From contig NZ_JADDUE010000004.1 in assembly GCF_016526145.1 (NCBI RefSeq), positions 1-64,000 on the forward strand: a DNA stretch of 64,000 nt, read 5' to 3'. The translations under genes were made by a program, and so were the position numbers. How positions within the stretch are numbered: position 1 is the first letter of the stretch; each line of letters begins with the position of its first letter. Below are positions 1 through 64,000 of this stretch, in pieces. The notes under the pieces were generated by a model. That model was given only the letters and a program-made list of their open reading frames with translations, did not search any database and was not told the DNA's origin. The DNA comes from Saccharopolyspora galaxeae (GTDB taxonomy: Bacteria; Actinomycetota; Actinomycetes; Mycobacteriales; Pseudonocardiaceae).

Positions 1-1
1 C

Positions 2-124
2 ACCGAAGTCGCCGACATCATCGCCGAAGCCCTCCAACCCGACCTCACCACCGAGACCACCACCGCACTCCGCGGCCGCGTCGAAGCACTCGCCAACGCA
101 CAACCCCTCTACCCGAACCTGTAA
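2..124 (+). CDS. glyA: Serine hydroxymethyltransferase, C-terminal 40 residues (partial)
   Basis: This is the 3' end of a gene that starts before the window. The visible reading frame gives 40 residues ending LANAQPLYPNL. The pattern EVADIIAEAL, then RGRVEALA, then PLYP, matches the usual C-terminus of bacterial GlyA, the PLP enzyme that converts serine and tetrahydrofolate to glycine and 5,10-methylene-tetrahydrofolate in the cytoplasm. No catalytic residue lies in this piece, so the call rests on the tail alone. A perfect hairpin follows 12 bases after the stop. It could be another protein with a similar tail, but the match in both order and spacing makes GlyA likely. Confidence 0.7.
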   Translation, partial: TEVADIIAEALQPDLTTETTTALRGRVEALANAQPLYPNL

Positions 125-136
125 GGGTTTCCGCGG

Positions 137-172
137 GCGCCGCATTCCGGGGATTCCCCCGGAATGCGGCGC
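137..172 (+). terminator. Strong intrinsic hairpin after glyA
   Basis: There is a perfect 14-bp inverted repeat: the left arm GCGCCGCATTCCGG (137–150) pairs with 159–172 across an 8-base loop. It lies 12 bases beyond the glyA stop and more than 230 bases before the next start. No long T-run follows, as is common for terminators in high-GC actinomycetes. Confidence 0.8.
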
Positions 173-409
173 TTCGCATTTCAGCACGGTCCGGTTTCAG
201 CACGGCCAGGTTTCAGCGCGGTAACCTTTCTGCACATCGTCACCCCAGGTCACTCCGTCCGCACCGGGCACGATTCGGGCACCGCTCCCTCGATCGCGCG
301 GCTGCGTGCGTCCATTCGCAGCAGCACCGGGGGCTGCGGTTTTCACCAACTCGCCGGATGGCTAAGGTACCGCTCCACACGAGACCTCTCCCTTTTCAGG
401 AGCACGGCG

Positions 410-1807
410 ATGAGCGAACCCGCACCCGGGGAATACCGCAAGGAACTCAGCAACCGGCACATCAACATGATCGCGATCGGCGGCGCGATCGGGGTGGGCC
501 TGTTCCTGGGTTCCGGCAAGGCGCTGGACCAGGTCGGCCCCGGGCTCATGGTGATCTACGCGATCGCCGGGACGATGATCTTCTTCGTGATGCGGGCGCT
601 GGGCGAACTGCTGATGTACCGCCCGGTCAGCGGCTCGTTCGCGGAGTACGCCGGGGAGTTCGTCGGCCCGTGGGCGAAGTTCGCGACCGGCTGGGGCTAC
701 TGGCTGGTGTGGATCGTGACCGGCATGGCCGAGATCACCGCGGTCGGCGAGTACTTCCAGTTCTGGTTCCCCGAGGTTCCGCAGTGGATCCCGGCGCTGG
801 GAGCGCTGGTGGTGCTCAGCGGGGTGAACCTGATCGCGGTGAAGCTGTTCGGCGAGTTCGAGTTCTGGTTCGCGCTGATCAAGGTGCTGGCCATCGTCGG
901 GATGATCGTGCTGGTGGCGCTGATCCTGGTGTTCGGCTTCAGCGACGTCGGTGACACCGCCTCGGTCAGCAACATCTGGTCGCACGGCGGGCTGTTCCCG
1001 AACGGGGCCACCTCGGCGCTGCTGTCGTTCCAGATCGTGATGTTCGCGTTCATCGGCGTGGAGATGGTCGGGCAGACCGCCAGCGAGAGCGCGAACCCGA
1101 AGCAGGTGCTGCCGCGGGCGATCAACGCCGTGATGCTGCGGATCCTGATCTTCTACGTGGGCGCGCTGGCCGCGCTGACCGCGTTGGCGCCGTACACCGA
1201 GTTCAGCCCGGACGGCAGCCCGTTCGTGCAGGCGTTCGCGATGATCGGCATTCCGGCGGCCGCCGGGGTGATCAACTTCGTGGTCACCACCGCGGCGCTG
1301 TCGTCCTGCAACAGCGGCATCTACTCGACCGGCCGGATGCTGCGCACGCTCTCGCACGACGGGCACGCGCCGCGCGGGGTCGGCGTGCTGTCCGGGCGCG
1401 CGGTGCCCGCTCGGGCGATCGCGGTGACCTTCGGGGCGATGCTGATCGGCGTGGCGCTGAACTACCTGGTGCCGGAGCAGGCGTTCACCTACATCACCAG
1501 CGCCAGCACCGTCGGGGCGTTGTTCACCTGGGGCATGATCGTGGTCTCGCACCTCGGGTTCCGCCGCAAGGTCGCCCGCGGTGAGCTGCAGACGAGCAAC
1601 TTCCGGATGCCGCTCGCGCCGTACTCGAACTACGTGGTGCTGGCTTTCCTGGCGATGGTCGTGGTGCTGCTGGCGTTCGACGCCGAGACTCGCATCGCGC
1701 TCTACATCACGCCGGTGCTGGTGCTGGCGGTTGGCATCGGTTACGCCGTGGTGCGGCGGCGTTCGACGCCCGCGGCGGGCGCGGAGCAGGTGCGCGCCGG
1801 GGAGTGA
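410..1807 (+). CDS. Amino-acid permease, APC superfamily (AAT family)
   Basis: The 465-residue inner-membrane transporter is probably a proton-coupled amino-acid importer. The N-terminus has the family hallmark: a short hydrophilic lead, then RHINMIAIGGAIGVGLFLGSG (first helix with the GAIGVG substrate-backbone motif), GPGLMVIYAIAG, and the ALGELLMYRPVSGSFAEYA loop. About 12 hydrophobic segments follow. I chose the ATG at 410 because CAGGAG (397–402) sits 7 bases upstream and because the in-frame upstream 82 codons read as arginine-rich non-coding sequence. The best family guess is the GABA/proline/aromatic amino-acid permease group. The specific substrate cannot be told from sequence. It appears to be a single-gene unit. 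Confidence 0.88.
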   Translation: MSEPAPGEYRKELSNRHINMIAIGGAIGVGLFLGSGKALDQVGPGLMVIYAIAGTMIFFVMRALGELLMYRPVSGSFAEYAGEFVGPWAKFATGWGYWLVWIVTGMAEITAVGEYFQFWFPEVPQWIPALGALVVLSGVNLIAVKLFGEFEFWFALIKVLAIVGMIVLVALILVFGFSDVGDTASVSNIWSHGGLFPNGATSALLSFQIVMFAFIGVEMVGQTASESANPKQVLPRAINAVMLRILIFYVGALAALTALAPYTEFSPDGSPFVQAFAMIGIPAAAGVINFVVTTAALSSCNSGIYSTGRMLRTLSHDGHAPRGVGVLSGRAVPARAIAVTFGAMLIGVALNYLVPEQAFTYITSASTVGALFTWGMIVVSHLGFRRKVARGELQTSNFRMPLAPYSNYVVLAFLAMVVVLLAFDAETRIALYITPVLVLAVGIGYAVVRRRSTPAAGAEQVRAGE

Positions 1808-1886
1808 CCGGCTCCGTCCAACGCCGGAGCGGGGTTGCGCCGGCTGCCGGTTCAACCCGGCGGCCGTCCGGGAGAAGATCCCGCTC

Positions 1887-2420
1887 ATGCCCCCGGTCCC
1901 TCGCGCGCTGGTGATCAGCCGCAGCGCTCGGCAAGAGCGCAGCATCCAGCGGGACGGCATGTTGGTGGTGTTCACGCAGGCCGCGAACGCCGTGCTGTGC
2001 ACGGCGGCCGCGGTGCTGTGGTCTTCGTGGGCGGCGGGTTCGGCCCGCTGGCTGGTGCTGGTCCCGGTGATCGCCGCGCTCGGCAGCTGCTACGTGGGCT
2101 GGGCGCAGTGGCGCTGGCGCCGGCTGAACCAGCGGATGCTGTACCTGCAGCTGGCGTTGAGCAGCGTCGGCGTCACCTACGCATCGGCGGCGGGGACGTA
2201 CTCGGCGCCGTGGTCGTCGGTGCGGCAGGTCCGGCTGCGCCACCACCGCAACTCGCCGTACGTGGTGATCGACGTGGACGGGTGGGGCGGGCCGCTCGGC
2301 GAATGCGCGGGGGTGGACCGGCTCGCGCTGACGCTCACCGGCACCGGGCTCGGCCCGCGGGAAGTGAGCCGGGCGGTGCACCAGCTCAGCGGCGGGATGG
2401 TCACCACGGCGCGGGATTGA
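1887..2420 (+). CDS. Two-TM membrane protein with PH-like C-terminal region, function unknown
   Basis: A 177-residue protein. After about 25 polar residues there are two closely spaced hydrophobic segments (about residues 28–48 and 53–72). A soluble part follows, with TYSAPWSSVRQVRLRHHRN and YVVIDVDGWGG, resembling bacterial PH-domain (YdbS/DUF304-type) membrane proteins. GGAGAAG (1871–1877) precedes the ATG at 1887 with 9-base spacing. It starts 79 bases after the permease and may be co-transcribed with it. Its stop codon lies inside the first unit of a 16-bp tandem repeat. I do not recognise a specific function. Confidence 0.65.
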   Translation: MPPVPRALVISRSARQERSIQRDGMLVVFTQAANAVLCTAAAVLWSSWAAGSARWLVLVPVIAALGSCYVGWAQWRWRRLNQRMLYLQLALSSVGVTYASAAGTYSAPWSSVRQVRLRHHRNSPYVVIDVDGWGGPLGECAGVDRLALTLTGTGLGPREVSRAVHQLSGGMVTTARD

Positions 2421-2478
2421 GGCGCTCCGGGATTGCGGCCGCCCGAGATTCAGGCGACCCGGGATTCAGGCGACCCGG
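2415..2478. repeat. Four tandem 16-bp repeats at a convergent gene boundary
   Basis: Units start at 2415, 2431, 2447 and 2463. The last two are identical (GATTCAGGCGACCCGG) and the first two are degenerate. A fifth partial unit begins at 2479. The array lies between the plus-strand membrane-protein gene, overlapping its TGA, and the minus-strand DedA gene. Confidence 0.8.
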
Positions 2479-2537
2479 GATTGACGCGCAGAGCCCCGGA
2501 GTCGCGGGTCCGCGGCGCCGGACGAGTCTTCGGCTGC

Positions 2538-3218
2538 TCAGGCGGCCCGCTGCTGATCGAGTTCCGGCTCCGGCCCGGTCGCCGCGGCCGGCTCCGCGTC
2601 GCTTTCGCGCCGCTTGCGGGAGCGCCGCCACAGGAAGGTCCCGATGCCGGCCACGACCAGCACCCCCAGCACGACGCCGCCGGCGCGGCCGAGCAGGTGC
2701 TCGATGTACTTCGCCGAAGCGCCCGCGGCCCAGCCGATGCCCACGTGCATCATCGACCAACCGGTCGCCCCGACCAGCGAGGTGATCATGAACCGCACGT
2801 AACCGAGCCCGCTGGTGCCCGCCGCGGCAGGCACGAAGGTCCGCACCACCGGCAGGAAGCGCGCCACCAGCACCGCCCCGATGCCGAACTTGCGCAACAT
2901 GCGGCACGCCCGGTCCCAATGGTGCACACCGAGCTTGGCGACGGTTTTTCCTTCCCGCATCCGGGCGCCGTAGCGCTTCCCCAGGAAATAGCTGATGTTG
3001 TCGCCCGCCGCCGCGCACAACGCCACGGTCAACGACAGCCCGAAGAAAAAGCCCAGATCGGTCACCGCTGCCGATGCGACCAGCAGACCAGTCTCGCCCG
3101 GCACCAGGAAACCGACGCCGAGCGTGCACTCCCCCAGCACCAGCGCGCCCGTGACCAGCACCAACAGCGGGTGCGGCAGGGCAGCGACCATGGCCAGGAA
3201 ATCACTGACGAACGACAT
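2538..3218 (-). CDS. DedA family (VTT domain) integral membrane protein
   Basis: The 226-residue polytopic membrane protein belongs to the DedA/Tvp38 family, implicated in lipid-carrier scrambling (undecaprenyl phosphate or phospholipid recycling) and envelope homeostasis. Visible signatures are an early acidic/proline re-entrant motif (GECTLGVGFLVPGETGL), GDNISYFLGKRYG, and FGIGAVLVARFLPVVRTFVPAAAG with the conserved arginine and proline of the second re-entrant loop. The C-terminus is a short basic, then acidic, cytoplasmic tail. Length is typical of the family. The start ATG at 3218 has an upstream GGGAG. The gene is convergent with the preceding membrane-protein gene and appears monocistronic. 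Confidence 0.88.
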   Translation of the reverse strand: MSFVSDFLAMVAALPHPLLVLVTGALVLGECTLGVGFLVPGETGLLVASAAVTDLGFFFGLSLTVALCAAAGDNISYFLGKRYGARMREGKTVAKLGVHHWDRACRMLRKFGIGAVLVARFLPVVRTFVPAAAGTSGLGYVRFMITSLVGATGWSMMHVGIGWAAGASAKYIEHLLGRAGGVVLGVLVVAGIGTFLWRRSRKRRESDAEPAAATGPEPELDQQRAA

Positions 3219-3424
3219 GGAACTCCCGGGTCATCGGAATAACTCGGCCTACCGAAACGAAGCTAACCCGCACGACCCTACGGCAACACCGCGATCTACC
3301 CGGTCGCCCCCTGAGACGGCCGCGGACGTCACTCGGGGTTTCCCCCGGGTATTCCGGCATTTCCGGAGGACATGCGGGAAATACGCGAAGCCGCGGCGCT
3401 ATCGGAACCACCGGGTGCGGCAAT

Positions 3425-4978
3425 TCAGCAGGACTTGGTCCACGCGCACTCGAGGTCCGCACCGGCCGCCGGCGGCACCGTGCGCGGCACCGCGGGCACC
3501 CCGCGCGCGGGCTCGCCCGGCCCGGTGTACTGCGCGAGCCGCACCGCGATCGCGTCCTCCACATCGGTCGGTGCGTCGGACAGGAAGTCGTTGAGCAACA
3601 CCGAGAAGACCAGCGGGCGGCCGTTCGCGGCGGTGACGTAACCGGACAGCGCGCTCACGCCGGTCAGCGAACCGGTTTTGGCGTGCGCGTTGCCCGCCGC
3701 GGGTGTCCCGCCCATCCGGTTGCGCAGCGTGCCGCCGACCATCCGGTCCGGGTCGGCCGCCACCGGCAGCGCCGCGCGCAAGTCCGCGAACCAAGGGCGC
3801 GCACGGACGTTGTCCAGCAGCAACGCCACCTGCTCCGGGGAGACCGAGTCCATCGACGACAGGCCCGAGCCATCGACCTGCCGCAGCCGTCCCGGCTCCA
3901 GGCCGAGCCCGGTGAGCCGCTCGCCCAGCACCGCCAGCCCGGCGGGCCAGCTGCCTTCGCCGCGCGCCTGCTCGCCCATGGTCTTGGTCAGCACTTCGGC
4001 GTGGCCGTTGTTGCTGAGCTTGAGGAACGGCACGAGCAGTTCGCGCAGCGGCATCGAATCCCGCGCCGCGATCGTCCGGGCACCCTCCGGCACCGCGCCT
4101 TCCCCGATTCCTGCTACCTGCACTCCGTGCGCGCGCAGTGCGCGGGCGAACACGTCGAGGGCGTAGGCGGTCGGGTCGGGCACGCTGGTGAACTCCTCGG
4201 CCGGTGCCGACCCGGCGGGCACCGAACCGCGCACCACGACCTGATCGCTGCCGTGCGCGCGTTCGACCGACAGCGTCGAAGCGGAGTCAGGTGCGCCGGT
4301 AACGGCCTGGTTCTCAACGCGCACCGCACCGTTCGGCGGGTCGAGCCGCACCGCTGCCGGCGAGCCCTCGGCGCCCGGGGTGACCCGCACGATCGCCGAC
4401 CCGGCGTCGAAGTCCTCGTCCGGCGCGACCGTCAGCGCCGAGACAGGCGCCGCGTAGTAGGCGGGTTCGTCGTCCCAGGCCCAACCGGTGCCCAGCGGCA
4501 CGTCGTCGAACCACGAGTCGTCGCCCAGCAGCCTGCCTTGCACGACGCGCACACCGGAGTCCGCGACCTGCCGGGCCAGTTCGTCGTAATCGGCGGCGAG
4601 CATCGTCGGATCACCCGTCCCGCGCAGGTACAGATCACCCGCCAGCACCGGCCCGTTCCGCGGCGCGGCCGTGCGCACGTCGGTGCGGAACCGGTGCTGC
4701 GGCCCGAGCTGCTCCAACGCGGCGGCCGCGGTGAACAGCTTCGCGTTCGACGCCGGGGTCGCCCGCGCGCGGGCCTGCCTGCTGTAGAGCACCTGATCGC
4801 TTTCCGGGTCCCGCACCACGACCCCGGCGTGCGACCCGTCCAACCGCGGGTCGGCGAGGATCCGGTCCAGGTCGGCGGCCAGCCCGTCCGGCGCCGCGGA
4901 CACCGGGACGGACGCGGCGGGGCCGGTGAGCACTCCGAGCAGGACCAGCACGAGCACAGGTGCCCAACGACGCCACAT
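3425..4978 (-). CDS. dacB: D-alanyl-D-alanine carboxypeptidase/endopeptidase, PBP4 (peptidase S13) family
   Basis: A 517-residue exported penicillin-binding protein that trims or cleaves peptidoglycan cross-links outside the membrane. A signal segment (WAPVLVLVLLGVLTGPAA) is followed by the active-site triad of the family: SxxK as S77-NAK (residues 77–80), SxN as S322-NN, and KTG at 434–436 (AKTGSLTG). The long insert between SxxK and SxN is typical of PBP4/S13. I chose ATG 4978 (MWRRW) because a GAGGGGG ribosome site precedes it. The upstream in-frame GTG would add an arginine-rich lead. Two cysteines near the extreme C-terminus (CAWTKSC) could form a disulfide. Confidence 0.9.
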   Translation of the reverse strand: MWRRWAPVLVLVLLGVLTGPAASVPVSAAPDGLAADLDRILADPRLDGSHAGVVVRDPESDQVLYSRQARARATPASNAKLFTAAAALEQLGPQHRFRTDVRTAAPRNGPVLAGDLYLRGTGDPTMLAADYDELARQVADSGVRVVQGRLLGDDSWFDDVPLGTGWAWDDEPAYYAAPVSALTVAPDEDFDAGSAIVRVTPGAEGSPAAVRLDPPNGAVRVENQAVTGAPDSASTLSVERAHGSDQVVVRGSVPAGSAPAEEFTSVPDPTAYALDVFARALRAHGVQVAGIGEGAVPEGARTIAARDSMPLRELLVPFLKLSNNGHAEVLTKTMGEQARGEGSWPAGLAVLGERLTGLGLEPGRLRQVDGSGLSSMDSVSPEQVALLLDNVRARPWFADLRAALPVAADPDRMVGGTLRNRMGGTPAAGNAHAKTGSLTGVSALSGYVTAANGRPLVFSVLLNDFLSDAPTDVEDAIAVRLAQYTGPGEPARGVPAVPRTVPPAAGADLECAWTKSC

Positions 4979-5345
4979 CGCGCCCCCTCGAGGTCTTCGG
5001 GCGCAACGCCGCACCCGGGCACCGCGCAGTCAAGCGGAACCGGACATCGCGGTCAACGCTCGGCGTGTTGCGGTCCGGCTCACGACAACGCTCGTCATCG
5101 ACGACGCCGACACCTGGAGGGTCTCGGATGTCCACTGGAACGAAACACTGAAAAATTGCCCATGCAGAGAAAAAGAAATTTCCCCGAAGTAATGTCCGGC
5201 CCTTGAGAAGTAGTACGAGATCCCCGGGATGCGCATCCTGACACCAGGAGAACCTGAATGCCGGCTATACCTTCGGCCATCGAACCTCTAGCGTGAATCT
5301 CGCCCCCTTCCGCAGGAGCCCGGCCCACACAAGGAGGACCGAGGG
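4979..5345. other. 367-bp lower-GC intergenic region with two micro-ORFs
   Basis: This region separates dacB (minus) from the WHTxILxT gene (plus) and is clearly richer in A/T than its flanks, with an A-rich run around 5150–5190. It contains two tiny plus-strand reading frames with good ribosome sites: 5128–5151 (MSTGTKH, after GGAGGG) and 5258–5296 (12 residues, after AGGAG). I see no convincing -35/-10 pair, tRNA or riboswitch fold. Confidence 0.5.
5258..5296 (+). CDS. Micro-ORF (12 residues) upstream of the WHTxILxT/kinase pair, possible leader peptide
   Basis: ATG at 5258 is preceded by AGGAG (5246–5250) with 7-base spacing. The frame reads MPAIPSAIEPLA and stops at 5294–5296, 49 bases before the next gene. 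A perfect ribosome site on such a short frame is uncommon by chance in this sequence. It could be a leader peptide for the downstream pair or a fortuitous site. There are no homology grounds for a function. Confidence 0.25.
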   Translation: MPAIPSAIEPLA

Positions 5346-5849
5346 ATGAGCGCCACGCTGGAACGAGCGTCAGCCCGAACGTTGATCAGTGACGATCTGT
5401 TCAACACACTCTCCAACCGAATCGCCCGGGAAAACGCTTGCGATTTCGAATACGCCGAGCGCATCTTGGAACAAGCATTGGCCTTCCTAATCACGACGGC
5501 CCGCTACCCGAGCAGGCGCCTATCGCCTTCGTCGAAAGTAGATGTCGGATGGCACACCTTCATCCTTTACACGAAGGAGTACGCAGCCTTCTGTCATCGG
5601 TACGCCGGCCGATTCGTCCACCACGTCCCGAACGACTATCCGAACGCGGTAGGCGAGCCGGGTGAATCGGCCACAGTGTCCCGCACCGCAACACTCGATG
5701 CGATCGAAGCCGCCGGTTATGTGGCCGACCCCGAGCTGTGGGAGATCGTCGCGGGCAAGTGCAAACCGGGCGACACCGAGAACGGCTGCTGTGCCGCCAG
5801 CGGCAAGGACGGCAACGAGAACACCGAGAACCAGACAGCGCCGAGGTAA
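5346..5849 (+). CDS. Uncharacterised GRDP-like (WHTxILxTxEY motif) protein
   Basis: A 167-residue soluble protein. The core reads KVDVGWHTFILYTKEYAAFCHRYAG followed by RFVHHVPND. This resembles the actinobacterial family annotated as glycine-rich domain-containing protein (GRDP-like): conserved WHxxILxTxxYxxFC and F[VI]HHxP. The histidines and cysteine in this order suggest a metal or cofactor site, but the biochemical role is unknown. The tail is unusual, with CKPGDTENGCCAASGKDGN containing three cysteines in a hydrophilic context. The start ATG follows AGGACCGAGGG. It ends 5 bases before the APH-like kinase gene, so the two form an operon. Codon use is less GC-biased than in the surrounding genes, which suggests horizontal acquisition. 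Confidence 0.7.
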   Translation: MSATLERASARTLISDDLFNTLSNRIARENACDFEYAERILEQALAFLITTARYPSRRLSPSSKVDVGWHTFILYTKEYAAFCHRYAGRFVHHVPNDYPNAVGEPGESATVSRTATLDAIEAAGYVADPELWEIVAGKCKPGDTENGCCAASGKDGNENTENQTAPR

Positions 5850-5854
5850 CAGCC

Positions 5855-6775
5855 ATGACCCCGTGGACCAGCATCCCGGAGCCGGTACGGAACGCCATCG
5901 AGTGCAGAACAGGACCCGTAAATCAGGCCGAGGACATCACAACGGGCCGGAACAACGACCTCGCCACGGTCTTGAACCGGACGGGCCGCTCCGCTGTCTT
6001 CGTGAAGGGCGTGCGGGGAATCAGTCATCGGATGCGCTGGCTCCGCAACGAAATCACGTCCGAACGACTGACGGCTGGACTCGCGCCGAAAGTGTTGTTC
6101 CACGCTGACGTTGAAGCGGATGACGATTGGCTGGTGGTCGGGTTCGAGTTCGTTCCCGGACGACCAGCCGATCTCTCCCCCGGCTCGCCGGATCTACCTC
6201 TCGTTGCCACCGCGCTGGAAGAGTTGAGCACACGTCCCGCCCTGGACGCGAAGCCCTTGCGTCGCCGATGGTCCGTTACGAACTGGTGGGGAAAGCTCGC
6301 CGACGAATACCCGGACCAGACCGCGGGATGGGACGTCGAGCTACTCGACGCTTGGAACCGCCTCGCCCCCGGCAAGGTGGATGGTGACCGGCTCCTGCAC
6401 ACCGACCTGCACCCCGAGCATTTCAGGATCGCCCCGAACGGATCCACCCGAATCATCGACTGGTCGTGGCCCGCCTCCGGAGCGGCGTGGACCGATTCCG
6501 CATACCTGGTGATCCGTCTTATGGACGAAGGTCACTCCGCTGCCGATGCTGAATCATGGGCCCGTTCGCTGGAATGCTTCTCCGGAGCGGATGACGAGGC
6601 GCTCAACGCTTTCGCCGCGCATGTTTCCGGGTTGTGGACCTACCGAGCAGCTACCGGAGCAGTGCCGCCTGGCCTCGCCGAAGTAGCGCGAACCTACGCG
6701 ACTTGGCGTCTGAGGGCCGCTGAAAGCTCCGGATCAGAGGCCGCCAGGCCGACGAGATCAACGACTTCACGCTGA
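5855..6775 (+). CDS. Aminoglycoside-phosphotransferase-fold kinase (APH family)
   Basis: A 306-residue soluble kinase-like protein. It has the protein-kinase/APH core: SAVFVKGV (N-lobe lysine), LVVGFEFVPGRPADL (hinge), LLHTDLHPEHFRI (Brenner-type catalytic loop, H-T-D-L) and TRIIDWSWPA (metal-binding D-W in place of DFG). The substrate cannot be inferred. In this pairing with a WHTxILxT protein it is more likely a metabolic or signalling small-molecule kinase than an antibiotic-resistance enzyme. I chose ATG 5855, just after the upstream gene's stop, because the longer in-frame extension lies inside that gene. GAGG lies 8–11 bases upstream. It shares the lower-GC codon use of its partner. Confidence 0.75.
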   Translation: MTPWTSIPEPVRNAIECRTGPVNQAEDITTGRNNDLATVLNRTGRSAVFVKGVRGISHRMRWLRNEITSERLTAGLAPKVLFHADVEADDDWLVVGFEFVPGRPADLSPGSPDLPLVATALEELSTRPALDAKPLRRRWSVTNWWGKLADEYPDQTAGWDVELLDAWNRLAPGKVDGDRLLHTDLHPEHFRIAPNGSTRIIDWSWPASGAAWTDSAYLVIRLMDEGHSAADAESWARSLECFSGADDEALNAFAAHVSGLWTYRAATGAVPPGLAEVARTYATWRLRAAESSGSEAARPTRSTTSR

Positions 6776-7382
6776 CCGATAGCACGACGCGATCCGGCTG
6801 GAATCGTCGCTCTCGCCACTAGATCGCGCCGAGAACGCCCACGGGGGTTCGAGCAGCCGATCGCGGACGTACGCCCGGATCAAGCAGCAGGCTCCTGACC
6901 TTGAACAGATCAAAGCCCCGGCGACATGAACCGCATTTCAGGGGCCATCCGGGGCAATCCTTGATCACTGTAGCAGCTATCGAAGCCGCGCGTGACTGAC
7001 TGGATCGAAAACTGGCTGTCGCGGCCGCGGTTCGCGGTGGCCCCGGCCCGGCCGCGCATGGGTTGCTGTCGTTCGCAGGAGGCCTGACTGTCCTGAAAAA
7101 CCTGATCGCAGTAGGGGCGGACGTCCGAGAACACCGCCTGCAACGCGGCGAACAACGCCAGCGCGGTGGGGCGAGATTCTTCATACCGCCATCGTTTTCC
7201 GGACGCTGGCGCACACCCTGCGTAGACGTTGACCGCGAGCTGGTTCCACGAGATAGTTGGGCGATCGAGCTGTCTGTTCTGTTCTCGGTGGTTGGTCGAA
7301 GCGACCTGGTTTGACAGGACGCTCCCAACGCGCCGAGTCGGCGCAGGCGCTGTTTCTTCGTCATGCGAGGAGAGCAGCGCTG
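6776..7382. other. About 600 bp without a convincing gene
   Basis: I find no frame here with plausible protein sequence on either strand. The longer frames are arginine/serine-rich and lack family motifs. An imperfect inverted repeat (GATCAAAGCCCCGG near 6907 against CCGGGGCAATCCTTGATC near 6943–6960) could be a weak terminator for the kinase gene. Base composition is lower in GC than the flanks, and the stretch may be decayed accessory DNA. Confidence 0.4.
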
Positions 7383-7619
7383 ATGTCTGCGCCGATCGAG
7401 TTCTTGCCCGCCCTTCCGGTGTCGCTTCTCGTCGTGGCCGTGCTTGCCCGGCGCGGCGCCGAGACTCTTGTTGCAACTATCGCGGCACTCGTCGCGATGC
7501 TCGCCCGCGATCCAACTCGGGCTCGCCGAGCCCTTGCTGTGCTGTGGCTGCTTAGGTCCGCTTCCCGGCAGTCGGAGCACAACAGCCGACGGAATGCGCG
7601 GCGCCAATGTGATCGATAG
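7383..7619 (+). CDS. Small hydrophobic protein, 78 residues, unknown
   Basis: ATG at 7383 is preceded by GAGGAGA with a spacing of about 10 bases. The N-terminal 55 residues look protein-like: MSAPIEFLPALPVSLLVVAV, then LARRGAETLVATIAALVAMLARDPTRARRALAVLWLL, with two short hydrophobic stretches. The last 20 residues are basic. TTGACA occurs at 7311–7316, but without a good -10. I do not recognise a family. It may be an orphan membrane-associated protein or chance coding in the accessory stretch. Confidence 0.35.
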   Translation: MSAPIEFLPALPVSLLVVAVLARRGAETLVATIAALVAMLARDPTRARRALAVLWLLRSASRQSEHNSRRNARRQCDR

Positions 7620-7664
7620 CCATGAAGTTGGTACGACCTCACCTGACCGCGGCAGCACAACGAA

Positions 7665-7687
7665 GGGGCTCTCCAGCGGAGAGCCCC
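7665..7687. terminator. Perfect bidirectional hairpin before tesB
   Basis: GGGGCTCTCC (7665–7674) pairs perfectly with 7678–7687 across the loop AGC. It lies 28 bases beyond the tesB stop (minus strand) and after the plus-strand accessory stretch, so it can end transcription from both sides. Confidence 0.8.
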
Positions 7688-7715
7688 ATTTCAACGGGTC
7701 GTGCGGTGGCTGCGG

Positions 7716-8657
7716 TCAGTCGACCCGCAGGAGTCCTTCCTGGACGACGGTGGCGACCAGGCGGCCGTCGCGGGCGAAGAAGCGGCCGGTGGTGAGGCCG
7801 CGCGCGCCGGATGCGCTCGGGGACGAGCAGTCGTAGAGCAGCCACTCGTCGGCGCGGAACGGGCGGTGGAACCACATCGCGTGGTCCAGGCTCGCGCCGG
7901 AGACCTTGTCCAGCCCCCAGTACACGCCGTGCCGCACCAGCACCGAATCCAGCAACGTCAGGTCCGATGCGAACGCCGCCATGCACACGTGCAGCAGCTT
8001 GTCGTCGCCGAGCACTCCGTCGGCGCGCATCCACACCTGGCTGCGGGCCTCGCGGGAACCGTTGTCCCTGCGCTGCCACGGCGGGCCGGTGACGTAGCGG
8101 ACGTCGATCGGCCGCGGCGGGTAGGTGCCGCCGAGCCGGTCCAGCACGCCCCCGGTGAGCTGTTCGCCGTACGTCGGCAGCGATTCCGGGGCGGGCACGT
8201 CGGGCATCGGCTCCGCGTGGTCGATGCCGTCCTCTTCGATCTGGAACGACGCCGACAGCGAGAAGATCGCCTTGCCGCGCTGCACCGCCACCACCCGGCG
8301 GGTGGTGAACGAACGCCCGTCGCGGGTGCGATCCACCTCGTAGACGATCGGGACGCTGGGATCACCGGGCCGGATGAAGTAGGCGTGCAGCGAATGCACC
8401 TGCCGCTGCTCGGGCACCGTGCGCCCGGCCGCGACCAGGGACTGCCCCGCGACCTGGCCGCCGAAGACCCGCACCGGGGCCTCGGCGGGGCTCACGCCGC
8501 GGAAGATGTCCTGCTCGATCCGCTCCAGGTCGAGCAGGCCGATCAGCCGGTCCAGCACCGGCTGGCCGTGCGGCACCCCGTTGACGTCCAGCGGAACCGA
8601 GCTGTCGATGTGCAGGCCGGCGGGGTCGGCGGCCGCGGCCCGTGCCGCTTCGGTCAC
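7716..8657 (-). CDS. tesB: Acyl-CoA thioesterase II
   Basis: A 313-residue double-hotdog thioesterase that hydrolyses medium- and long-chain acyl-CoA in the cytoplasm. N-terminal hotdog signatures are FRGVSPAEAPVRVFGGQVAGQSL and HSLHAYFIRPGDPSVPIVYEVDRTRDGRSF. The C-terminal hotdog has LDHAMWFHRPFRADEWLLYD, then SPSASGARGL, and VVQEGLLR. These supply the Asp, Ser/Thr and Gln of the TesB active site. I chose GTG 8657 because GAGGA sits 6 bases upstream. The longer frame adds a basic lead. It is 98 bases downstream of pyk on the same strand and may be read through from it. Confidence 0.92.
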   Translation of the reverse strand: MTEAARAAAADPAGLHIDSSVPLDVNGVPHGQPVLDRLIGLLDLERIEQDIFRGVSPAEAPVRVFGGQVAGQSLVAAGRTVPEQRQVHSLHAYFIRPGDPSVPIVYEVDRTRDGRSFTTRRVVAVQRGKAIFSLSASFQIEEDGIDHAEPMPDVPAPESLPTYGEQLTGGVLDRLGGTYPPRPIDVRYVTGPPWQRRDNGSREARSQVWMRADGVLGDDKLLHVCMAAFASDLTLLDSVLVRHGVYWGLDKVSGASLDHAMWFHRPFRADEWLLYDCSSPSASGARGLTTGRFFARDGRLVATVVQEGLLRVD

Positions 8658-8755
8658 TTGTGCTCCTCGGGCGTGTCGTGCGGGTCGGCGGGCGGGAAGC
8701 GCCACTGGTTCCCGCCGGCGCGGAAGTCCGCGCGGACCGGCCCGCGGAACCCGGC

Positions 8756-10177
8756 TCAGACGTGGTCTTCCTCGCCGAGCCGGTGCACCCGGATCAGGTT
8801 CGTCGAACCCACGGTGCCCGGCGGAGAACCGGCGACGATGACCACCATGTCGCCGCGCTGCGACCGGCCGAGCGAGAGCATGGCCTGGTCCACCTGGCGG
8901 ACCATCTGGTCGGTCGTGTCCACTTTATGCACCAGGAACGTCTCCGTCCCCCAAGTGAGAGCGAGCTGACTGCGCACCGACTCCTCCGGCGTGAAAGCCA
9001 GCAGCGGCAGCCGGGTGTGCAGCCGCGCCAGCCGCCGCACGGTGTCTCCGGACTGGGTGAACGCGACCAGCGCCTTGGCGTTCAGGCGCTCGCCGATGTC
9101 CCTGGCGCCGTAGGAGAGCACGCCGCGCTTGGTGCGCGGCACGTGGCTCAGCGGCGGTGGCGTGGCCGAGCCGGCCTCGACCGCCTCGACGATGCGGGAC
9201 ATGGTCTGCACGGTGTCGATGGCGTAGTCGCCGACGCTGGTCTCGCCGGAGAGCATCACCGCGTCCGTGCCGTCCAGCACCGCGTTGGCCACGTCCGAGG
9301 TCTCCGCCCGGGTCGGCCGCGGGTTGTGGATCATCGAGTCCAGCATCTGGGTGGCGACGATGACCGGCTTGGCGTTCTCCCGCGCGATCCGGATGGCCTT
9401 CTTCTGCACCAGCGGCACGTGTTCGAGCGGGAGCTCCACGCCGAGGTCACCGCGGGCGACCATGACACCGTCGAAGGCCAGCACGATGGCCTCCAGGTTG
9501 TCCACCGCCTCCGGCTTCTCCAGCTTGGCGATCACCGGCACCCGCCTGCCTTCCCGGTCCATCACCTGGTGCACCAGGTCGATGTCGGCGGGGCTGCGCA
9601 CGAACGACAACGCGATGAAGTCCACCCCGAGCCGCAGGGCGAACTCGAGGTCCGCGACGTCCTTGTCGGACAGCGCGGGCACCGAGACGTCCATGCCCGG
9701 CATGGAAAGTCCTTTGTGGTTCGAGACGGGGCCGCCCTCGACGACCTCGCAGACCACGTCGTCACCTTCGACGGCGGTGATGGTCAGGCCCACCTTGCCG
9801 TCGTCGACCAGCACCCGGTCGCCCGCCTTGGCATCCGAGGCCAGGCCCTTGTAGGTGGTGGACACCCGATCATGGGTGCCTTCGACGTCCTCGACGGTGA
9901 TGCGCACTACCTCACCGGTGCGCCACTCGACGGGACCGTCCGCGAACGTGCCGAGACGGATCTTCGGCCCCTGCAGGTCACCGAGCACCCCAACGGCGCG
10001 GCCGCTCTCCTTCGCGGCGGTGCGCACGAGGTCGTAGACCTCTTGGTGATCGGCGTGGCTGCCGTGGCTGAAGTTCAGCCGGGCGACGTCCATTCCGCTG
10101 CTGACGAGCTCGGCCACCTTCTCCGGCGAGGCGGTGGCGGGGCCCATGGTACAAACGATCTTGGCTCGTCGACTCAC
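8756..10177 (-). CDS. pyk: Pyruvate kinase
   Basis: A 473-residue glycolytic enzyme that transfers phosphate from phosphoenolpyruvate to ADP. It shows KIVCTMGPATASPE, RLNFSHGSHADH, DLQGPKIRLG, the catalytic-lysine motif PVIAKLEKPEAVDN, MVARGDLGVELP and MLDSMIHNPRPTRAE, and ends with a C-terminal allosteric domain (SGDTVRRLARLHTRLPLLAFTP). Length is normal. The start is GTG at 10177. A TACGCT -10-like box lies 8 bases upstream, suggesting a near-leaderless mRNA. The VanZ-like gene is divergent. Confidence 0.97.
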   Translation of the reverse strand: MSRRAKIVCTMGPATASPEKVAELVSSGMDVARLNFSHGSHADHQEVYDLVRTAAKESGRAVGVLGDLQGPKIRLGTFADGPVEWRTGEVVRITVEDVEGTHDRVSTTYKGLASDAKAGDRVLVDDGKVGLTITAVEGDDVVCEVVEGGPVSNHKGLSMPGMDVSVPALSDKDVADLEFALRLGVDFIALSFVRSPADIDLVHQVMDREGRRVPVIAKLEKPEAVDNLEAIVLAFDGVMVARGDLGVELPLEHVPLVQKKAIRIARENAKPVIVATQMLDSMIHNPRPTRAETSDVANAVLDGTDAVMLSGETSVGDYAIDTVQTMSRIVEAVEAGSATPPPLSHVPRTKRGVLSYGARDIGERLNAKALVAFTQSGDTVRRLARLHTRLPLLAFTPEESVRSQLALTWGTETFLVHKVDTTDQMVRQVDQAMLSLGRSQRGDMVVIVAGSPPGTVGSTNLIRVHRLGEEDHV

Positions 10178-10295
10178 ATCGGGTCAGCGTAGTCTGTGCG
10201 AGCGCGCGTGGAGCACGCGACCACCAGGAACGAGCCGATCGGGATCTTGTCGTGCTGAATCATTACAGGGCAGGCCATTGCGAGCGGGTCCGGCG

Positions 10296-10646
10296 GTGAG
10301 CGCGCGGCTCGCGCACTGCGCGTTCGGCGCGGTCTTCGCGATCAGCCTGCTCGTGCTGTTCACCCCGGAGTCGGGGGTGCCGTCCGCGCCGCCCGGCACG
10401 GACAAACTCGTGCACCTGGTGCTGTTCGCGGCGCTGGCGATCAGCGGCTTCCGGATCCCGCAGATCCCGCTGCTGATCGGGCTGATCTGCTACGCGGGAC
10501 TGTCCGAAGTGGTGCAGGGCCTGCTGCCGCTGGGCCGCAGCGGGGACGTGCTGGACGCGCTCGTGGACGTGCTCGGCGTCGTGGCCGGGTTCGCGTTCAC
10601 CGCCGCCGTTCGGACGGTCCGACGTGGTCGGCGCACCACTGGTTGA
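10296..10646 (+). CDS. VanZ-like small membrane protein
   Basis: A 116-residue membrane protein with three to four hydrophobic segments: CAFGAVFAISLLVLF, LVHLVLFAALAISGF, IPLLIGLICYAGLSEVVQGLLP and VLDVLGVVAGFAFTA. The pattern TDKLVHLVLF, then GLSEVVQGLLPLGRSGDVLDALVDVLGVVAG, is that of VanZ/YIPF-like proteins, a family named for teicoplanin resistance but with no defined activity. I place the start at GTG 10296, just before the first hydrophobic segment. The upstream in-frame extension overlaps the pyk promoter region. It converges on, and overlaps by 50 bases, the DUF2461 gene. Confidence 0.75.
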   Translation: MSARLAHCAFGAVFAISLLVLFTPESGVPSAPPGTDKLVHLVLFAALAISGFRIPQIPLLIGLICYAGLSEVVQGLLPLGRSGDVLDALVDVLGVVAGFAFTAAVRTVRRGRRTTG

Positions 10647-11274
10647 GCTCGCGCAGTTTCCGCCAGCCCTTGCGCACGCGGGTGAGGCAGTCGCGCTGGT
10701 GCAGCACGTCGTCCGGTTCCCACCGGCGAACCGCGTAGAGCGTGCGGTGTCGCAGCAGTTCCAGGCGCGGATGATCGGCGGCGAACCCGCGCGGACGGCT
10801 CTTGAGGGTGTCGCCGAGGATCTCCCAGCCCGGCCGGAGTCCGTCGACGATCTCGCGCAGCCGCTCGCCGTGCACCTGCTCGTCCACGGCGGTGCGGAAG
10901 CGGGCGAGCTGATCGGGTTCGGTGTGGAAGCAGCCGCCCGCGACGAGCATCCCGTCCGCGCTGACCTCCACGTAGCACGCGCCGCCGCCGCGACCGGCTT
11001 CGATCACTCCGCCGCAGTGCGTCTTGTACGGCGACTTGTCGCGGCTGAACCGCACGTCGCGATGCGGGCGGAAGACCTTCGCGCGGCCGTTCGCCGCGGC
11101 GCTGTCCACACCGGGCGCGAACTCAGCGGCCAGTTCGGACAGCAATGCCTCCATCGGCTCGCGCACGTGCTGCTGGTAGACCGCCTTCTGGTCGTTCCAG
11201 TACGCCTTTGAGTTGTCGGCTTCGAGTCCTTCGTAGAACTCGACCGCCCCGTCCCCGAAACCTTCGAAACGCAC
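10597..11274 (-). CDS. DUF2461 / TIGR02453 family protein
   Basis: A 225-residue soluble protein of a widespread uncharacterised family. Diagnostic segments are VEFYEGLEADNSKAYWNDQK (family N-terminus with the N-x-K-x-W/Y pattern), KVFRPHRDVRFSRDKSPYKTH, YVEVSADGMLVAGGCF and LKSRPRGFAADHPRLELLRHR. The family is conserved but has no assigned reaction. GTG at 11274 fits the family N-terminus. The 3' end overlaps the VanZ-like gene tail to tail by 50 bases. Confidence 0.85.
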   Translation of the reverse strand: MRFEGFGDGAVEFYEGLEADNSKAYWNDQKAVYQQHVREPMEALLSELAAEFAPGVDSAAANGRAKVFRPHRDVRFSRDKSPYKTHCGGVIEAGRGGGACYVEVSADGMLVAGGCFHTEPDQLARFRTAVDEQVHGERLREIVDGLRPGWEILGDTLKSRPRGFAADHPRLELLRHRTLYAVRRWEPDDVLHQRDCLTRVRKGWRKLRELNQWCADHVGPSERRR

Positions 11275-11322
11275 CCGGCCAGCTTAGGAGCGGGGCCGGA
11301 CGCTCCGATCCGCGGTAGGCGG

Positions 11323-11367
11323 CGAAATCCCGTTGCCCCGAAATCCCGTTGCAGGGGCGCCTACGCT
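11323..11367 (+). promoter_or_regulatory. Candidate leaderless promoter with 14-bp direct repeat
   Basis: CGAAATCCCGTTGC occurs at 11323–11336 and again at 11339–11352, a 16-bp period. TACGCT (11362–11367) then ends 6 bases before the GTG of the Mph-like gene. The repeat would sit over the -35 region and could be an activator or repressor site. Confidence 0.45.
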
Positions 11368-11373
11368 GATCTT

Positions 11374-12255
11374 GTGACCGTCGAAGTGGCGCGCAGGCAC
11401 GGCCTCGAGCTGCGGATCGAGGAGGTCGACGAGACCGGGTGGGACTTCCGGGTCCGGCACGGCGCGGACTCGCAAGGCCGGTGGTGGGTGCTGCGGGAGC
11501 CGCGGCGCCCGGAGGTGTCGAGCCGCATCCCGATCGAGGCGCGGGTGCTGGAGCTGCTGCGGCCGCGGCTGGATGTGGAGCTGCCCCGGTGGGAGGTGTG
11601 CGCGCCGGACCTCGTGGCGTATCGCCGCCTCGGTGGTGCTCCGCTGGCCGACGAAGATCCGGTGACGTTGCCGTACCGCTGGACGGGAACGGCGCCGGAC
11701 GACTACTTCGGCGCGCTCGGTGCCACGATCGCCGAGCTGCACCGGGTTCCGATCGATGCGGCCGCGGCGACCGGCGTGGCGGTCCGCGACGACGGGGAGT
11801 GCCGCGCCGAGCGCGCGGCCGAACTCGCCGACGCGCAGGCGGAACTGGGCGTTCCCGGGCACGCGCGGGATCGGTGGCGGCGCTGGCTGGACGACGAGCG
11901 CTGCTGGGCCGGGCGGCCGCGGCTGGTGCACAACGATCTGTCCCCGAACCACACGCTGGTCGACGAAACCGGTGCGCTGCGCGGAATCCTCGACTGGGCC
12001 GACGCGGCCGTGGACGATCCCGCGCAAGATTTCGCAGCGCCGTACGTGGCGTTCGGCGCGGACGGGCTCGACCGGCTGCTCGCCGCCTACGACCGGGCGG
12101 GTGGTGCGCCGCACGAGCGTTTCCGCGAGCACGTCGTGCTGCTCGCGGAGTTCCGGTACCGCGTTTCCCTCGGCTTGCACGGGCTCCGGACCGGCAACGA
12201 CGACTACGTGGCGCTGGCTCGCGCGCGCCTCGCGGATCCCGTGCTCCCGGAGTAG
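11374..12255 (+). CDS. Macrolide 2'-phosphotransferase-like kinase (Mph/APH superfamily)
   Basis: A 293-residue protein that follows the Mph layout closely. The N-terminus has ARRHGLELRI, a DFRV-type strand, WWVLREPRRPEVSSRIPIEARVLELL, and then LRPRLDVELPRW. The catalytic segment is LVHNDLSPNHTLV, followed by GILDWADAAVDDPAQDFA (metal site and the DPAxD motif). Mph enzymes phosphorylate the desosamine 2'-OH of macrolides with GTP. In a soil actinomycete this may be intrinsic resistance or a relative with another substrate. GTG 11374 lies 6 bases after a TACGCT -10-like box, so the mRNA is probably leaderless. A 14-bp direct repeat precedes it. An XRE–cupin regulator follows after 43 bases. 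Confidence 0.8.
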   Translation: MTVEVARRHGLELRIEEVDETGWDFRVRHGADSQGRWWVLREPRRPEVSSRIPIEARVLELLRPRLDVELPRWEVCAPDLVAYRRLGGAPLADEDPVTLPYRWTGTAPDDYFGALGATIAELHRVPIDAAAATGVAVRDDGECRAERAAELADAQAELGVPGHARDRWRRWLDDERCWAGRPRLVHNDLSPNHTLVDETGALRGILDWADAAVDDPAQDFAAPYVAFGADGLDRLLAAYDRAGGAPHERFREHVVLLAEFRYRVSLGLHGLRTGNDDYVALARARLADPVLPE

Positions 12256-12298
12256 CGGTTCTGGCAACCTCGCTTGCCGATCCGGGAAACTGGCGGTC

Positions 12299-12874
12299 AT
12301 GGAAGAAGTGCTGGCCGAGGTGGGGCCACGGTTGAAGCAGGTGCGCAAGCAGCGCGGCGCGACGCTGGCGGCGCTGTCCCGGGCCACCGGGATCTCGGTG
12401 AGCACGCTTTCGCGCCTGGAGTCCGGGCAGCGCAAACCCAGCCTGGAGCTGTTGCTGCCGCTGGCGCGGGCGCACCAGGTGCCGCTGGACGAGCTGGTCG
12501 GCGCACCGCAGGTCGGCGATCCGCGGGTGCACGCCCGCCCGCGCAAGGTCGGCGGCATGACCGTGGTTCCGCTGAGCAGGCAACCCGGCGGGCTGCAGGC
12601 GTTCAAGATGGTGCTGCCCGCGAAACCGGCGCACCCGGTCGAGCCGCGCAGCCACGAGGGCTACGAGTGGCTGTACGTGCTCAGCGGCCGGCTCCGCCTG
12701 GTGCTGGGCGAGCAGGACTTCGTGCTGCGCACCGGCGAGGTCGCCGAGTTCGACACGCACCTGCCGCACTGGATGGGTTCCACCGGCGACGGGCCGGTCG
12801 AGCTGCTGAGCCTGTTCGGCCCGCAAGGCGAGCGGATGCACTTGCGCGCCGCCCCGCGCCGCTCCGGACGATAA
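12299..12874 (+). CDS. XRE-family regulator with C-terminal cupin domain
   Basis: A 191-residue transcription factor. Residues about 8–65 form an HTH of the XRE type (LKQVRKQRGATLAALSRATG, then ISVSTLSRLESGQRKPSLELL). Residues about 110–180 form a cupin_2 domain (HEGYEWLYVLSGRLRLVLGE, then FVLRTGEVAEFDTHLPHWMG), which usually binds a small ligand or metal. The architecture is the common HTH_XRE–cupin single-module regulator. The start ATG at 12299 fits the domain boundary. It is 43 bases downstream of the Mph-like kinase in the same direction and could regulate it or sense its substrate. That link is an inference. Confidence 0.88.
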   Translation: MEEVLAEVGPRLKQVRKQRGATLAALSRATGISVSTLSRLESGQRKPSLELLLPLARAHQVPLDELVGAPQVGDPRVHARPRKVGGMTVVPLSRQPGGLQAFKMVLPAKPAHPVEPRSHEGYEWLYVLSGRLRLVLGEQDFVLRTGEVAEFDTHLPHWMGSTGDGPVELLSLFGPQGERMHLRAAPRRSGR

Positions 12875-12942
12875 CCCACCGCAAGTCTGTGACCTGCAAG
12901 ATCGTCGTCTCCGGCGGCCTGGCGTCGGGTTACGCTCGGGTC

Positions 12943-15309
12943 GTGGTCTCCAGTGCGCGCGCGGCCCGCGTTCGCGAGCCAGCGGGCAACCTCCCGGTCG
13001 ACGTGACGAGTTTCGTCGGCCGGCGCCACGAGATCACCCGCACCAAACGGCTGCTGGCCGAGTCGCGGCTGGTGACCCTCACCGGGCAGGGCGGGGTCGG
13101 CAAGACCCGGCTGGCGCTGCGGGTTGCGGCGGGCATGCGGCGCGCGTTCCGGGACAAGGCGTGGTGCGTGAGCCTGGAGGAGCTGCGCGACGGCTCGCTG
13201 CTGACCGAGGCCGTGATCGAGCAGCTCAACCTCGGCGGCCCGTCGGCGGGCAGCGACGTGGACACCGTGGTCGGGCATCTCAGGCACCGCGAGATGCTGC
13301 TGGTGCTGGACAACTGCGAGCACGTGATCGAGGACGCCGCGCTGTTCGTGGACGGGGTGATCCGCTGGTGCCCCGGGGTGCGGGTGCTGGCGACCAGCAG
13401 GCAGTCCCTCGGCGTCGCCGGGGAGGCCACGCTGGTGGTGCCGCCGCTGCAGGTGCCCGACCCGGACGATCCGCCGCCGCCGGAGTCCTACGAGCAGTTC
13501 TCCTCGGTGCGGCTGTTCCTGGACCGGGTGCGGGCGACGGTCCCGGACTTCGAGGTGGGCACCGACGCCGACGCGGACTCCGAACAGGGCGCGGGCGACG
13601 GCGCAACGCTCATGCGGCTGGTGGCCGAACTGGACGGCAATCCGCTGGCGATCGAGCTGGCCGCGGTGCGGCTGCGCTCGCTGTCGCTGCAGCAGCTCGA
13701 AGAGCGGCTCGTCGAGCGCTACAGCCTGCTGACCGAAGGCCGCCGCGGCGCCCCGGCGCGGCAGCAGAGCCTGCGCGCGCTGATCGACTGGAGCTGGGAG
13801 TTGTGCTCCGAGCAGGACCGGACGGCGTGGGCGCGGGTCTCGGTGTTCTCCGGCAGCTTCGGGCTGGAAGCCGCCGAGCACGTGGCCGCGGACGGGCTCA
13901 GCCGGGTCAACGTGCTCGGTGCGATGCACTCGCTGGTGGACCAGTCGGTGCTGGTGCGCGAGGAAGAGGCCGGGGAGGTTCGGTTCCGGTTGCTGCACGC
14001 GCTGCGGGACTACGGCGCCGAACGGCTCGCCGAGTCCGGTGAGCAGCGGCGCGTCCTGGTGCGCCACCAGGAGTGGTACGCGAGCGTGGCCGACCGGTTC
14101 AGCACCGACTGGCTCGGTCCGCACCAGGTTTCCTGGGTGCGGGAGCTGCGGCTGGACCTGAACAACCTGCGGATGGCGCTGGACACCGCGGTGCGCGACC
14201 CGGAGACCGCGCCGGCCGCGCTGCGGCTGGCCGCGCGGCTCGCGCCGTTCTGGGGCATCCGGGGACTCAACGGCGAGGCGCGGCATTGGCTGGAGATCGC
14301 GCTGGCCGAAGTTCCGGCGTCGACTCCGGACCGGGCGGGCGGGCTGCGCGCGAACGCCTGGTTCGCGCTGATGCAGGGCGACCCCGAGGCCGCGGACCCG
14401 CTGCTGGCGGAAGCCTCCGAGCTGGCCGAACGGCACGACGACGACCACGAGCGCGCCTACCTGGTGCTGATCTCGGGGATGTCGGCGTTCTTCCGCGGGA
14501 ACCTTCCCGAGGCGGCGCGGCTGCTCGACGATGCGCTGCGCCGGTTCCGCGCGCTGGAGGCCCCCTACGGCGAGCTGTTCGGCCTGTTCGGGCTGGGCCT
14601 GGTCCGCGGCCTCAACGGGGAGCACGAGGACGGGTTGGCGCTGCTGCGGGAGTGCATCGAGGTGACCACCGGCCGCGGTGAGCTGTTCTGGCGTTCCTAC
14701 GCGCTGTGGGCGACCTCCTACATCGAGGTGATGCGCGGGATCTCGGCCCGCGCGGAGACGGCGGCGAAGGAGGCGCTGCGGCTGCAGCGGCAGCTGGACA
14801 ACCGGCTGGCCGGGGCGTTCGCGATCGACATCCTCGCCTGGATCGCGCACCGGCTGGGCCGCAACGAGCGCGCCGCGCGGCTGTTCGGCGCGGCCGCGGC
14901 GGTCTGGGACGCGGTGCGCGCCGCACCGGACTTCTACTCGACCTTCCAGGCCGGGCACAACGATCACGAACGCCGCACCCGCGAAGCGCTCGGCGACCGC
15001 ACCTACCGGGAGTCGTTCGAGCGCGGCTACCGGATGGCGCCGGACGCGGCGATCGACTACGCGCTGGAGATCAAAAAGCCCGGTCGCGCGGTGCCGCAGG
15101 CGGAGCCGTCGGCCACCGCCCTGACCCGGCGGGAACGCGAGATCGCCGAGCTCGTCGCGCAGGGGCGCACGAACAAGGAGATCGCCGAGAGCCTGGTGAT
15201 CGCGCAGCGCACCGTCGAAGGCCACGTGCAGCACATCCTGACCAAGCTGGACTTCTCCTCGCGCGCCCAGATCGCCAGCTGGCTCGCCGGGCACCGCCGC
15301 GAGAGCTGA
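12943..15309 (+). CDS. Large ATP-binding LuxR-family transcriptional regulator (LAL/AfsR-like NTPase core)
   Basis: A 788-residue protein. After a short lead and the segment NLPVDVTSFVGRRHEI there is an STAND/NB-ARC-type NTPase with Walker A GQGGVGKT (about residues 48–55) and Walker B LLVLDNCEHV. A long helical TPR-like middle follows (for example LAERHDDDHERAYLVLISGM). The C-terminus, from residue 727, is a LuxR HTH: LTRREREIAELVAQGRTNKE, then IAESLVIAQRTVEGHVQHIL. Such proteins are ATP-dependent activators, often in secondary metabolism. I chose GTG 12943, which has TACGCT 6 bases upstream and is probably leaderless. The more upstream frame is out of register with family sequence. Its target is unknown. 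Confidence 0.9.
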   Translation: MVSSARAARVREPAGNLPVDVTSFVGRRHEITRTKRLLAESRLVTLTGQGGVGKTRLALRVAAGMRRAFRDKAWCVSLEELRDGSLLTEAVIEQLNLGGPSAGSDVDTVVGHLRHREMLLVLDNCEHVIEDAALFVDGVIRWCPGVRVLATSRQSLGVAGEATLVVPPLQVPDPDDPPPPESYEQFSSVRLFLDRVRATVPDFEVGTDADADSEQGAGDGATLMRLVAELDGNPLAIELAAVRLRSLSLQQLEERLVERYSLLTEGRRGAPARQQSLRALIDWSWELCSEQDRTAWARVSVFSGSFGLEAAEHVAADGLSRVNVLGAMHSLVDQSVLVREEEAGEVRFRLLHALRDYGAERLAESGEQRRVLVRHQEWYASVADRFSTDWLGPHQVSWVRELRLDLNNLRMALDTAVRDPETAPAALRLAARLAPFWGIRGLNGEARHWLEIALAEVPASTPDRAGGLRANAWFALMQGDPEAADPLLAEASELAERHDDDHERAYLVLISGMSAFFRGNLPEAARLLDDALRRFRALEAPYGELFGLFGLGLVRGLNGEHEDGLALLRECIEVTTGRGELFWRSYALWATSYIEVMRGISARAETAAKEALRLQRQLDNRLAGAFAIDILAWIAHRLGRNERAARLFGAAAAVWDAVRAAPDFYSTFQAGHNDHERRTREALGDRTYRESFERGYRMAPDAAIDYALEIKKPGRAVPQAEPSATALTRREREIAELVAQGRTNKEIAESLVIAQRTVEGHVQHILTKLDFSSRAQIASWLAGHRRES

Positions 15310-15394
15310 GGCGGTCCGGCGAGTGGTTCACGGGCCGCTCAGGCGCGGCGCTGAGACACGAACCAGCGCGCACTCTCGGTGACAACGGTCCACG

Positions 15395-15421
15395 TACGCA
15401 ACCAAAGTAGGTAGTTGCGTA
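15395..15421. promoter_or_regulatory. Inverted repeat upstream of the SLT-domain gene
   Basis: TACGCAAC (15395–15402) and GTTGCGTA (15414–15421) form a perfect 8-bp inverted repeat with an 11-base spacer, 50 bases before the SLT-domain start. It could be a dimeric regulator site. The leader did not match the ydaO/c-di-AMP riboswitch, which precedes cell-wall hydrolase genes in other actinomycetes. Confidence 0.45.
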
Positions 15422-15471
15422 GGTAGGAACCGCGATGTACGCGCACGGGGCGTGACGGACTGTGGGGTCTC

Positions 15472-16194
15472 GTGAGTTCCCCCGACCACACCCCCGAAAT
15501 CTTCTGTCCCGACCAGACCCCCGAGCTACCCGAATCTCCGGCCACCGTGCGACGGCTGCGGGAGAAGGCGGCCACCGCCCTGCGCGAACTGTGGACCGCG
15601 TTCACCGGCACCGGCTCCGGCATCGGCCCGCACCGCTTGCCCCCGAGGGTGCGGACCGCGCAGATCGGTGCCGCCGCGGCCGCCACCGGCGTGCTCAGTG
15701 TCGTACTCGGCGCACAAGCCCCGTCCCCCGAGGCCGACACCGAATTCCACGCCGCCGCGCCCGAGGTGGCCGGGCACGTCCAGCCCGGACCGGTGCATCC
15801 CCCGAACGCCGGTTCCGGGCTGGGCGGCGTGCCCGCCGACCCGATCGACGGGTGGATCGCGCAGGCCACCGCAGTGCTGCAGGCGAACGGCGTGCCGCCG
15901 GAGAAGATCGACCCCGAGGCGCTGCGCACGATCATCCAGCACGAGTCCGGCGGCAACCCGGCCGCGGCGAACAACTGGGACTCGAACGCCTCCGCGGGCA
16001 CCCCGTCGAAGGGCCTGATGCAGACCATCGAGCCCACGTTCCACTCGTTCGCGGTGCCCGGGCACCAGGACATCTGGAACCCGGTGGACAACATCGTGGC
16101 GGCCAGCCGCTACTCGATCGAGCGGTACGGATCGGTCTCCGAGGTTCCCGGCGTCACCGGTGTGCAGGGCGGCGGGTCGTACGAAGGCTACTGA
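15472..16194 (+). CDS. Exported/anchored SLT-domain (lytic transglycosylase-like) protein
   Basis: A 240-residue protein. A cytoplasmic lead of about 60 residues precedes one hydrophobic segment (AQIGAAAAATGVLSVVLGAQA). A linker leads to an SLT domain (about 125–240) with the catalytic glutamate in IIQHESGGNPAAAN (E158), then SKGLMQTIEPTFHSF and DNIVAASRYSIERYG. This is the standard ES-, GLMQ- and AAxRY pattern of lytic transglycosylases that cleave peptidoglycan glycan strands outside the membrane. The start GTG follows GGGG. The 3' end overlaps the gntR-like gene by 7 bases, tail to tail. Confidence 0.85.
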   Translation: MSSPDHTPEIFCPDQTPELPESPATVRRLREKAATALRELWTAFTGTGSGIGPHRLPPRVRTAQIGAAAAATGVLSVVLGAQAPSPEADTEFHAAAPEVAGHVQPGPVHPPNAGSGLGGVPADPIDGWIAQATAVLQANGVPPEKIDPEALRTIIQHESGGNPAAANNWDSNASAGTPSKGLMQTIEPTFHSFAVPGHQDIWNPVDNIVAASRYSIERYGSVSEVPGVTGVQGGGSYEGY

Positions 16195-16973
16195 TCGGCC
16201 CTGGCCTGTTCGGCTGGTCCGCCGCGGGCTTCCTCGGCTGATCCGTCGCGGGCCTCCACGGCTGATCCGTCGCGGGCCTCCACGGCCGCGAGTTGTTCGA
16301 GAGTCCCTTCCAGCGCTTCGGCGACGAGCTCGCGCATCGCCCCCTCGGCCCGGTCGCGGTCGCCCGCCCGCACGCACTCGGCGATCTCGCAGTGCAGCCG
16401 GACCGCGACCGGCTCCGGGTGCGGCGGCATCAGGCCGTGCCCGGTGCGCCAGCGCAGCACCTCGGCGAACACGTCGCGCAGCTGCGCGAACATCTCGTTG
16501 CCGGAGGCCGACAGCACCAGCGCGTGGAACTCGACGTCCGCGGCCAGGAAGCTCTCCAGATCCCCGGAGCGGGCGGTGGCGACCATCCGCTCGGCCAGCC
16601 CGACCAGCTTCGCGGCGTCCTCGTCGCTCGCGCGCCGCGCGGCGATGCCCGCGGCCACCGGTTCCACGGCGGTGCGCAGTTCGACGAGGGTGCGCACCTG
16701 GCCGGTGCGGTCGCTGAGCAGCAGCCAGCGGATCAGCGCGGGGTCGAAGGTGTTCCACTCCTCGCGCGGGCGCACCACGATGCCGACCCGCTTGCGGCCG
16801 ATGACCAGCCGGATCGACGCGAGCGTGCGCACCACTTCGCGGGCGACGCTGCGCGAGATGCCGAAGCGGGCCTCCAGCTCGTCGATGCGCAGCACGGTGC
16901 CCGGCGGGTGCTCGCCCGCGCTGATCTCGCGGCCGAGCACGTCGACCACCTGGCCATGCAGTCCGCCGTTCAC
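16188..16973 (-). CDS. GntR/FadR-family (FCD) regulator of the gluconate permease
   Basis: A 261-residue transcription factor. The N-terminal winged helix (VVDVLGREISAGEHPPGTVL, then ARFGISRSVAREVVRTLASIRLV) is followed by an FCD ligand domain (LVELRTAVEPVAAGIAARRA, then ADVEFHALVLSASGNEMF and LHCEIAECVRAGDRDRAEGAM). FCD regulators bind sugar acids or other carboxylates, often with a metal. I prefer GTG 16973, which has GGGAGGAG upstream. The ORF could begin at TTG 17003 instead. It is divergent from gntP, across an operator-like palindrome, so it is probably the local gluconate repressor. The C-terminus ends in three 8-residue repeats encoded by 24-bp DNA repeats. Confidence 0.88.
   Translation of the reverse strand: MNGGLHGQVVDVLGREISAGEHPPGTVLRIDELEARFGISRSVAREVVRTLASIRLVIGRKRVGIVVRPREEWNTFDPALIRWLLLSDRTGQVRTLVELRTAVEPVAAGIAARRASDEDAAKLVGLAERMVATARSGDLESFLAADVEFHALVLSASGNEMFAQLRDVFAEVLRWRTGHGLMPPHPEPVAVRLHCEIAECVRAGDRDRAEGAMRELVAEALEGTLEQLAAVEARDGSAVEARDGSAEEARGGPAEQARADQ
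16212..16283. repeat. Three 24-bp in-frame repeats in the gntR-like 3' end
   Basis: Units 16236–16259 and 16260–16283 are identical (starting GGCTGATCCGTCGCGGGC on the plus strand) and 16212–16235 is a degenerate copy. On the coding strand they encode repeated VEARDGSA-type octapeptides at the C-terminus, probably a variable-length tail. Confidence 0.75.
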
Positions 16974-17067
16974 GGGGCTCCTCCCGTTGTCGTCGGCGTC
17001 CAACCTAAGCGATCGGGGCCCGGTGACCTGGCTAACAGAGCCGACTTAATCGGTACATGTCGATAAA

Positions 17068-17086
17068 AAGTCATACTTAATGACTT
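17068..17086. promoter_or_regulatory. Palindromic operator candidate between gntR-like gene and gntP
   Basis: AAGTCAT (17068–17074) and ATGACTT (17080–17086) are perfect inverted arms with a 5-base spacer, in an AT-rich patch unlike the flanks. A second short symmetrical element (CCGA-CTTAA-TCGG, 17041–17053) lies beside it. The TAGGCT at 17095–17100 could be the gntP -10. Position and symmetry suit binding by the divergent GntR/FCD regulator. Confidence 0.6.
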
Positions 17087-17136
17087 CCGGCTCTTAGGCT
17101 GTGCCGCGCATCGAGCTCAGCGAGGAGCCACTACCC

Positions 17137-18543
17137 ATGTCACTGAACCTCTCCCCCGCAGGCGCGGCCGTGCTCGCGCAGGCCCCCGCGGGCGCCTGGA
17201 CCGGGCACGACACCCGCCTGCTGGCCGCCGCGCTGGCAGGCATCGGCGTAGTAGTCGTGCTGATCAGCTGGGTGAAGCTGCACCCGTTCCTGTCGCTGGC
17301 GTTGGGCGCGGCGACGCTCGGCGTGGTCGCCGGGATGCCCTTCACCGACCTCGTGGACACCTTCACCGGCGGGCTCGGCGACACCGTCGGCGACGTCGGA
17401 CTGCTGGTGGCACTGGGCGCGATGCTCGGCAAGCTGCTCACCGACACCGGCGGGGCCGAGCAGATCGTGGAAACGGTGCTGGCCCGCACCACCCGGCGCA
17501 GCCTGCCGTGGGCGATGGTGTTCATCGCCGCGCTGCTGGGCCTGCCGATGTTCTTCGAGGTCGGCGTGGTGCTGCTGGTGCCGGTCGTGGTGATGGTCGC
17601 GGCCCGCTCCGAGCAGCCGATGCTGCGCATCGGCATCCCAGCGCTGGCCGGGCTGTCCATCCTGCACGGCCTGGTCCCGCCGCACCCCGGCCCGCTGGCC
17701 GCGGTGGACGCGCTGGGCGTGGACATGGGCGTGACGCTGGCGCTGGGCGTCCTGGTGGCCATCCCGACCGCGATCGTCGGCGGACCGCTGTTCGGCTCGT
17801 TCATCGCAAAGCGGGTGGAACTGCCGCCGGCGAGCGCGCTGCTGGGCAAGACTCCGGAGCGGGAGGAAAGCGGCAGGCGGCCCGGTTTCGCGCTGTCGGT
17901 GGCGATGCTGCTGCTGCCGGTCGTGCTGATGCTGTGCAAATCGGTCGCCGACCTGTGGCTGACCGAGGGCACCGCGCTGTACTCGGTGCTGGACACCGTC
18001 GGCACCCCGGTCGTGGCGCTGATGCTGACCGTGCTGATCGCGATGTGCACGCTCGGGCCGCGCGCCGGGCTCGGCCGCACCGAGCTGTCCGGCATCGCGG
18101 GCGGCGCGCTGCCTTCGATCGCCGGGATCATCCTCATCGTCGGGGCAGGCGGCGGGTTCAAGGAGACCCTGGTCGAGTCCGGCGTGAACAAGATGATCAC
18201 GGACGTGGCCGCGGGCGCGCACTTCTCGCCGCTGCTGCTGGCCTGGCTGATCGCGGTCGGCATCCGGGTCGCGACCGGTTCGGCCACCGTGGCCACGATC
18301 TCCGCGGCGGGCATGGTCGCTCCGCTGATCGCCGGGATGGACCCGGTGCAGGGGGCGCTGGTGGCGCTGGCCGTCGGCTCCGGCTCGCTGTTCTTCTCGC
18401 ACCTCAACGACGCCGGGTTCTGGCTGGTCAAGGAGTACTTCGGGATGAGCGTCGGACAGACGCTCAAGACCTGGTCGGCGCTGGAGACGATCCTGTCGGT
18501 CGTTTCGTTCGCGGTGATCTGGCTGCTGCACCTGGTGCTCTGA
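17137..18543 (+). CDS. gntP: Gluconate:H+ symporter, GntP family
   Basis: A 468-residue inner-membrane permease of the GntP family. Recognisable segments are LISWVKLHPFLSLALGAATLG, GLGDTVGDVGLLVALGAMLGKLL, then DTGGAEQIVETVL, LLGLPMFFEVGVVLLVP, GLVPPHPGPLAAV, and near the C-terminus RVATGSATVATISAAGMVAP and SHLNDAGFWLVKEYFGMSV. This is the complete set of GntP hallmarks, with about 12–14 hydrophobic segments. I chose ATG 17137 with GAGGAG (17122–17127) upstream. It is divergently paired with a GntR-type regulator. No gluconate kinase gene is adjacent. Confidence 0.93.
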   Translation: MSLNLSPAGAAVLAQAPAGAWTGHDTRLLAAALAGIGVVVVLISWVKLHPFLSLALGAATLGVVAGMPFTDLVDTFTGGLGDTVGDVGLLVALGAMLGKLLTDTGGAEQIVETVLARTTRRSLPWAMVFIAALLGLPMFFEVGVVLLVPVVVMVAARSEQPMLRIGIPALAGLSILHGLVPPHPGPLAAVDALGVDMGVTLALGVLVAIPTAIVGGPLFGSFIAKRVELPPASALLGKTPEREESGRRPGFALSVAMLLLPVVLMLCKSVADLWLTEGTALYSVLDTVGTPVVALMLTVLIAMCTLGPRAGLGRTELSGIAGGALPSIAGIILIVGAGGGFKETLVESGVNKMITDVAAGAHFSPLLLAWLIAVGIRVATGSATVATISAAGMVAPLIAGMDPVQGALVALAVGSGSLFFSHLNDAGFWLVKEYFGMSVGQTLKTWSALETILSVVSFAVIWLLHLVL

Positions 18544-18893
18544 AAATGTCTCGGATTCGGTTTGCGGAGCGGGTCGGGTAGCGGAACCTCAGACGCCTTC
18601 CGGCTCCGGGATCTCTTCCTTGAGTAGCTCCGGCGGCTGAGCTTTCCTCGCCAGCAGACGTCTGAGAACCCGCCGGTGGTCCGGCTGAGTCCTGCGGCAT
18701 CCCGCAAGCGGCTGGCGCCGCTCATGCAGCGGACTCGAGCGGACCGGGGCGGCCACCTGCGGCCGGTATGATGGATGGTCGGACTCGTGCGGGGCGCCGC
18801 GGTGGGCGCCCCGGCATCCGACATCTCCGGCACCGGAAATCGCCGGTGCCCGGGGGTCCGGCACATCACGGCTGAGCACAAGGTGGAGCCAAG
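18544..18893. other. 350-bp region between gntP and the HelD-like gene, with stacked palindromes
   Basis: The left 200 bases hold no convincing gene. One minus-strand frame ends LLKEEIPEPEGV but lacks a supported start. The right part has a -10-like TATGAT (18767–18772). Two perfect GC-rich palindromes follow: GGGGCGCC (18791–18798) with GGCGCCCC (18805–18812), and GGCACCGG (18829–18836) with CCGGTGCC (18843–18850). Both lie in the presumed 5' leader of the HelD-like gene. Confidence 0.5.
18791..18850 (+). promoter_or_regulatory. Tandem GC palindromes in the HelD-like gene leader
   Basis: Two 8-bp-arm hairpins (18791–18812 and 18829–18850) lie downstream of a TATGAT -10-like box and 44 bases before the start codon. 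Rifamycin-associated elements upstream of helR genes are likewise short GGGGC…GCCCC palindromes. This one has the GGGGC/GCCCC ends, but a different core and an extra 3 bases. Confidence 0.4.
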
Positions 18894-21185
18894 TTGTCCA
18901 ACGCCCGAGCCGATCGGGAACCCGAAGCCCGCACCGACGATCTGGCCGCCGAGCAGGCGTACGTCTCGACGCTCTACGACAAGCTCGACGAACTCCGGCG
19001 GGACGCCACGAAACGGCTGACCGAGACGCTGCGCCAGACCGGCGGCACGCCGCAGGCCCGCACCGAGCGGGACATCTCCACCACGATGTACACCGAGAAG
19101 CTGACCCAGCTCAGCGCCGTGGAACACGGCCTGTGCTTCGGGCGGCTGGACCTCGACAGCGGGGAGACCTTCCACATCGGCAGGCTCGGCCTGTTCGACG
19201 AGCAGCGCGAGTACGAACCGCTGCTGATCGACTGGCGCGCCCCGGCGGCCCGCCCGTTCTACCTGGCCACCGCGGCCGCGCGGGAGGACGTGTGGCGGCG
19301 GCGGCACCTGCGCAGCCGGTGGCGCACCGTGGTCGACCTGGAGGACGAGATCCTCGACCTGGACGCCGCCGAGCAGGGCAGCGACCTCGGGCTGGCCGGT
19401 GAGGCCACGCTGCTGGCCGCGCTGGACGCGCGCCGCACCGGGCAGATGGGCGACATCGTCGCCACCATCCAGGCCGAGCAGGACCGGATCATCCGCGCGC
19501 CGATGAACGGGGCGCTGGTGGTGCAGGGCGGACCCGGCACCGGCAAGACGGCGGTGGCGCTGCACCGCGCGGCGTTCCTGCTCTACACCTACCGCGAGCA
19601 GCTGACCAAGCGCGGCGTGCTGGTGGTGGGGCCGAACTCCACGTTCCTGCGCTACATCGGGCAGGTGCTGCCGTCGCTGGGCGAGACCGGGGTGCTGCTG
19701 TCCACGCCGGGCGAGCTGTTCCCCGGCATTCCGGCGACCGGCTCGGACAGCGCCGAGGCCGCCGAGATCAAGGGCCGGGCGGCGATGGTGCAGGTGCTCA
19801 CCGCCGCCGTGCGGGACCGCCAGCAGGCGCCGAAGGACTACGTCGAGGTGATCTTCGACCGGGAGCCGTTGCGGATCGACCGGCGCAGCGTCGCCCAGGC
19901 CCGCACCAAGGCCCGGCGCTCCCGCAAGCCGCACAACCACGCGCGCAAGATCTTCCGCACCGAGCTGATCTCGGCGCTTACCACGCAGGTCGCCGATCGG
20001 CTGGGGCGCGACCTGCTGGAGCGCCGGGACCTCGACGACATCGGCGCGGAGCTGCGCGCGGACACCGAGGTCGGCAAGGTTCTCGACGACCTGTGGCCGC
20101 AGCTCGGCCCGCAGGAGGTGCTGGACGAGCTGTTCAGCGACCGCAAGCGGCTGAATACCGCGGCCCGCAAGCACCTGCCCGAACCGGAGCGCGAGCTGCT
20201 GCTGCGGGAGCCGGGCGCACCGTGGACAGCGGCGGACGTGTCGCTGCTGGACGAGCTCGCGGAGCTGCTCGGCGAGGACGACACCAAGGCGCGCGAGGAG
20301 CAGGAGCGCCAGCAGCGCGAGGAACTGGCCTACGCCCAGGGCGTGCTGCACATCATGGAGCAGGACGAGGAGATCGCCGACGAGGAGCGGCTGCGCGTCT
20401 CCGACGTGCTGGACGCGGAGCTGCTGGCCGAGCGCCAGCAGACGCGCAGCGACCTCACCGCGGCCCAGCGCGCGGCCGAGGACCGCACGTGGACGTTCGG
20501 GCACGTCATCGTCGACGAGGCGCAGGAGCTCTCGGCGATGACCTGGCGGGTGCTGATGCGCCGCTGCCCGAGCCGGTCGATGACGCTGGTCGGCGACATC
20601 GCGCAGACCGGGGCGCTGGGTGGTGCGGCATCGTGGCACGAGGTGCTCTCGCCGTACGTGGGCGAGCGCTGGCGGCTCGCGGAGTTGACGGTGAACTACC
20701 GGACTCCGGCCGAGATCATGGGCGTGGCCGCCGAACTGTTGTCCACAATGGACGTCGAGCTGGCGGCACCGACCTCGGTGCGCACCAGCGGGCACGAGCC
20801 GTGGGCGAAGCAGGTGCCGCAAGCCGAGCTGGCGACCGAAGTTCCCGAGCTGGTCGATTCGGAACTGTCCCGGATCGACGGCACGCTCGCGGTGCTGGTC
20901 CCGCCGCAGCACCTGGAGCAGGTGGGCGCGGGAGTGGCCGAGCGGGTGCCGGACGCCGTCGTCGGCACGCAGCCCGAAGGCGTGGAGTCGCGCGTGGTGG
21001 TGCTTACCGTGCAGCAGTCCAAGGGACTGGAGTTCGACTCGGTGCTGCTGGTCGACCCGGAAGGCGTGTTGGCGGAGTCCGCCCGCGGCACCAGCGATCT
21101 CTACGTGGGCCTCACCCGCGCCACGCAGCGGCTCGGGGTCGTGCACACCGGCGAGCTGCCCGACGTCCTGTCCGGTTTGGACTGA
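18894..21185 (+). CDS. helD: HelD/HelR-type UvrD-like ATPase that remodels RNA polymerase
   Basis: A 763-residue superfamily-1 ATPase. An N-terminal coiled segment (EQAYVSTLYDKLDELRRDAT, then RTERDISTTMY) is the arm that enters the RNA-polymerase channel in actinobacterial HelD. FGRLDLDSGETFHIGRLGLF and YEPLLIDWRAPAARPFY are class II signatures. Walker A is GGPGTGKTAVALHRAAFLLY (from about residue 212). Walker B is VIVDEAQELSAMTW, and the C-terminal helicase motifs are NYRTPAEIM, VVVLTVQQSKGLEFDSVLLV and YVGLTRATQRLGV. These proteins release stalled or drug-bound RNA polymerase; the Streptomyces HelR relatives displace rifamycins. The TTG start at 18894 is supported by AGGTGGAG 5–12 bases upstream. 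Coiled, charged stretches around residues 450–500 fit the secondary-channel arm. Confidence 0.9.
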   Translation: MSNARADREPEARTDDLAAEQAYVSTLYDKLDELRRDATKRLTETLRQTGGTPQARTERDISTTMYTEKLTQLSAVEHGLCFGRLDLDSGETFHIGRLGLFDEQREYEPLLIDWRAPAARPFYLATAAAREDVWRRRHLRSRWRTVVDLEDEILDLDAAEQGSDLGLAGEATLLAALDARRTGQMGDIVATIQAEQDRIIRAPMNGALVVQGGPGTGKTAVALHRAAFLLYTYREQLTKRGVLVVGPNSTFLRYIGQVLPSLGETGVLLSTPGELFPGIPATGSDSAEAAEIKGRAAMVQVLTAAVRDRQQAPKDYVEVIFDREPLRIDRRSVAQARTKARRSRKPHNHARKIFRTELISALTTQVADRLGRDLLERRDLDDIGAELRADTEVGKVLDDLWPQLGPQEVLDELFSDRKRLNTAARKHLPEPERELLLREPGAPWTAADVSLLDELAELLGEDDTKAREEQERQQREELAYAQGVLHIMEQDEEIADEERLRVSDVLDAELLAERQQTRSDLTAAQRAAEDRTWTFGHVIVDEAQELSAMTWRVLMRRCPSRSMTLVGDIAQTGALGGAASWHEVLSPYVGERWRLAELTVNYRTPAEIMGVAAELLSTMDVELAAPTSVRTSGHEPWAKQVPQAELATEVPELVDSELSRIDGTLAVLVPPQHLEQVGAGVAERVPDAVVGTQPEGVESRVVVLTVQQSKGLEFDSVLLVDPEGVLAESARGTSDLYVGLTRATQRLGVVHTGELPDVLSGLD

Positions 21186-21737
21186 TCACTCGGTCTTGAC
21201 GTGCGCGGCTTTTGCCGCGTCGTTGCCGATTTCTCGCAGCTGGGCCAATCGCAGGCACACCGCGTCGAAGACGAGGTGCACGCACTGGTCGAACAGGCTG
21301 GACAGCGGTTGCACGGATGCGGCTTCGCCTTCGCGGCGGTGCTTCGTGGCGGCGGGCACGTGCAGCACGTCGTCGGCGGTCGTGCCGAGTTCGGCGGCGG
21401 GATCGGTGGTCACCGCGAGCACTTTCCCGCTTGCGCGGCGGCATTCCTGCGCGGCGCGCACGGTTCCTGCGGTGCTGCCGGAACCGGAGACGGCGATCAG
21501 CGTGTCGCCCTCGGCCATCGCAGGTGCCGTGGTCTCGCCGACGACGTGCACCTGGAGTCCCAAGTGGACCAGGCGCATTGCGAAGGCATCGGCCATGAAA
21601 CCGGATCGGCCCGCGCCTGCGACGAACACGCGGCCCGCTGCGTCGAGCGCGGCGGCGGTGCGTTCGACGTCGTCGCGGTCGACTCGGTCGAGCACTCCGC
21701 CGATTTCGGTGCTGATCACGTTCAGCAGGTCGTTCAC
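21186..21737 (-). CDS. hxlB: 6-phospho-3-hexuloisomerase (SIS domain)
   Basis: A 183-residue single SIS-domain protein: GRVFVAGAGRSGFMADAFAMRL, then VHVVGETTAPAMAEGDTLIAVSGSG, GKVLAVTTDP, and the C-terminal PLSSLFDQCVHLVFDAV. This is the standard order for 6-phospho-3-hexuloisomerase, which interconverts D-arabino-3-hexulose-6-phosphate and fructose-6-phosphate in the ribulose monophosphate pathway. GTG 21737 has GAGGAGAG upstream and overlaps the hxlA stop by 4 bases (GTGA), so the two are translationally coupled. Confidence 0.88.
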   Translation of the reverse strand: MNDLLNVISTEIGGVLDRVDRDDVERTAAALDAAGRVFVAGAGRSGFMADAFAMRLVHLGLQVHVVGETTAPAMAEGDTLIAVSGSGSTAGTVRAAQECRRASGKVLAVTTDPAAELGTTADDVLHVPAATKHRREGEAASVQPLSSLFDQCVHLVFDAVCLRLAQLREIGNDAAKAAHVKTE

Positions 21738-22366
21738 CCGGACTCTCCTCTCACCACTGTGGACATATCGGCGGCCGCACCGGCCGGATCGGCGGCCGCG
21801 GTGATCGCCGAGCCGACGATCACGCGCAGGCCGGGGTTGCTCCCGCGCAGCCGGGTCACGTCGTCCCTGGTCAAGCCACCCGCCAGGGCGATCCGGCGAC
21901 CGCGGGTCCACTCCCCCAGCGCGTCGGCGGCCGCGTGCCCGACCTGTTGGGCATCTTTGCCGATGTGCGGGGCGAACACGACTTCGGCGGGCAGGTCGCG
22001 CAGCAGCTCGTCCCGGCGCCGCCCGGAAACCGCGAGCAGGTCGAGCACGGCCTCGGCCCCGGCGTCCCGCGCCAGCTCGACGCAGCGGTGCACGGTGGCG
22101 TCGGTGGTCGCGGCCAGCACTGTCGCCGCTCGAGCGCCGTGGTCGAACGCCATCCCGAACTCGGTTGCCGCGTCGTCGGCGGTTTTCAAGTCCGCCAGCA
22201 CCGGTGTTCCCGCGGCCGCACCGACCACTTCGGACACGCTGCGCATCCCGTAGCGCTTGATCAGCGAGGTGCCGACCTCGATCCAATCGGCGTGCGCGCG
22301 GACCTGGTCGGCGAGCCGGACGGCGCGATCCAGGTCGATGCGGTCCAGCGCCACTTGTAGCTGCAC
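21734..22366 (-). CDS. hxlA: 3-hexulose-6-phosphate synthase (OMPDC superfamily)
   Basis: A 210-residue TIM barrel of the orotidine-decarboxylase suprafamily. It has the D-x-K-x-x-D metal/active-site motif (VLADLKTADDAATEFG), the HPS-type H-x-G-x-D-x-Q loop (APHIGKDAQQVG) and GRRIALAGGLTRDD, followed by RVIVGSAITAA for phosphate binding. HPS condenses formaldehyde with ribulose-5-phosphate or runs in reverse. The close relative 3-keto-L-gulonate-6-phosphate decarboxylase is the main alternative, but the HIGKDAQ loop and the coupled hxlB favour HPS. GTG 22366 follows GGAGAA. It lies 194 bases downstream of the sugar-kinase gene. Confidence 0.82.
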   Translation of the reverse strand: MQLQVALDRIDLDRAVRLADQVRAHADWIEVGTSLIKRYGMRSVSEVVGAAAGTPVLADLKTADDAATEFGMAFDHGARAATVLAATTDATVHRCVELARDAGAEAVLDLLAVSGRRRDELLRDLPAEVVFAPHIGKDAQQVGHAAADALGEWTRGRRIALAGGLTRDDVTRLRGSNPGLRVIVGSAITAAADPAGAAADMSTVVRGESG

Positions 22367-22459
22367 GGTGCTCGTTCTCCTTGTGCTGCGCGGGTTTCAG
22401 GCGTGCGCGCGGAGCGCGTCTTCGAGGTGCGTTCACGGTGATTTTCGGTCTTTGTCTTG

Positions 22460-22478
22460 TCAGCGGCGCAGCCGCTGA
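22460..22478 (-). terminator. Hairpin between the sugar-kinase gene and hxlA
   Basis: TCAGCGGC (22460–22467) pairs perfectly with GCCGCTGA (22471–22478) around a 3-base loop, in the 194-base gap between the kinase stop and the hxlA start. No T-run follows on the minus strand, so it may be a weak or partial terminator, or a processing hairpin separating two expression levels. Confidence 0.45.
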
Positions 22479-22560
22479 GCAGCGACCACGCAAGCAACCG
22501 GCACCGCCGCGGGTTCTCAGCGGCTTCCTCGCGAGGACAGCGATTTCGCCGCGTAGGGTG

Positions 22561-23553
22561 CTACGTCAGAAATCGATCCCGCAGCGAGGAAGTCGCTGAG
22601 GTTCCGCCACCGGCACCGCTACGCAACTCACCCTGAAGGGATTCCTCAAGAGTCTTCCTAGTGGGCAGACCGTCCATGTCGCCTTCGCTCGTGGTGGCCA
22701 GCGCACCTACCGCGCAGGCTCGGCGCAGTGCAGCCTCGTCGTTTTCCCCGTCGAGGCGGGCACTGATGAAACCGGCGGCGAAGCCGTCACCGGCGCCGAC
22801 GGTGTCGACCACCTCGACCGGGAAAGCCGTTGCGTGGCAGGTGGTTTCACCGGTGTGCAACGAAGCGCCGTCCGCGCCGAGCTTGACGACCACTGTGGAC
22901 GCGCCGAGATCCAGGCAACGCGCGGCGACACCTTCCGGAGTGGCATCACCGAACAGCGCCTTCCCCTCGGCGAGGCCGGGCAGCACCCAGTCGGCCAGCG
23001 CGGCGAGTTCGGTCAGCACCGCCCGCATCTCCGCCCGGTCCGGCCACAACGCGGGCCGCAGGTTCGGGTCGAACGAGACGGTCGCCCCGCAACGGCGCGC
23101 GGCGGCCACCGCCTCGAAGGTGAACCGGCGGGTTTCTTCCGACAGCGCCGGGAAAATCCCGGTGACGTGCAGATGCCGGGCGGCACCGACCACCGCCTCC
23201 GCCGCGGCGGACCAACGGTGCCGGGAAGCCGCCGAACCGCGGCGGAAGTACACGACCTCCGGATCACCGGCGCGGACCCGGCTCTTGAGCTGGAAACCGG
23301 TCGGCGCGGACGGGTCGGTGGTCAATCCGCCGATCCCTTCGGCAGCGAAGACCCGCTGCGCGCGGGCTCCGAACGGGTCGTCGCCGACCGCACCCAGGTA
23401 TCGCACCCGGTGCCCGAGCCGAGACAGCCCGACCGCGACGTTCATCTCCGCACCGGCCAGCCGCGCGGTGTAGCGGTCCACCTCCGGCAGGCTGCCGACC
23501 TCGGCGGCGACGAACATCGCCATCACCTCGCCGAAGGTCACCACGTCGCTCAT
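22561..23553 (-). CDS. PfkB-family sugar kinase, 2-keto-3-deoxygluconate kinase-like
   Basis: A 330-residue ribokinase-fold enzyme. The N-terminus has VVTFGEVMAMFV, then LAGAEMNVAVGLSRLGHRV and GDDPFGARAQRVFAAEGI. PTGFQLKSRVRAGDPEVVYFRRGSAAS is the KdgK-type lid. Near the C-terminus are VVVKLGADGASLH and the PfkB anion-hole/catalytic motif DTVGAGDGFAAGFISARLDG. KdgK phosphorylates 2-dehydro-3-deoxygluconate; a related ketose or keto-acid substrate is equally possible. The ATG is 3 bases after the transporter stop, so it shares an operon with it. It is one of four genes of the IclR-controlled cluster. Confidence 0.82.
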   Translation of the reverse strand: MSDVVTFGEVMAMFVAAEVGSLPEVDRYTARLAGAEMNVAVGLSRLGHRVRYLGAVGDDPFGARAQRVFAAEGIGGLTTDPSAPTGFQLKSRVRAGDPEVVYFRRGSAASRHRWSAAAEAVVGAARHLHVTGIFPALSEETRRFTFEAVAAARRCGATVSFDPNLRPALWPDRAEMRAVLTELAALADWVLPGLAEGKALFGDATPEGVAARCLDLGASTVVVKLGADGASLHTGETTCHATAFPVEVVDTVGAGDGFAAGFISARLDGENDEAALRRACAVGALATTSEGDMDGLPTRKTLEESLQGELRSGAGGGTSATSSLRDRFLT

Positions 23554-23556
23554 CGG

Positions 23557-24831
23557 CTACGCGCTCCCGGTCTCGTAGGAACCGCGCCGCACCAGCGGAA
23601 TCAACAGCGCTGACAAGACCATTGTGGACGCCATCAGCACGAACGAGGCCGCGGTTGCGCCGGTCGCGTCGTTGAGCCAGCCCACCAGGTAGGTGCCGAT
23701 GAACCCGCCGAACGAGCCGGCGGTGTTCACGCAGCCCACACCCGCACCCGCGAAATTCTTCGGCAACGACTCCGAAACATAGGCGAAGTACGGGCCGTAC
23801 GGCGCGTACATGGCGCCTCCGGCCAGGATGAGCAATCCGAAAGCGAGCCAGAAGTTCTGCGGACCGGCCACATAGGACAGGTAGAACGCGACGCCGCCGA
23901 AGAGCAGCCACGGCCACACGAACCGCGGCCTGCTGCCCGCGCGGTCGGAGGCGCGCGAGTTCAGCACCATCAGCAGCGCGGCCACGCCGAACGGGATCGC
24001 CGAGAGCAGCCCGCTCATCCCGATCCCCTCGCCGGTGCCCGCCGCGACGATGCTCGGCAGCCAGAACACCAGCCCGTACACGCCGATGCTCCACAGCAGG
24101 TACTGGATCGACAGCAGCACCACCGGCCGCGACCGGATCGCCTCGGCGAACGTCCCCGCCGCCGTGGTCTGCTGTCGCTCACCGTCCAGCGCGTCGATGA
24201 CGGCGCGCTTCTCGGCACCGCCCAGCCACTTCGCCTCGCTCGGGTGGTCCGAGACCAGCGCGCGGAACACGAAGGCCCACAGCACGGCAGGCAGGCCCTC
24301 GATGATGAACATCTCCCGCCAGCTGGTCAGCTCCACCAGATAACCGGACACCGCGTTGAGCCACATCACCGTGACCGGGTTGCCCAGGATGAGGATCGCG
24401 TTGGCGCTGCCGCGCTCGCCCTTGGTGAACCAGCGCGCCAGGAACACCACCATCGCGGGCAGCACGGCCGCTTCCACCGAGCCGAGCAGGAACCGCACCA
24501 CCAGCAGCGCGATCCCGCTGTGCAGCAAGCCTTGCGCGGCGGCGAGCACGCCCCAGGCCAAGGTGCACCAGAAGATCAGGTTCCGGACGCTGCGGCGCTC
24601 CGCGTAGAGCGTGCCGGGGATCTGGAACAGGCAGTACCCGAGGAAGAACGAGGCGCCGATCAGCGAGGACATCGCGCCGGACAGCGCCAGGTCCTCCTTG
24701 AGCCCGCCCGCGACGCCGATCGAGAAGTTCGACCGGTCCAGGTAGGCCAGCGAGTAGGTCACGAACGCCACGGGCAGCAGCCGCAGCCACCGCTGCCGCC
24801 CGAGTTCGGCCGGAGCCGGGGTCGTCGTCAC
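23557..24831 (-). CDS. MFS transporter, anion:cation symporter (sugar-acid) type
   Basis: A 424-residue major-facilitator permease with 12 expected helices. The N-terminal pattern RLLPVAFVTYSLAYLDRSNFSIGV is that of ACS-family permeases (glucarate, galactonate, hexuronate, phthalate). VVRFLLGSVEAAVLPAMVVFLARWFTKGERG is the motif-A-like loop of the same family, and AKWLGGAEKRAVIDAL in the central loop also fits. GTG 24831 has AAAGGAG upstream. It is the first gene of the transporter–kinase–hxlA–hxlB unit and faces the IclR gene across four 13-bp repeats. An anionic sugar or sugar acid is the likely substrate. Confidence 0.88.
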   Translation of the reverse strand: MTTTPAPAELGRQRWLRLLPVAFVTYSLAYLDRSNFSIGVAGGLKEDLALSGAMSSLIGASFFLGYCLFQIPGTLYAERRSVRNLIFWCTLAWGVLAAAQGLLHSGIALLVVRFLLGSVEAAVLPAMVVFLARWFTKGERGSANAILILGNPVTVMWLNAVSGYLVELTSWREMFIIEGLPAVLWAFVFRALVSDHPSEAKWLGGAEKRAVIDALDGERQQTTAAGTFAEAIRSRPVVLLSIQYLLWSIGVYGLVFWLPSIVAAGTGEGIGMSGLLSAIPFGVAALLMVLNSRASDRAGSRPRFVWPWLLFGGVAFYLSYVAGPQNFWLAFGLLILAGGAMYAPYGPYFAYVSESLPKNFAGAGVGCVNTAGSFGGFIGTYLVGWLNDATGATAASFVLMASTMVLSALLIPLVRRGSYETGSA

Positions 24832-24860
24832 GGCGAACTCCTTTGTGCGCCAACTGTGCT

Positions 24861-24918
24861 GTTTACCGCAGCTATTTACCGCAGTCGTTTACCGCAGCCG
24901 TTTACCGCTATGCGGGAA
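24861..24918. promoter_or_regulatory. IclR operator array: four 13-bp direct repeats ending in a palindrome
   Basis: Units start at 24861, 24874, 24887 and 24900, each reading [GA]TTTACCGC plus 4 bases at an exact 13-bp period. The last unit is also the left arm of TTACCGC-TAT-GCGGGAA (24902–24918), with 6 of 7 positions paired. A further half-site TGCGGAAA follows near 24931. The array sits between the divergent MFS and IclR genes and overlaps the presumed MFS promoter. Confidence 0.75.
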
Positions 24919-25033
24919 GCTATTCGATATTGCGGAAAGACTAGAGAACGTGGGACAACCGGGTCAACATCGGGCCGATACGATCCGGGCGAGGACGCGC
25001 CGGGGAACGCGCGCGGTGAGTTAGGGGGATGAC

Positions 25034-25864
25034 GTGCCCGCCTCGGCTGAGAACTCCGCTGCGGACGGCCCACGTGACGAGCGGCCACGCGACGAACGCA
25101 GACGTGGCGACACGGCCGGCAGCGACATGGTGGGCAAAGCCCTGCGGCTGCTGGTGCTGCTCGGCGACGCCCCGAAGGGCATCACGCTGTCCGAGCTCGC
25201 GCGGCAGGCCGGTTACCCGGTGAGCACCACGCACCGGCTGCTGAACTCCATCGCCCGCGAGGAGTTCGCCGTGCTCGACGAGGACCGGCGCTGGAGCCTG
25301 GGCCTGCGGATGTTCGAGCTGGGCCAGCGGGTGCTGCACGCGCGGGGTTTCGCCGAGACCGCCACGCCGGTGCTGCGCCGGATCACCGCCGAGACCGGCG
25401 AGTCGGCGCTGATGTCCGTGCTGGACGGGCACGACCAGCTCTACGTGCACTTCGTGGAGGGCACCCAGCAGGTGCAGATCACCGGCGAACCGGGCAGGCG
25501 CGGCCCGCTGCACTGCACCTCGATGGGCAAGTGCCTGATCGCGTTCGCGCCGCAGCAGGTGCGGGAAGCGCTGCTGGCCGAGCTCGAACTGCCCGCTCTG
25601 GGCCCGCGCACCATCACCGACCGCGCCGCGTTCCGCGCCGAGATCGAACAGGTGCGCCGCGACGGCTACGCCACCGCCGAGGAGGAGCACGAGGCGGGCA
25701 TCATCGCCATCGGCGTGCCGGTACTCGGCCCCGGCGGCACGGCGACCGCCGCGCTTTCCACCGCCGCCCCCGCTTTCCGCAGCTCGCTGGAAGCGATGCG
25801 CGAGCACCTGGAACCGCTGCGCCGCGCCGCCCGCGAGCTCGCGATCACGCTGCCGGGGCGGTGA
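25034..25864 (+). CDS. IclR-family transcriptional regulator of the hxl/kinase/MFS cluster
   Basis: A 276-residue regulator. About 30 hydrophilic residues are followed by an IclR winged helix (GKALRLLVLLGDAPKGITLS, ELARQAGYPVSTTHRLLNSI). The effector domain has RITAETGESALMSVLDGHDQLYV, LHCTSMGKCLIAFAP, DGYATAEEEHEAGIIAIGVPV and ATAALSTAAPAF. All are standard IclR elements. GTG 25034 follows AGGGGG. Its divergent orientation and the operator array next to it indicate that it controls the MFS–kinase–hxlAB genes and probably itself. It is coupled by GTGA overlap to the DUF218 gene. Confidence 0.9.
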   Translation: MPASAENSAADGPRDERPRDERRRGDTAGSDMVGKALRLLVLLGDAPKGITLSELARQAGYPVSTTHRLLNSIAREEFAVLDEDRRWSLGLRMFELGQRVLHARGFAETATPVLRRITAETGESALMSVLDGHDQLYVHFVEGTQQVQITGEPGRRGPLHCTSMGKCLIAFAPQQVREALLAELELPALGPRTITDRAAFRAEIEQVRRDGYATAEEEHEAGIIAIGVPVLGPGGTATAALSTAAPAFRSSLEAMREHLEPLRRAARELAITLPGR

Positions 25865-26520
25865 ACGCCGTGCTGCCGCCGGAATTGCGGGACGACGTCC
25901 GAACGCTGTGGGACTACCACGACCTGGGTCACGAGCTGCGCCGGTGCGATGTGGGGGTCGGGCTCGGCGGTCACGACCTCGGCGTTGCCACGCACACCGC
26001 GGAGTTGTTCCACGCCGGGTGGTTTCCGCGGATCGTGTTCACCGGCGCGAACGCGCCGACGACGGTCGAGCGCTTCCCGCGCGGCGAGGCGGTGCACTTC
26101 CGCGCGCACGCGCTGGAGCTCGGCGTGCCGGATTCGGCCGTGCTGCTGGAAACGCGGGCCACGAACACCGGGGAGAACATCACCAACACCAGAGATCTGC
26201 TTGCCGCGCAGGGGATTTCCGCGCGCGAGGTCATGCTGGTCTCGCGGCCGTACCAGCAGCGCCGCGCGTACGCGACCGCGAAGAAGCTGTGGCCGGAGGC
26301 CGAATTCGTCTGCTCCGCGCGGCCGTTGCCGGTGGACGAGTACGTCGCGGACATCGGCGACCCGGACCGCGTGATCAACATGCTGGTCGGCGACACCCAG
26401 CGGATCACCCGCTACGCGGAACTCGGCTTCGCGACTCCGCAGGAGGTCCCCACCGAGGTCCGCGCCGCCTACGACCGGCTGGTGGCGGCCGGGTACACCA
26501 GCCGGGCGCTGCCGGAGTGA
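25861..26520 (+). CDS. DUF218/YdcF-like family protein
   Basis: A 219-residue protein with the YdcF/SanA pattern: VGVGLGGHDLGVATHTAELFH, FPRIVFTGANAPTT, then the ALELGVPDSAVLLETRATNTGENITNTRDLL block (conserved E-x-x-S/A-x-N-T-x-E/G-N), and VMLVSRPYQQRRAYATAKKLWP. Family members bind nucleotide-like ligands (YdcF binds SAM), but no reaction is established. Start GTG 25861 overlaps the IclR stop (GTGA), so translation is coupled. Whether it works with the sugar cluster is not clear. Confidence 0.82.
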   Translation: MNAVLPPELRDDVRTLWDYHDLGHELRRCDVGVGLGGHDLGVATHTAELFHAGWFPRIVFTGANAPTTVERFPRGEAVHFRAHALELGVPDSAVLLETRATNTGENITNTRDLLAAQGISAREVMLVSRPYQQRRAYATAKKLWPEAEFVCSARPLPVDEYVADIGDPDRVINMLVGDTQRITRYAELGFATPQEVPTEVRAAYDRLVAAGYTSRALPE

Positions 26521-26695
26521 GGTCCGGCACCACCGGGCCGTTCGCCCACGCCTGCACCGGCTCGTCGAACAACGGCCGTTCGTCCCACACCAGATGCCAC
26601 GCTTGGCTGTAGTAGACGAGCTTTTGCAGCTTCATCGCCGTCATCGGGCCGCGCCGGTGCAAGATGTACGCGGCCACATCCTTCGCGTTCGCCAC
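26521..26695 (-). pseudogene. Truncated Panacea (DUF4065/SocA-like) antitoxin gene, N-terminal fragment
   Basis: The minus-strand frame starting at GTG 26695 (preceded by a G-rich ribosome site) reads ANAKDVAAYILHRRGP, then MTAMKLQKLVYYSQAWHLVW, and FDEPVQAWANGPVVPDL. This is the conserved N-terminus of the Panacea domain, the antitoxin half of many toxin–antitoxin systems and of the SocA proteolytic adaptor. After PVVPDL the frame runs directly into the antisense of the DUF218 gene's 3' end. The remaining 80–100 family residues are missing, so this is a 3'-truncated remnant. No toxin gene remains next to it. Confidence 0.7.
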
Positions 26696-26873
26696 CGCTG
26701 CCCCCTTCCGTCCGCGAAGCCATGGTGCCAGGCCGCACCGACGATTCGTGCGGAGATGATCAGACGCAGTCGGCGAGTCACCCGAAAAGGGAGCAACACC
26801 CGCAGACCGGCAACGAGGGCCGGAGGGTTCGCCGGTGCGGTGGATCCGCGGCCGCGGTCGGCACGCGGCTGCC
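26696..26873. other. Short stretch without recognised genes between remnants
   Basis: About 180 bases lie between the Panacea fragment and the TetR-like tail. It contains no supported frame. Together with its neighbours it forms a 580-bp scar region (26521–27104) of gene fragments between the DUF218 gene and gltD. Confidence 0.4.
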
Positions 26874-26975
26874 TCACGTGCGGATGCCGTCGATGACGAT
26901 GGTCAGCAGCCGATCGGCCTCGGCCGCCGGTTCGGCGGCGTGGCTGTCGCTGATCGCGGTGTCCGACATCGGCGC
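26874..26975 (-). pseudogene. C-terminal remnant of a TetR-family regulator
   Basis: The minus-strand frame ending at TGA 26874 reads AAEADRLLTIVIDGIRT at its C-terminus. This is the typical last helix of TetR regulators (x-A-x-R-L-L-x-I-V-x-D-G-I/L-R). There is no N-terminal HTH; the frame stops resembling protein where the plus-strand oxidoreductase remnant begins. The call rests on a short tail and is tentative. Confidence 0.4.
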
Positions 26976-27104
26976 CTGCCGGACTTCTACGCCGCGCACG
27001 AGATGTCGAACGTCTTCGACGCCGACGCCCGGCCGGAACGGGTGCGGGAACTCGGCCTGCCCACCACCGGGTTCGCGGAGTGGGCAGCGCGGAACATGCG
27101 GTGA
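26976..27104 (+). pseudogene. C-terminal remnant of an NmrA/SDR-type oxidoreductase
   Basis: The plus-strand frame from 26976 reads LPDFYAAHEMSNVFDADARP, then ERVRELGLPTTGFAEWAARN. This resembles the C-terminus of NmrA-like NAD(P)-binding proteins (AAHEMxNVFDxxARPxRVxELGLPTTxFxxW). The Rossmann part is absent. It abuts, in opposite orientation, the TetR-like remnant. Confidence 0.45.
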
Positions 27105-27108
27105 GGGC

Positions 27109-28614
27109 TCACACCGTCGCCAGCGGCAGGGCCGTCGGGTGCACCGGCGCGGGCAGGTCGGAGGCGCCGGTGAGGTGGGCGTCCACGGCCTGCGCCACCG
27201 AACGGCCCTCCGCGATCGCCCACACCACCAGCGACGCGCCCCGGTGCGCGTCGCCGCAGACGAACACGTCCGGCGCGGTGGTCTCCCAGTTCGAGCCGCA
27301 GCCGATGCTGCCGCGCGGGGACAGTTCGATGCCGAGCCCGTCCAGCAGTGGCATGTGCTCGACGCCCTCGAACCCGATCGCCAGCAGCGCCAGGTCGCAA
27401 GGGTGCTCCTCGGCGGTTTCCGCGACCGGCACGACCTGCCTCCTGCCGTCGGCGTCGCGCTCGACGCGGACCTCGCGCAGCCGCACCGCGCGCACGTCGC
27501 CGTGCTCGTCGCCGACGAATTCCTCGACGGCCACGGCGAATCTGCGCTCCCCCGCTTCTTCGTGCGCGGGGTAGGTGCGCAGGATGTACGGCCAGGTCGG
27601 CCACGGCGAGACGTCGTCGTCGCGGGTTTCCGGCGGCTGCGGGTACTGGTCGAGCTGGGTGACGCTCAGCGCGCCTTGGCGGGTCGCGGTGCCGTAGCAG
27701 TCGGCGCCGGTGTCACCGCCGCCGATGACGACGACGTGCTTGCCGTGCGCGGAGATCGGCGTGGGGCCGTCGCCTTCGCGTTCCTTGTTCGCCGGGACCA
27801 GGTGGTCCATGGCCAGGTGCACCCCGCCCAACTGCCTGCCCGGCACGGTCCGGTCGTCGCGGCCGCGCAGCGCGCCGACCGCGAGCACCACCGCGTCGTG
27901 GCCGGCGCGCAGTTGCTCGACGGTCAGGTCCGCACCTACCTCGCAGCCGGTGACGAACCTGGTGCCTTCCGCGCGCATCTGCGCCAACCGCCGGTCCAGC
28001 GCGGACTTCTCCATCTTGAACTCGGGGATGCCGTAGCGGAGCAGGCCGCCGATGCGGTCGTCGCGCTCGTAGACGGTCACCTCGTGCCCGGCGCGGGTGA
28101 GCTGCTGCGCTGCGGCCAGCCCGGCGGGGCCGGAGCCGACGACGGCGACCCGGTCGCCGGTCTGCTCCTGCGCGAGCTGCGGGTGCACGTAGTCGTTCTC
28201 CCAGCCGACCTCGGCGATGGTCTCCTCGATCCGCTTGATCGCGACCGCGCCACCCGCGTCCGGCGAGATCGCCAGCACGCAGGCGGATTCGCACGGGGCG
28301 GGGCACAACTTGCCGGTGAACTCCGGGAAGTTGTTGGTGGCGTGCAGCCGGTCGCTCGCCTGCTCCCACTTGCCGCGGCGGACCTGGTCGTTCCACTCCG
28401 GGATGAGGTTGCCCAGCGGGCAACCCGCCGAGCCGGAGTGGCAGAACGGGATCCCGCAGTCCATGCAGCGCGCGGCCTGCGCGGACACCTGCTCATCGCG
28501 GTCCGATGTGGACAGTGCCGCGTAGACCTCGCGCCAGTCGCCGAGGCGGTCCTCGTAGGACCGCTTGGGCGCGTCGGCGCGGGAGTACTTCAGGAAGCCC
28601 TTGGGGTCAGCCAC
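27109..28614 (-). CDS. gltD: Glutamate synthase (NADPH) small subunit
   Basis: A 501-residue FAD and Fe-S subunit that passes electrons from NADPH to the large subunit. The N-terminus carries the cysteine clusters ([22 protein letters not shown], then [13 protein letters not shown]). The first Rossmann motif is [20 protein letters not shown] with [20 protein letters not shown]. The NADPH site is [20 protein letters not shown], and the C-terminal FAD motif is [22 protein letters not shown] 28614 lies 8 bases inside the 3' end of gltB, so it is co-translated with it. Length is normal. Confidence 0.97.
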
Positions 28615-31600
28615 GGGACGCCTCCATGATCGCCTCGTCGATGTCGCGGCCTTCGGAACGGGCCAGCCGCATGGCCTCCAGCACCCGCGCGTAGTCCCGC
28701 GGCATGATCTTGGTGAACGCCGCGGAGCGCCGCGTCCAGTCGCCCAGCAGCGACGCGGCGACCGCGGAACCGGTCAGCTCGTGGTGGCGGCGCACGATCC
28801 CGTGCAGCCACCGCAGGTCCTCGCCGCTGGGCCGGTGCAGGTCGACCATGGCGGTGTTCGCCCGCACCGGGTCCAGGTCCAGCACGTAACCGATGCCGCC
28901 GGACATGCCCGCGGCCACGTTGCGGCCGGTCGTGCCGAGCACCACCGCGCGCCCGCCGGTCATGTACTCGAAGGCGTGATCACCGGCGCCTTCGGCGACC
29001 AGGTCGGCGCCGGAGTTGCGCACCGCGAACCGCTCCCCGACCTGCCCGCGCAGGAACACCTCGCCGGAGGTTGCGCCGTAGCCGACGACGTTGCCCGCGA
29101 TCACTTGGTCCGCCGCTGCGAACGCGGCGTCCCGGTGCGGGCGCACCACCACGCGACCGCCGGAGAGGCCCTTGGCGACGTAGTCGTTCGCGTCGCCGAC
29201 CATTTCCAGCGTCACGCCCGGCGGCAGGAACGCGCCGAGCGACTGGCCCGCCGAACCCTCCAGCTGCACGTGGATCGTGTCGTCCGGCAGTCCTTCGCCG
29301 CCGTAGCGGCGGGTGACCTCGGCGCCGAGCAGCGTGCCCACGGTGCGGTTGACGTTGCGCACCGGCAGTTGCAGCCGCACCGGGTGGGCGTCCTCCAGCG
29401 ACGCCTCGGCCAGCTGGATCAGCGTGCGGTCCAGGGCGTGATCGAGTCCGTGGTCCTGCTCGCGGGTCTGGTGGCGCACCGGCGAGTACGGCGTCTCCGG
29501 CTCGGCGAACACCGGCGAGAGGTCCAGCCCGGCGGTCTTCCAGTGCTGCACGGCCTCTTCCGTGCGCAGCACGCCGACCTGCCCGATCGCCTCGCGCAGG
29601 CTGCGGAAGCCGAGTTCGGCGAGGTATTCGCGGACTTCTTCGGCGACGAACTCGAAGAAGTTCACCACGTGCTCGACCTGGCCGGTGTAGCGCTTGCGCA
29701 GCTGCGGGTTCTGGGTGGCCACGCCCACCGGGCAGGTGTCGAGGTGGCACACGCGCATCATCACGCAGCCCTCGACGACCAGCGGGGCGGTCGCGAAGCC
29801 GTACTCCTCGGCGCCCAGCAGCGCACCGATGAGCACGTCCCTGCCGGTTTTCATGCCGCCGTCGACCTGCACCGCGATCCGGTCGCGCAGGCCGTTGAGC
29901 AGCAGCGTCTGCTGCGTCTCGGCCAGCCCCAGCTCCCACGGCGTGCCCGCGTGCTTGAGCGAGGTCAGCGGTGCCGCACCGGTGCCGCCGTCGTGCCCGG
30001 AGATCAGCACCACGTCCGCGTGCGCCTTGCTCACGCCCGCCGCGACGGTGCCGACGCCGACCGAGCTGACCAGCTTCACGTGCACCCGCGCCTGCTCGTT
30101 GGCGTTCTTCAGGTCGTGGATCAGCTGCGCCAGGTCCTCGATCGAATAGATGTCGTGGTGCGGCGGCGGCGAGATCAGCCCGACGCCGGGCGTGGAGTGC
30201 CGCGTCTTCGCGATCCACGGGTAGACCTTGTGCGCAGGCAGCTGGCCGCCCTCGCCGGGCTTGGCGCCCTGCGCCATCTTGATCTGGATGTCGGTGCCGT
30301 TGACCAGGTATTCGCTGGTGACCCCGAAGCGGCCGGAGGCGACCTGCTTGATGCCGGAGCGCCGTTCGGGGTCGTGCAGCCGGTCGGCGTCCTCACCGCC
30401 TTCGCCGGAGTTGGAGCGGCCGCCGATCCGGTTCATCGCGATCGCCAGGGTCTCGTGCGCCTCGGCGGAGATCGCGCCGTAGCTCATGCCGCCGGTCGCG
30501 AACCGCTTCATGATCTCCGAAGCGGGTTCGACCTCGTCGACGGATATCGGCTCCCGGTCGCCGCGCAGCTCGAACAGCCCGCGCAGCGTGCCGCCCTCGC
30601 GGGCCAGCCGGTCGCACTCGGCGGTGTAGCGGCGGTACGCCTCGATCTTGCGGGTCTTGGTGGCGTGCTGGAGCAGGAACACCATCTCGGGGCTGAACAG
30701 GTGCAGCTCGCCCTCGCGGCGGTAGGAGTACTCGCCGCCGACCTCCAGCCGCCGGTGCACCCGCTCGGTCGGGTTTTCCGGGTAGGCGCGGCGGTGCCGC
30801 TGCGCGACCTCCTCGGCCAGCACGTCCAGTTCGGCGCCGCCGAGCTTCGCGCCGGTTCCGGTGAAGTACTCGTCCACCAGCCGCTTCGACAAACCGACGG
30901 TCTCGAAGATCTGCGCGGCGGTGTAGGCGCCGACGGTCGAGATGCCCATCTTGGACATCACCTTCAGCACGCCCTTGACCAGTGCTTGCACGTAGTTGCG
31001 GATCGCCACCCGCGGCCGGAGCCCGCTGATCTGGCCGCCGGAGATCATGTCCTCGATCGTCTCGAACGCCAGGTACGGGTTGACCGCGGCGGCGCCGTAA
31101 CCCAGCAGCGCGGCGATGTGGTGCACCTCGCGGGCATCGCCGCTTTCCACCACCAGCGCCACCTGCAGCCGCTCCTTGGTGCGCACCAGGTGGTGGTGCA
31201 CCGCGGAAACCAGCAGCAGCGACGGGATCGGCGCCATCCGGTGATCGGAGTCGCGGTCCGAAAGCACTAGTACCCGGGCGCCCGCTCGAATCGCCTCGGA
31301 GGCGTCCTGGCGGACCCCTTCGATGGCCTCTGCCAGCGCCTCGCCCCCGCCGTCGACCTCGTAGAGCCCGGAGAGCACGGCAGAGCCGAACCCGGGCAGG
31401 TCGCCGTCGGAGTTGATGTGGATGAGCTTGGCCAGCTCGTCGTTGTCGATCACCGGGGTCGGCAGCACGACGTGCCTGCACGAGGAAGCGGCCGGTTCCA
31501 GCAGGTTCTGCTCCGGGCCCATCACGCGCGCCACCGAAGTCACGATCTCCTCCCGGATCGCATCCAGCGGCGGGTTCGTGACCTGCGCGAAGTGCTGCAC

Positions 31601-33151
31601 GAAGTAGTCGTAGAGCAGCCGCGAGCGCTGCGAGAACGCCGCGGACGGGGTGTCCGAGCCCATCGATCCCAGCGGTTCGGCGCCGCCGGAGGCCATCGGG
31701 GCCAGCAGCATCGCCAGCTCTTCCTCGGTGTAGCCGAACGCGAGCTGGCGGCGCACCACCGACTCGTGGCTGTGCACCACGTGCTCCCGGTCCGGCAGCT
31801 CGCCGAGGTTGATCTGGCCGGCGTGCAGCCACTCGCCGTAGGCGTGCCCCGCGGACAGTTCCGCCTTGACCTCGTCGTCATCGACGAGCCGGCCCTGCTC
31901 GGTGTCGATCAGGAACATCCGGCCCGGCTGCAACCGGCCCTTGGCCACGACGTCGCTCGGGTCGATGTCGAGCACGCCGGACTCGCTGGCCAGCACCACC
32001 CGGTCGCCGGCGGTGCGCCACCAGCGCGCCGGGCGCAGGCCGTTGCGGTCCAGCACCGCGCCGACCAGCGAACCGTCGGTGAAGGTGACGCAGGCCGGGC
32101 CGTCCCACGGCTCCATCAGGCCCGCGTGGAACCGGTAGAACGCCTTGCGCTTCGGGTCCATCTCGGCGTGGTTCTCCCACGCCTCCGGGATCATCATCAG
32201 CACCGAGTGCGGCAGGCTCCGCCCGCCCAGGTGCAGCAGCTCCAGCACCTCGTCGAACGACGCCGAGTCCGAGCCGTCCTCGGCGCAGATCGGGTACAAC
32301 CGGGACAGGTCGCCGGGGATCAGGTCGGATTCCAGCAGCGCCTCGCGGGAGCGCATCCGGTTGCGGTTGCCGCGAATCGTGTTGATCTCGCCGTTGTGCG
32401 CCATGTAGCGGAACGGGTGCGCCAGCGGCCACGACGGGAACGTGTTCGTGGAGAACCGGCTGTGCACCAGGGCGATGGCGGTGCGCAGCCGCTCGTCGAC
32501 GAGGTCGGGGAAGAACAGCGGCAGCTGCTCGGTGGTCAGCATCCCCTTATAGATCAAGGTGCGCGCCGACAGCGACGCGAAGTACAGCTCTCGCCCATCC
32601 CGCTCCGACTCCCGCTCGGCTCGTTTGCGCAGGCAGAACGCCCGGCGGTCCAGTTCCAGACCGGCCTCCCCGTCCGGGCCGGCGACCAGCAGCATCGCGA
32701 AGTGCGGCATGCATCCGCGCGCCGTCACGCCCACCTCGGCGCCGTCCGGGTCGGTCGGCACGTCCCGCCAGCCGAGCACGGTCAGGCCCTCCTCGGCAGC
32801 GATGCGTTCGGTCGACTCGACCGCCCGGCGGCGCTGCCCGGCGTCGGCGGGCAGGAACGCGATGCCCGCTGCGTAGCGGGACCGGCCGGCGGCATCCGGC
32901 TCAGGCAGGTCGAACTCGCTGCGCAGCAGTTCGTCCGGCAGCTGCAGCAGCAGCCCGGCGCCGTCACCGCTGGTGGGTTCGGCACCGGCCGCGCCGCGGT
33001 GGTCCAGGTTCCGCAGGGCGGTCAGCGCGTCGGCCACGATGCCGTGCGAACTCCGCCCCTGGACGTCGGCCACCATGGCCACGCCGCAGGAATCGTGTTC
33101 GGCAGCGGGGTCGTAGAGCCCCTGGGTGGCGGGAATGGCAGAGAAGACCAC
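28607..33151 (-). CDS. gltB: Glutamate synthase large subunit
   Basis: A 1514-residue enzyme. The N-terminal glutaminase domain becomes active after removal of a propeptide before Cys22 ([15 protein letters not shown]). The FMN and 3Fe-4S domain shows [33 protein letters not shown], and [20 protein letters not shown] with the cluster cysteines. The C-terminal GXGXG beta-helix has [20 protein letters not shown]. It converts glutamine and 2-oxoglutarate to two glutamates. I chose GTG 33151, with GAGGGAGG upstream and the usual short propeptide. The upstream in-frame extension has no family match. Confidence 0.97.
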
Positions 33152-33739
33152 TGCGCAAACCTCCCTCGTCGATGTGCTGGGATGCGCCGCGCTGGGGCGG
33201 TTTCTCCCTGGGCACGGGACGACGCTGGCCCGCGTGTGCTGTCCGGCATCGGACTCTGCTCGTCCGGCGCTGGGTCGTCCGGCGCTGGACTGGGGGATTC
33301 CCGTCACCGGACGGGAATTCGGCGGAACCGGTCAGCGGCACCGGCTCGCCGAGAGGAGTCATCGGCGACCCGGTCCATGCGCGCTATCGGTGCGCCGGTC
33401 GCAACACCGGCACCGGTCGCTGTGCGGACGCGCCCATCACCCGCGGAAACTTCACCTGAGCAACGAAACCGCTGGGCAGGAACGCTCTGACGGCCTTTCG
33501 CCGGACCGTGACGGCCACGATACCGACAAGCCGCACCGCTAGTCAGCTCGCGGCGAAGTGAAAATTCCGACGTCGCGGCGCGTTCCTCAGCGGCTTCGCA
33601 GCGGCGATGATCGGTGCGGCACGACCGGTCGGGCCTGGCAGCGCGCGGGGAGCTGGTATCTTTCCTGCTCGCCGACGCTCGCGGCTGCGAAACCGGCGCG
33701 TGCCGTCGAGAACGTCCGCAGAGAGCAAGGAACAACGTG
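33152..33739. other. About 590-bp divergent control region between gltB and the ABC importer
   Basis: It contains no supported gene. Two structures are visible: a 15-bp-period direct repeat of TCGTCCGGCGCTGG (33260–33273 and 33275–33288), and a perfect 9-bp hairpin ATTCCCGTC/GACGGGAAT (33297–33318). Both lie 110–170 bases upstream of gltB. I looked for a cobalamin riboswitch ahead of the importer and did not recognise its conserved core. Confidence 0.5.
33297..33318. promoter_or_regulatory. Perfect hairpin/palindrome upstream of gltB
   Basis: ATTCCCGTC (33297–33305) and GACGGGAAT (33310–33318) surround the loop ACCG, about 146 bases upstream of gltB. It could be a dimeric regulator site or a leader hairpin. 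It does not match the GlnR a/b-site pattern I know. Confidence 0.4.
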
Positions 33740-34693
33740 ATGTCCGGGTTCCGCCGCCCCCCGTCGTTGCTGCTGACCGTGCTCGTGCTGCTGCTCGGTG
33801 CCACGGCGTGCGCCACCCGCACGCCCTCGCCCGCGCCCGCCGCGCCCGTCGAGGACCCCGCCGCGGCGTTTCCCGCGCAGATCCGGATGGCCGGGCAGGA
33901 ACCGGTGACGCTGCCGCAGCAGCCCAAGCACATCGTGTCGCTGAGCCCCACCGCGACCGAGTCGCTCTACGCGGTCGGCGCGGGCGAGCAGGTCGCCGCC
34001 GTCGACCAGTTCTCGGACTTCCCGGCGCGCACACCGCGCACCGACCTCAACGGCCTGACCAGCGACGCAGCCGCGGTCGCCACCCGCAACCCGGACCTGG
34101 TGATCGCTCCGGAAGGCGCGGACAAGCTCGTCGAGGGACTGCGTGCGCTGGAGGTTCCGGTGCTGGTCACGCCGACTCCCGCCGGGCTGGACGAGGCGTA
34201 CGGCCAGATCGAGACGCTGGGGCAGGCCACCGGGCACGGCAGGCAGGCCCGCGAGGTCACCGACCGGATGCGCGCGGACATCGCGGAGATCGTCGCGAAG
34301 ACGCCGAAACCGCCGACGCCGCTGAGCTACTACCACGAGGTCAGCCCGGACTTCTACAGCGCGACCTCGCAGAGCTTCGTCGGCGGCCTCTACGGGCTGT
34401 TCGGCCTGCGCAACATCGCCGACGAGGGCGTACCGGCCGGTGCGAAGTTCCCGCAGCTCGCGCAGGAGCGCATCCTGCAGGCCGACCCGGACCTGATCTT
34501 CCTGGCGGACACCAAGTGCTGCGGAACCACACCGGAATCCGCGGGTGAGCGGCCCGGCTGGGACACGCTCACCGCCGTGCGCGAGCAGCGGGTCGTCGCG
34601 CTGGACGACAACGTCGCAGGCCGGTGGGGGCCGCGAGTGGTCGACCTGGTGCGCCGGATCAGCGAGTCCGTGACCCGCGCGCAGCAGCCCTGA
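33740..34693 (+). CDS. ABC importer substrate-binding lipoprotein (BtuF/FepB-like)
   Basis: A 317-residue lipoprotein. The signal is SLLLTVLVLLLGATACATRTP with the lipid-modified cysteine. The class III binding fold has PVTLPQQPKHIVSLSPTATE, SLYAVGAGEQVAAVDQFSDF, then NPDLVIAPEGADKLVEGLRA and ERILQADPDLIFLADTKCCG. It captures iron–siderophore, haem or corrinoid and delivers it to the membrane permease. The YAVGAGEQVAAV and ISE-tail pattern does not separate cobalamin from iron chelates. I chose ATG 33740 after AAGGA; GTG 33737 is an alternative. It is the first gene of a three-gene importer operon. Confidence 0.87.
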   Translation: MSGFRRPPSLLLTVLVLLLGATACATRTPSPAPAAPVEDPAAAFPAQIRMAGQEPVTLPQQPKHIVSLSPTATESLYAVGAGEQVAAVDQFSDFPARTPRTDLNGLTSDAAAVATRNPDLVIAPEGADKLVEGLRALEVPVLVTPTPAGLDEAYGQIETLGQATGHGRQAREVTDRMRADIAEIVAKTPKPPTPLSYYHEVSPDFYSATSQSFVGGLYGLFGLRNIADEGVPAGAKFPQLAQERILQADPDLIFLADTKCCGTTPESAGERPGWDTLTAVREQRVVALDDNVAGRWGPRVVDLVRRISESVTRAQQP

Positions 34694-34698
34694 GCGAG

Positions 34699-35715
34699 TT
34701 GCGCCGCACTCGGCTGCGCCCGCTCCCGCTGCTGGCGGGAGTGGCGGCGCTGCTGCTGGCGCTGCTGGCGTCGGTGCTGCTCGGCGCCGCCGACCTCGGC
34801 TGGCAGCGGGTGCTGGCGGAGATCGGCGCACAACTGTCCGGCGGGCATTCCCCGCTGTCCGAACGGGAAGCCGCGATCCTCTGGCAGCTGCGGGTGCCGC
34901 GGGCGGTGCTGGGTGCGCTGGTGGGGGCGGCGCTGGCGGTCTCCGGTGCGGCGTTCCAAGGCGTGTTCCGCAATCCGCTCGCCGATCCTTACCTGCTCGG
35001 GGCGGCAGGCGGCGCCGGGCTCGCGGTGACGATCGTGATCACCCTGCTGCCGCAGGCCGGTTCGGTGCCCGGCGTGGCGCAGGCGGCCGCGTTCGCCGGA
35101 GCGCTGGGCGGAGTCGCGGTGACCTGGCTGGTGGGGCGCTCGGCGGGGAACGACGCGGCGACGCTGGTGCTCGCCGGGGTCGCGGTCGGCGCGTTCCTCA
35201 CCGCCGGGCAGACGTTCGTGCAGCAGCTGCGGCTGGAGAGCCTGCAACAGGTCTACCTGTGGATCTTGGGCAGGTTGAGCACGACCGGCTGGCGGGACGT
35301 GCTGCTGGTGCTGCCGTTGCTGATCGTCTCGGGCGCCGTGCTGTGCGCGTGCGCGCGGCTGCTGGACGTGCTGGGAGTCGGCGACGAGGAAGCGGCCTCG
35401 CTGGGCGTGCACCCGGGCCGGGCGCGGGCGCTGGTGCTGCTGGCCGCGTCGCTGGCCACGGCCGCGGCCGTTTCGGTGGCCGGGCTGATCGGCTTCGTGG
35501 GGCTCGTGGTGCCGCACCTGGTGCGGCTGGCCGCCGGTGGCGGCAACCGCGTCGTGGTGCCGTTGTCGTTGCTGTTCGGCGGAGCTTTCCTGGTGCTGGC
35601 GGACATGCTCGCGCGCACCGTGCTCGCCCCGGCGGAACTGCCGATCGGGGTGGTCACGGCGTTCACCGGGGCACCGTTCTTCGCCGTGCTGCTGCACCGG
35701 GGCAGGCGGATATGA
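34699..35715 (+). CDS. ABC importer permease, FecCD/BtuC family
   Basis: A 338-residue membrane permease with about 10 helices. Family signatures are LWQLRVPRAVLGALVGAALAV, then SGAAFQGVFRNPLADPYLLG, LGVGDEEAASLGVHPGRARA (coupling-helix region) and GLIGFVGLVVPHLVRLAAGG. I place the start at TTG 34699, 5 bases after the lipoprotein stop. A GTG at 34624 would add 25 residues overlapping that gene. The 3' end overlaps the ATPase gene by ATGA. Confidence 0.88.
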   Translation: MRRTRLRPLPLLAGVAALLLALLASVLLGAADLGWQRVLAEIGAQLSGGHSPLSEREAAILWQLRVPRAVLGALVGAALAVSGAAFQGVFRNPLADPYLLGAAGGAGLAVTIVITLLPQAGSVPGVAQAAAFAGALGGVAVTWLVGRSAGNDAATLVLAGVAVGAFLTAGQTFVQQLRLESLQQVYLWILGRLSTTGWRDVLLVLPLLIVSGAVLCACARLLDVLGVGDEEAASLGVHPGRARALVLLAASLATAAAVSVAGLIGFVGLVVPHLVRLAAGGGNRVVVPLSLLFGGAFLVLADMLARTVLAPAELPIGVVTAFTGAPFFAVLLHRGRRI

Positions 35716-36482
35716 GCCTGCAGGTGCGCGAGCTCAGCGCCGGGTACCGGCGGCGCAACGTGCTCTCGGACGTTTCCGCGCAGGTGCGGCAGGGCGGCTG
35801 GCTCGGAGTGATCGGGCCGAACGGCTCCGGCAAGTCCACGCTGCTCAAGGCCGCGGCCGGCCTGCTCCCGCACACCGGCGACGTGCTGACCGGCGAGCGA
35901 TCGCTGCGCGGCCGCGGGCGGCGCGAGCGCGCGCGGCTGCTGGCTTACGCGCCGCAGACACCGCAGCTGCCGCTGGGGCTGACCGTGACGGACTACGTGC
36001 TGCTCGGGCGCACCCCGCACCTCGGCCCGCTGGGCCGGGAAGGCCGCGCGGACCTGGAACTCGTCGACGAGGTGCTGGCGCGGCTGGACCTGGCTCCGCT
36101 CGCGGCGCGGCAGCTGACCACGCTGTCCGGCGGGGAGCGCCAGCGGGCCGTGCTCGGGCGGGCGCTGGCGCAGCGCGCGGGCGTGCTGCTGCTGGACGAG
36201 CCCACCACCGGGCTGGACGTCGGGCACGCTCAAGCGCTGCTGGACCTGGTGGACGAGCTGCGCCGCGAACTGGGCACGACGGTCGTCAGCACGCTGCACG
36301 ACCTGACCATCGCCGGGCAGTACGCCGAACACCTGGTGCTGCTCGCGGACGGGCGCGTCGCGGCGCGCGGCACGCCCGGTGCGGTGCTGACGCCGGAGGT
36401 GCTCACCGAGCACTACGACGCGCGGATCCGGGTGCTGGAAGCGCCCGACGGTTCACCCGTGATCGCGCCCGCGCGGGGATGA
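35712..36482 (+). CDS. ABC importer ATP-binding subunit (FepC/BtuD-like)
   Basis: A 256-residue ATPase: Walker A GPNGSGKSTLLKAAAGLLP, Q-loop AYAPQTPQLPLGLTV, signature LSGGERQRAVLGRALAQ, Walker B VLLLDEPTTGLDVGHAQALL and switch histidine STLHDLTIAGQYAEH. This is the usual partner of FecCD permeases. ATG 35712 overlaps the permease stop by 4 bases. The three genes form a complete importer for an iron chelate or corrinoid, with no biosynthetic gene for its substrate nearby. Confidence 0.9.
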   Translation: MSLQVRELSAGYRRRNVLSDVSAQVRQGGWLGVIGPNGSGKSTLLKAAAGLLPHTGDVLTGERSLRGRGRRERARLLAYAPQTPQLPLGLTVTDYVLLGRTPHLGPLGREGRADLELVDEVLARLDLAPLAARQLTTLSGGERQRAVLGRALAQRAGVLLLDEPTTGLDVGHAQALLDLVDELRRELGTTVVSTLHDLTIAGQYAEHLVLLADGRVAARGTPGAVLTPEVLTEHYDARIRVLEAPDGSPVIAPARG

Positions 36483-36559
36483 GGAAGCCCCTGTTGCGGG
36501 CACGGTCACTGCCGCCGACAAGGCGAGGATCAGGAAGCCGAAACGACCCGCACGCCGAG

Positions 36560-37762
36560 TCAGTCCCGCTTCTCCCCCGCGCCGTCGGCTTGCTCGGCCG
36601 CGGATTCCTCGCCCACCACGGACTTCACGGAGAACGTCTCCGAGTGGGGCCGGCCGTCGGCGAGTTCCGCATCGCTGGCTTCCGCATCGCGGCCCGAGCC
36701 GCTGGTTTCCGAGTCGCTGGTTTCCGAATCACCGGACTTCGAGCCGGATTTCGAGTCACCGGACTCCGAGCGGCCGGACTCGTCCGCGGGAGCTTCCGCC
36801 GCCTCGTCCGCCGCGGGCTGCTTCGCCCCGCCGGACGAGCCGTCGTCGTAGTCGTCGTCACCGGGCAGCGGTTTCCCGCGCACCGTCTCCGGATCCTCCC
36901 GCTTGCCGCGCACCAGCACCAGGTACAGCACGGCCAGCAGGAACACGACCACCGAGGTGAACACGTTGATCCGGATTCCGAGCAGGTGCGTGGCCTGGTC
37001 GGTGCGCATCATCTCGATCCACACCCGACCGGCGGTGTAGCCCGCGACGTAGAGCGCGAACACCCGGCCGTGCCCCATCCGGAACTTGCGGTCCGCCCAC
37101 ACCAGCAGAACCGCGATGAGCAGGTTCCACAGCAGCTCGTACAGGAACGTCGGGTGCACCACGGCCACCGGCGCGGCCTGGTCGATGGCGTGCCCCGCGA
37201 TCGGGTCCGCCAGCCCGCTCTCCGGGTCGATGCGGCGGTAGATCTCCAAGCCCCACGGCAGGTCGGTCGGGCTGCCGTAGAGCTCCTGGTTGAACCAGTT
37301 GCCCAACCGGCCGACGGCCTGCGCGGTGATCAGCCCGGGTGCGACGGCGTCGGCGAACGCGGCCAGCGGGATCCCGCGGCGGCGGCACCCGATCCACGCG
37401 CCGACCGCGCCGAGCGCGACCGCGCCCCAGATGCCGAGGCCGCCGTTCCAGATGTAGAGCGCCTCGACCGGATTGCGGCCCGGGCCGAAGTACTTGTACC
37501 AATCCGTGGCCACGTGGTAGAGCCGTCCGCCGATCACGCCGAACGGCACCGCCCAGACCGCGATGTCGACGACCGTGCCCGCGCGGCCGCCGCGCGCCCG
37601 CCAGCGGCGCTCCGCCCAGATGATCGCCACCACGATCCCGGCGACCAGACACAGCGCGTACGCGCGCAGCGGGACCGGGCCGATGTACCAGACGCCTTGC
37701 GCCGGGCTGGGAATGTTCGCCAGGAACGGGGTCGCCGAGGCGGCGAGGCTTGGGACGCTCAC
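36560..37762 (-). CDS. lgt: Prolipoprotein diacylglyceryl transferase with long acidic tail
   Basis: A 400-residue membrane enzyme that attaches diacylglycerol to lipobox cysteines. [20 protein letters not shown], then [28 protein letters not shown], and the Lgt signature [13 protein letters not shown] are present, followed by [14 protein letters not shown] and [11 protein letters not shown]. The last 110 residues are an acidic, Ser/Gly/Glu-rich cytoplasmic tail with short [13 protein letters not shown]-like repeats, as in other actinobacterial Lgt proteins. I chose GTG 37762 (SVPSL); two further in-frame GTGs lie upstream. It is 88 bases downstream of trpA. Confidence 0.93.
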
Positions 37763-37850
37763 GACGCACACCGTATCGGTCCGCCCGCGACCCCGGAGTC
37801 GCGGTCCGCGCACGTCACGAAACGGTCACGCGCGCGCGTGCTGATCGGCT

Positions 37851-38648
37851 TCAGCGGGAGCGCACGCCCTCGCCCAGCTCGGCGGCGAGTTCGCGCACGC
37901 CGTCGGCCCCGTCCCGCTCGGCGCGGCCGATGAACGCCGAGCCGACGATCACCGCATCGGCGAACCCGGCGACTTCGGCGGCCTGCTCGCCGGAGCGCAC
38001 CCCGAGCCCCACGCCGATGGGCAGGTCGGTGTGCACCCGGGTGCGCCGCACCAGCTCCTCGGCCTTGTCGCCGACGGTCTCCCGCGCGCCCGTCACGCCC
38101 ATCACGGAGGTGGCGTAGATGAACCCGGAGCTCGCCTTGGCCGTCATCGCCAGCCGCTGCTCCGTGGACGACGGCGCGACCAGGAAGATCCGGTCCAGCC
38201 CGTGCGCGTCGGTCGCGGCGATCCAGTCCTCGGCCTCGTCCGGCACCAGGTCCGGGGTGATCACGCCGAGCCCGCCTGCGGCCTTCAGGTCCCGCGCGAA
38301 CCTGTCCGGTCCGTACTGGTGCACCGGGTTCCAGTAGGTCATCACCACCGGGTGCCCACCGGAGCCGGCGACCGCGGAGACCACGCCGAACAGGTCCCGC
38401 ACCCGGAAGCCGTTGCGCAGCGCGGTGTCACTGGCGGCCTGGATGGTCGGACCGTCGATGACCGGGTCCGAGAACGGGATGCCGATCTCGACGATGTCGC
38501 AGCCCGGCCGGTCCGCGGTGCCCGACAGCATCGCCGCCAGCAGCTCCTTCGAGCCGTCCACCGTCGGGTAGCCCGCGGGCAGGTAGCCGATCAGCGCGGC
38601 CCGGTTCTCGTCGCGGCACGCCGCGAACACTTCGTGCAGGCCGCTCAC
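37851..38648 (-). CDS. trpA: Tryptophan synthase alpha chain
   Basis: A 265-residue TIM barrel that cleaves indole-3-glycerol phosphate to indole and glyceraldehyde-3-phosphate. It has [36 protein letters not shown] with the catalytic glutamate and aspartate, [34 protein letters not shown], then [13 protein letters not shown] and [14 protein letters not shown] 38648 overlaps the trpB stop by GTGA. It is the last trp gene of the operon. Confidence 0.97.
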
Positions 38649-39976
38649 CGCGCCGTCCCCTCTGCGTCGTCCCCGGTGGGCTCGTCCCCGGCGGACTCGT
38701 CCGCGACGGGTTCACCGGTCTGCTCGTCGACCAGCCCGAAGTACTTCGCGGCGGTGTCCATGTCCTTGTCGCCGCGGCCGGACAGGCTCACCAGCAGCGT
38801 CGCGCCCGGCCCGAGTTCCTTGCCCAGCTGCAGCGCCCCGGCCAGCGCGTGCGCCGACTCCACCGCGGGAATGATCCCCTCGGTGCGGGACAGCAGCTGG
38901 AACGCCTGCATCGCCTCGTCGTCGGTGATGCCGCGGTACTCGGCGCGGCCGGAGTCCTTCAGGTACGAGTGCTCCGGGCCGACACCCGGGTAGTCCAGCC
39001 CCGCCGAGATCGAGTACGCCTCGATGACCTGCCCGTCGTCGTCCTGCAGCAGGTAGGACCGGGCACCGTGCAGCGTGCCGGGAGTGCCCTTGCTCAGCGT
39101 GGCGCCGTGCTCTCCGCTGTCCAGGCCGTGCCCGGCGGGTTCGCAGCCGACCAGGCGCACGCCCGGGTCGTCGATGAAGCCGTGGAAGATCCCGATGGCG
39201 TTCGAGCCGCCGCCCACGCAGGCCAGCACCGCGTCCGGCAGCCCGCCGAACTGGTGCACCGACTGCTCGCGGGCCTCCTCGCCGATGACCTGGTGGAAGT
39301 TGCGCACCATCAGCGGGAACGGGTGCGCACCGGCGGCCGTGCCCAGCAGGTAGTGCGTGTCGGCGACGTTGGCGACCCAGTCCCGCAGCGCCTCGTTGAT
39401 CGCGTCCTTGAGCGTGGCCGAACCGTTCGCGACCGGGATCACCTCGGCGCCCAGCAGCCGCATCCGGGCCACGTTCAGCGCCTGCCGCTTGGTGTCCACC
39501 TCGCCCATGTAGACCACGCAGTCCAGGTCCAGCAGCGCGCAGGCCGTCGCGGTGGCCACGCCGTGCTGACCGGCGCCGGTCTCGGCGATGACGCGGCGCT
39601 TGCCCATCCGCTTGACCAGCAGCGCCTGCCCCAGCACGTTGTTGATCTTGTGGGAGCCGGTGTGGTTGAGGTCCTCGCGCTTGAGCAGCACCCGCGCCCC
39701 GCCCGCGTGCTCGCCGAACCGCTTGGCCTCGGTCAGCAGCGACGGGCGGCCCGCGTAGTCCCGCAGCAGCCGGGCGAGCTCGTCGACGAAATCCGGGTCG
39801 AGCTGGGCCTTCTCGTACTCCGCGGCCAGCTCGTCCTGCGCGGCGATCAACGCCTCCGGCATGAACCGGCCGCCGTACGGGCCGAAGTGGCCCCGCTCGT
39901 CCGGATCGTGCCCCTCGGGCACCTGCCGGCCCGGCCGGTGCGCCCGGACGTTCCGCGCGTCGTGCACGGTGTCCAT
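38645..39976 (-). CDS. trpB: Tryptophan synthase beta chain
   Basis: A 443-residue PLP enzyme that joins indole and serine. [16 protein letters not shown] opens the family core. [20 protein letters not shown] carries the PLP lysine, followed by [40 protein letters not shown] for phosphate binding, and [20 protein letters not shown] near the C-terminus. An additional acidic tail of about 25 residues ([16 protein letters not shown]) follows the core. The ATG at 39976 lies 71 bases downstream of trpC. Confidence 0.97.
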
Positions 39977-40047
39977 GGGGTTCCCCTCTCTCGTCGTGCC
40001 GGGGCTCGTAGTGCGGGGGCGCCGATCCGCCGCTGCGGCGCCGCGGT

Positions 40048-40857
40048 TCAGCGGCTGGAGCGCGGGCAGGCCGGGTGCGAGCCCGCGGTGACCAGCTGGG
40101 TCACCGCCGTGCGCGGGTTGTCGCTGGTCACCAGGCCCTCACCGACCAGCACGGCGTCCGCGCCGGAACCCGCGTAGGCCATCAGGTCGCTCGGACCGCG
40201 CACGCCCGACTCGGCCACCTTCAGCACGTCGACCGGCAGGCCCGGCGCGATCCGGCCGAACACCTCCCGGTCCACTTCCAGGGTGTGCAGGTTGCGCGCG
40301 TTGATGCCGATGACCTTCGCCCCGGCCTCCAGCGCGCGGTCCGCCTCCTCCGCGGTGTGCACCTCGACCAGCGCGGTCATGCCCAGCGACTCGGCCCGGT
40401 CCAGCAGCGCCTCCAGCGCGTTCTGCTCCAGCGCCGCCGCGATCAGCAGCACCATGTCCGCGCCGTGCGCGCGAGCCTCGTGCACCTGGTACGGGCTGAC
40501 GATGAAGTCCTTGCGCAGCAACGGCGCCGAGACCTTCGCGCGCACCGAGTCGAAGTCGGCCAGCGAACCGCCGAAGCGGCGCTGCTCGGTCAGCACGCTG
40601 ATCACGCGTGCGCCCGCGGCCGCGTAGTCCGCGGCCAGGTCCTCCGGCTCACCGATCTCGGCCAGCTCGCCCTTGGACGGGCTGCGGCGCTTCACCTCGG
40701 CGATCACCCCGACGCCCGGCGCCTGCAAAGCGGCGAGCACGTCGTGCGGTGGAGCCGCGGCCGCGGACCGCTGCTTGATCTCGTCGAACGAAATGGCGGA
40801 CTCGCGGACGGCCATGTCCTCGCGAACGCCCTCGATGATGGTTTCCAGGACGCTCAC
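40048..40857 (-). CDS. trpC: Indole-3-glycerol phosphate synthase
   Basis: A 269-residue TIM barrel that closes the indole ring. It has [15 protein letters not shown] (catalytic lysine and substrate-binding serine), [60 protein letters not shown], then [15 protein letters not shown] and [13 protein letters not shown]. It is the monofunctional TrpC type, not fused to TrpF. The GTG start at 40857 overlaps by 4 bases the stop of a 30-residue upstream small ORF. Confidence 0.96.
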
Positions 40858-40946
40858 TCGAACACCTCGCAGCGCGTGCCCCGAACACTCGCCCGCAAGT
40901 CCTGAACATCGTCTATCGCGCAGATGAATTCATTGCGCTCGATCAC
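40854..40946 (-). CDS. 30-residue small ORF translationally coupled to trpC
   Basis: GTG at 40946 is preceded on the minus strand by GGAAGGGGAG with 4-base spacing. The frame reads [20 protein letters not shown], then RGTRCEVFE, and its TGA overlaps the trpC GTG (GTGA). There is no tryptophan codon, so it is not a classical attenuator leader. It is more likely a small structural or coupling peptide. Streptomyces trp operons also carry small genes (trpX/trpM), but I see no clear sequence relationship. Confidence 0.5.
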
Positions 40947-41083
40947 GACACTCCCCTTCCCGCCGTGCCGGTCGCATGGCCGATGCTAACCCCGCGCGCT
41001 GCGGCGCCCGGCCGAGGGGTCGGCACAACGTCCCTGCACAGCAAGGACCTTCGTCCCTTGCCAGCACCGATCGCGGGAGGGCG

Positions 41084-41117
41084 CCCGGCACCCGGACGCG
41101 CCGGAACCGGTGCCGGG
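41084..41117 (-). terminator. Strong hairpin between TIGR02234 gene and the trpC unit
   Basis: CCCGGCACC (41084–41092) pairs perfectly with GGTGCCGGG (41109–41117) around 16 bases. It starts 19 bases beyond the stop of the membrane-protein gene. A second imperfect hairpin (around 41041–41063, GCAAGG…CCTTGC) follows. It could partly separate trpE–TIGR02234 from trpCBA. Confidence 0.55.
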
Positions 41118-41135
41118 ACCACGGCGGGTGACGGC

Positions 41136-41735
41136 TCACCGCTCGTCGGTAGGGTCCGCTCCCTCGTCCAGGGCCTCCCAGAGCCTTTTGTCCGGATCAC
41201 GCGATTCGCGGCGCGCACCGGGCGCGGAGTACCTCGAGCCCATCGCGGGCATCCGCTTCGCGCGCGCCGCCACCAGCAGCCCGGCGTTGAGCAACGTCAA
41301 CGCGGCCAGGCCCATCAGCAGCGGGCCGAACGGGATCGGGTCCGGGACGCCGATCGGCGCGCTGTTCGGCGGCAGGTTCGGCGGCGTGAAGCCGAAGTCG
41401 CCGTCGAGGTGCCACGACACCGCGCGCCACACCAACAGACCGCCGCCGAGCACGGTGATCCCGCCGATGATGCGCCGCATCCAGCCACCGGTGGCCAGCA
41501 CCGCGGCGATCCCAGCCAGCGACGCCAACGCCAGCGGCACCAGCTCCGGGCGCACCATCGAACCGGTGGCGCCGGACTGGACATCGCCGGAGTACGGGGT
41601 GCGGAACGTGGCGCTGACCCAGCTCAGCGCGCTGGAACCCCACAGCAGGCCGGCGCTGAGCAGCATCAGCAGCACGACCACCAAGAGCAGCCGCGGCGAA
41701 GTCGTGCGCTGCTCAGACGCTTGCTCGGTCGTCAA
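41136..41735 (-). CDS. Tryptophan-biosynthesis-associated membrane protein (TIGR02234)
   Basis: A 199-residue protein with four hydrophobic segments: [58 protein letters not shown] and [20 protein letters not shown]. The family is found between trpE and trpC in many actinobacteria and is named by position; its role (perhaps tryptophan or intermediate handling at the membrane) is unproven. The TTG start at 41735 lies 23 bases inside trpE's 3' end. Confidence 0.85.
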
Positions 41736-43326
41736 CCCGCTCCCCCGCGCTCACGCCGGTGTCCGGCTGGTCCGGCTGGTCCGGCTGATCCGGGCGGCGC
41801 AGCGTCTGCGCGGTGGCGACCGCGCCCAGCACCGCCTTGGCCTTGTTCAGCGACTCCTGGTCCTCGGCGACCGGGTCCGAATCGGCGACGATGCCGCCGC
41901 CCGCCTGCACGTACGCCCGGCCCTCCCGCACCAGCGCGGTGCGGATGGCGATGGCGGTGTCGGCGTCCCCGGCGAAGTCCAGGTAGCCGACCACGCCGCC
42001 GTACTGGGCGCGCCGCGTCGGCTCCAGCTGCTCGATCAGTTCCAGCGCGCGCGGCTTCGGCGCCCCGGACAACGTCCCGGCCGGGAAGCAGGACGTGACC
42101 GCGTCGAACGCGGAGCGGCCCTCGTCCAGCGCGCCGGTGACCGTGGAAACCAGGTGCATCACATGGCTGTAGCGCTCGACCCGGAAGAACTCCACGACGC
42201 GCACCGAACCCGGGCGGCACACCCGCCCCAGGTCGTTGCGGCCGAGGTCCACCAGCATCAGGTGCTCGGCGCGTTCCTTCTCGTCGGTGCTGAGGTCCTT
42301 CTCCAGCCGCGCGTCCTCGTCCTCGTCCGCGCCGCGCCAGCGGGTCCCGGCGATCGGGTGCGTGGTCGCCTGCCCGTCGCGCACCGTCACCAGCGACTCC
42401 GGGCTGGAGCCGACGATGTCGAACGGCGCGCCGCCGTCCGGGTCGGCCAGCCGCAGCAGGTACATGTACGGGCTCGGGTTGGTGGTGCGCAGCACCCGGT
42501 AGATGTCCAGCGAGTCGGCCGTGGTCGGCATCTCGAACCGCTGCGAGACCACCACCTGGAACGCCTCGCCCGCGCGGATCGCCTCCTTCGCGGATTCCAC
42601 CGCCGCGTAGTGCTCCTGCGGAGTGCGGCGGCGCTCGAAATCCGGCTGCGGGCGGGAGAACGTCGCCACCGTCGGCTCGGACGGCGTGCACAGCCGCGCG
42701 GCCATCGCGTCGAGCCTGCGGACCGCGTCGTCGTAGGCGGCGTCCACCCGTTCCGGGCTGTCGTCCCAGTTCACCGCGTTGGCGATCAGCGTGATGGTGC
42801 CCTCGTGGTGGTCCAGCGCGGCCAGGTCGGTGGCCAGCAGCATCACCAGTTCGGGGATTCGCAGGTCGTCCTCGGTCTCGTCCGGCAACTTCTCCAGGCG
42901 CCGCACCGCGTCGTAACCGAGGAAACCGACCATGCCGCCGGTCAGCGGCGGCATCCCCGGCAGCGGTTCGGTGCGCAGCAGTTCCACCGTCTCGCGCAGC
43001 GCCTGCAGCGGGTCGCCGCCCGCGGGCAGGCCGACCGGCGGGGTGCCGGTCCAGCACGCCTCGCCGTCGCGCACGGTCAGCGCGGCGGGGCTGCGGACAC
43101 CGATGAACGACCAGCGCGACCAGGAGTGCCCGTTCTCCGCGGACTCGAACAGGAACGTGCCCGTTTCCTCGCCCGCGAGCTTGCGGTACACCCCCAGCGG
43201 GGTCTCGTCGTCCGCGAGCAGCTTGCGCACCACGGGGATCACTCGCCGACCGGCGGCGAGCTCGCGGAACTCCGCGCGGCCCGGGGTGGTGCTGCCGATG
43301 TCGCCGTCACCAACCATGCCCGTCAT
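41713..43326 (-). CDS. trpE: Anthranilate synthase component I
   Basis: A 537-residue chorismate-utilising enzyme. The N-terminal regulatory half has [20 protein letters not shown] with the tryptophan-binding LLES-like segment (FLFESAENG). The catalytic C-half shows [71 protein letters not shown] and [20 protein letters not shown], then [21 protein letters not shown] chose ATG 43326; a second ATG at 43317 is possible. The tail has [13 protein letters not shown], encoded by 9-bp repeats. No glutaminase (TrpG) gene is adjacent. I see no tryptophan-rich leader peptide in the 76 bases before the divergent tetR gene. Confidence 0.96.
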
Positions 43327-43402
43327 TGTGCCGACCCGGCCGGGGCCGCGTCGCAGCGCCCGCTCTTTGCGGCCGGGACCGCGCGGCGGGAAGGATGGCG
43401 CG

Positions 43403-44098
43403 GTGAGCAGTGGCATTTCCGCGGACGACGGGCGCGCGGGACAAGACGGGCGCGCGAAGCGGCGCGGGCGCAGGCGCGGCGGCGAAGACACCCGCGCGGC
43501 GCTGATCGACGCAGCGCGCGAGATCTTCGCCGAACACGGCTACAACGACTCGACCGTGCGGGCCATCGCCACCCGCGCCGGCGTGGACCCGGCGATGGTC
43601 AACCACTGGTTCGGCGGCAAGGAAGCCCTGTTCACCGCCGCTGTGCAGATCCCCGTCGACCCGGCCGTGCTGCTGCCGGAACTGCTCGCGGGCGACCCGG
43701 AGAAGCTGGCCGAGCGGATCCTGCACCGGTTCCTGACCGTGTGGGACGAAGCGGGCGGCGGCGCGTTCGCGGCGCTGGCGCGCAGCGTGGCCACGCACGG
43801 CTCGGCGGTGCGGATGCTGCGTGAGTTCGTGGCGACCGTGGTGTTCGGCAAGCTCGCGCGGGAGCTGCGAATGGATCGCCCGGACCTGCGGGCGGCACTG
43901 GGCGCCACGCAGATCGTCGGGCTGGGGATGATGCGCTACGTGGTGGAGCTCGAGCCGCTCGCCTCGGCCGATCACGACACGGTCGTCGCCGCGATCGCGC
44001 CCAACCTGCAGCGCTACCTCACGGGCGAATTGGCGACCGGAGACGTGCCAGCTCAGGAAGACGGGCCGAGCAGCACGTCCGAGTCGAAGCAGGTGTGA
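43403..44098 (+). CDS. TetR-family transcriptional regulator
   Basis: A 231-residue regulator. A charged lead ([15 protein letters not shown]) precedes the Tet[55 protein letters not shown]. The C-terminal ligand domain resembles the TetR_C_17/AcrR-like group ([20 protein letters not shown], then [20 protein letters not shown]). GTG 43403 has GGGAAGGA upstream. It is divergent from trpE, 76 bases away, and overlaps hisI tail to tail by 46 bases. It could affect trpE, but nothing in the sequence proves this. Confidence 0.88.
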
Positions 44099-44403
44099 TC
44101 ACCGGTGTGGCAGGCGGCGCCTTCCTGGTCGACGACCACGAGCACGGTGTCGCCGTCGCAGTCCAGCCGCACCTCGCGCACGTGCTGCAGGTGCCCGGAC
44201 GTTTCGCCCTTGACCCAGTACTTCCCACGGCTGCGCGAGTAGTACGTGCCGCGCCGGGTGGTCAGCGTGCGGTGCAGCGCCTCGTCGTCCATCCACGCCA
44301 TCATCAGCACCTCGCCGGTGCCGCGCTGCTGCACGATCGCCGCCACCAACCCGTCCGGGTTCCGCTTGAGTCGCTCGGCGATCGCCGGGTCCAGCTCGCT
44401 CAT
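44053..44403 (-). CDS. hisI: Phosphoribosyl-AMP cyclohydrolase
   Basis: A 116-residue zinc enzyme of histidine synthesis that opens the purine ring of PR-AMP. Signatures are [60 protein letters not shown], then [20 protein letters not shown] and GDHTCF, including the conserved cysteines for zinc. ATG 44403 overlaps the hisF stop (ATGA). The HisE function is not fused. The 3' end overlaps tetR by 46 bases. Confidence 0.96.
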
Positions 44404-45173
44404 CGGACCGTGATCCCTTCCGCGCGCATGGCGGCCTTCACATCGCCGATCCGCAGCTGTCCGAAGTGGAACACGCTGGCGGCCAGCACCGCGTCCGCCC
44501 CGGCGTGCACGGCGGGCGCGAAGTGCTCGACCGCGCCCGCGCCGCCGCTGGCGATCAGCGGAACGTCCACTTCGGCCCGCACCGCGCGGATCATCTCCAG
44601 GTCGAACCCGGCCTTCGTGCCGTCCGCGTCCATCGAGTTCAGCAGGATCTCGCCGACGCCGAGTTCCTGGGCGCGACCGGCCCACTCGACCGCGCAGATC
44701 CCGGTGCCGCGCCGCCCGCCGTGCGTGGTGACCTCGAAACCGGACGCCGTGGGCTCGCCGCCTTCCGGCACCCGCCGGGCGTCCGCGGACAGCACCACGC
44801 ACTGCGCGCCGAACCGCCGGGACGACTCGCGCAGCAGCTCCGGCCGGGCGATCGCGGCGGTGTTCAGGCTCACCTTGTCCGCGCCCGCGCGCAGCAGCCG
44901 GTCGATGTCCTCGGGGCTGCGCACGCCGCCGCCGACGGTCAGCGGGATGAACACCTGCTCCGCGGTGCGGCGCACCACGTCGTAAGTCGTCTCGCGGTCC
45001 GCCGACGACGCGGTCACGTCCAGGAAAGTGAGTTCGTCGGCGCTCTCGCCGTCGTAGGTCTCGGCGAGTTCGACGGGATCGCCAGCATCCACGAGGTCGG
45101 TGAAGTTGACGCCTTTGACGACCCGCCCCGCGTCCACGTCCAGGCAGGGGATCACACGTACCGCGACGGCCAT
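44400..45173 (-). CDS. hisF: Imidazole glycerol phosphate synthase, cyclase subunit
   Basis: A 257-residue half-barrel duplication enzyme that uses ammonia from His[21 protein letters not shown] carries the first catalytic aspartate. [78 protein letters not shown] (second aspartate) and [15 protein letters not shown] follow. ATG 45173 is 20 bases after priA. Co-transcribed with hisH, priA and hisI. Confidence 0.97.
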
Positions 45174-45193
45174 GCCACCAGGGTAAGCGGTGC

Positions 45194-45925
45194 TCAGGCG
45201 ACCGCGGCGAGCGCCTGCTGCAAGGTGAAGTTCCCGGCGTAGAGCGCCTTGCCCACGATGGAGCCTTCGACGCCCAGCGGCGCCAGCTCCGCCAGCGCCC
45301 GCAGGTCGTCCACACTGGACACTCCGCCGGAGGCGATCACCGGCGCCTCGGTGCGCGCGCAGACTTCCCGCAGCAGCGCGGTGTTCGGGCCGCGCAGCGT
45401 GCCGTCCTTGCTCACGTCGGTGACCACGTAGCGGCGGCAACCGGCCGCGTCCAGCCGCGCCAGCACCTCCCACAGGTCGCCGCCGTCACGGGTCCAGCCG
45501 CGCGCGGCGAGCCGGTGGCCCTGCTCGGTGATCCGCACGTCCAGCCCGACCGCGACCTGCTCGCCGTGCTCGGCGACCACGCGGTCGGCCCAGTCCGGGT
45601 CCTCCAGCGCCGCGGTGCCGAGGTTGACCCGGTCGCAACCGGTGGCCAGCGCGGCCTTGAGCGAGTCGTCGTCGCGGATGCCGCCGGAGAGCTCGACCCG
45701 CACGTCCAGCCTGCGCACCACGTCGGCCAGCAGCTCCCGGTTGGAGCCGCGGCCGAACGCGGCGTCCAGGTCGACCAGGTGGATCCACTCCGCACCGGCG
45801 CGCTGCCAGGCCAGCGCGGCCTCCAGCGGGTCCCCGTAGGAGGTTTCGGTTCCGGCGGCGCCCTGCACCAGGCGCACGGCCTGGCCATCGGCCACGTCAA
45901 CGGCGGGAAGCAGCGTGAAAGTCAC
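45194..45925 (-). CDS. priA: Bifunctional HisA/TrpF isomerase PriA
   Basis: A 243-residue barrel of the HisA type. [20 protein letters not shown] carries the N-terminal catalytic aspartate. [40 protein letters not shown], then [19 protein letters not shown] (second aspartate) and [17 protein letters not shown] follow. In actinobacteria this protein isomerises both ProFAR (histidine) and phosphoribosylanthranilate (tryptophan). No trpF is present in the trp operon 2 kb away, consistent with that dual role. GTG 45925 is the start. Confidence 0.94.
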
Positions 45926-45988
45926 GTGCTCATTGTCGTCGGGCTCGCGAACGGATCGCCCGCCGGGGCACCGGGCTCGGGACGTCGC

Positions 45989-46189
45989 TCACAGCTTGCG
46001 GCGGGACGAGCGCGCGGCCGCGATGATCGGCACCGCCAGCGCGAGCACCGTCAGCACCAGGATCAGCCAGCCCGGCACGCCCGCCTGCACCAGGTAGGTG
46101 GAGCTGAACCCGGCGACCACGCCGATCGCCAGCAGCAGGGCGACCACGCGCGCCGCCCCGCGCGGATGCATCAGCCCGTGCCGCCTCAC
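45989..46189 (-). CDS. 66-residue two-TM membrane protein inside the his operon
   Basis: The frame starts at GTG 46189, overlapping the hisH TGA by 4 bases (GTGA). It reads [20 protein letters not shown], with the first hydrophobic segment [20 protein letters not shown], then [20 protein letters not shown] as the second, and a basic end [10 protein letters not shown]. It is followed after 63 bases by priA. Conserved small membrane genes at this position occur in related actinomycetes, but no function is known. Confidence 0.7.
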
Positions 46190-46833
46190 AGCGACACCAG
46201 CCAGTTCCGCAGCAGCTGCGCTCCGGCCTCGCCGGATTTCTCCGGGTGGAACTGGGTGGCCATCAACGCTCCGTCCTCCACCGCCGCGATGAACGGGCCG
46301 CCGTGCTCGGCCCAGGTCACGCGGGCCGGCGCGATGCTGCCGGACTGCCGCGCCGCCGAGCTTTGGGACATCTCCCAACGCTGCGCCGCGAACGAGTGCA
46401 CGAAGTAGAACCGGGTGCCCGGCTCCACGCCCGCGAACAGCACCGAGCCTTCGGCCGGGGCGACCTCGTTCCAGCCCATGTGCGGCAGCACGTCCGCGTG
46501 CAGCGGCTCCACCGCACCGGGCCACTGCCCGCAGCCGTCGGCTTGCACACCGTGCTCGACCCCGCGGTCGAACAGGATCTGCATCCCGACGCAGATGCCC
46601 AGGACCGGGCGGTCGCCCGCCAGCCGATGATCGATGATCTTGTCGCCGCCCGCCGCGCGCAGGCCCTCCATGCAGGCCGCGAACGCGCCCACGCCGGGCA
46701 CGACGAGACCGTCGGCCTCCGTCGCGGCTCGGTGGTCGGAGGTGACCTCGACGTCCGCGCCCGCGCGTGCCAAGGCGCGCTCGGCGGAACGGAGATTGCC
46801 GGACCCGTAGTCCAGTACGACGACGCGTGCCAC
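46186..46833 (-). CDS. hisH: Imidazole glycerol phosphate synthase, glutaminase subunit
   Basis: A 215-residue class I amidotransferase. [20 protein letters not shown] is the family start. [20 protein letters not shown] holds the oxyanion region, [18 protein letters not shown] contains the nucleophilic cysteine, and [20 protein letters not shown] provides the His and Glu of the triad. It supplies ammonia to HisF. GTG 46833 is the start. The upstream hisD, hisC and hisB genes are not in this window segment; a transketolase pair sits there instead. Confidence 0.96.
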
Positions 46834-46943
46834 GCCGCCAGGCTACCGGTCGGCTCATCGGACGCGGCCGGCTCATCGCATCCGCCGTCACCGCGGCCGC
46901 GGCTCCCGCGCCACCCCCAGCGCCGGCGCGGGAACCCGAGCGG

Positions 46944-47858
46944 TCACAGCGCGAGGAACTTCCGGATCGACTCGTTCAGGCCCGTGGGGCTCAGCCCGTG
47001 CGCGGCCTCGTGCTCCTCGGCCGTGCCGTAGGCGCGCAGCTCGGGCTCGCGCCGCACGCCCAGCGCGAGCAGCCGGTGCGGCACATCGGGCAGCGCGTCA
47101 CCGACGGCGTGGCTGGACGTGCCGCTCAGGTACGGCTCGACCAGCACGACGTCCGGCGTCGAAGCCAGCGCCGCCGCCCGCAGGCCCGCGGAGTCGAACG
47201 GCCGGATGGTCGCCGCGTAAAGCACCGTGACGTCCATCAAGGCGGTGGCCGCGAGCACCGGCCGCAACATCGGTCCCACCGCGAGCACAACGCCTCCCCC
47301 GCCCTGGCGGACCACGCGGAACCCGGGGCCGGTGGGCAGCGCCTCGTCGTTCTCCCGCTCGGTCAGCCGCAGGTAGACGCGGTCGTCCCCGCGCAGCGCA
47401 GCGGGCAGCAGCTCGGCGACCTCCTGCGGATGCCCGGGAACGTGCACGGTCCAGTCCGGCAGGGTGTCGATCAGCGCCACATCGCCCGGGCCCATGTGCG
47501 TGCGGCCCGCGTCCGGGTAGTCGTAGGAAGCGCCCGTGCTCACCAGCAACGCCCCGCTGCCCTGGTGGTTGATGTCCAGCTTGAGCTGCTCGAACGGCCG
47601 CTCCAGCAGGAACGGCGTGATCGTGTGCAGCACGGGGCGCATCCCGGCCAGCGCCAGCCCACCGGCCACGCCGACCATCGCCTGCTCGCGGATGCCCACG
47701 TTGAGCACCCGGTCCGGATGGCGTTCGGCTGCTTCGGTGAAGCGGTCCATGGAGATGTCGGCCAGCACCACGGCCAGTCGGGGATCGCGCTCCAGGGCCG
47801 TGCTCACCACGTCGGTGAACACCTCGCGCATCGTCTTGGGCGGCATCGTGCGGGCCAT
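46944..47858 (-). CDS. Transketolase, C-terminal subunit (split type)
   Basis: A 304-residue protein covering the pyrimidine-binding and C-terminal domains of transketolase. RLAVVLADISMDRFTEAAER, then RVLNVGIREQAMVGVAGGLA with the conserved glutamate that activates thiamine diphosphate, and GASYDYPDAGRTHMGPGDVA are visible. GFRVVRQGGGGVVLAVGPML begins the last domain. It needs the product of the adjacent N-terminal-half gene, whose stop is only 3 bases upstream. The substrate may be pentose phosphates or a secondary-metabolism analogue. Confidence 0.88.
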   Translation of the reverse strand: MARTMPPKTMREVFTDVVSTALERDPRLAVVLADISMDRFTEAAERHPDRVLNVGIREQAMVGVAGGLALAGMRPVLHTITPFLLERPFEQLKLDINHQGSGALLVSTGASYDYPDAGRTHMGPGDVALIDTLPDWTVHVPGHPQEVAELLPAALRGDDRVYLRLTERENDEALPTGPGFRVVRQGGGGVVLAVGPMLRPVLAATALMDVTVLYAATIRPFDSAGLRAAALASTPDVVLVEPYLSGTSSHAVGDALPDVPHRLLALGVRREPELRAYGTAEEHEAAHGLSPTGLNESIRKFLAL

Positions 47859-47861
47859 CAG

Positions 47862-48557
47862 TCAGTACTCCTTCGCTTCGACGCGGGCGATCACCGCGAG
47901 CGGGCGGTCCGGGCGGGTGTCGGTGAGCGCGGCGTGCAGCGCCTCGTGGTCCCGGCCGTCGACGGAACGCGCGGCCCAGCCTTCGCCCGCGAAGCGCTGT
48001 TCGATGCCACCCGGCCAGCCGTAGGACGACGAGGAGTTGTCGACCACGACGGTGGTGAGGTTGCCGAGCCCCCGGCGGCCCGCCACGGCGATGGCTTCGT
48101 GGTTGCTGCCCTCGTCGAGCTCGGCGTCGCCGACGAGCACGACCACGCGCGGCCCGGTGCGCCCCTGGGCGCGCAATCCCAGCGCCGTGCCCAGCGCCAG
48201 CGGTAGCCCGTGCCCGAGCGAGCCGCTGCCGATCTCCACGCCGGGCGCCAGCACGCGGTCCGGGTGGAAGCCGAGCGGAGAGTCGAACCGGCCCCAGCGG
48301 TCCAGCTCCGCCGGATCGAGGATGCCCTTGGCGGCGAGCACCGCGTAGTAGGCCATCGGGCCGTGGCCCTTCGACAGCAGGAAGCGGTCGCGCTCGGGGT
48401 GGTCGATGAGCTCCGGGCCGATCGCCAGCACCCGGTCGTAGAGCACCCACAGCACGTCCAATGTCGAGGTGGCCGCCGGCGAGTGCTTCTCGTCCCCGGC
48501 CATCCGCCCGATCAGATCGGGCAGGTCGGCGTAGCCGAATTCGGTCGCAGTAGTCAT
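47862..48557 (-). CDS. Transketolase, N-terminal subunit (split type)
   Basis: A 231-residue thiamine-diphosphate-binding domain. DRFLLSKGHGPMAYYAVLAA, GSGSLGHGLPLALGTALGLR and VVVLVGDAELDEGSNHEAIA (metal/ThDP motif, where the usual G-D-G-E is G-D-A-E), then LTTVVVDNSSSSYGWPGGIE, are seen. It is short compared with archaeal-type TktA (about 270 residues), and the missing length is near the C-terminus. ATG 48557 lies about 10 bases after a TATCAG -10, so the mRNA is probably nearly leaderless. A palindrome overlaps the -35. Confidence 0.87.
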   Translation of the reverse strand: MTTATEFGYADLPDLIGRMAGDEKHSPAATSTLDVLWVLYDRVLAIGPELIDHPERDRFLLSKGHGPMAYYAVLAAKGILDPAELDRWGRFDSPLGFHPDRVLAPGVEIGSGSLGHGLPLALGTALGLRAQGRTGPRVVVLVGDAELDEGSNHEAIAVAGRRGLGNLTTVVVDNSSSSYGWPGGIEQRFAGEGWAARSVDGRDHEALHAALTDTRPDRPLAVIARVEAKEY

Positions 48558-48566
48558 GCCGCGACT

Positions 48567-48595
48567 CTGATACTTATAGTTAACTTGAAGTCAAG
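48567..48595 (-). promoter_or_regulatory. Promoter with overlapping palindrome for the transketolase pair
   Basis: On the minus strand, TTGACT (48594–48589), a 16-base spacer and TATCAG (48572–48567) precede the ATG at 48557 by about 10 bases. The -35 overlaps CTTGA-AG-TCAAG (48584–48595), an inverted repeat suited to a repressor. The patch is unusually AT-rich. Confidence 0.6.
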
Positions 48596-48816
48596 CTATC
48601 ATCCGCGACCTCGGAGAGCTGATCTTTTCCCCGCGTTGAGCCGTTTTCCGCTGGATGTTGTCAGTGCGATGACAAAAACATCCACTTCGGACGAACGCGC
48701 AGGACGGTCGCCGCACACGTGATCCGGATGGAGTATTGCCGCCGGACCTACTGCGAGTAGCTTGGGATTCCGCCGGACGCGCTCCGGTCCCTCCGCCCGG
48801 CGACGAAAGGCTTGCC

Positions 48817-50409
48817 ATGCCCCGCGCCTTCCCCGGAACTGCCGCGATCCTCGCGCTGACGACGACGGCGATGCTGTGCACCGCGGCGCCCGCATCCGCG
48901 GGCCGGACGCACACCCGGCTCGTGGAGATCGCCGCGCACGACGGCACTCCGCTGGTAGCCGCGGTCTGCGAACCGGCCGACCCCGGACCGCACCCGGCCG
49001 CGGTGCTCGTGGCCGCTTGGGGCGGCGGAAGCACGCAGAACATCGTGCCGTGCGAGAACTTCGCCGCCCGCGGGTACGTCGCGGTTTCCTACGGCACCAG
49101 GGGATTCGGCGAATCCGGCGGCCAGGTCGAGGTCGGCGGGCCGGACGACGTCGCCGACGTCTCCGACGTGATCGACTGGACGCTGGCCAACACCGATTCC
49201 GATCCGGCGCGGATCGGCGTGGGCGGGATCTCCTACGGCGCCGGGATCGGTCTGCTCGCCTCGGCCTCCGACCCGCGGATTCGGGCGGTGGCGTCGATGA
49301 GCGGGTGGGCGGACCTGGTCGAGTCGCTGTTCGGCAACCGCACCAGGCGCGCTGCGGTGGCCACGGTGCTGCGGATCTCCGGCGAGAAGGACGGCGACCT
49401 CTCCCCCGAGACCCGGGAGATGCTCACCAAGTACATGTCCGGCGAGGACCGGGAACGCGTGACCGAATGGTCGCGAGTCCGCTCACCTTCCTCCTATGTG
49501 GACGGAATCAACGCGAACCGCCCCGCGGTGCTGATGCTCAACACCTGGAGCGAGACGGTGTTCCCGCCCGCGCAGCTCGCCGAGTTCCAGCACAGGCTGC
49601 GCACCCCGAACCGGCTGGAGCTGATCCCCGGCGAACACGCCGCGGCCGAGACCAGCGGACTGCTCGGGCTGCCCAACGACGCCTGGAACGACACCTACCA
49701 GTGGTTCGACACGCACCTGCGCGGCGCGCCCGCGCCACCGAGCGCGCCGGTCGTGCTGCAGCCCAGAGGTGCCACCGACCGGCCGCGCGAGCAGTACCCG
49801 GACTGGAGCGCGATCAGCGACCGGACCGAACGGTTCTTCCTCTCCGGCGAGGAAGAACTCACCGCCGACGAACCCGCGGACTGGTCCCGGACCATCCGAA
49901 GTGGACGCGACACGGTGGCGAACGGCGGTGTCCCGCTGGTGACCTACACGCTGGAAGCGCTGACCGGGAACCCGCCGACCGCGTTCCTGCCCGCCGTCGA
50001 CCCCGCCGCGGGCGCCAAGTGGACCAGCCCGCCGCTACCGGAACCCCGCGTGTTGCGAGGAAGTCCGCACCTGCGGATGAGCGCGGTACCGCCGGCCCCG
50101 AACGGCATGCTGGTCGCCTACCTCTACGACGTGGACGCCACCGGCACCGGACGGATGATCTCGTACGTGCCGTACTCGTGGGAGAACGCCAAGCCCGGCG
50201 AACCGATCACAGTGGACACCGACCTCCCGCCCACCGCTTACGACGTGCCCGCCGGGCACCGGCTCAGCTTGGTGGTCGACACCGAGGACCCGCTGTACTT
50301 CCTGGACGACAACCCGCCCAACGCACCGCTGACCTTGCAGAACCCGCCGGCGCTGGAGGGCCCGGCGACGCTGGACCTGGCGCTGCAGGACGGAAAGGAG
50401 CAACCGTGA
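48817..50409 (+). CDS. Secreted CocE/NonD-family alpha/beta hydrolase
   Basis: A 530-residue exported hydrolase. The signal peptide is [21 protein letters not shown]. The N-terminal X-Pro dipeptidyl-peptidase-like fold has [36 protein letters not shown] (nucleophile GxSxG) and [11 protein letters not shown] (candidate histidine). The C-terminal part is the jelly-roll domain of this family ([20 protein letters not shown], then [17 protein letters not shown]). Substrates range from esters to amides and cannot be predicted. ATG 48817 follows GAAAGG. The stop overlaps the R2lox start by 4 bases, so the two are co-translated. Confidence 0.87.
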
Positions 50410-51356
50410 CCACCACCGAACACCGGCCGGGCGGTACCCGGATCAACCCGGACTCGCTGCCGTACCGGTTGTGGCACAAGGGACATCGCAAGTTCTGGGA
50501 CCCCGCAGCGATCGACTTCTCGCAGGACGCCCGGGACTGGCAGCAGCTGACCGACCGCCAGCGGTTCGCCGCGACGCTGCTGTGCGCGCAGTTCATCGGC
50601 GGCGAAGAGGCCGTGACCGAGGACATCCGCCCGTTCGTGCAAGCGATGGTGGCCGAGGGGCGCCGCGCCGACGAGCTCTACCTGAGCCAGTTCATGTTCG
50701 AGGAAGCCAAGCACACCCAGGGTTTCCGCCGCTGGCTCGACGCGGTCGGCGTGCAGCAGGACCTGCACCCGCACGTCGCGGACAACCCCGGCTACCGCGC
50801 GATCTTCTACGAGGCGCTGCCGGAGGCGCTGCACGCGCTGTCGGCCGATCCGAGCCCGGCGAACCAGGTGCGCGCGTCGGTCACCTACAACCACCTGGTC
50901 GAAGGCGTGCTCGCGCTGACCGGCTACTTCCTGTGGAACAGCACGTGCGAGCGCTTCGGCATCCTGCCGGGGATGCGCGAGCTGATCCGGCGGATCAGCG
51001 AGGACGAGCGCAGGCACATGGCGTGGGGAACGTTCACCTGCCGCAGGCACGTCGCCGCCGACGACTCGACCTGGGAGGTGGTGACCGAGCGGATGGACAC
51101 GCTGCTGCCGCACGCGATCGGCCAGATCGAGCACGCCCTCGGGCGGTTGGAGGGCGATCCGTTCGAGATGCGCATCGAGGGGCTTTTCGAGTACGCGGCC
51201 GACCGCGCCGCCCGGCGGATCAAGGCGATCGAGTCGGCCCGCGGGGTCCCGGTGGAGCGGATCGACGTGGACCAGGCGCCGGAGCGGCTGGAGGAGGAGT
51301 TCGGGCGGGAGGACGAAGCCGCGTTGCGCGAGGAGGCTTCCGCGGAAAACAATTAG
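50406..51356 (+). CDS. R2-like ligand-binding oxidase (Mn/Fe ferritin-like)
   Basis: A 316-residue protein closely following Mycobacterium Rv0233. The metal ligands are all present: E67 ([12 protein letters not shown]), E100 and H103 ([12 protein letters not shown]), E166 ([10 protein letters not shown]), and E201 and H204 ([12 protein letters not shown]). The Val70 and Tyr161 pair that forms the ether cross-link in characterised R2lox enzymes is also conserved. These proteins bind a long-chain fatty-acid ligand at a Mn/Fe cofactor and probably carry out two-electron oxidations; the substrate is unknown. GTG 50406 overlaps the hydrolase stop. It is not a ribonucleotide reductase subunit, since the radical tyrosine context and C-terminal tail of R2 are missing. 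Confidence 0.93.
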
Positions 51357-51445
51357 ACGAATATCTTTCACGTTGCCTGCGCTCTACTTACTTTCGTATT
51401 CACTCGAATTGACGGTTGGATGCTGCGCGGAAGATCACTAAAGTC

Positions 51446-51461
51446 CCTACTCGCGAGTAGG
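51446..51461. promoter_or_regulatory. Perfect 16-bp palindrome CCTACTCGCGAGTAGG
   Basis: A perfect palindrome without spacer, 96 bases before the PucR-type gene. ACTCGCGAGT cores of this type are typical TetR-family operators in actinobacteria. A TTGACG (51409–51414) lies 31 bases upstream and could be a -35, which would put the palindrome at or just after the transcription start. Confidence 0.65.
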
Positions 51462-51556
51462 TAGATGTTCGGCGGCGCACATCTCCCCCGAGCCGGACTC
51501 CCGGTCCCCGAGCAGGACTCCCGGACACGGCGCCGCTCCGGCACGGAAAGAGAGCC

Positions 51557-52873
51557 ATGCTGACGACGGCGAATCATTCCCAGGCGGCAACTCCCGACTC
51601 GGCCGATCCCAAGGCCCCCGGACTGTGGGCGGCGTTGCCGAGCGACCTCGCGCCCATCCTGCGGCCCGAACTGCGCAGCCTCGCGGCGCAGATCCTGGAG
51701 GAGATCCAACGCCGGATCCCCGAATACGCGCGGCCGATGGATCACAACTACGTGCACGCCATCCACCGCGGCGTCGAAGAGGCGCTGAGCCAATTCGTCG
51801 ACCAGATCGCCGACCCCACCGCCCCGCAGGAACGCTGCGCCGAAGTGCACCGCGCCCTCGGCAAGGCGGAAATGCACGAAGGGCGCAGTTTGGACAGCTT
51901 GCAGGCCGCCTACCGGCTCGGTGCGCGGCTCGCGTGGCGGCGCCTCGCGCGGATCGGCGAACGCGCCCGGGCCGCGCCGCGAACGATGCTGCTGCTCGGC
52001 GAAGCCATCTACGCGCACATCGACGAGCTCGCCGCGCTGTCGGTGGAGGGCTACGCCGAAGCCCAAGCCCGCGCGGCGGGCACGCAGGCGCGCAGGCGGC
52101 GCAGGCTGCTGGAACTGCTGCTGTCGGATCCGCAGCCACCGCAACAGATCCTGGAAGAGACCGCATCGGCGGCGCAGTGGCCGCTGCCCGGCAAGGTCGT
52201 GGTCGCCGCGCTGGAACGCTCCGAACAGCAAGAGCCGCACACCAACCCGCTGGCCCGCTGGGAGGCGCTGGTCGACCTGGAATGCGCCCAGCCGCACCTG
52301 CTGGTGCCGTGCACCCAGGACGAGCCGCACGACCTGCCGTGGAACGACCAGCTCGCCGGCTGGCGCGTGGTGATCGCACCACCGGTGGAGATCCGGCAAG
52401 CGCCGCACGCGCTGCGCTGGGCGCGGCGGCTGCTGGAACTGGCGGGCAACGGCGTGGTGCCCAACCGGCCGGTGTTGCGCTGCCGGGACCACCTCTCGAG
52501 CCTGCTGCTGCTCAGCGACGAGAACCTCACCCAGGAGATCGTGCACACCCGGCTGGCGCCACTGGAGAAGCTCAAGGCCAAGCAGCAGGTGCGGCTGGCG
52601 GAAACGCTGCTGGCATGGCTGCAAACCCGCGGCGGCGCACCGGAAGTGGCGCAACGGCTGCAAGTGCACCCGCAGACCGTGCGATACCGGATGCACCAGC
52701 TCGAAGACCTCTTCGGCGAAGACCTGAACGACCCGCAGGCCCGCTTCGAGCTGGAGGTGGCGCTGCGCGCCGCGGGACGGTTGCTGCCGTACGGGGCGCT
52801 GCGCGGCGAAACGGTCGACAAGCCGACCGAACCCCTGCGCAAACCCGAAGATCCGGAGGGCGGAGTCACGTGA
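51557..52873 (+). CDS. PucR/CdaR-type transcriptional regulator
   Basis: A 438-residue regulator. The N-terminal sensory region has IPEYARPMDHNYVHAIHRGV, then HRALGKAEMHEGRSLDSLQA and AYRLGARLAWRRLARIGERA, as found in the RsbRD-like/PucR family of actinomycetes. The C-terminal HTH_30 has LAETLLAWLQTRGGAPEVAQ, then RLQVHPQTVRYRMHQLEDLF. This is the standard PucR DNA-binding module. ATG 51557 follows AAAGAGAG. The GTGA overlap with the DHA2 exporter gene shows co-translation and suggests it controls that exporter. Confidence 0.9.
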   Translation: MLTTANHSQAATPDSADPKAPGLWAALPSDLAPILRPELRSLAAQILEEIQRRIPEYARPMDHNYVHAIHRGVEEALSQFVDQIADPTAPQERCAEVHRALGKAEMHEGRSLDSLQAAYRLGARLAWRRLARIGERARAAPRTMLLLGEAIYAHIDELAALSVEGYAEAQARAAGTQARRRRRLLELLLSDPQPPQQILEETASAAQWPLPGKVVVAALERSEQQEPHTNPLARWEALVDLECAQPHLLVPCTQDEPHDLPWNDQLAGWRVVIAPPVEIRQAPHALRWARRLLELAGNGVVPNRPVLRCRDHLSSLLLLSDENLTQEIVHTRLAPLEKLKAKQQVRLAETLLAWLQTRGGAPEVAQRLQVHPQTVRYRMHQLEDLFGEDLNDPQARFELEVALRAAGRLLPYGALRGETVDKPTEPLRKPEDPEGGVT

Positions 52874-54321
52874 GCGACGCGATGCAGGCCCCTGTCCGCC
52901 AGGCGCCGGTGTTGCTCGCGCTGGGACTGGCCGGGTTCGTGACCGCGCTGGACAACAACATCGTCAACGTCGCGCTGCCGACCGTGCAGGCGGAGTTGGG
53001 GGCCACGGTCCCGCAGCTGGAATGGATCGTCAGCGGCTACGTGCTGGCGTTCGCGAGCCTGCTCATCATCGGTGGGCGACTGGCGGACCTGGCGGGGCGC
53101 AGGCGGATTCTGCAGCTCGGGCTGGCGGCGCTGATCGTCACCTCGGTCACGGCCGGGTTCGCCGAGACCGCGCCGGTGCTGATCGCGGTGCGCTTCGCGC
53201 AAGGCGCATCGGCCGCGCTGGTGATGCCCGCCGCGCTGGCCGTGCTGGCCGCCGACATCACTCCGGCGCGGCGCGAGCTGGCCGCCGGGATCTGGACGGC
53301 GTCGCTGGCGGTGGCGCTGGCGCTGGGGCCGGTCGTCGGCGGTGTGCTCACCGAACACCTGCACTGGAGCTGGATCTTCTTCCTGCACCTGCCCGCCGGG
53401 CTGCTGACGATGGCGCTGGTGTGGTGGGGACTTCCGGACGTGCGGCCGGAACCGATGCCGTTGCGGCACTTGGACCCCGGGGGGCTGGCACTGTCCACAG
53501 TGGTGCTCGCGGCGGGCAGTTTCGCGCTGGTGGAGGGCCAGAGCATCGGGTTCGGCCAGCCGATCATCATCGCGGCCGGAGCGGTGACGCTGGCGGCGAT
53601 TCCGGTGCTGGTCGCGGTGGAGCGGCGCGCCGCCGAACCGATGTTGCACCTTTCCCTGGTGCGCAACAAGGTCTTCGGCGGCGGCACGATCGCGCAGGTG
53701 CTGTGGGGCGTGGGGGTCAACGGGACGCTGCTCTACACCTCGTTGTTCCTGCAGGACGTGCTCGAACTCTCGCCCAGCGCGGCCGGAATGGTCTTCGTGC
53801 CACTGGCCGGGCTGCTCGTGCTGTGCGTACCGTTCGTGCCGCCGCTGAGCGCGCGGTTCGGCGCGCGGTGGACGGTGACCGCCGGAATGGTGCTGGTAGC
53901 GCTGGGATTGTGGCTGCTGGCCGGTTCCGGGCCCGGCACCACGGTGGCGGCGTTGATGCCCGGGCTGCTGTCGATCGGCGTCGGCTCGGCGTTGATCACC
54001 CCGTTGACCTCCGAAGTGCTCGGCGCAGTACCGACCGGCAGCGCGGGCGTGGCCTCGGCGATGATCAGCGCCGCGCGGGAGGCGTCCGGAGTGCTCGGGA
54101 TCGCCGTCGTGGGCGTGGTGCTTTCGTTGACCAGCGACGCCGCATCGGCATCGGGCGCGGCGGCCGACGCCGCCTACTCCGCCGGTTACTCCGCGGGAAT
54201 GCGGTTGGCCGCCGGGTTGGTGCTGCTAGGGGCGTTGGCCACGGCGTTCGCGCTGGCTCCGGCCAAGCCGAGGCGGTCGGCGAACATCGGCCAAGAGCGG
54301 TGCAACTCCCGTTCCCAATAA
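52870..54321 (+). CDS. MFS drug/metabolite exporter, DHA2 (EmrB/QacA) family
   Basis: A 483-residue membrane transporter with 12–14 helices. Motif D1 is LGLAGFVTALDNNIVNVALP, and motif A is SLLIIGGRLADLAGRRRILQ. PALAVLAADITPARRELAAG and LALGPVVGGVLTEHLHWSWI (motif C) follow. These efflux pumps export cationic or amphipathic compounds using proton motive force. GTG 52870 overlaps the PucR gene by GTGA. The last 45 codons are antisense to the Ag85-like esterase gene (136-base tail-to-tail overlap). It could export the product of the neighbouring PKS locus, but this is only positional inference. Confidence 0.88.
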   Translation: MSDAMQAPVRQAPVLLALGLAGFVTALDNNIVNVALPTVQAELGATVPQLEWIVSGYVLAFASLLIIGGRLADLAGRRRILQLGLAALIVTSVTAGFAETAPVLIAVRFAQGASAALVMPAALAVLAADITPARRELAAGIWTASLAVALALGPVVGGVLTEHLHWSWIFFLHLPAGLLTMALVWWGLPDVRPEPMPLRHLDPGGLALSTVVLAAGSFALVEGQSIGFGQPIIIAAGAVTLAAIPVLVAVERRAAEPMLHLSLVRNKVFGGGTIAQVLWGVGVNGTLLYTSLFLQDVLELSPSAAGMVFVPLAGLLVLCVPFVPPLSARFGARWTVTAGMVLVALGLWLLAGSGPGTTVAALMPGLLSIGVGSALITPLTSEVLGAVPTGSAGVASAMISAAREASGVLGIAVVGVVLSLTSDAASASGAAADAAYSAGYSAGMRLAAGLVLLGALATAFALAPAKPRRSANIGQERCNSRSQ

Positions 54322-55304
54322 GGCCAATCGTGCCTACCGGCACCGTAATAGTGCTCGGTGACCGCGATTCCCATCGCCTTCAGGCGCGAAGTCATCGCCA
54401 GCGAAGTCGACAGCGCCGACGGCTCCAGCGAATCCGGTAGCGCCCCCGGAGCGTCCAGCGGGCCGGGCAGGCCGTTGCCGCAGGAGACGTAGAGCGCGGT
54501 GCCGCGCAGCTGTTCGGCGTGGTCGAAGGGATTTCGCGCGGACCAGGTGGGGTGGTCCAGCACGGCACTGCCCCACATCGCCAGCGGGTCCTCCCCCTCG
54601 CGCACCAGAATTCCCTGCACCACACCGGGAACGCCGGGCTGCAGGGTGTTCAGCAGTCCACTGTAGGAGGCCGCGGCGCGGAACATGCCGGGGTGGCGGA
54701 AGGCGTAGGCGAAGGAGCCGTAGCCGCCGACGGACAGGCCGGCGACCGCTCGGCGGTCCCCGGCGCCGTAGTCGCGCTCCAAGATTCCGCGCAGTTCGCT
54801 CAGGTGGAACGACTCCCAGTCCGGTTCACCACCGGCCCACCTGGTGTAGAAGCCGGCCGGGCCACCACTGGGAATCACGGTGAGCACGTCCTTGTCCGAC
54901 ATGAACCGCTGCACGTCGGTGAAATTCGTCCACGCCCGGTAATCCGCGTCCTCGCAGCAGCCGTGCAACAGGTAGAGCACCGGCCAAGTGCGGTCCGGAT
55001 GCTTCTTCCAGCCGCGCGGCAGCAGCAGGCGGACGGGTGCGCTGGTGCCCAGAGCGGGCGAATAGATCAGCAGGTCGAGGGTGCGCGCGTCGAGCCGGTT
55101 CTCCTGCAGGACACTGGGTTCGGCGGCAGGATTTGGTGCGGTGGCAGGACCGGGTTCGGCGGCGCCGGATTTCGCAGCACCGGCCACTTCGGACGACGCG
55201 CCGACGACGGCCTCGGCGGGTGGCGTCGAGGCCCCCGTCGAGACCGCCAGGGCGCCCACCATCGACATGGTCAGCGACGCGCGCCACCACCGTCCACTGT
55301 TCAT
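54186..55304 (-). CDS. Secreted Ag85/esterase-D-type alpha/beta hydrolase
   Basis: A 372-residue exported protein. The signal segment is ASLTMSMVGALAVSTGASTP. An Ala/Pro-rich linker of about 40 residues precedes the catalytic domain, with LLLPRGWKKHPDRTWPVLYL, LHGCCEDADYRAW, DWESFHLSELRGILERDYGA, then VAGLSVGGYGSFAYAFRHPG (nucleophile S191). The candidate histidine is in GAGRHDWPYWERELHRSW. This is the antigen 85 / mycolyltransferase-related esterase family. Placed directly after FAAL–PKS–AccD it may transfer or hydrolyse the PKS product at the cell surface. ATG 55304 has GAAAGG upstream. The last 20 or so residues (ANAVANAPSSTNPAANRIPA) lie beyond the fold and are antisense to the exporter gene. 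Confidence 0.85.
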   Translation of the reverse strand: MNSGRWWRASLTMSMVGALAVSTGASTPPAEAVVGASSEVAGAAKSGAAEPGPATAPNPAAEPSVLQENRLDARTLDLLIYSPALGTSAPVRLLLPRGWKKHPDRTWPVLYLLHGCCEDADYRAWTNFTDVQRFMSDKDVLTVIPSGGPAGFYTRWAGGEPDWESFHLSELRGILERDYGAGDRRAVAGLSVGGYGSFAYAFRHPGMFRAAASYSGLLNTLQPGVPGVVQGILVREGEDPLAMWGSAVLDHPTWSARNPFDHAEQLRGTALYVSCGNGLPGPLDAPGALPDSLEPSALSTSLAMTSRLKAMGIAVTEHYYGAGRHDWPYWERELHRSWPMFADRLGLAGASANAVANAPSSTNPAANRIPAE

Positions 55305-55353
55305 TTGTCGTGCCTTTCGTGCTCGAGCTGGTGCTGGGACCACGTCCGGTCCT

Positions 55354-56910
55354 TCAGAGCGGCATGGTCGAGTGCTTCTTGGGCGGCGTTTCCTGCCGCT
55401 TGTTCGCCAGCACCCGCAAGGCGCGCACCAAGTGCTCGCGCGTGGTGGAGGGCTGGATGACGGCGTCTACGTAGCCGCGCTCGGCCGCGATGTAGGGAGT
55501 GGCCAATGTGGACCGGTATTCCTCGATCAGCTTGGCCCGCACGGCTTCCTCGGTACCGTTGGCCGCGGCCTCGGCCAGTTCCCGCCGGTGCAGCAGGCTC
55601 ACCGCGCCGGAGGCGCCCATCACCGCGATCTCCGCGGTCGGCCACGCGAGGTTCACGTCCGCTCCGAGGTGCTTGGAACCCATCACCGCGTAACCACCGC
55701 CGTACGCTTTGCGCACCACGACGGTCACCTTCGGGACGGTCGCCTCCGAGTACGCGTAGATCAGCTTCGCGCCGCGGCGGATGATGCCGTGGCGCTCCTG
55801 CTCGACACCCGGCAGGTAGCCGGGAACGTCGGCGAAGGTCAGCAGCGGCAGCCCGAAAGCGTCGCAGAACCGCACGAACCTGGCGGCCTTCTCGGAGGCG
55901 TCGATGTCGATGGTGCCCGCGTTCTGCGACGGCTGGTTGGCCACCACCCCGACGCTGCGGCCCTCGACCCGGCCGAACGCGCAGATCATGCTGCGCCCGA
56001 AAAGCGGCTGCACTTCGAGGAAATCGCCGTCGTCGAGGACGAGTTCGAGCACGCGGTGCATGTCGTAGCCCTGGTGCGGCTCGTCCGGCACCAGCACGTC
56101 CAGTTCTCCGGCCGCCCCCACGTCCGAAGCGGACTCGTATTGCGGAGCGCTGTCCAGGTTGTTCGCGGGCAGGTAGCCGAGCAACGTCCGCGCCCAGTCG
56201 ATGGCGTCGGCCTCGTCCTCTGCCAAGTGGTGGGCGTTGCCGGAGATTTCGCTGTTCGTCCGGGCACCGCCCAGCTCCTCCGCATCGGCCTGCGCACCGG
56301 TCACCGACCGCACCACCTCCGGACCGGTGACGAACATGTGCGAGGTTTTCCGCACCATGACGGTGAAATCGGTGATCGCGGGCGAATACACCGCCCCGCC
56401 CGCACACGGTCCCATGATCAACGACAGCTGCGGGATGACACCGGAAGCCAGCGAGTTCCGCCTGCCCAGCTCGGCGTAGTACGCCAGCGAGACCACGCCC
56501 TCCTGGATGCGCGCACCGCCGGAGTCGTTGATGCCCACCACCGGGCAGCCGATCTTCATCGCCAGGTCCATCACCTTCAGGACCTTCTCCCCGAACGCTT
56601 CGCCCATGCTGCCGCCGAAAACGGTGAAGTCCTGCGCGAAGACGCACACCGGGCGCCCGTCGACCGTGCCGTGGCCGGTTACCACCCCGTCGCCGTACGG
56701 TCGCTGGTCGTCGGTTCCGTAGGAGCCACCGCGGTGCCGGGCGAGTTCGTCCAGCTCGACGAAGGAGTCCTCGTCCAGCAGCAGGTGGATGCGCTCGCGC
56801 GCGGTGAGCTTGCCCTTGGCGTGCTGCTTGCCCCGGGCACGCGCATCGGCGTCGTGCACCGCGGTGTCGTGCCGCCGCTGCAACGCCTGGATCCGTTCCG
56901 CGGTTGTCAT
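55354..56910 (-). CDS. Acyl-CoA carboxylase carboxyltransferase (beta) subunit, AccD4-like position
   Basis: A 518-residue carboxyltransferase that makes an alpha-carboxyacyl-CoA extender from a biotinylated alpha-subunit, which is not encoded nearby. LTARERIHLLLDEDSFVELD is the N-terminus. GINDSGGARIQEGVVSLAYY and MGPCAGGAVYSPAITDFTVM form the first oxyanion hole. DVPGYLPGVEQERHGIIRRG and RKAYGGGYAVMGSKHLGADV form the second half. The specificity position that is Asp422 in Streptomyces PccB is Ala408 here, which suggests an acyl group other than propionyl. ATG 56910 overlaps the PKS stop by ATGA, so it is co-translated with the PKS. Confidence 0.92.
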   Translation of the reverse strand: MTTAERIQALQRRHDTAVHDADARARGKQHAKGKLTARERIHLLLDEDSFVELDELARHRGGSYGTDDQRPYGDGVVTGHGTVDGRPVCVFAQDFTVFGGSMGEAFGEKVLKVMDLAMKIGCPVVGINDSGGARIQEGVVSLAYYAELGRRNSLASGVIPQLSLIMGPCAGGAVYSPAITDFTVMVRKTSHMFVTGPEVVRSVTGAQADAEELGGARTNSEISGNAHHLAEDEADAIDWARTLLGYLPANNLDSAPQYESASDVGAAGELDVLVPDEPHQGYDMHRVLELVLDDGDFLEVQPLFGRSMICAFGRVEGRSVGVVANQPSQNAGTIDIDASEKAARFVRFCDAFGLPLLTFADVPGYLPGVEQERHGIIRRGAKLIYAYSEATVPKVTVVVRKAYGGGYAVMGSKHLGADVNLAWPTAEIAVMGASGAVSLLHRRELAEAAANGTEEAVRAKLIEEYRSTLATPYIAAERGYVDAVIQPSTTREHLVRALRVLANKRQETPPKKHSTMPL

Positions 56911-59900
56911 GCGCCCTCCCTGGTGAGTGCGGACGTGCCGAGTACACCCGCGAGGTGCGCCGCGATGACGTCCACGTTCGGCGGGTCGATCATGGACAGG
57001 TGGTCGCCGGGTATCCGCACCACTTCCGGAGCGGCCACGATCTCGTCCCACCCGAGCGCCTCGTCGGTGCGCAGGTAGCGCGGGTCCAATGTGGTCGTGG
57101 TGGTTTCGGCCTCCTGCGCTCGGTACAGCAGCACCCGCCCGTCGAACGGTCCGGGCTGATAGCGCTCCGCGATCCTTGCGTCCACATAGGACGTGTACTG
57201 GTGGTGCAGGACGCCTGCTCCCATGTCGATGTCCGCTCCCGACAGCGCACCGAGCACACGGCGCATCTGCTCGTCTTCGTCCAACCCCTGGAGCTCGGTC
57301 GAGCGCACCTGCAGCGCGACGCCGTAAGTCGACTCGATGTGCTCGGCGAACCGGTCGAACCGGCGCAGCACGAGCTGTTCGGACGTGGCGCCGTCCGGTG
57401 CGGGCAACGGGAGAATGGTGTCGATCAGCGCGACGAACTCGACCGGCTCGCCGAGCTCGGTGAGCCGGCGCGCGGTCTCGTAGGCGAGACATCCGCCGAA
57501 GGACCATCCGCCGAGGCGGTAGGGCCCGTGCGGCTGGAGTTCGCGTACCAGGTCCGCGTACCGCTGCGCCTTGGCCTCGACGGAGTCCAGGTCGTCGAGC
57601 CGTTCCAGGCCGTAGCACGGCTGGTCGGCACCTAGGCTCGCCACCAGCGGCTGGTAAACGCTGGTCGGGCCGCCTGCCGGGTGGAAGAGGAACAACGGGC
57701 GCCCAGTTCCCGTCGTGCGCAGCGCGCGCACCGGGCCGTCGGTTCCTTCGAAGCGCTGCCGCAGCAGATCCGCCATCCCCGACACCGTCGGGGTGCCGAA
57801 CAACTCCTCCGTAGTGTCCGATGAGGACAGTCGTTCGCGAATCCCGCGGGCCACGACGTCGGCTTGCTCCCGCGTCCCACCGAGGTCGTAGAAGTCCTCG
57901 GCGACGCCGAACTCGACCGGGCCCAGTGCCTCGGCCCACAGATGTGCGATCCACCGCTCGGTCGCGTCCCGCGGGCCGATGCGTGCCGACTCGACGACCT
58001 CCGCAACGGTCCCGAGGCCCAGCTGTTCGGCCAGGTGCCGGGCGATGTCGTGCAGGCTCGCCCCGCGCAGCAGCAGCGCGGGAGGGACCGCCACGCCGAA
58101 GTCGCGTTCGACTGCGTTCCGCGCCCGGGTCGCCATCAGCGAGTCGAGCCCCAGCATCGTCAGCGGCGCGGCCGGGTCGAGGTTTTCCGCCGAGCCGCCG
58201 AGGATTCCCGCGACCTCCGACCTGAGATGCCCGGTGATCGATTCGACGGCTTCGGCGGGCCGGTCGCGCGGCAGCGAGTCGACATCGAACCGGCCCGCCG
58301 TCTTCGGCTCCGCGGTGACGACCGCATCGAAGAGCGGACGGGAGCAAAGTTGCGGGAAATACTCCGCAGCGCGCGCCGCGTCGAGCCGCGCCACACCGGT
58401 CGCAGTGCGCCCGGAGGCCAGCACCGCCTCCAACGCTTCGACGCCTTCGGCAGGGGTGAGCTGGTCGATCACCCGCGCGAGCGGGGACTCCGCCGCACCG
58501 CCGACGTCCGCCCAAAGTCCCCAATGGATGGTCGTGGCAGGAAGTCCGCGCGCACGGCGCAACCTGGCGAGATCGTCGGTCCAGGCGTTCGCGGTGGCGT
58601 AGGCGGCCTGTCCGGGAGATCCCAGCAGGGCAGCCGCGGAGGAGAACACCACCCACCAGTCCAGCTCGTGGTCAACCGTGGCCTCGTGCATCCGCCAAGC
58701 GGTGCGCGCCTTCGACCGCCACACCTGCTCGATCGCGTGCTCGTCGAGATCCGCCACGAGACCGTCGCGCAACGCACCTGCGGCGTTCACGACACCGCGC
58801 AACGCCATGCCGTTCTCCGTGGCCGCAGCGACGAGCTGCGCTGCGACGTCCGCAGTGGACACATCGCCGGTCACCACCCGGATCTCGGCACCCTCGGCCT
58901 CGATTTCGGCGAGTTCGCGGGCGACCGCCGCGGACGGTTCACCCCGGCCGTTGAGCACGATGCGCTGCGCCCCGCGCTCGGCGAGCCATCTCGCGACCGT
59001 GCGGCCCAAGCCGCCAAGTCCGCCTGTCACCACGTAGGCAGCCGGACGAACGACCTGATCGGTGCGGATCCGCCCCAACTCGGCGCGGTGCAGCCGCGCC
59101 ACTTCACGATGTTCGCCGCGACGCCGGACCTCGTCGTCCGGAGCATCGGCGACGAGCTCCGCGGCCGCCGATGCCGTTCCGTCCGTGACCAGCATGCTCA
59201 CCCGCAGTTCCGGGTGCTCGAACGCGAGCACCCGCACGAGCGCCCGCAAGCCCCAATCAGCACCGGAATCATCCGATGTGGACAACCACAACCGGATGTT
59301 CAGATCACGCCGGGACATTTCTCGCACGACGGCCGACGCGTGCAGCACGTGCTCCGCTCGCTCGGTCGAATCCGGGGAATCCGCCGGGAAAACGAGCACG
59401 ACACCGCGCGGCGGGAGGCTTTCGTCATCGACGACCACGTCGAGCCCGGACTCGGGCCGGTGGAGGTCGCCGCGCACCGCCCGCTGGCCGGCGTCCCGCA
59501 ATGCCGACACGAGGTCGTCGTCTTCGCCCAGGACCAGCCAGCTGCCTGCTTGCGCCGTGCCCGGCTCGGCCAGGTCCGCCGAATCCCAGCGCAGCTCCAG
59601 AAAAGCTTCGTCCAGTGGACGCGGCGGGGGCGCGAGCCCGCGAGCGCGGATCTCGGCGACCTCCAGCGCCGGCACGCCTTCGCCATCGGTGACCAGCAGC
59701 GAACCGATCGGTTCCGGGCCACCGGTGTGCAACCGCGCGTAGCAGCGGACCTGCTCGGGAAGCTGGCCGAGCTGGCGCACTCCCGCCAAAGCGACCGGCA
59801 CACCGATCCCGGCTTCCGGGGCGCCGTCCCCGAGTCCCGCGGCCAGCAGACTTTGCAGGCACGCGTCCACCAATGCGGGATGTGCCGCGAACATCTCGGC

Positions 59901-62900
59901 ATCGGCGGCCTGCTCCGGCAACGCGACCTCGGCCACCGCGAGGCCACCACGGGCACGTGCGGAACGCACCCCGCGGAAAGCCGGCCCGTAATGCTGACCG
60001 GCCGCACGCAACGCCGAATACAGATCGACCTCGGAACCGTCCACCTCGGACTTCTCGAGTCCGGATCGAGTCCCGCTGCGGACGAGGGTTGCCGTGGCAT
60101 GGCAGGTCCATCTGCCGGTGACCGATCGCGAGTGCACCTCGACACGCCCGGTACCGGACTCGTCCGGCGTGAACGTGGTCGTGACGGGCACGTTGTCCGC
60201 CAGCAGCAGCACTTGGTGCAACTCGAGCGATTCTAGGCGCAATGCCCCGAGGTCGGCGTCCCACGCCTGCGCACCTGCCGCGAACGCGATCTCCAGGTAG
60301 GCACTGCCGGGCAGCACCGGAGTGTCCTGCACCTTGTGATCGGCTAGCCAGGGCAAAGCTTCTGTTCCGACGTCGCCGCGCCACGCGCTTGCGCCGCCCG
60401 GCAGATCGACTCGCAGGCCCAGCAGTGGATGTCCGGCCGGATCAGGTGCGGAACGTGTTGCGACCCAATGGGATTCGTGCTGCCACGCGGCCGGCGGCAC
60501 ATCCACGAGACGACCTTTCCGATACCCGGTGACCGGTATGCGGCCGTTCGTGTGCAGCTCGGCGAGGGCCGTGTGGAAGGTTTCGGTTCCATCCGTCCCG
60601 CGGCGGCCGGTGAACGCCGCCACCGGACGGGAAACTCCCGCCTCCGCCAGGGTCTCCTCGATCGCCGTGGTGGCGACCGGGTGCGGGGCCAGCTCGGCGA
60701 AAGTGCCGAAACCGGCCTCCGCTGCGGCGCGCACGGCCTGCTCGAACCGCACGGGGTTGCGCAGGTTGCGGACCCAGTAGTCGGCGTCGAACGCGGGGAC
60801 CGAGCCAGGATCCGCCGTGCTGAACACCATTGTGGACGTTTCCCGGGGGGCGATCCCGGAGAGCTCCTCGCGCAACCGCGCCAGCACCCCGTCCACGGCA
60901 GCGCTGTGCCCGGCGCCGGACACGCCGAGCAGGCGAGCACTGCGGCCCGCGCGCTCGAAGTGCGTCACCAGCAGCTGCACCTCGTCGGAGGGCCCGGTGA
61001 CCGTGCACCGGACCGGGGACGCGTGCACCGCCACGTCCACCCCGGGGAAAAGCTCCGCCAACGCCTCCACTTCCGCGGCCGACGCTTCCACGGCCGCCAT
61101 CGCGCCGTTTCCCGCCGTGTCCACTTCGGACAGCAGTCGGGAGCGCGCGGACATCACACGCAGCCCGTCGCTCTCGTCGAGCGCTCCCGTGGCGACGGCC
61201 GCGGCCACTTCACCCAGCGAATGCCCGATCACCGCAGCAGGTTCGACACCGTAGGCGCGCCACAGCTCGGCATAGGCGACCTGCAGTCCGAACAGGACCA
61301 GCTGCGTCCGGTGCACATCACCGAGATCGTCCTGCCCGCTCAACACCGCGCGCAGGGAGAACCCGCACTGCCGCAGGTATTCCGGGTCGAGCCGGTCGAC
61401 CGCCGCGGCGAACGCGGGCTCGTCGGCCAGCAGCTCGCGGCCCATTCCGGCCCACTGCGAGCCGTATCCGGAGAACACCCACACGATCCCCTTGTCACGC
61501 GTGGTCACCCTGCCCCGGACGCCGCCGGATCCGGCGGCGAGCGCACGGAGGCCGTCGAGCACGCCGTCCCTGCCACGAGCCACCACGGCAGCCCGCTCGG
61601 GATGCTGCTCCCGCCGGTGCGCCAAGGTGTGCCCGATGTCGGCCAGGCCGGCAGCACGCCCCTCGGGCGTTGCCATCCACTCCGCCAGGTCCGCGGCCGC
61701 GCGAAGCATCCGCTGCTCGGTGATTCCGGAGACGACGAAGGATTGCACGCCATCGCCGTCCGGGCTCCGGCGCCGCGAAGGCATCCGCCGCCACGCCTCC
61801 AGGACGACGTGCGCGTTGGTGCCGCCGAAACCGAACCCGGAGACCCCCGCACGCGCCACACCCGAGTACTTCGGCCAGTTCCGCGCCGCACCGACCACTT
61901 CCAGCCCGGACTGCTCGAACGGGATGTGCGGGTTCGGCTCCCGGTAGTGCAAGCTCGCGGGTAGCGAGCCGTGCCGCATCGACAGCACGACCTTGATCAA
62001 TCCCGCGATTCCCGCAGCGGCCTCCAGGTGCCCGAGGTTCGTCTTGACCGATCCCAGCAGCAGCGGCCGCTGCGCGGGCCGCCCGCGGGCCAGCACCGAG
62101 CGCAGGCCCTCCGCTTCGATCGGGTCGCCGAGCAACGTGCCCGTCCCGTGCGCTTCGACGTAGTCCACAACGGACGGATCGAGGTCCGCACCTGCGTAAG
62201 CACTACGCAGCAAGTCCGCCTGCGCCACCGGATTCGGCGCCATCAGGCCGTTGGACCTGCCGTCCGAGTTGACCGCCGAGCCCCGCACGACCGCCAGGAT
62301 CCGGTCGCCGTCGCGGTTCGCATCGGAGAGTCGTTTGAGCACGACGACACCGCAGCCTTCACCGCGCACGATGCCATCGGCGGAAGCGTCGAAAGCCTTG
62401 CACCGACCGTCGTCCGACAACGCTCCGGCACGATCGAAGTTCGCCGTGATCGCCGGCGACAGCAGCAGGTTCACACCGCCGGCCAGCGCGACCCGGCTCT
62501 CGCCCGACCGCAGGCTCGCGCACGCCTGGTGCACCGCCACCAGCGAGGACGAGCACGCCGTGTCGATCGCGGAACTCGGCCCCCGCAGGTCCAGGAAGTA
62601 CGACAACCTGTTGGCCACAATGGACAGTGCTGCGCCGGTTCCGGTCCACGCGTCCACCGCTCGCAGATCGCGCGTGGTCAACGCGCCGTACTCGGTGGAC
62701 GAAACCCCGACGAACACGCCGGTCGCGCTGCCGCGCAACGCCGAAGGCACCACGCCCGCGTGTTCCAGGGCCTCCCACGCAACCTCCAGCAGCAGCCGCT
62801 GCTGCGGGTCCATGACCGCGGCTTCGGTGGGCGAGATCTCGAAGAACTCCGCGTCGAACTCGTCCACTCCGTCCAGGAACCCGCCTGCCTTGGGCAGTTT

Positions 62901-63359
62901 GGACAGCGCGGGGTCCGCCCCGGAGAACCTCTCCCAGCGCCCCTCGGGGACCACGCCGACACCGCTGGCACCGGACTCCAGCAGCTCCCAGTAGCGGCGC
63001 GGTCCCCGGGCTCCCCCTGGGAAGCGGCAGCCCACGCCTACCACCGCAACGGGTTCGTCCGGCTCCGATTTTCGCGGGCGGGGGAACGGATCCGGCGACT
63101 CGTCGGCGCCGTCGGACCCGTCCGGTTGCGCCGCCAACGCCGCGGAAAGCCGGTCGATGGTCGGGTGCTCCCACAGCAGCGTCGGAGGCAACCGCTGCCC
63201 GACGATGTCCTGCACCCGCCCGGCCAGCTCCACCGCGTCCCGCGAGGACAACCCGAACTCCTGGAACGGGCGCCCGGTGTCCACCGAACCCGGGGGCAGC
63301 CCGAGCCGTCCGGCGACGTGCTGCGCCAACCAGTCCGCCCACTCCGCGCGATCACGCAT
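56907..63359 (-). CDS. Pks13-like type I polyketide synthase: ACP-KS-AT-DH-KR-ACP-(inactive carrier)-TE
   Basis: A 2150-residue megasynthase. Domains in order: N-terminal ACP (1–75) with [10 protein letters not shown], Ser39, the Pks13-type loading carrier. KS (about 100–520): C269 in DTACSSS, H404 in EAHGTGT, H444 in NLGHLEA. AT (about 625–910): GHSLGEV with S714 and the unusual specificity motif GAGH (815–818). DH (about 975–1245): H1008 ([12 protein letters not shown]) and D1165 (DACLQ). KR (about 1440–1610): [10 protein letters not shown]1574, Y1587, N1591. ACP2 (1705–1780): LGLDS, S1740. A carrier-like domain (1795–1872) with LGGTREQ has Arg1830 where serine is required. TE (1885–2150): GWSFGG S1953, H2120. 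ATG 63359 overlaps the FAAL stop by 8 bases. No ER. Expected reaction: condensation of a FAAL-loaded fatty acyl chain with a carboxyacyl extender, then reduction (and possible dehydration), then TE release. Confidence 0.93.
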
Positions 63360-64000
63360 GATCGGCCTCCAAGTAGCGCTCGCGGCACAACCGGCGGGCG
63401 ACCTTGCCGCTCGACGTGCGCGGAACGGTGTCCGGTTCCACCAGCACGAGATCGCTGAGCAGCACACCGTGCTCGGCCGAGACCGCCGAGCGCACCGCAC
63501 TGGTGATCTCCGCGGGGTCGCGGTCGGACGCGGCGACGCGCCTGCCGTACTCGGCCACGACGACCAACCGCTCACCTTCGGCCGCGCTGATCGCGAAAGC
63601 GGCGGTGTGGTGCTTGCGCACCGCCGGGTGCGCCTGCTCCACGGTCAGCTCCACGTCCTGCGGGTAGTGGTTGCGGCCGTCGATGATGATCACGTCCTTC
63701 ATCCGGCCGGTGACGAACAGCTCGCCGCCGTCCAGCACACCGAGGTCGCCGGTGCGCAGCCAGCCGTCCGCGGGCAGCTCACCCGCGCCTACCGGTTCGG
63801 CGTCTGCCAGCTCGACGCCAAAGGTGTCCTGCTCGTCCCGGCCCCAGTAGCCCTGGCCGGTGTTCGGGCCGTGCACCCAGATCTCGCCCACGCCGCCGTC
63901 GGGCAGCACGGTGTGCGAGTCCGGGTCGACCACCGCGACCCGCTGTCCCACCGGGCGGCCGCAGGAGACCAGGTCGCTGACCGCCTCAGTCCCCTGCGGT
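63352..64000 (-). CDS. Fatty-acyl-AMP ligase, FadD32-like (C-terminal part; 5' end outside window)
   Basis: The visible 215 codons run off the right edge. CGRPVGQRVAVVDPDSHTVL, then GGVGEIWVHGPNTGQGYWGR, are the adenylation core. GWLRTGDLGVLDGGELFVTG is the hinge, and GRMKDVIIIDGRNHYPQDVE is the FAAL-type C-terminal lid (GRNHYPQDI/V). PRTSSGKVARRLCRERY carries the late catalytic lysine. FAALs activate fatty acids as adenylates and pass them directly to an ACP, here presumably Ser39 of the PKS. The FAAL-specific insertion lies outside the window. The stop overlaps the PKS start by 8 bases. Confidence 0.92.
   Translation of the reverse strand, partial: PQGTEAVSDLVSCGRPVGQRVAVVDPDSHTVLPDGGVGEIWVHGPNTGQGYWGRDEQDTFGVELADAEPVGAGELPADGWLRTGDLGVLDGGELFVTGRMKDVIIIDGRNHYPQDVELTVEQAHPAVRKHHTAAFAISAAEGERLVVVAEYGRRVAASDRDPAEITSAVRSAVSAEHGVLLSDLVLVEPDTVPRTSSGKVARRLCRERYLEADHA

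Follow-up and report, generated by a model that had tools for sequence, protein, structure and literature searches.

The window, which is the whole 64,000-nucleotide stretch of DNA analysed here, carries a gene pair encoding a secreted CocE/NonD-family hydrolase and an R2-like ligand-binding oxidase (R2lox) within a nine-gene cluster. The cluster is conserved, its R2lox falls into a single clade, and the domain architecture of the encoded proteins could be read directly together with their active-site motifs, which are intact. On balance, we consider it probable that the pair supplies the tailoring steps of a conserved cluster for mycolate-like lipids, in which R2lox would oxidise a long-chain acyl unit and secreted esterases would act on the exported product.

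The hydrolase and R2lox genes

The hydrolase gene (48817–50409, forward strand) encodes 530 amino acids and scored 93.5 bits against TIGR00976 (cut-off 66.3), with PF02129 and PF08530 also matching. Its N-terminus, read by eye, has an apparent Sec signal peptide ending in ..APASA, and its putative catalytic triad consists of Ser in GxSYGAG, Glu in WSETVF and His in PGEHA; triad-like residues were kept in all paired copies. The best PDB matches, the CocE/NonD entries 8yzn and 8yzo (named 'Lipase'), are homologous to the window hydrolase over nearly its whole length and have the Ser and His of the triad in common with it, whereas their acid residue is Asp and that of every paired CocE copy is Glu.

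The R2lox gene (50406–51356, forward strand; 316 amino acids) begins with a GTG from 50406 and the hydrolase ends with a TGA at 50407–50409, giving the GTGA start/stop overlap (50406–50409, forward strand) that the original prediction had claimed. Across 15 paired loci, the distance between the two genes ranged from −4 to +51 bp. On the reverse strand at 46944–48557, between his genes and the hydrolase, lies a split transketolase-like gene pair that is kept in close relatives (L113–L115).

The R2lox protein scored 500 bits against NCBIfam NF006199 (R2-like ligand-binding oxidase; cut-off 286) and matched the structures 7qbp (E = 7e-131), 3ee4 (E = 9e-116) and 4ac8; its AlphaFold (AF2) model had a pLDDT of 89, with R2lox structures as the best Foldseek matches. 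The six metal ligands (E67, E100, H103, E166, E201 and H204) were all invariant in 15 paired and 79 unpaired sequences, and also in a 28-sequence alignment; they correspond to E69, E102, H105, E167, E202 and H205 of Gk R2lox (PMC6060897 numbering). Likewise, V70 (50613–50615) and Y161 (50886–50888), the predicted cross-link pair equivalent to V72/Y162 in the same numbering, and the cavity residue Y174 were invariant in the compared sequences, as had been claimed from the window alone for the ligands and the Val–Tyr pair. The R2lox proteins of M. tuberculosis, S. erythraea and G. kaustophilus (PDB 3ee4/4ac8, 7qbp and 4hr0) have the fold (TM-score 0.8–0.9), the six ligands and the Val–Tyr pair in common with the window protein, which is 58–63% identical to the actinobacterial R2lox of known structure. 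Unlike them, it belongs to a separate clade marked by G65 and V168 and is set in a cluster of fatty acyl-AMP ligase (FAAL) and polyketide synthase (PKS) genes.

These two clade-diagnostic residues separated 15 of 15 paired from 79 of 79 unpaired copies. G65 lies two positions from ligand E67, and V168 lies two from ligand E166 and two from A170, whose Gk equivalent A171 bounds the R2lox ligand channel (PMC4118035). Because both residues are near metal ligands and V168 is near the channel residue, an altered ligand pocket in the paired clade is plausible from the alignment. R2lox proteins co-purify with long-chain fatty acids (PMC6060897), and a review described their physiological function as unknown (PMC4118035), the exception being a later claim that GkR2loxI is an alkane monooxygenase encoded in a catabolic gene cluster (PMC10867098).

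The surrounding cluster

The nine genes encode the CocE hydrolase, R2lox, a PucR regulator, a DHA2 exporter, a PF00756 esterase, an acyl-CoA carboxylase beta subunit, a Pks13-like PKS, a FAAL and a PF03583 lipase, spanning 48817–64000 in the window and continuing to contig position C29:66803, about 2.8 kb past the window end. The coordinates of the original prediction, which covered the pair alone, omit most of the actual unit. Downstream of R2lox on the forward strand are the PucR/CdaR-type regulator (51557–52873; PF13556) and the DHA2/EmrB-type MFS exporter (52870–54321; PF07690, with TIGR00711 just under its cut-off), which showed 40–84% identity across homologous clusters. The reading frames of the exporter and of the antigen 85 (Ag85)-like esterase that follows overlap convergently by 136 bp (54186–54321).

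That secreted PF00756 esterase (54186–55343, reverse strand) belongs to the mycolyltransferase type of antigen 85, PS1 and Cmt1 and contains the motifs GLSVGG and HDWPYW. PS1, Cmt1 and antigen 85 were the nearest solved relatives of the Amycolatopsis copy, and the GxSxGG nucleophile and H[SD]WPYW histidine motifs of the family mark it as a putative mycolyltransferase. The carboxylase beta (carboxyltransferase) subunit (55354–56910, reverse strand; PF01039; PDB 3ibb, E = 4e-232) had PccB/AccD5, rather than the long-chain AccD4, as its closest solved structures; since it resembles the former over the latter, the extender unit of the PKS may be short.

The type I PKS (56907–63359, reverse strand; 2150 amino acids) has the order ACP-KS-AT-DH-KR-ACP-TE, and no ER domain was found in it. 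Its catalytic motifs are intact (DH His and HPALxD, KR GGLGGLG with Ser/Tyr/Asn, C-terminal ACP GLDSL, and TE GWSFGG), with Asp where Gly is usual in the DH motif and an unusual AT specificity motif, AGHS, which is neither of the usual ones. Pks13 itself has the order ACP-KS-AT-ACP-TE, without DH or KR. The Pks13 profile was the best match and Pks13 structures matched first; a plain Pks13 was nevertheless rejected, as the score of 1399 bits fell below the equivalog cut-off of 2100 and the DH and KR domains are extra.

The FadD32-like FAAL gene (63352–64000, reverse strand) has its C-terminal third in the window and extends to C29:65100. Its best profiles were all FAALs (PRK12476, PRK05850 and FadD32; 558–578 bits, all under the curated cut-offs), and the best PDB matches of its S. 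flava homologue were FAALs such as FadD32. The PF03583 secretory lipase (LIP) follows the FAAL outside the window (C29:65640–66803, forward strand). The cluster and the mycobacterial mycolate machinery (FadD32-Pks13-AccD4 and antigen 85) have in common a predicted FAAL, a PKS carrying an ACP at its N-terminus and a TE at its C-terminus, a carboxylase beta subunit and an Ag85-like esterase, but the window cluster differs in the DH and KR domains, in its PccB/AccD5-like carboxylase and in the addition of R2lox and CocE. A further difference is in the hosts: mycolic acids are reported to be absent from Pseudonocardiales (PMC6194230).

Distribution and evolution

We compared R2lox at 110 loci, drawn from 61 relatives and from a survey in which each of 84,980 species was represented by one genome. 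Of the R2lox-related places in the contig scan, at least 567 in number, the 80 best were retained, and about 16 paired genomes were sampled. Among the 110 loci, a hydrolase gene adjoining R2lox was confined to Saccharopolyspora (two groups), Amycolatopsis and Actinokineospora. In a tree of 97 R2lox sequences, the 15 paired copies formed one clade (SH-aLRT 98), all 15 beside CocE, and none of the 82 others adjoined a CocE gene. A search of 297 class-level genomes returned as the sole other adjacency an Actinokineospora genome already counted. We therefore rejected a general R2lox–hydrolase pairing across actinomycetes, the original prediction having proposed to check the conservation of the pair at that breadth. 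The adjacency does recur beyond the source genome, within one R2lox subclade, so that the partner is conserved and, as anticipated, informative.

The window genome itself holds a second R2lox (contig C11:631610–632512, L112), which belongs to the canonical, unpaired set and, like the R2lox of many other actinomycetes, has an acyl-CoA synthetase gene nearby. In the flanking DNA examined at the 70 canonical R2lox loci, no PKS, FAAL or AccD gene was present. An upstream TetR-type gene was seen at 46 of these 70 loci and a downstream acyl-CoA synthetase-like gene at 37, names that were given by sequence appearance and, for the synthetase, also through a Pfam match to the copy in the window genome. 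The idea that canonical R2lox genes share the cluster was accordingly rejected, an MFS gene at four Kribbella-type loci standing without other cluster genes. Further Pseudonocardiaceae R2lox types (L134, L135 and L133; 53–58% and 44% identity) were unlinked to any cluster gene.

Every paired-clade locus with enough flank read lay in a FAAL/PKS cluster. The cluster core recurs in four Pseudonocardiaceae lineages with differing gene order and protein identities of about 40–76%. Of the four lineages with R2lox, three have a PucR relative in the cluster, the Amycolatopsis clusters add MmpL (an MmpL3-like pump), and the stretch read in Actinokineospora contained no PucR, MFS or lipase genes. The paired CocE copies also formed one clade (support 100/100), comprising the 15 paired sequences and one unpaired long branch, with Glu replacing Asp as the putative catalytic acid. 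That branch (L167:8517–10091) stands alone among the CocE of this clade in having no R2lox; it too has Glu at the acid position and lies beside urease-like and unrelated biosynthetic genes.

FAAL relatives (E ≤ 1e-140) occurred in 63, and PF00756 relatives (E ≤ 1e-70) in 69, of 201 Pseudonocardiaceae genomes. FAAL-PKS cassettes without R2lox, often with a PF00756 gene, are widespread in the family and make up most of its cassettes, so R2lox is dispensable for the core pathway; CocE was absent from all 18 R2lox-less FAAL loci read. Among other Pseudonocardiaceae, the loci L137–L154 are Pks13-like/FAAL cassettes without R2lox, mostly with an Ag85-like esterase, and several genomes have two or three such FAALs.

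In both the FAAL and PKS trees, R2lox-bearing cassettes were not monophyletic, well-supported branches forcing at least three label changes, and the window cassette had as its sister group cassettes of genus g62 that lack R2lox. Agreement was weaker for the esterase and the carboxylase, with at least two changes in their trees. Given at least three forced changes, the association does not go back to a single recent descent of the entire cluster; either an ancestral cluster had R2lox and CocE and lost them on several occasions, or the two were transferred between cassettes, and repeated loss or movement of the two together suggests functional coupling either way. With R2lox-less cassettes widespread and R2lox-bearing ones not monophyletic, R2lox and the hydrolase behave as an optional tailoring module.

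Proposed role of the pair

FAALs require free fatty acids. In the pathway that we propose from the cluster content, the FAAL would activate a free long-chain fatty acid and load it onto the N-terminal ACP of the Pks13-like synthase, which would condense the acyl chain with a carboxyacyl extender unit that the AccD-type carboxylase provides. The KR and DH domains would carry out beta-processing, and the TE would release or transfer an alpha-branched product, to be exported by the MFS protein (in Amycolatopsis also by MmpL) and transferred outside the cell by the Ag85-like esterase. R2lox would hydroxylate or desaturate either the free fatty acid before loading or the condensed chain afterwards, and the co-translated CocE and the lipase would act extracellularly on the exported ester; transfer or trimming of the lipid would fall to the exported esterases. 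Free fatty acids are what a FAAL needs and what R2lox proteins bind beside the metal site, so oxidation before loading would be the simplest step; the condensed chain is a possible alternative target. The alkane-monooxygenase claim for GkR2loxI counts against this scheme, as it could point to a different class of substrate.

A more specific version, which we put forward tentatively, is that Pseudonocardiaceae that lack classical mycolic acids produce a separate class of alpha-branched, beta-processed envelope lipid through their own Pks13/FadD32/Ag85-like set, with a dedicated R2lox clade as chain oxidase. Mycolate-like lipid machinery would then be indicated in bacteria classed as mycolic-acid-free, the hosts of the paired clade being the soil actinomycetes Saccharopolyspora, Amycolatopsis and Actinokineospora. 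In the freely readable literature, we found no published link of R2lox to a PKS/FAAL cluster, nor of mycolate-like lipids to Pseudonocardiaceae. If true, the proposal would provide a physiological biosynthetic role for an R2lox, for which we found no precedent; the confinement of one clade to a single biosynthetic cluster narrows the candidate R2lox substrate to the free or condensed long-chain acyl unit of the predicted lipid, which is directly testable.

The product might instead be a secreted alpha-branched lipid (a signal, surfactant or antibiotic) that R2lox tailors, the MFS protein exports and CocE and LIP mature or inactivate. We regard this as unlikely though a serious contender: the PucR regulator and DHA2 exporter, the patchy distribution with repeated gain or loss, and the two secreted hydrolases in three lineages are consistent with it, but an Ag85-like esterase was found at every R2lox-bearing locus with sufficient flank read and in most other cassettes, and this, together with the MmpL3-like pump in Amycolatopsis, points to envelope lipids.

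The original prediction offered two alternatives, of which the one that agrees with the wider cluster is joint action on an envelope lipid. The other, processing outside followed by oxidation inside, would have CocE and LIP cleave external esters and R2lox oxidise the imported acid for catabolism. CocE does appear to be a secreted, hydrolase-like protein, and the GkR2loxI cluster for which alkane oxidation is claimed likewise places R2lox beside lipid genes (PMC10867098). However, those neighbours are catabolic (dehydrogenases and beta-oxidation), whereas the conserved cluster contains no beta-oxidation genes and surrounds R2lox with biosynthetic and export functions (FAAL, Pks13-like PKS, acyl-CoA carboxylase, mycolyltransferase-like esterase and exporter), which makes such scavenging improbable. 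Least probable of all, a single R2lox clade could sit beside the cassette by descent with no role in it, but its adjacency was kept despite differing gene orders, the cassettes are not monophyletic, and the hydrolase and R2lox genes overlap or nearly touch.

What the first reader, a model, noticed from the sequence alone, without database searches (positions are those of the whole stretch)
54186..64000. Mycolate-condensation-like operon (FAAL–Pks13-like PKS–AccD–Ag85-like esterase) with added DH and KR
Seen: a minus-strand run FAAL, PKS, AccD and exported Ag85-type esterase, with overlaps of 8 and 4 bases and a gap of 49. Known: fadD32–pks13–accD4, with fbp (Ag85) genes nearby, condenses two fatty chains into mycolic acids and transfers them to trehalose and the wall. 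The N-terminal ACP motif GLSSRDAV is the Pks13 hallmark. Unlike Pks13 (ACP-KS-AT-ACP-TE), this enzyme carries DH and KR. In mycobacteria reduction of the beta-keto product is done by a separate enzyme (CmrA). Inference: the locus makes an alpha-branched, beta-hydroxy or unsaturated long-chain acyl product and the esterase moves it onto a surface acceptor. The genome context suggests a lineage without mycolic acids.
Basis: partly seen in the sequence, partly recalled or inferred. Interest (0 to 1): 0.9.

Follow-up and report, generated by a model that had tools for sequence, protein, structure and literature searches.

The report
Relatives of the mycolic-acid assembly operon
Actinobacteria not known to make mycolic acids, the waxy coat of the tuberculosis bacterium, carry an operon built like the one that joins two fatty chains into mycolic acid, but with two extra working-looking modules (DH, KR), and its family tree suggests that the tuberculosis enzyme Pks13 is a stripped-down descendant of this type.

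Summary
A minus-strand operon encodes a FAAL (runs past the window to 65100), a 2150-aa PKS (ACP-KS-AT-DH-KR-ACP-dead ACP-TE), an AccD and an exported esterase. Each is homologous to its counterpart in the mycolate locus (FadD32, Pks13, AccD4, PS1/Ag85). It is not Pks13 itself: 1399 bits against an equivalog cut-off of 2100. The layout is an actinobacterial family: 95 distinct loci in Pseudonocardiaceae, Frankiaceae, Solirubrobacterales and one Streptomyces. FAAL lies beside the PKS in 93, an Ag85-like gene in 82, an MFS exporter in 78. Catalytic residues are nearly invariant. The AccD has both published residues of longer-chain carboxylases, so the extender is probably alkylmalonyl and the product an alpha-alkyl acid, beta-hydroxy or alpha,beta-unsaturated. 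Pks13 nests inside this DH+KR family (100/99; AU p=0.016). Its published, unexplained pseudo-dehydratase aligns specifically with this family's DH N-terminal half (98.3%, 1.3e-14), lacking the catalytic-His loop, and its dead ACP* is shared. So Pks13 most likely lost DH and KR. New link: a dedicated R2lox (fatty-acid-binding Mn/Fe oxidase) subfamily, distinct from the genomic copy, accompanies the operon in four lineages. Product, acceptor and R2lox role are inferred.

The parts
63352..64000 (-). FAAL (FadD32-like long-chain fatty acyl-AMP ligase), C-terminal part; gene continues to contig position 65100
   Evidence: best PDB hits FadD32 (2e-135), then FadD23; NCBIfam FadD32 557.8 bits, below its 975 cut-off
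56907..63359 (-). Pks13-related PKS, 2150 aa, ATG at 63359: ACP-KS-AT-DH-KR-ACP-dead ACP-TE
63126..63344 (-). N-terminal ACP (GLSSRDAV, Ser39)
   Evidence: Ser in 109/109 relatives and 19/19 Pks13
61791..63056 (-). KS (Cys269, His404, His444)
60543..61484 (-). AT (Ser714, Arg739; motif GAGH as in Pks13, not HAFH/YASH)
59634..60431 (-). DH (His1008, Asp1165)
   Evidence: N-terminal half homologous to the Pks13 pseudo-DH
58506..59042 (-). KR catalytic domain (Lys1550, Ser1574, Tyr1587, Asn1591)
58032..58226 (-). C-terminal ACP (Ser1740)
57762..57968 (-). dead carrier domain (Arg1830 in place of Ser), equivalent of Pks13 ACP*
   Evidence: ACP* in PMC11649247
56940..57701 (-). thioesterase (Ser1953, Asp1980, His2120)
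55354..56910 (-). AccD, acyl-CoA carboxylase beta subunit with the Gly161/Ala422 longer-chain signature
54186..55304 (-). exported Ag85/PS1-like esterase, likely acyltransferase (triad Ser204/Glu307/His338 counted from the GTG at 55343)
52870..54321 (+). MFS (DHA2) transporter, convergent; relatives beside the operon in 78/95 loci
51557..52873 (+). PucR-type regulator; relatives near the operon in 31/95 loci
50406..51356 (+). R2lox (R2-like ligand-binding oxidase) of the operon-linked subfamily
   Evidence: NF006199 500 bits against cut-off 286; tree

Best explanation
This is a mycolate-condensation-type lipid operon in a lineage not known to make mycolic acids. It belongs to a family from which the mycolic acid system (FadD32-Pks13-AccD4) most likely arose. 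Proposed working: the FAAL adenylates a long fatty acid and loads it on the N-terminal ACP (inferred from homology). A carboxylase containing this AccD carboxylates a second medium- or long-chain acyl-CoA (inferred from two published specificity residues). The AT loads it on the C-terminal ACP and the KS joins the two chains into an alpha-alkyl beta-ketoacyl product. Unlike Pks13, the enzyme reduces it itself (KR) and probably dehydrates it (DH), giving a 2-alkyl-3-hydroxy or 2-alkyl-2-enoyl chain. The TE releases it, probably onto a small polyol or sugar. The MFS (in some relatives an MMPL) exports it, and the Ag85-like enzyme transfers it to a surface acceptor. Shown here: homologies, intact catalytic residues, conserved gene neighbourhood, nesting of Pks13. 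Inferred: substrates, product, acceptor, export.
For: Architecture and residues. Pks13 is the best solved relative, over ACP-KS, KS-AT linker, AT, ACP and dead ACP-TE. Tree: FAM+Pks13 100/99, Pks13 inside the DH+KR family 100/99, AU p=0.016 against keeping the family separate. FadD32 falls inside the family FAALs. AccD: Ala at 422 and Gly/Ser/Ala at 161 in 19/19 operon AccDs and 18/18 AccD4, while the four paralogs of this genome have Phe at 161 and none has Ala at 422 (PMC5187497). AT motif GAGH shared with Pks13. Esterase: PS1 2.7e-43, triad conserved in nearly all relatives. Pks13 pseudo-DH aligns with the family DH N-half at 98.3%, E 1.3e-14 (modular DH 53%, KR 0.2%, reversed 1.2%). Synteny in 95 distinct loci.
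Against: No chemistry or expression data. About 40 of 95 loci have no AccD in the operon, so the extender may differ or come from elsewhere in those. Actinopolyspora and Solirubrobacterales loci lack the Ag85-like gene nearby. The AccD group (with AccD4) is only moderately supported (83). KS-AT and FAAL trees disagree on the exact sister of the mycobacterial genes. The AU test was applied to a group seen after the first tree, and Pks13 sequences deviate in composition.
Confidence: 0.8

Rival explanations
1. Pks13 is the older form, and the Pseudonocardiaceae-type enzymes arose from it by gaining a DH-KR cassette.
For: Pks13 architecture is simpler; Streptomyces sp. JHD 1 (L166) also has the short form; in the quick KS-only tree the deep order was only moderately supported.
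Against: All 19 Pks13 retain a decayed DH N-half specific to this family, missing the catalytic-His loop. Pks13 nests inside the DH+KR family with 100/99 support and AU p=0.016. L166 groups with the window clade, so it is an independent loss.
Confidence: 0.12
2. The enzyme is an ordinary iterative fatty-acid-primed PKS that adds malonyl or methylmalonyl units and makes an unsaturated chain or polyene; the AccD supplies methylmalonyl-CoA.
For: DH and KR are both intact; the AccD scores higher against PccB (775 bits) than against AccD4 (526).
Against: AT motif is GAGH as in Pks13, not HAFH/YASH. The AccD has Ala422 and Gly161 as in MccB and AccD4; the genome has separate Phe-type paralogs. The Ag85-like transferase and dead ACP are shared with the mycolate system.
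Confidence: 0.15
3. The Ag85-like gene and the R2lox are chance neighbours, and the operon proper is only FAAL-PKS-AccD.
For: The esterase is absent near 13 of 95 loci and R2lox is near only 9 of 95. R2lox as such occurs in 57 of 101 family genomes.
Against: The esterase is found in 82 of 95 loci in several arrangements. The operon-linked R2lox form their own clade (100/99) apart from the unlinked copy, which this genome also carries.
Confidence: 0.1

Closest known systems
fadD32-pks13-accD4 mycolic acid condensation locus with fbp/Ag85 genes (Mycobacteriaceae)
   Same: Same gene order FAAL-PKS-AccD; homologous Ag85-like gene near; N-terminal ACP motif, KS-AT with GAGH-type AT, dead ACP before TE, AccD specificity residues
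   Different: Complete DH and KR with catalytic residues; esterase after AccD or before the FAAL; MFS exporter; scores below the Pks13 and FadD32 equivalog cut-offs
PS1/Cmt1/Ag85 mycoloyltransferases
   Same: Best solved relatives, PS1 E 2.7e-43; Ser-Glu-His triad and HxWxYW region conserved
   Different: 27-39% identity to the Ag85-type genes of true mycolate loci; acceptor and donor unknown; lineage not known to make mycolates
Mas/Pks2-type and other FAAL-loaded PKSs (FadD28-Mas, FadD23-Pks2)
   Same: FAAL partner; KS-AT-DH-KR order
   Different: No N-terminal ACP/ACP*-TE arrangement; ER present in Mas-type (known); KS-AT of the mycobacterial PKSs sampled lies in a different clade
MccB (SamR0483) of stambomycin biosynthesis
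   Same: Gly161 and the Asp-to-Ala change that admit longer acyl-CoA (PMC5187497)
   Different: Serves a modular macrolide PKS; makes extenders from medium-chain acyl-CoA

Membership tests
Pks13 (NCBIfam NF040607 equivalog) | Score over curated cut-off 2100 | tested here: not met
   1398.7 bits
Pks13 (NCBIfam NF040607 equivalog) | ACP-KS-AT-ACP-TE without active DH/KR | tested here: not met
   Complete DH and KR with catalytic residues
Pks13 superfamily (wider clade) | N-terminal ACP motif, KS, GAGH-type AT, ACP, dead ACP*, TE | tested here: met
Pks13 superfamily (wider clade) | KS-AT in one clade with Pks13, apart from other PKSs | tested here: met
   100/99
FadD32 | Equivalog cut-off 975 bits | tested here: not met
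   557.8 bits
FadD32-containing FAAL clade | Groups with FadD32 apart from other FAALs | tested here: met
   SH-aLRT 97, with one mycobacterial paralog also inside
AccD4-type longer-chain carboxylase beta subunit | Ala at 421/422 and small residue at 161 | tested here: met
   with PMC5187497
AccD4-type longer-chain carboxylase beta subunit | Carboxylates long-chain acyl-CoA | not testable with these tools
   Needs enzyme assay
Ag85/mycoloyltransferase family | Sequence homology, Ser-Glu-His triad, export signal | tested here: met
   signal-like N-terminus MNSGRWWRASLTMSMVGALAVSTG read from the sequence
Mycolic acid producer | 2-alkyl-3-hydroxy long-chain acids in the envelope | not testable with these tools
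   Needs lipid analysis
R2-like ligand-binding oxidase | NF006199 equivalog cut-off 286 | tested here: met
   500.3 bits

The most novel reading that the evidence does not exclude
The operon preserves the ancestral form of the mycolic acid machine. It makes and exports a one-enzyme mycolate analogue (condensed, reduced and perhaps dehydrated by the same protein), which a dedicated Mn/Fe oxidase, R2lox, further oxidises before an Ag85-like enzyme anchors it to the surface. Pks13's puzzling pseudo-dehydratase and dead ACP are relics of this ancestor.
Probability: 0.35. Interest if true: 0.92.

Novelty: new variant of a known kind. Interest (0 to 1): 0.8.

Why it matters
The origin of mycolic acids and the mycomembrane is described as a mystery, with Ag85 treated as restricted to mycolate-positive species (PMC6194230). 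A syntenic, catalytically intact relative of the whole condensation-and-transfer set in Pseudonocardiaceae, Frankiaceae and Solirubrobacterales makes that origin testable. It also offers a specific explanation for the DH* and ACP* domains that structural work on the drug target Pks13 reported without a role (PMC11649247). And it gives R2lox, an oxidase that binds fatty acids but has no settled role, a conserved lipid-biosynthesis context to test.

Tried and rejected
Whole-PKS searches of the family failed on the server, so the 367-aa C-terminal piece was used; genomes whose C-terminus differs could be missed. PADLOC search of the esterase: nothing. Considered and rejected: ordinary modular PKS (KS-AT tree); AccD as a plain PccB (residues 161 and 422, although overall similarity is higher to PccB); R2lox as the genome's usual copy (separate clade). 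Presence of R2lox alone is no evidence, since 57 of 101 family genomes have one. Paper searches for Pks13-like or mycolate-like systems outside mycolate producers found none in the open library held; subscription journals are not covered. Record labels 'Bifidobacterium breve' MAG (L162) and 'Rhodococcus rhodnii NRRL B-16535' (L186) were not trusted as host names.
Full report
OBSERVATION. The window is the start of contig C29 of a 6.4 Mb genome. Its nearest named relative in the scan is a Saccharopolyspora sp.. On the minus strand lie a FAAL (contig 63352-65100, running out of the window), a 2150-aa PKS (56907-63359), an AccD (55354-56910) and an exported esterase (54186-55304). Pfam finds ACP, KS, AT, a complete DH, KR, ACP and TE in the PKS. 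Alignment of relatives shows one more domain, a carrier without its serine, just before the TE.

RELATION TO THE MYCOLATE SYSTEM. The best solved relatives are Pks13 for the PKS, FadD32 for the FAAL (2e-135, ahead of FadD23) and PS1/Cmt1/Ag85 for the esterase (PS1 2.7e-43). The Pks13 match covers the N-terminal ACP (identical GLSSRDAV), the KS, the KS-AT linker, the AT, and the dead carrier plus TE. Searching true mycolate loci (L190-L195) with the window's four proteins gives Ag85-FAAL-PKS-AccD in one row. None of the window proteins tested against a mycolate equivalog model reaches it: 1399 of 2100 bits for Pks13, 558 of 975 for FadD32.

A WIDESPREAD FAMILY. In the genus, the same-species genome and 3 of the 4 other species genomes searched have the operon. 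In the family sample 28 of 101 genomes and 18 of 47 genera match. A named scan gave Actinopolyspora, Amycolatopsis, Saccharothrix, Actinokineospora, Kibdelosporangium, Frankia, Parafrankia, Solirubrobacterales MAGs and a Streptomyces. Over 95 loci with distinct KS sequences, the FAAL is present in 93, the Ag85-like gene in 82, an MFS transporter in 78, AccD in 53, a PucR regulator in 31, a secreted lipase in 22 and R2lox in 9. Some subclades have an MMPL-family transporter as well. MMPL is the family of the trehalose monomycolate exporter MmpL3, but the member tested matches the MmpL3 model only weakly (82.9 bits against a 1400 cut-off).

CATALYTIC STATE. In 109 family PKSs the serines of both real ACPs, KS Cys-His-His, AT Ser-Arg-His and TE Ser-Asp-His are invariant. 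DH His is present in 107 and its Asp/Glu in 107; KR Lys and Ser in 104 and Tyr in 102. The dead carrier has no serine among its common residues. Variants occur: Solirubrobacterales members keep DH but have no KR, and Streptomyces sp. JHD 1 (L166) has neither. L166 groups with the window clade, so a Pks13-like short form arose at least twice.

EXTENDER UNIT. Work on the stambomycin carboxylase MccB tied longer acyl-CoA use to Gly161 (Phe in all enzymes for four carbons or less) and to Ala replacing Asp421/422 (PMC5187497). All 19 operon AccDs and all 18 AccD4 have Ala and Gly/Ser/Ala there. The four paralogs elsewhere in this genome have Phe at 161 and Asp, Ile, Ile and Tyr at the other site. 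The AT motif is GAGH, as in Pks13, rather than HAFH or YASH. This points to an alkylmalonyl extender, hence an alpha-branched product. With KR and DH intact the product should be 2-alkyl-3-hydroxy or 2-alkyl-2-enoyl; which of the two cannot be told from sequence.

PKS13 AS A DESCENDANT. A careful KS-AT tree of 76 rows unites the family and Pks13 (100/99). One DH+KR clade splits first, and Pks13 then joins the remaining members (100/99). Forcing the non-Pks13 members together lowers the likelihood by 25 units, AU p=0.016. In the FAAL tree FadD32 also lies inside the family, though beside a different subclade. Independent of trees, a 2024 cryo-EM study reported in M. tuberculosis Pks13 a pseudo-dehydratase DH* resembling the N-terminal half of a DH, and a non-functional ACP* before the TE (PMC11649247). 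The Pks13 segment between AT and ACP aligns with the N-terminal half of this family's DH at 98.3% probability (E 1.3e-14), with a gap where the catalytic-His loop lies. It aligns to modular-PKS DHs at only 53% (score 36, against 86-96 for equal-sized family subsets), to the KR at 0.2% and to a reversed DH at 1.2%. The simplest reading is that Pks13 lost the KR and half of the DH; its beta-keto group is reduced by the separate enzyme CmrA (PMC8733736).

R2LOX. A gene 3 kb from the operon encodes R2lox, a Mn/Fe oxidase family that binds fatty acids (PMC6399176 abstract); one member has been reported as an alkane hydroxylase (PMC10867098). R2lox is common in the family (57 of 101 genomes), so presence alone says nothing. 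But the operon-linked copies from four lineages (window group, S. flava group, Amycolatopsis deserti group, Actinokineospora) form one clade (100/99), apart from 20 unlinked copies, including this genome's own second copy. That suggests a dedicated oxidase; its substrate is unknown.

LIMITS. No chemistry. The tree depends on the outgroups available here, and Pks13 composition deviates. The group tested by AU was seen first in a quick tree. The literature check covers an open-access library only.

Noticed in passing
window 50406-51356; L290 (own genome C11:631410-632712): The genome carries two R2lox genes; the operon-linked ones form a separate clade from the usual genomic copy, a possible handle on the unknown function of R2lox.
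   Followed up: yes
L166 (Streptomyces sp. JHD 1): Member with neither DH nor KR, grouping with the window clade: an independent origin of the short Pks13-like architecture, with FAAL, AccD and Ag85-like gene.
   Followed up: partly
L145, L160, L163, L164: Solirubrobacterales members keep an intact DH but have no KR in the PKS; a separate reductase would be needed.
   Followed up: partly
L252 (G175): Earliest-branching Pks13 in the tree, below the equivalog cut-off; may be an intermediate worth a closer look.
   Followed up: partly
L085-L094 group, several Amycolatopsis loci: An MMPL-family transporter lies next to the operon in some subclades, beside the MFS gene.
   Followed up: partly
L009:5556-6803 (contig 65556-66803): Secreted lipase (PF03583) divergent from the FAAL here, and next to the operon in about 22 of 95 loci.
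   Followed up: partly
L162, L186: Record names (Bifidobacterium breve MAG; Rhodococcus rhodnii NRRL B-16535) do not fit the sequence; L186 sits on the same-length contig as a genome grouped with Kibdelosporangium.
   Followed up: partly
window 54186-54321: The esterase and the convergent MFS gene overlap tail to tail by about 136 bases; the same arrangement is seen in L100.
   Followed up: no
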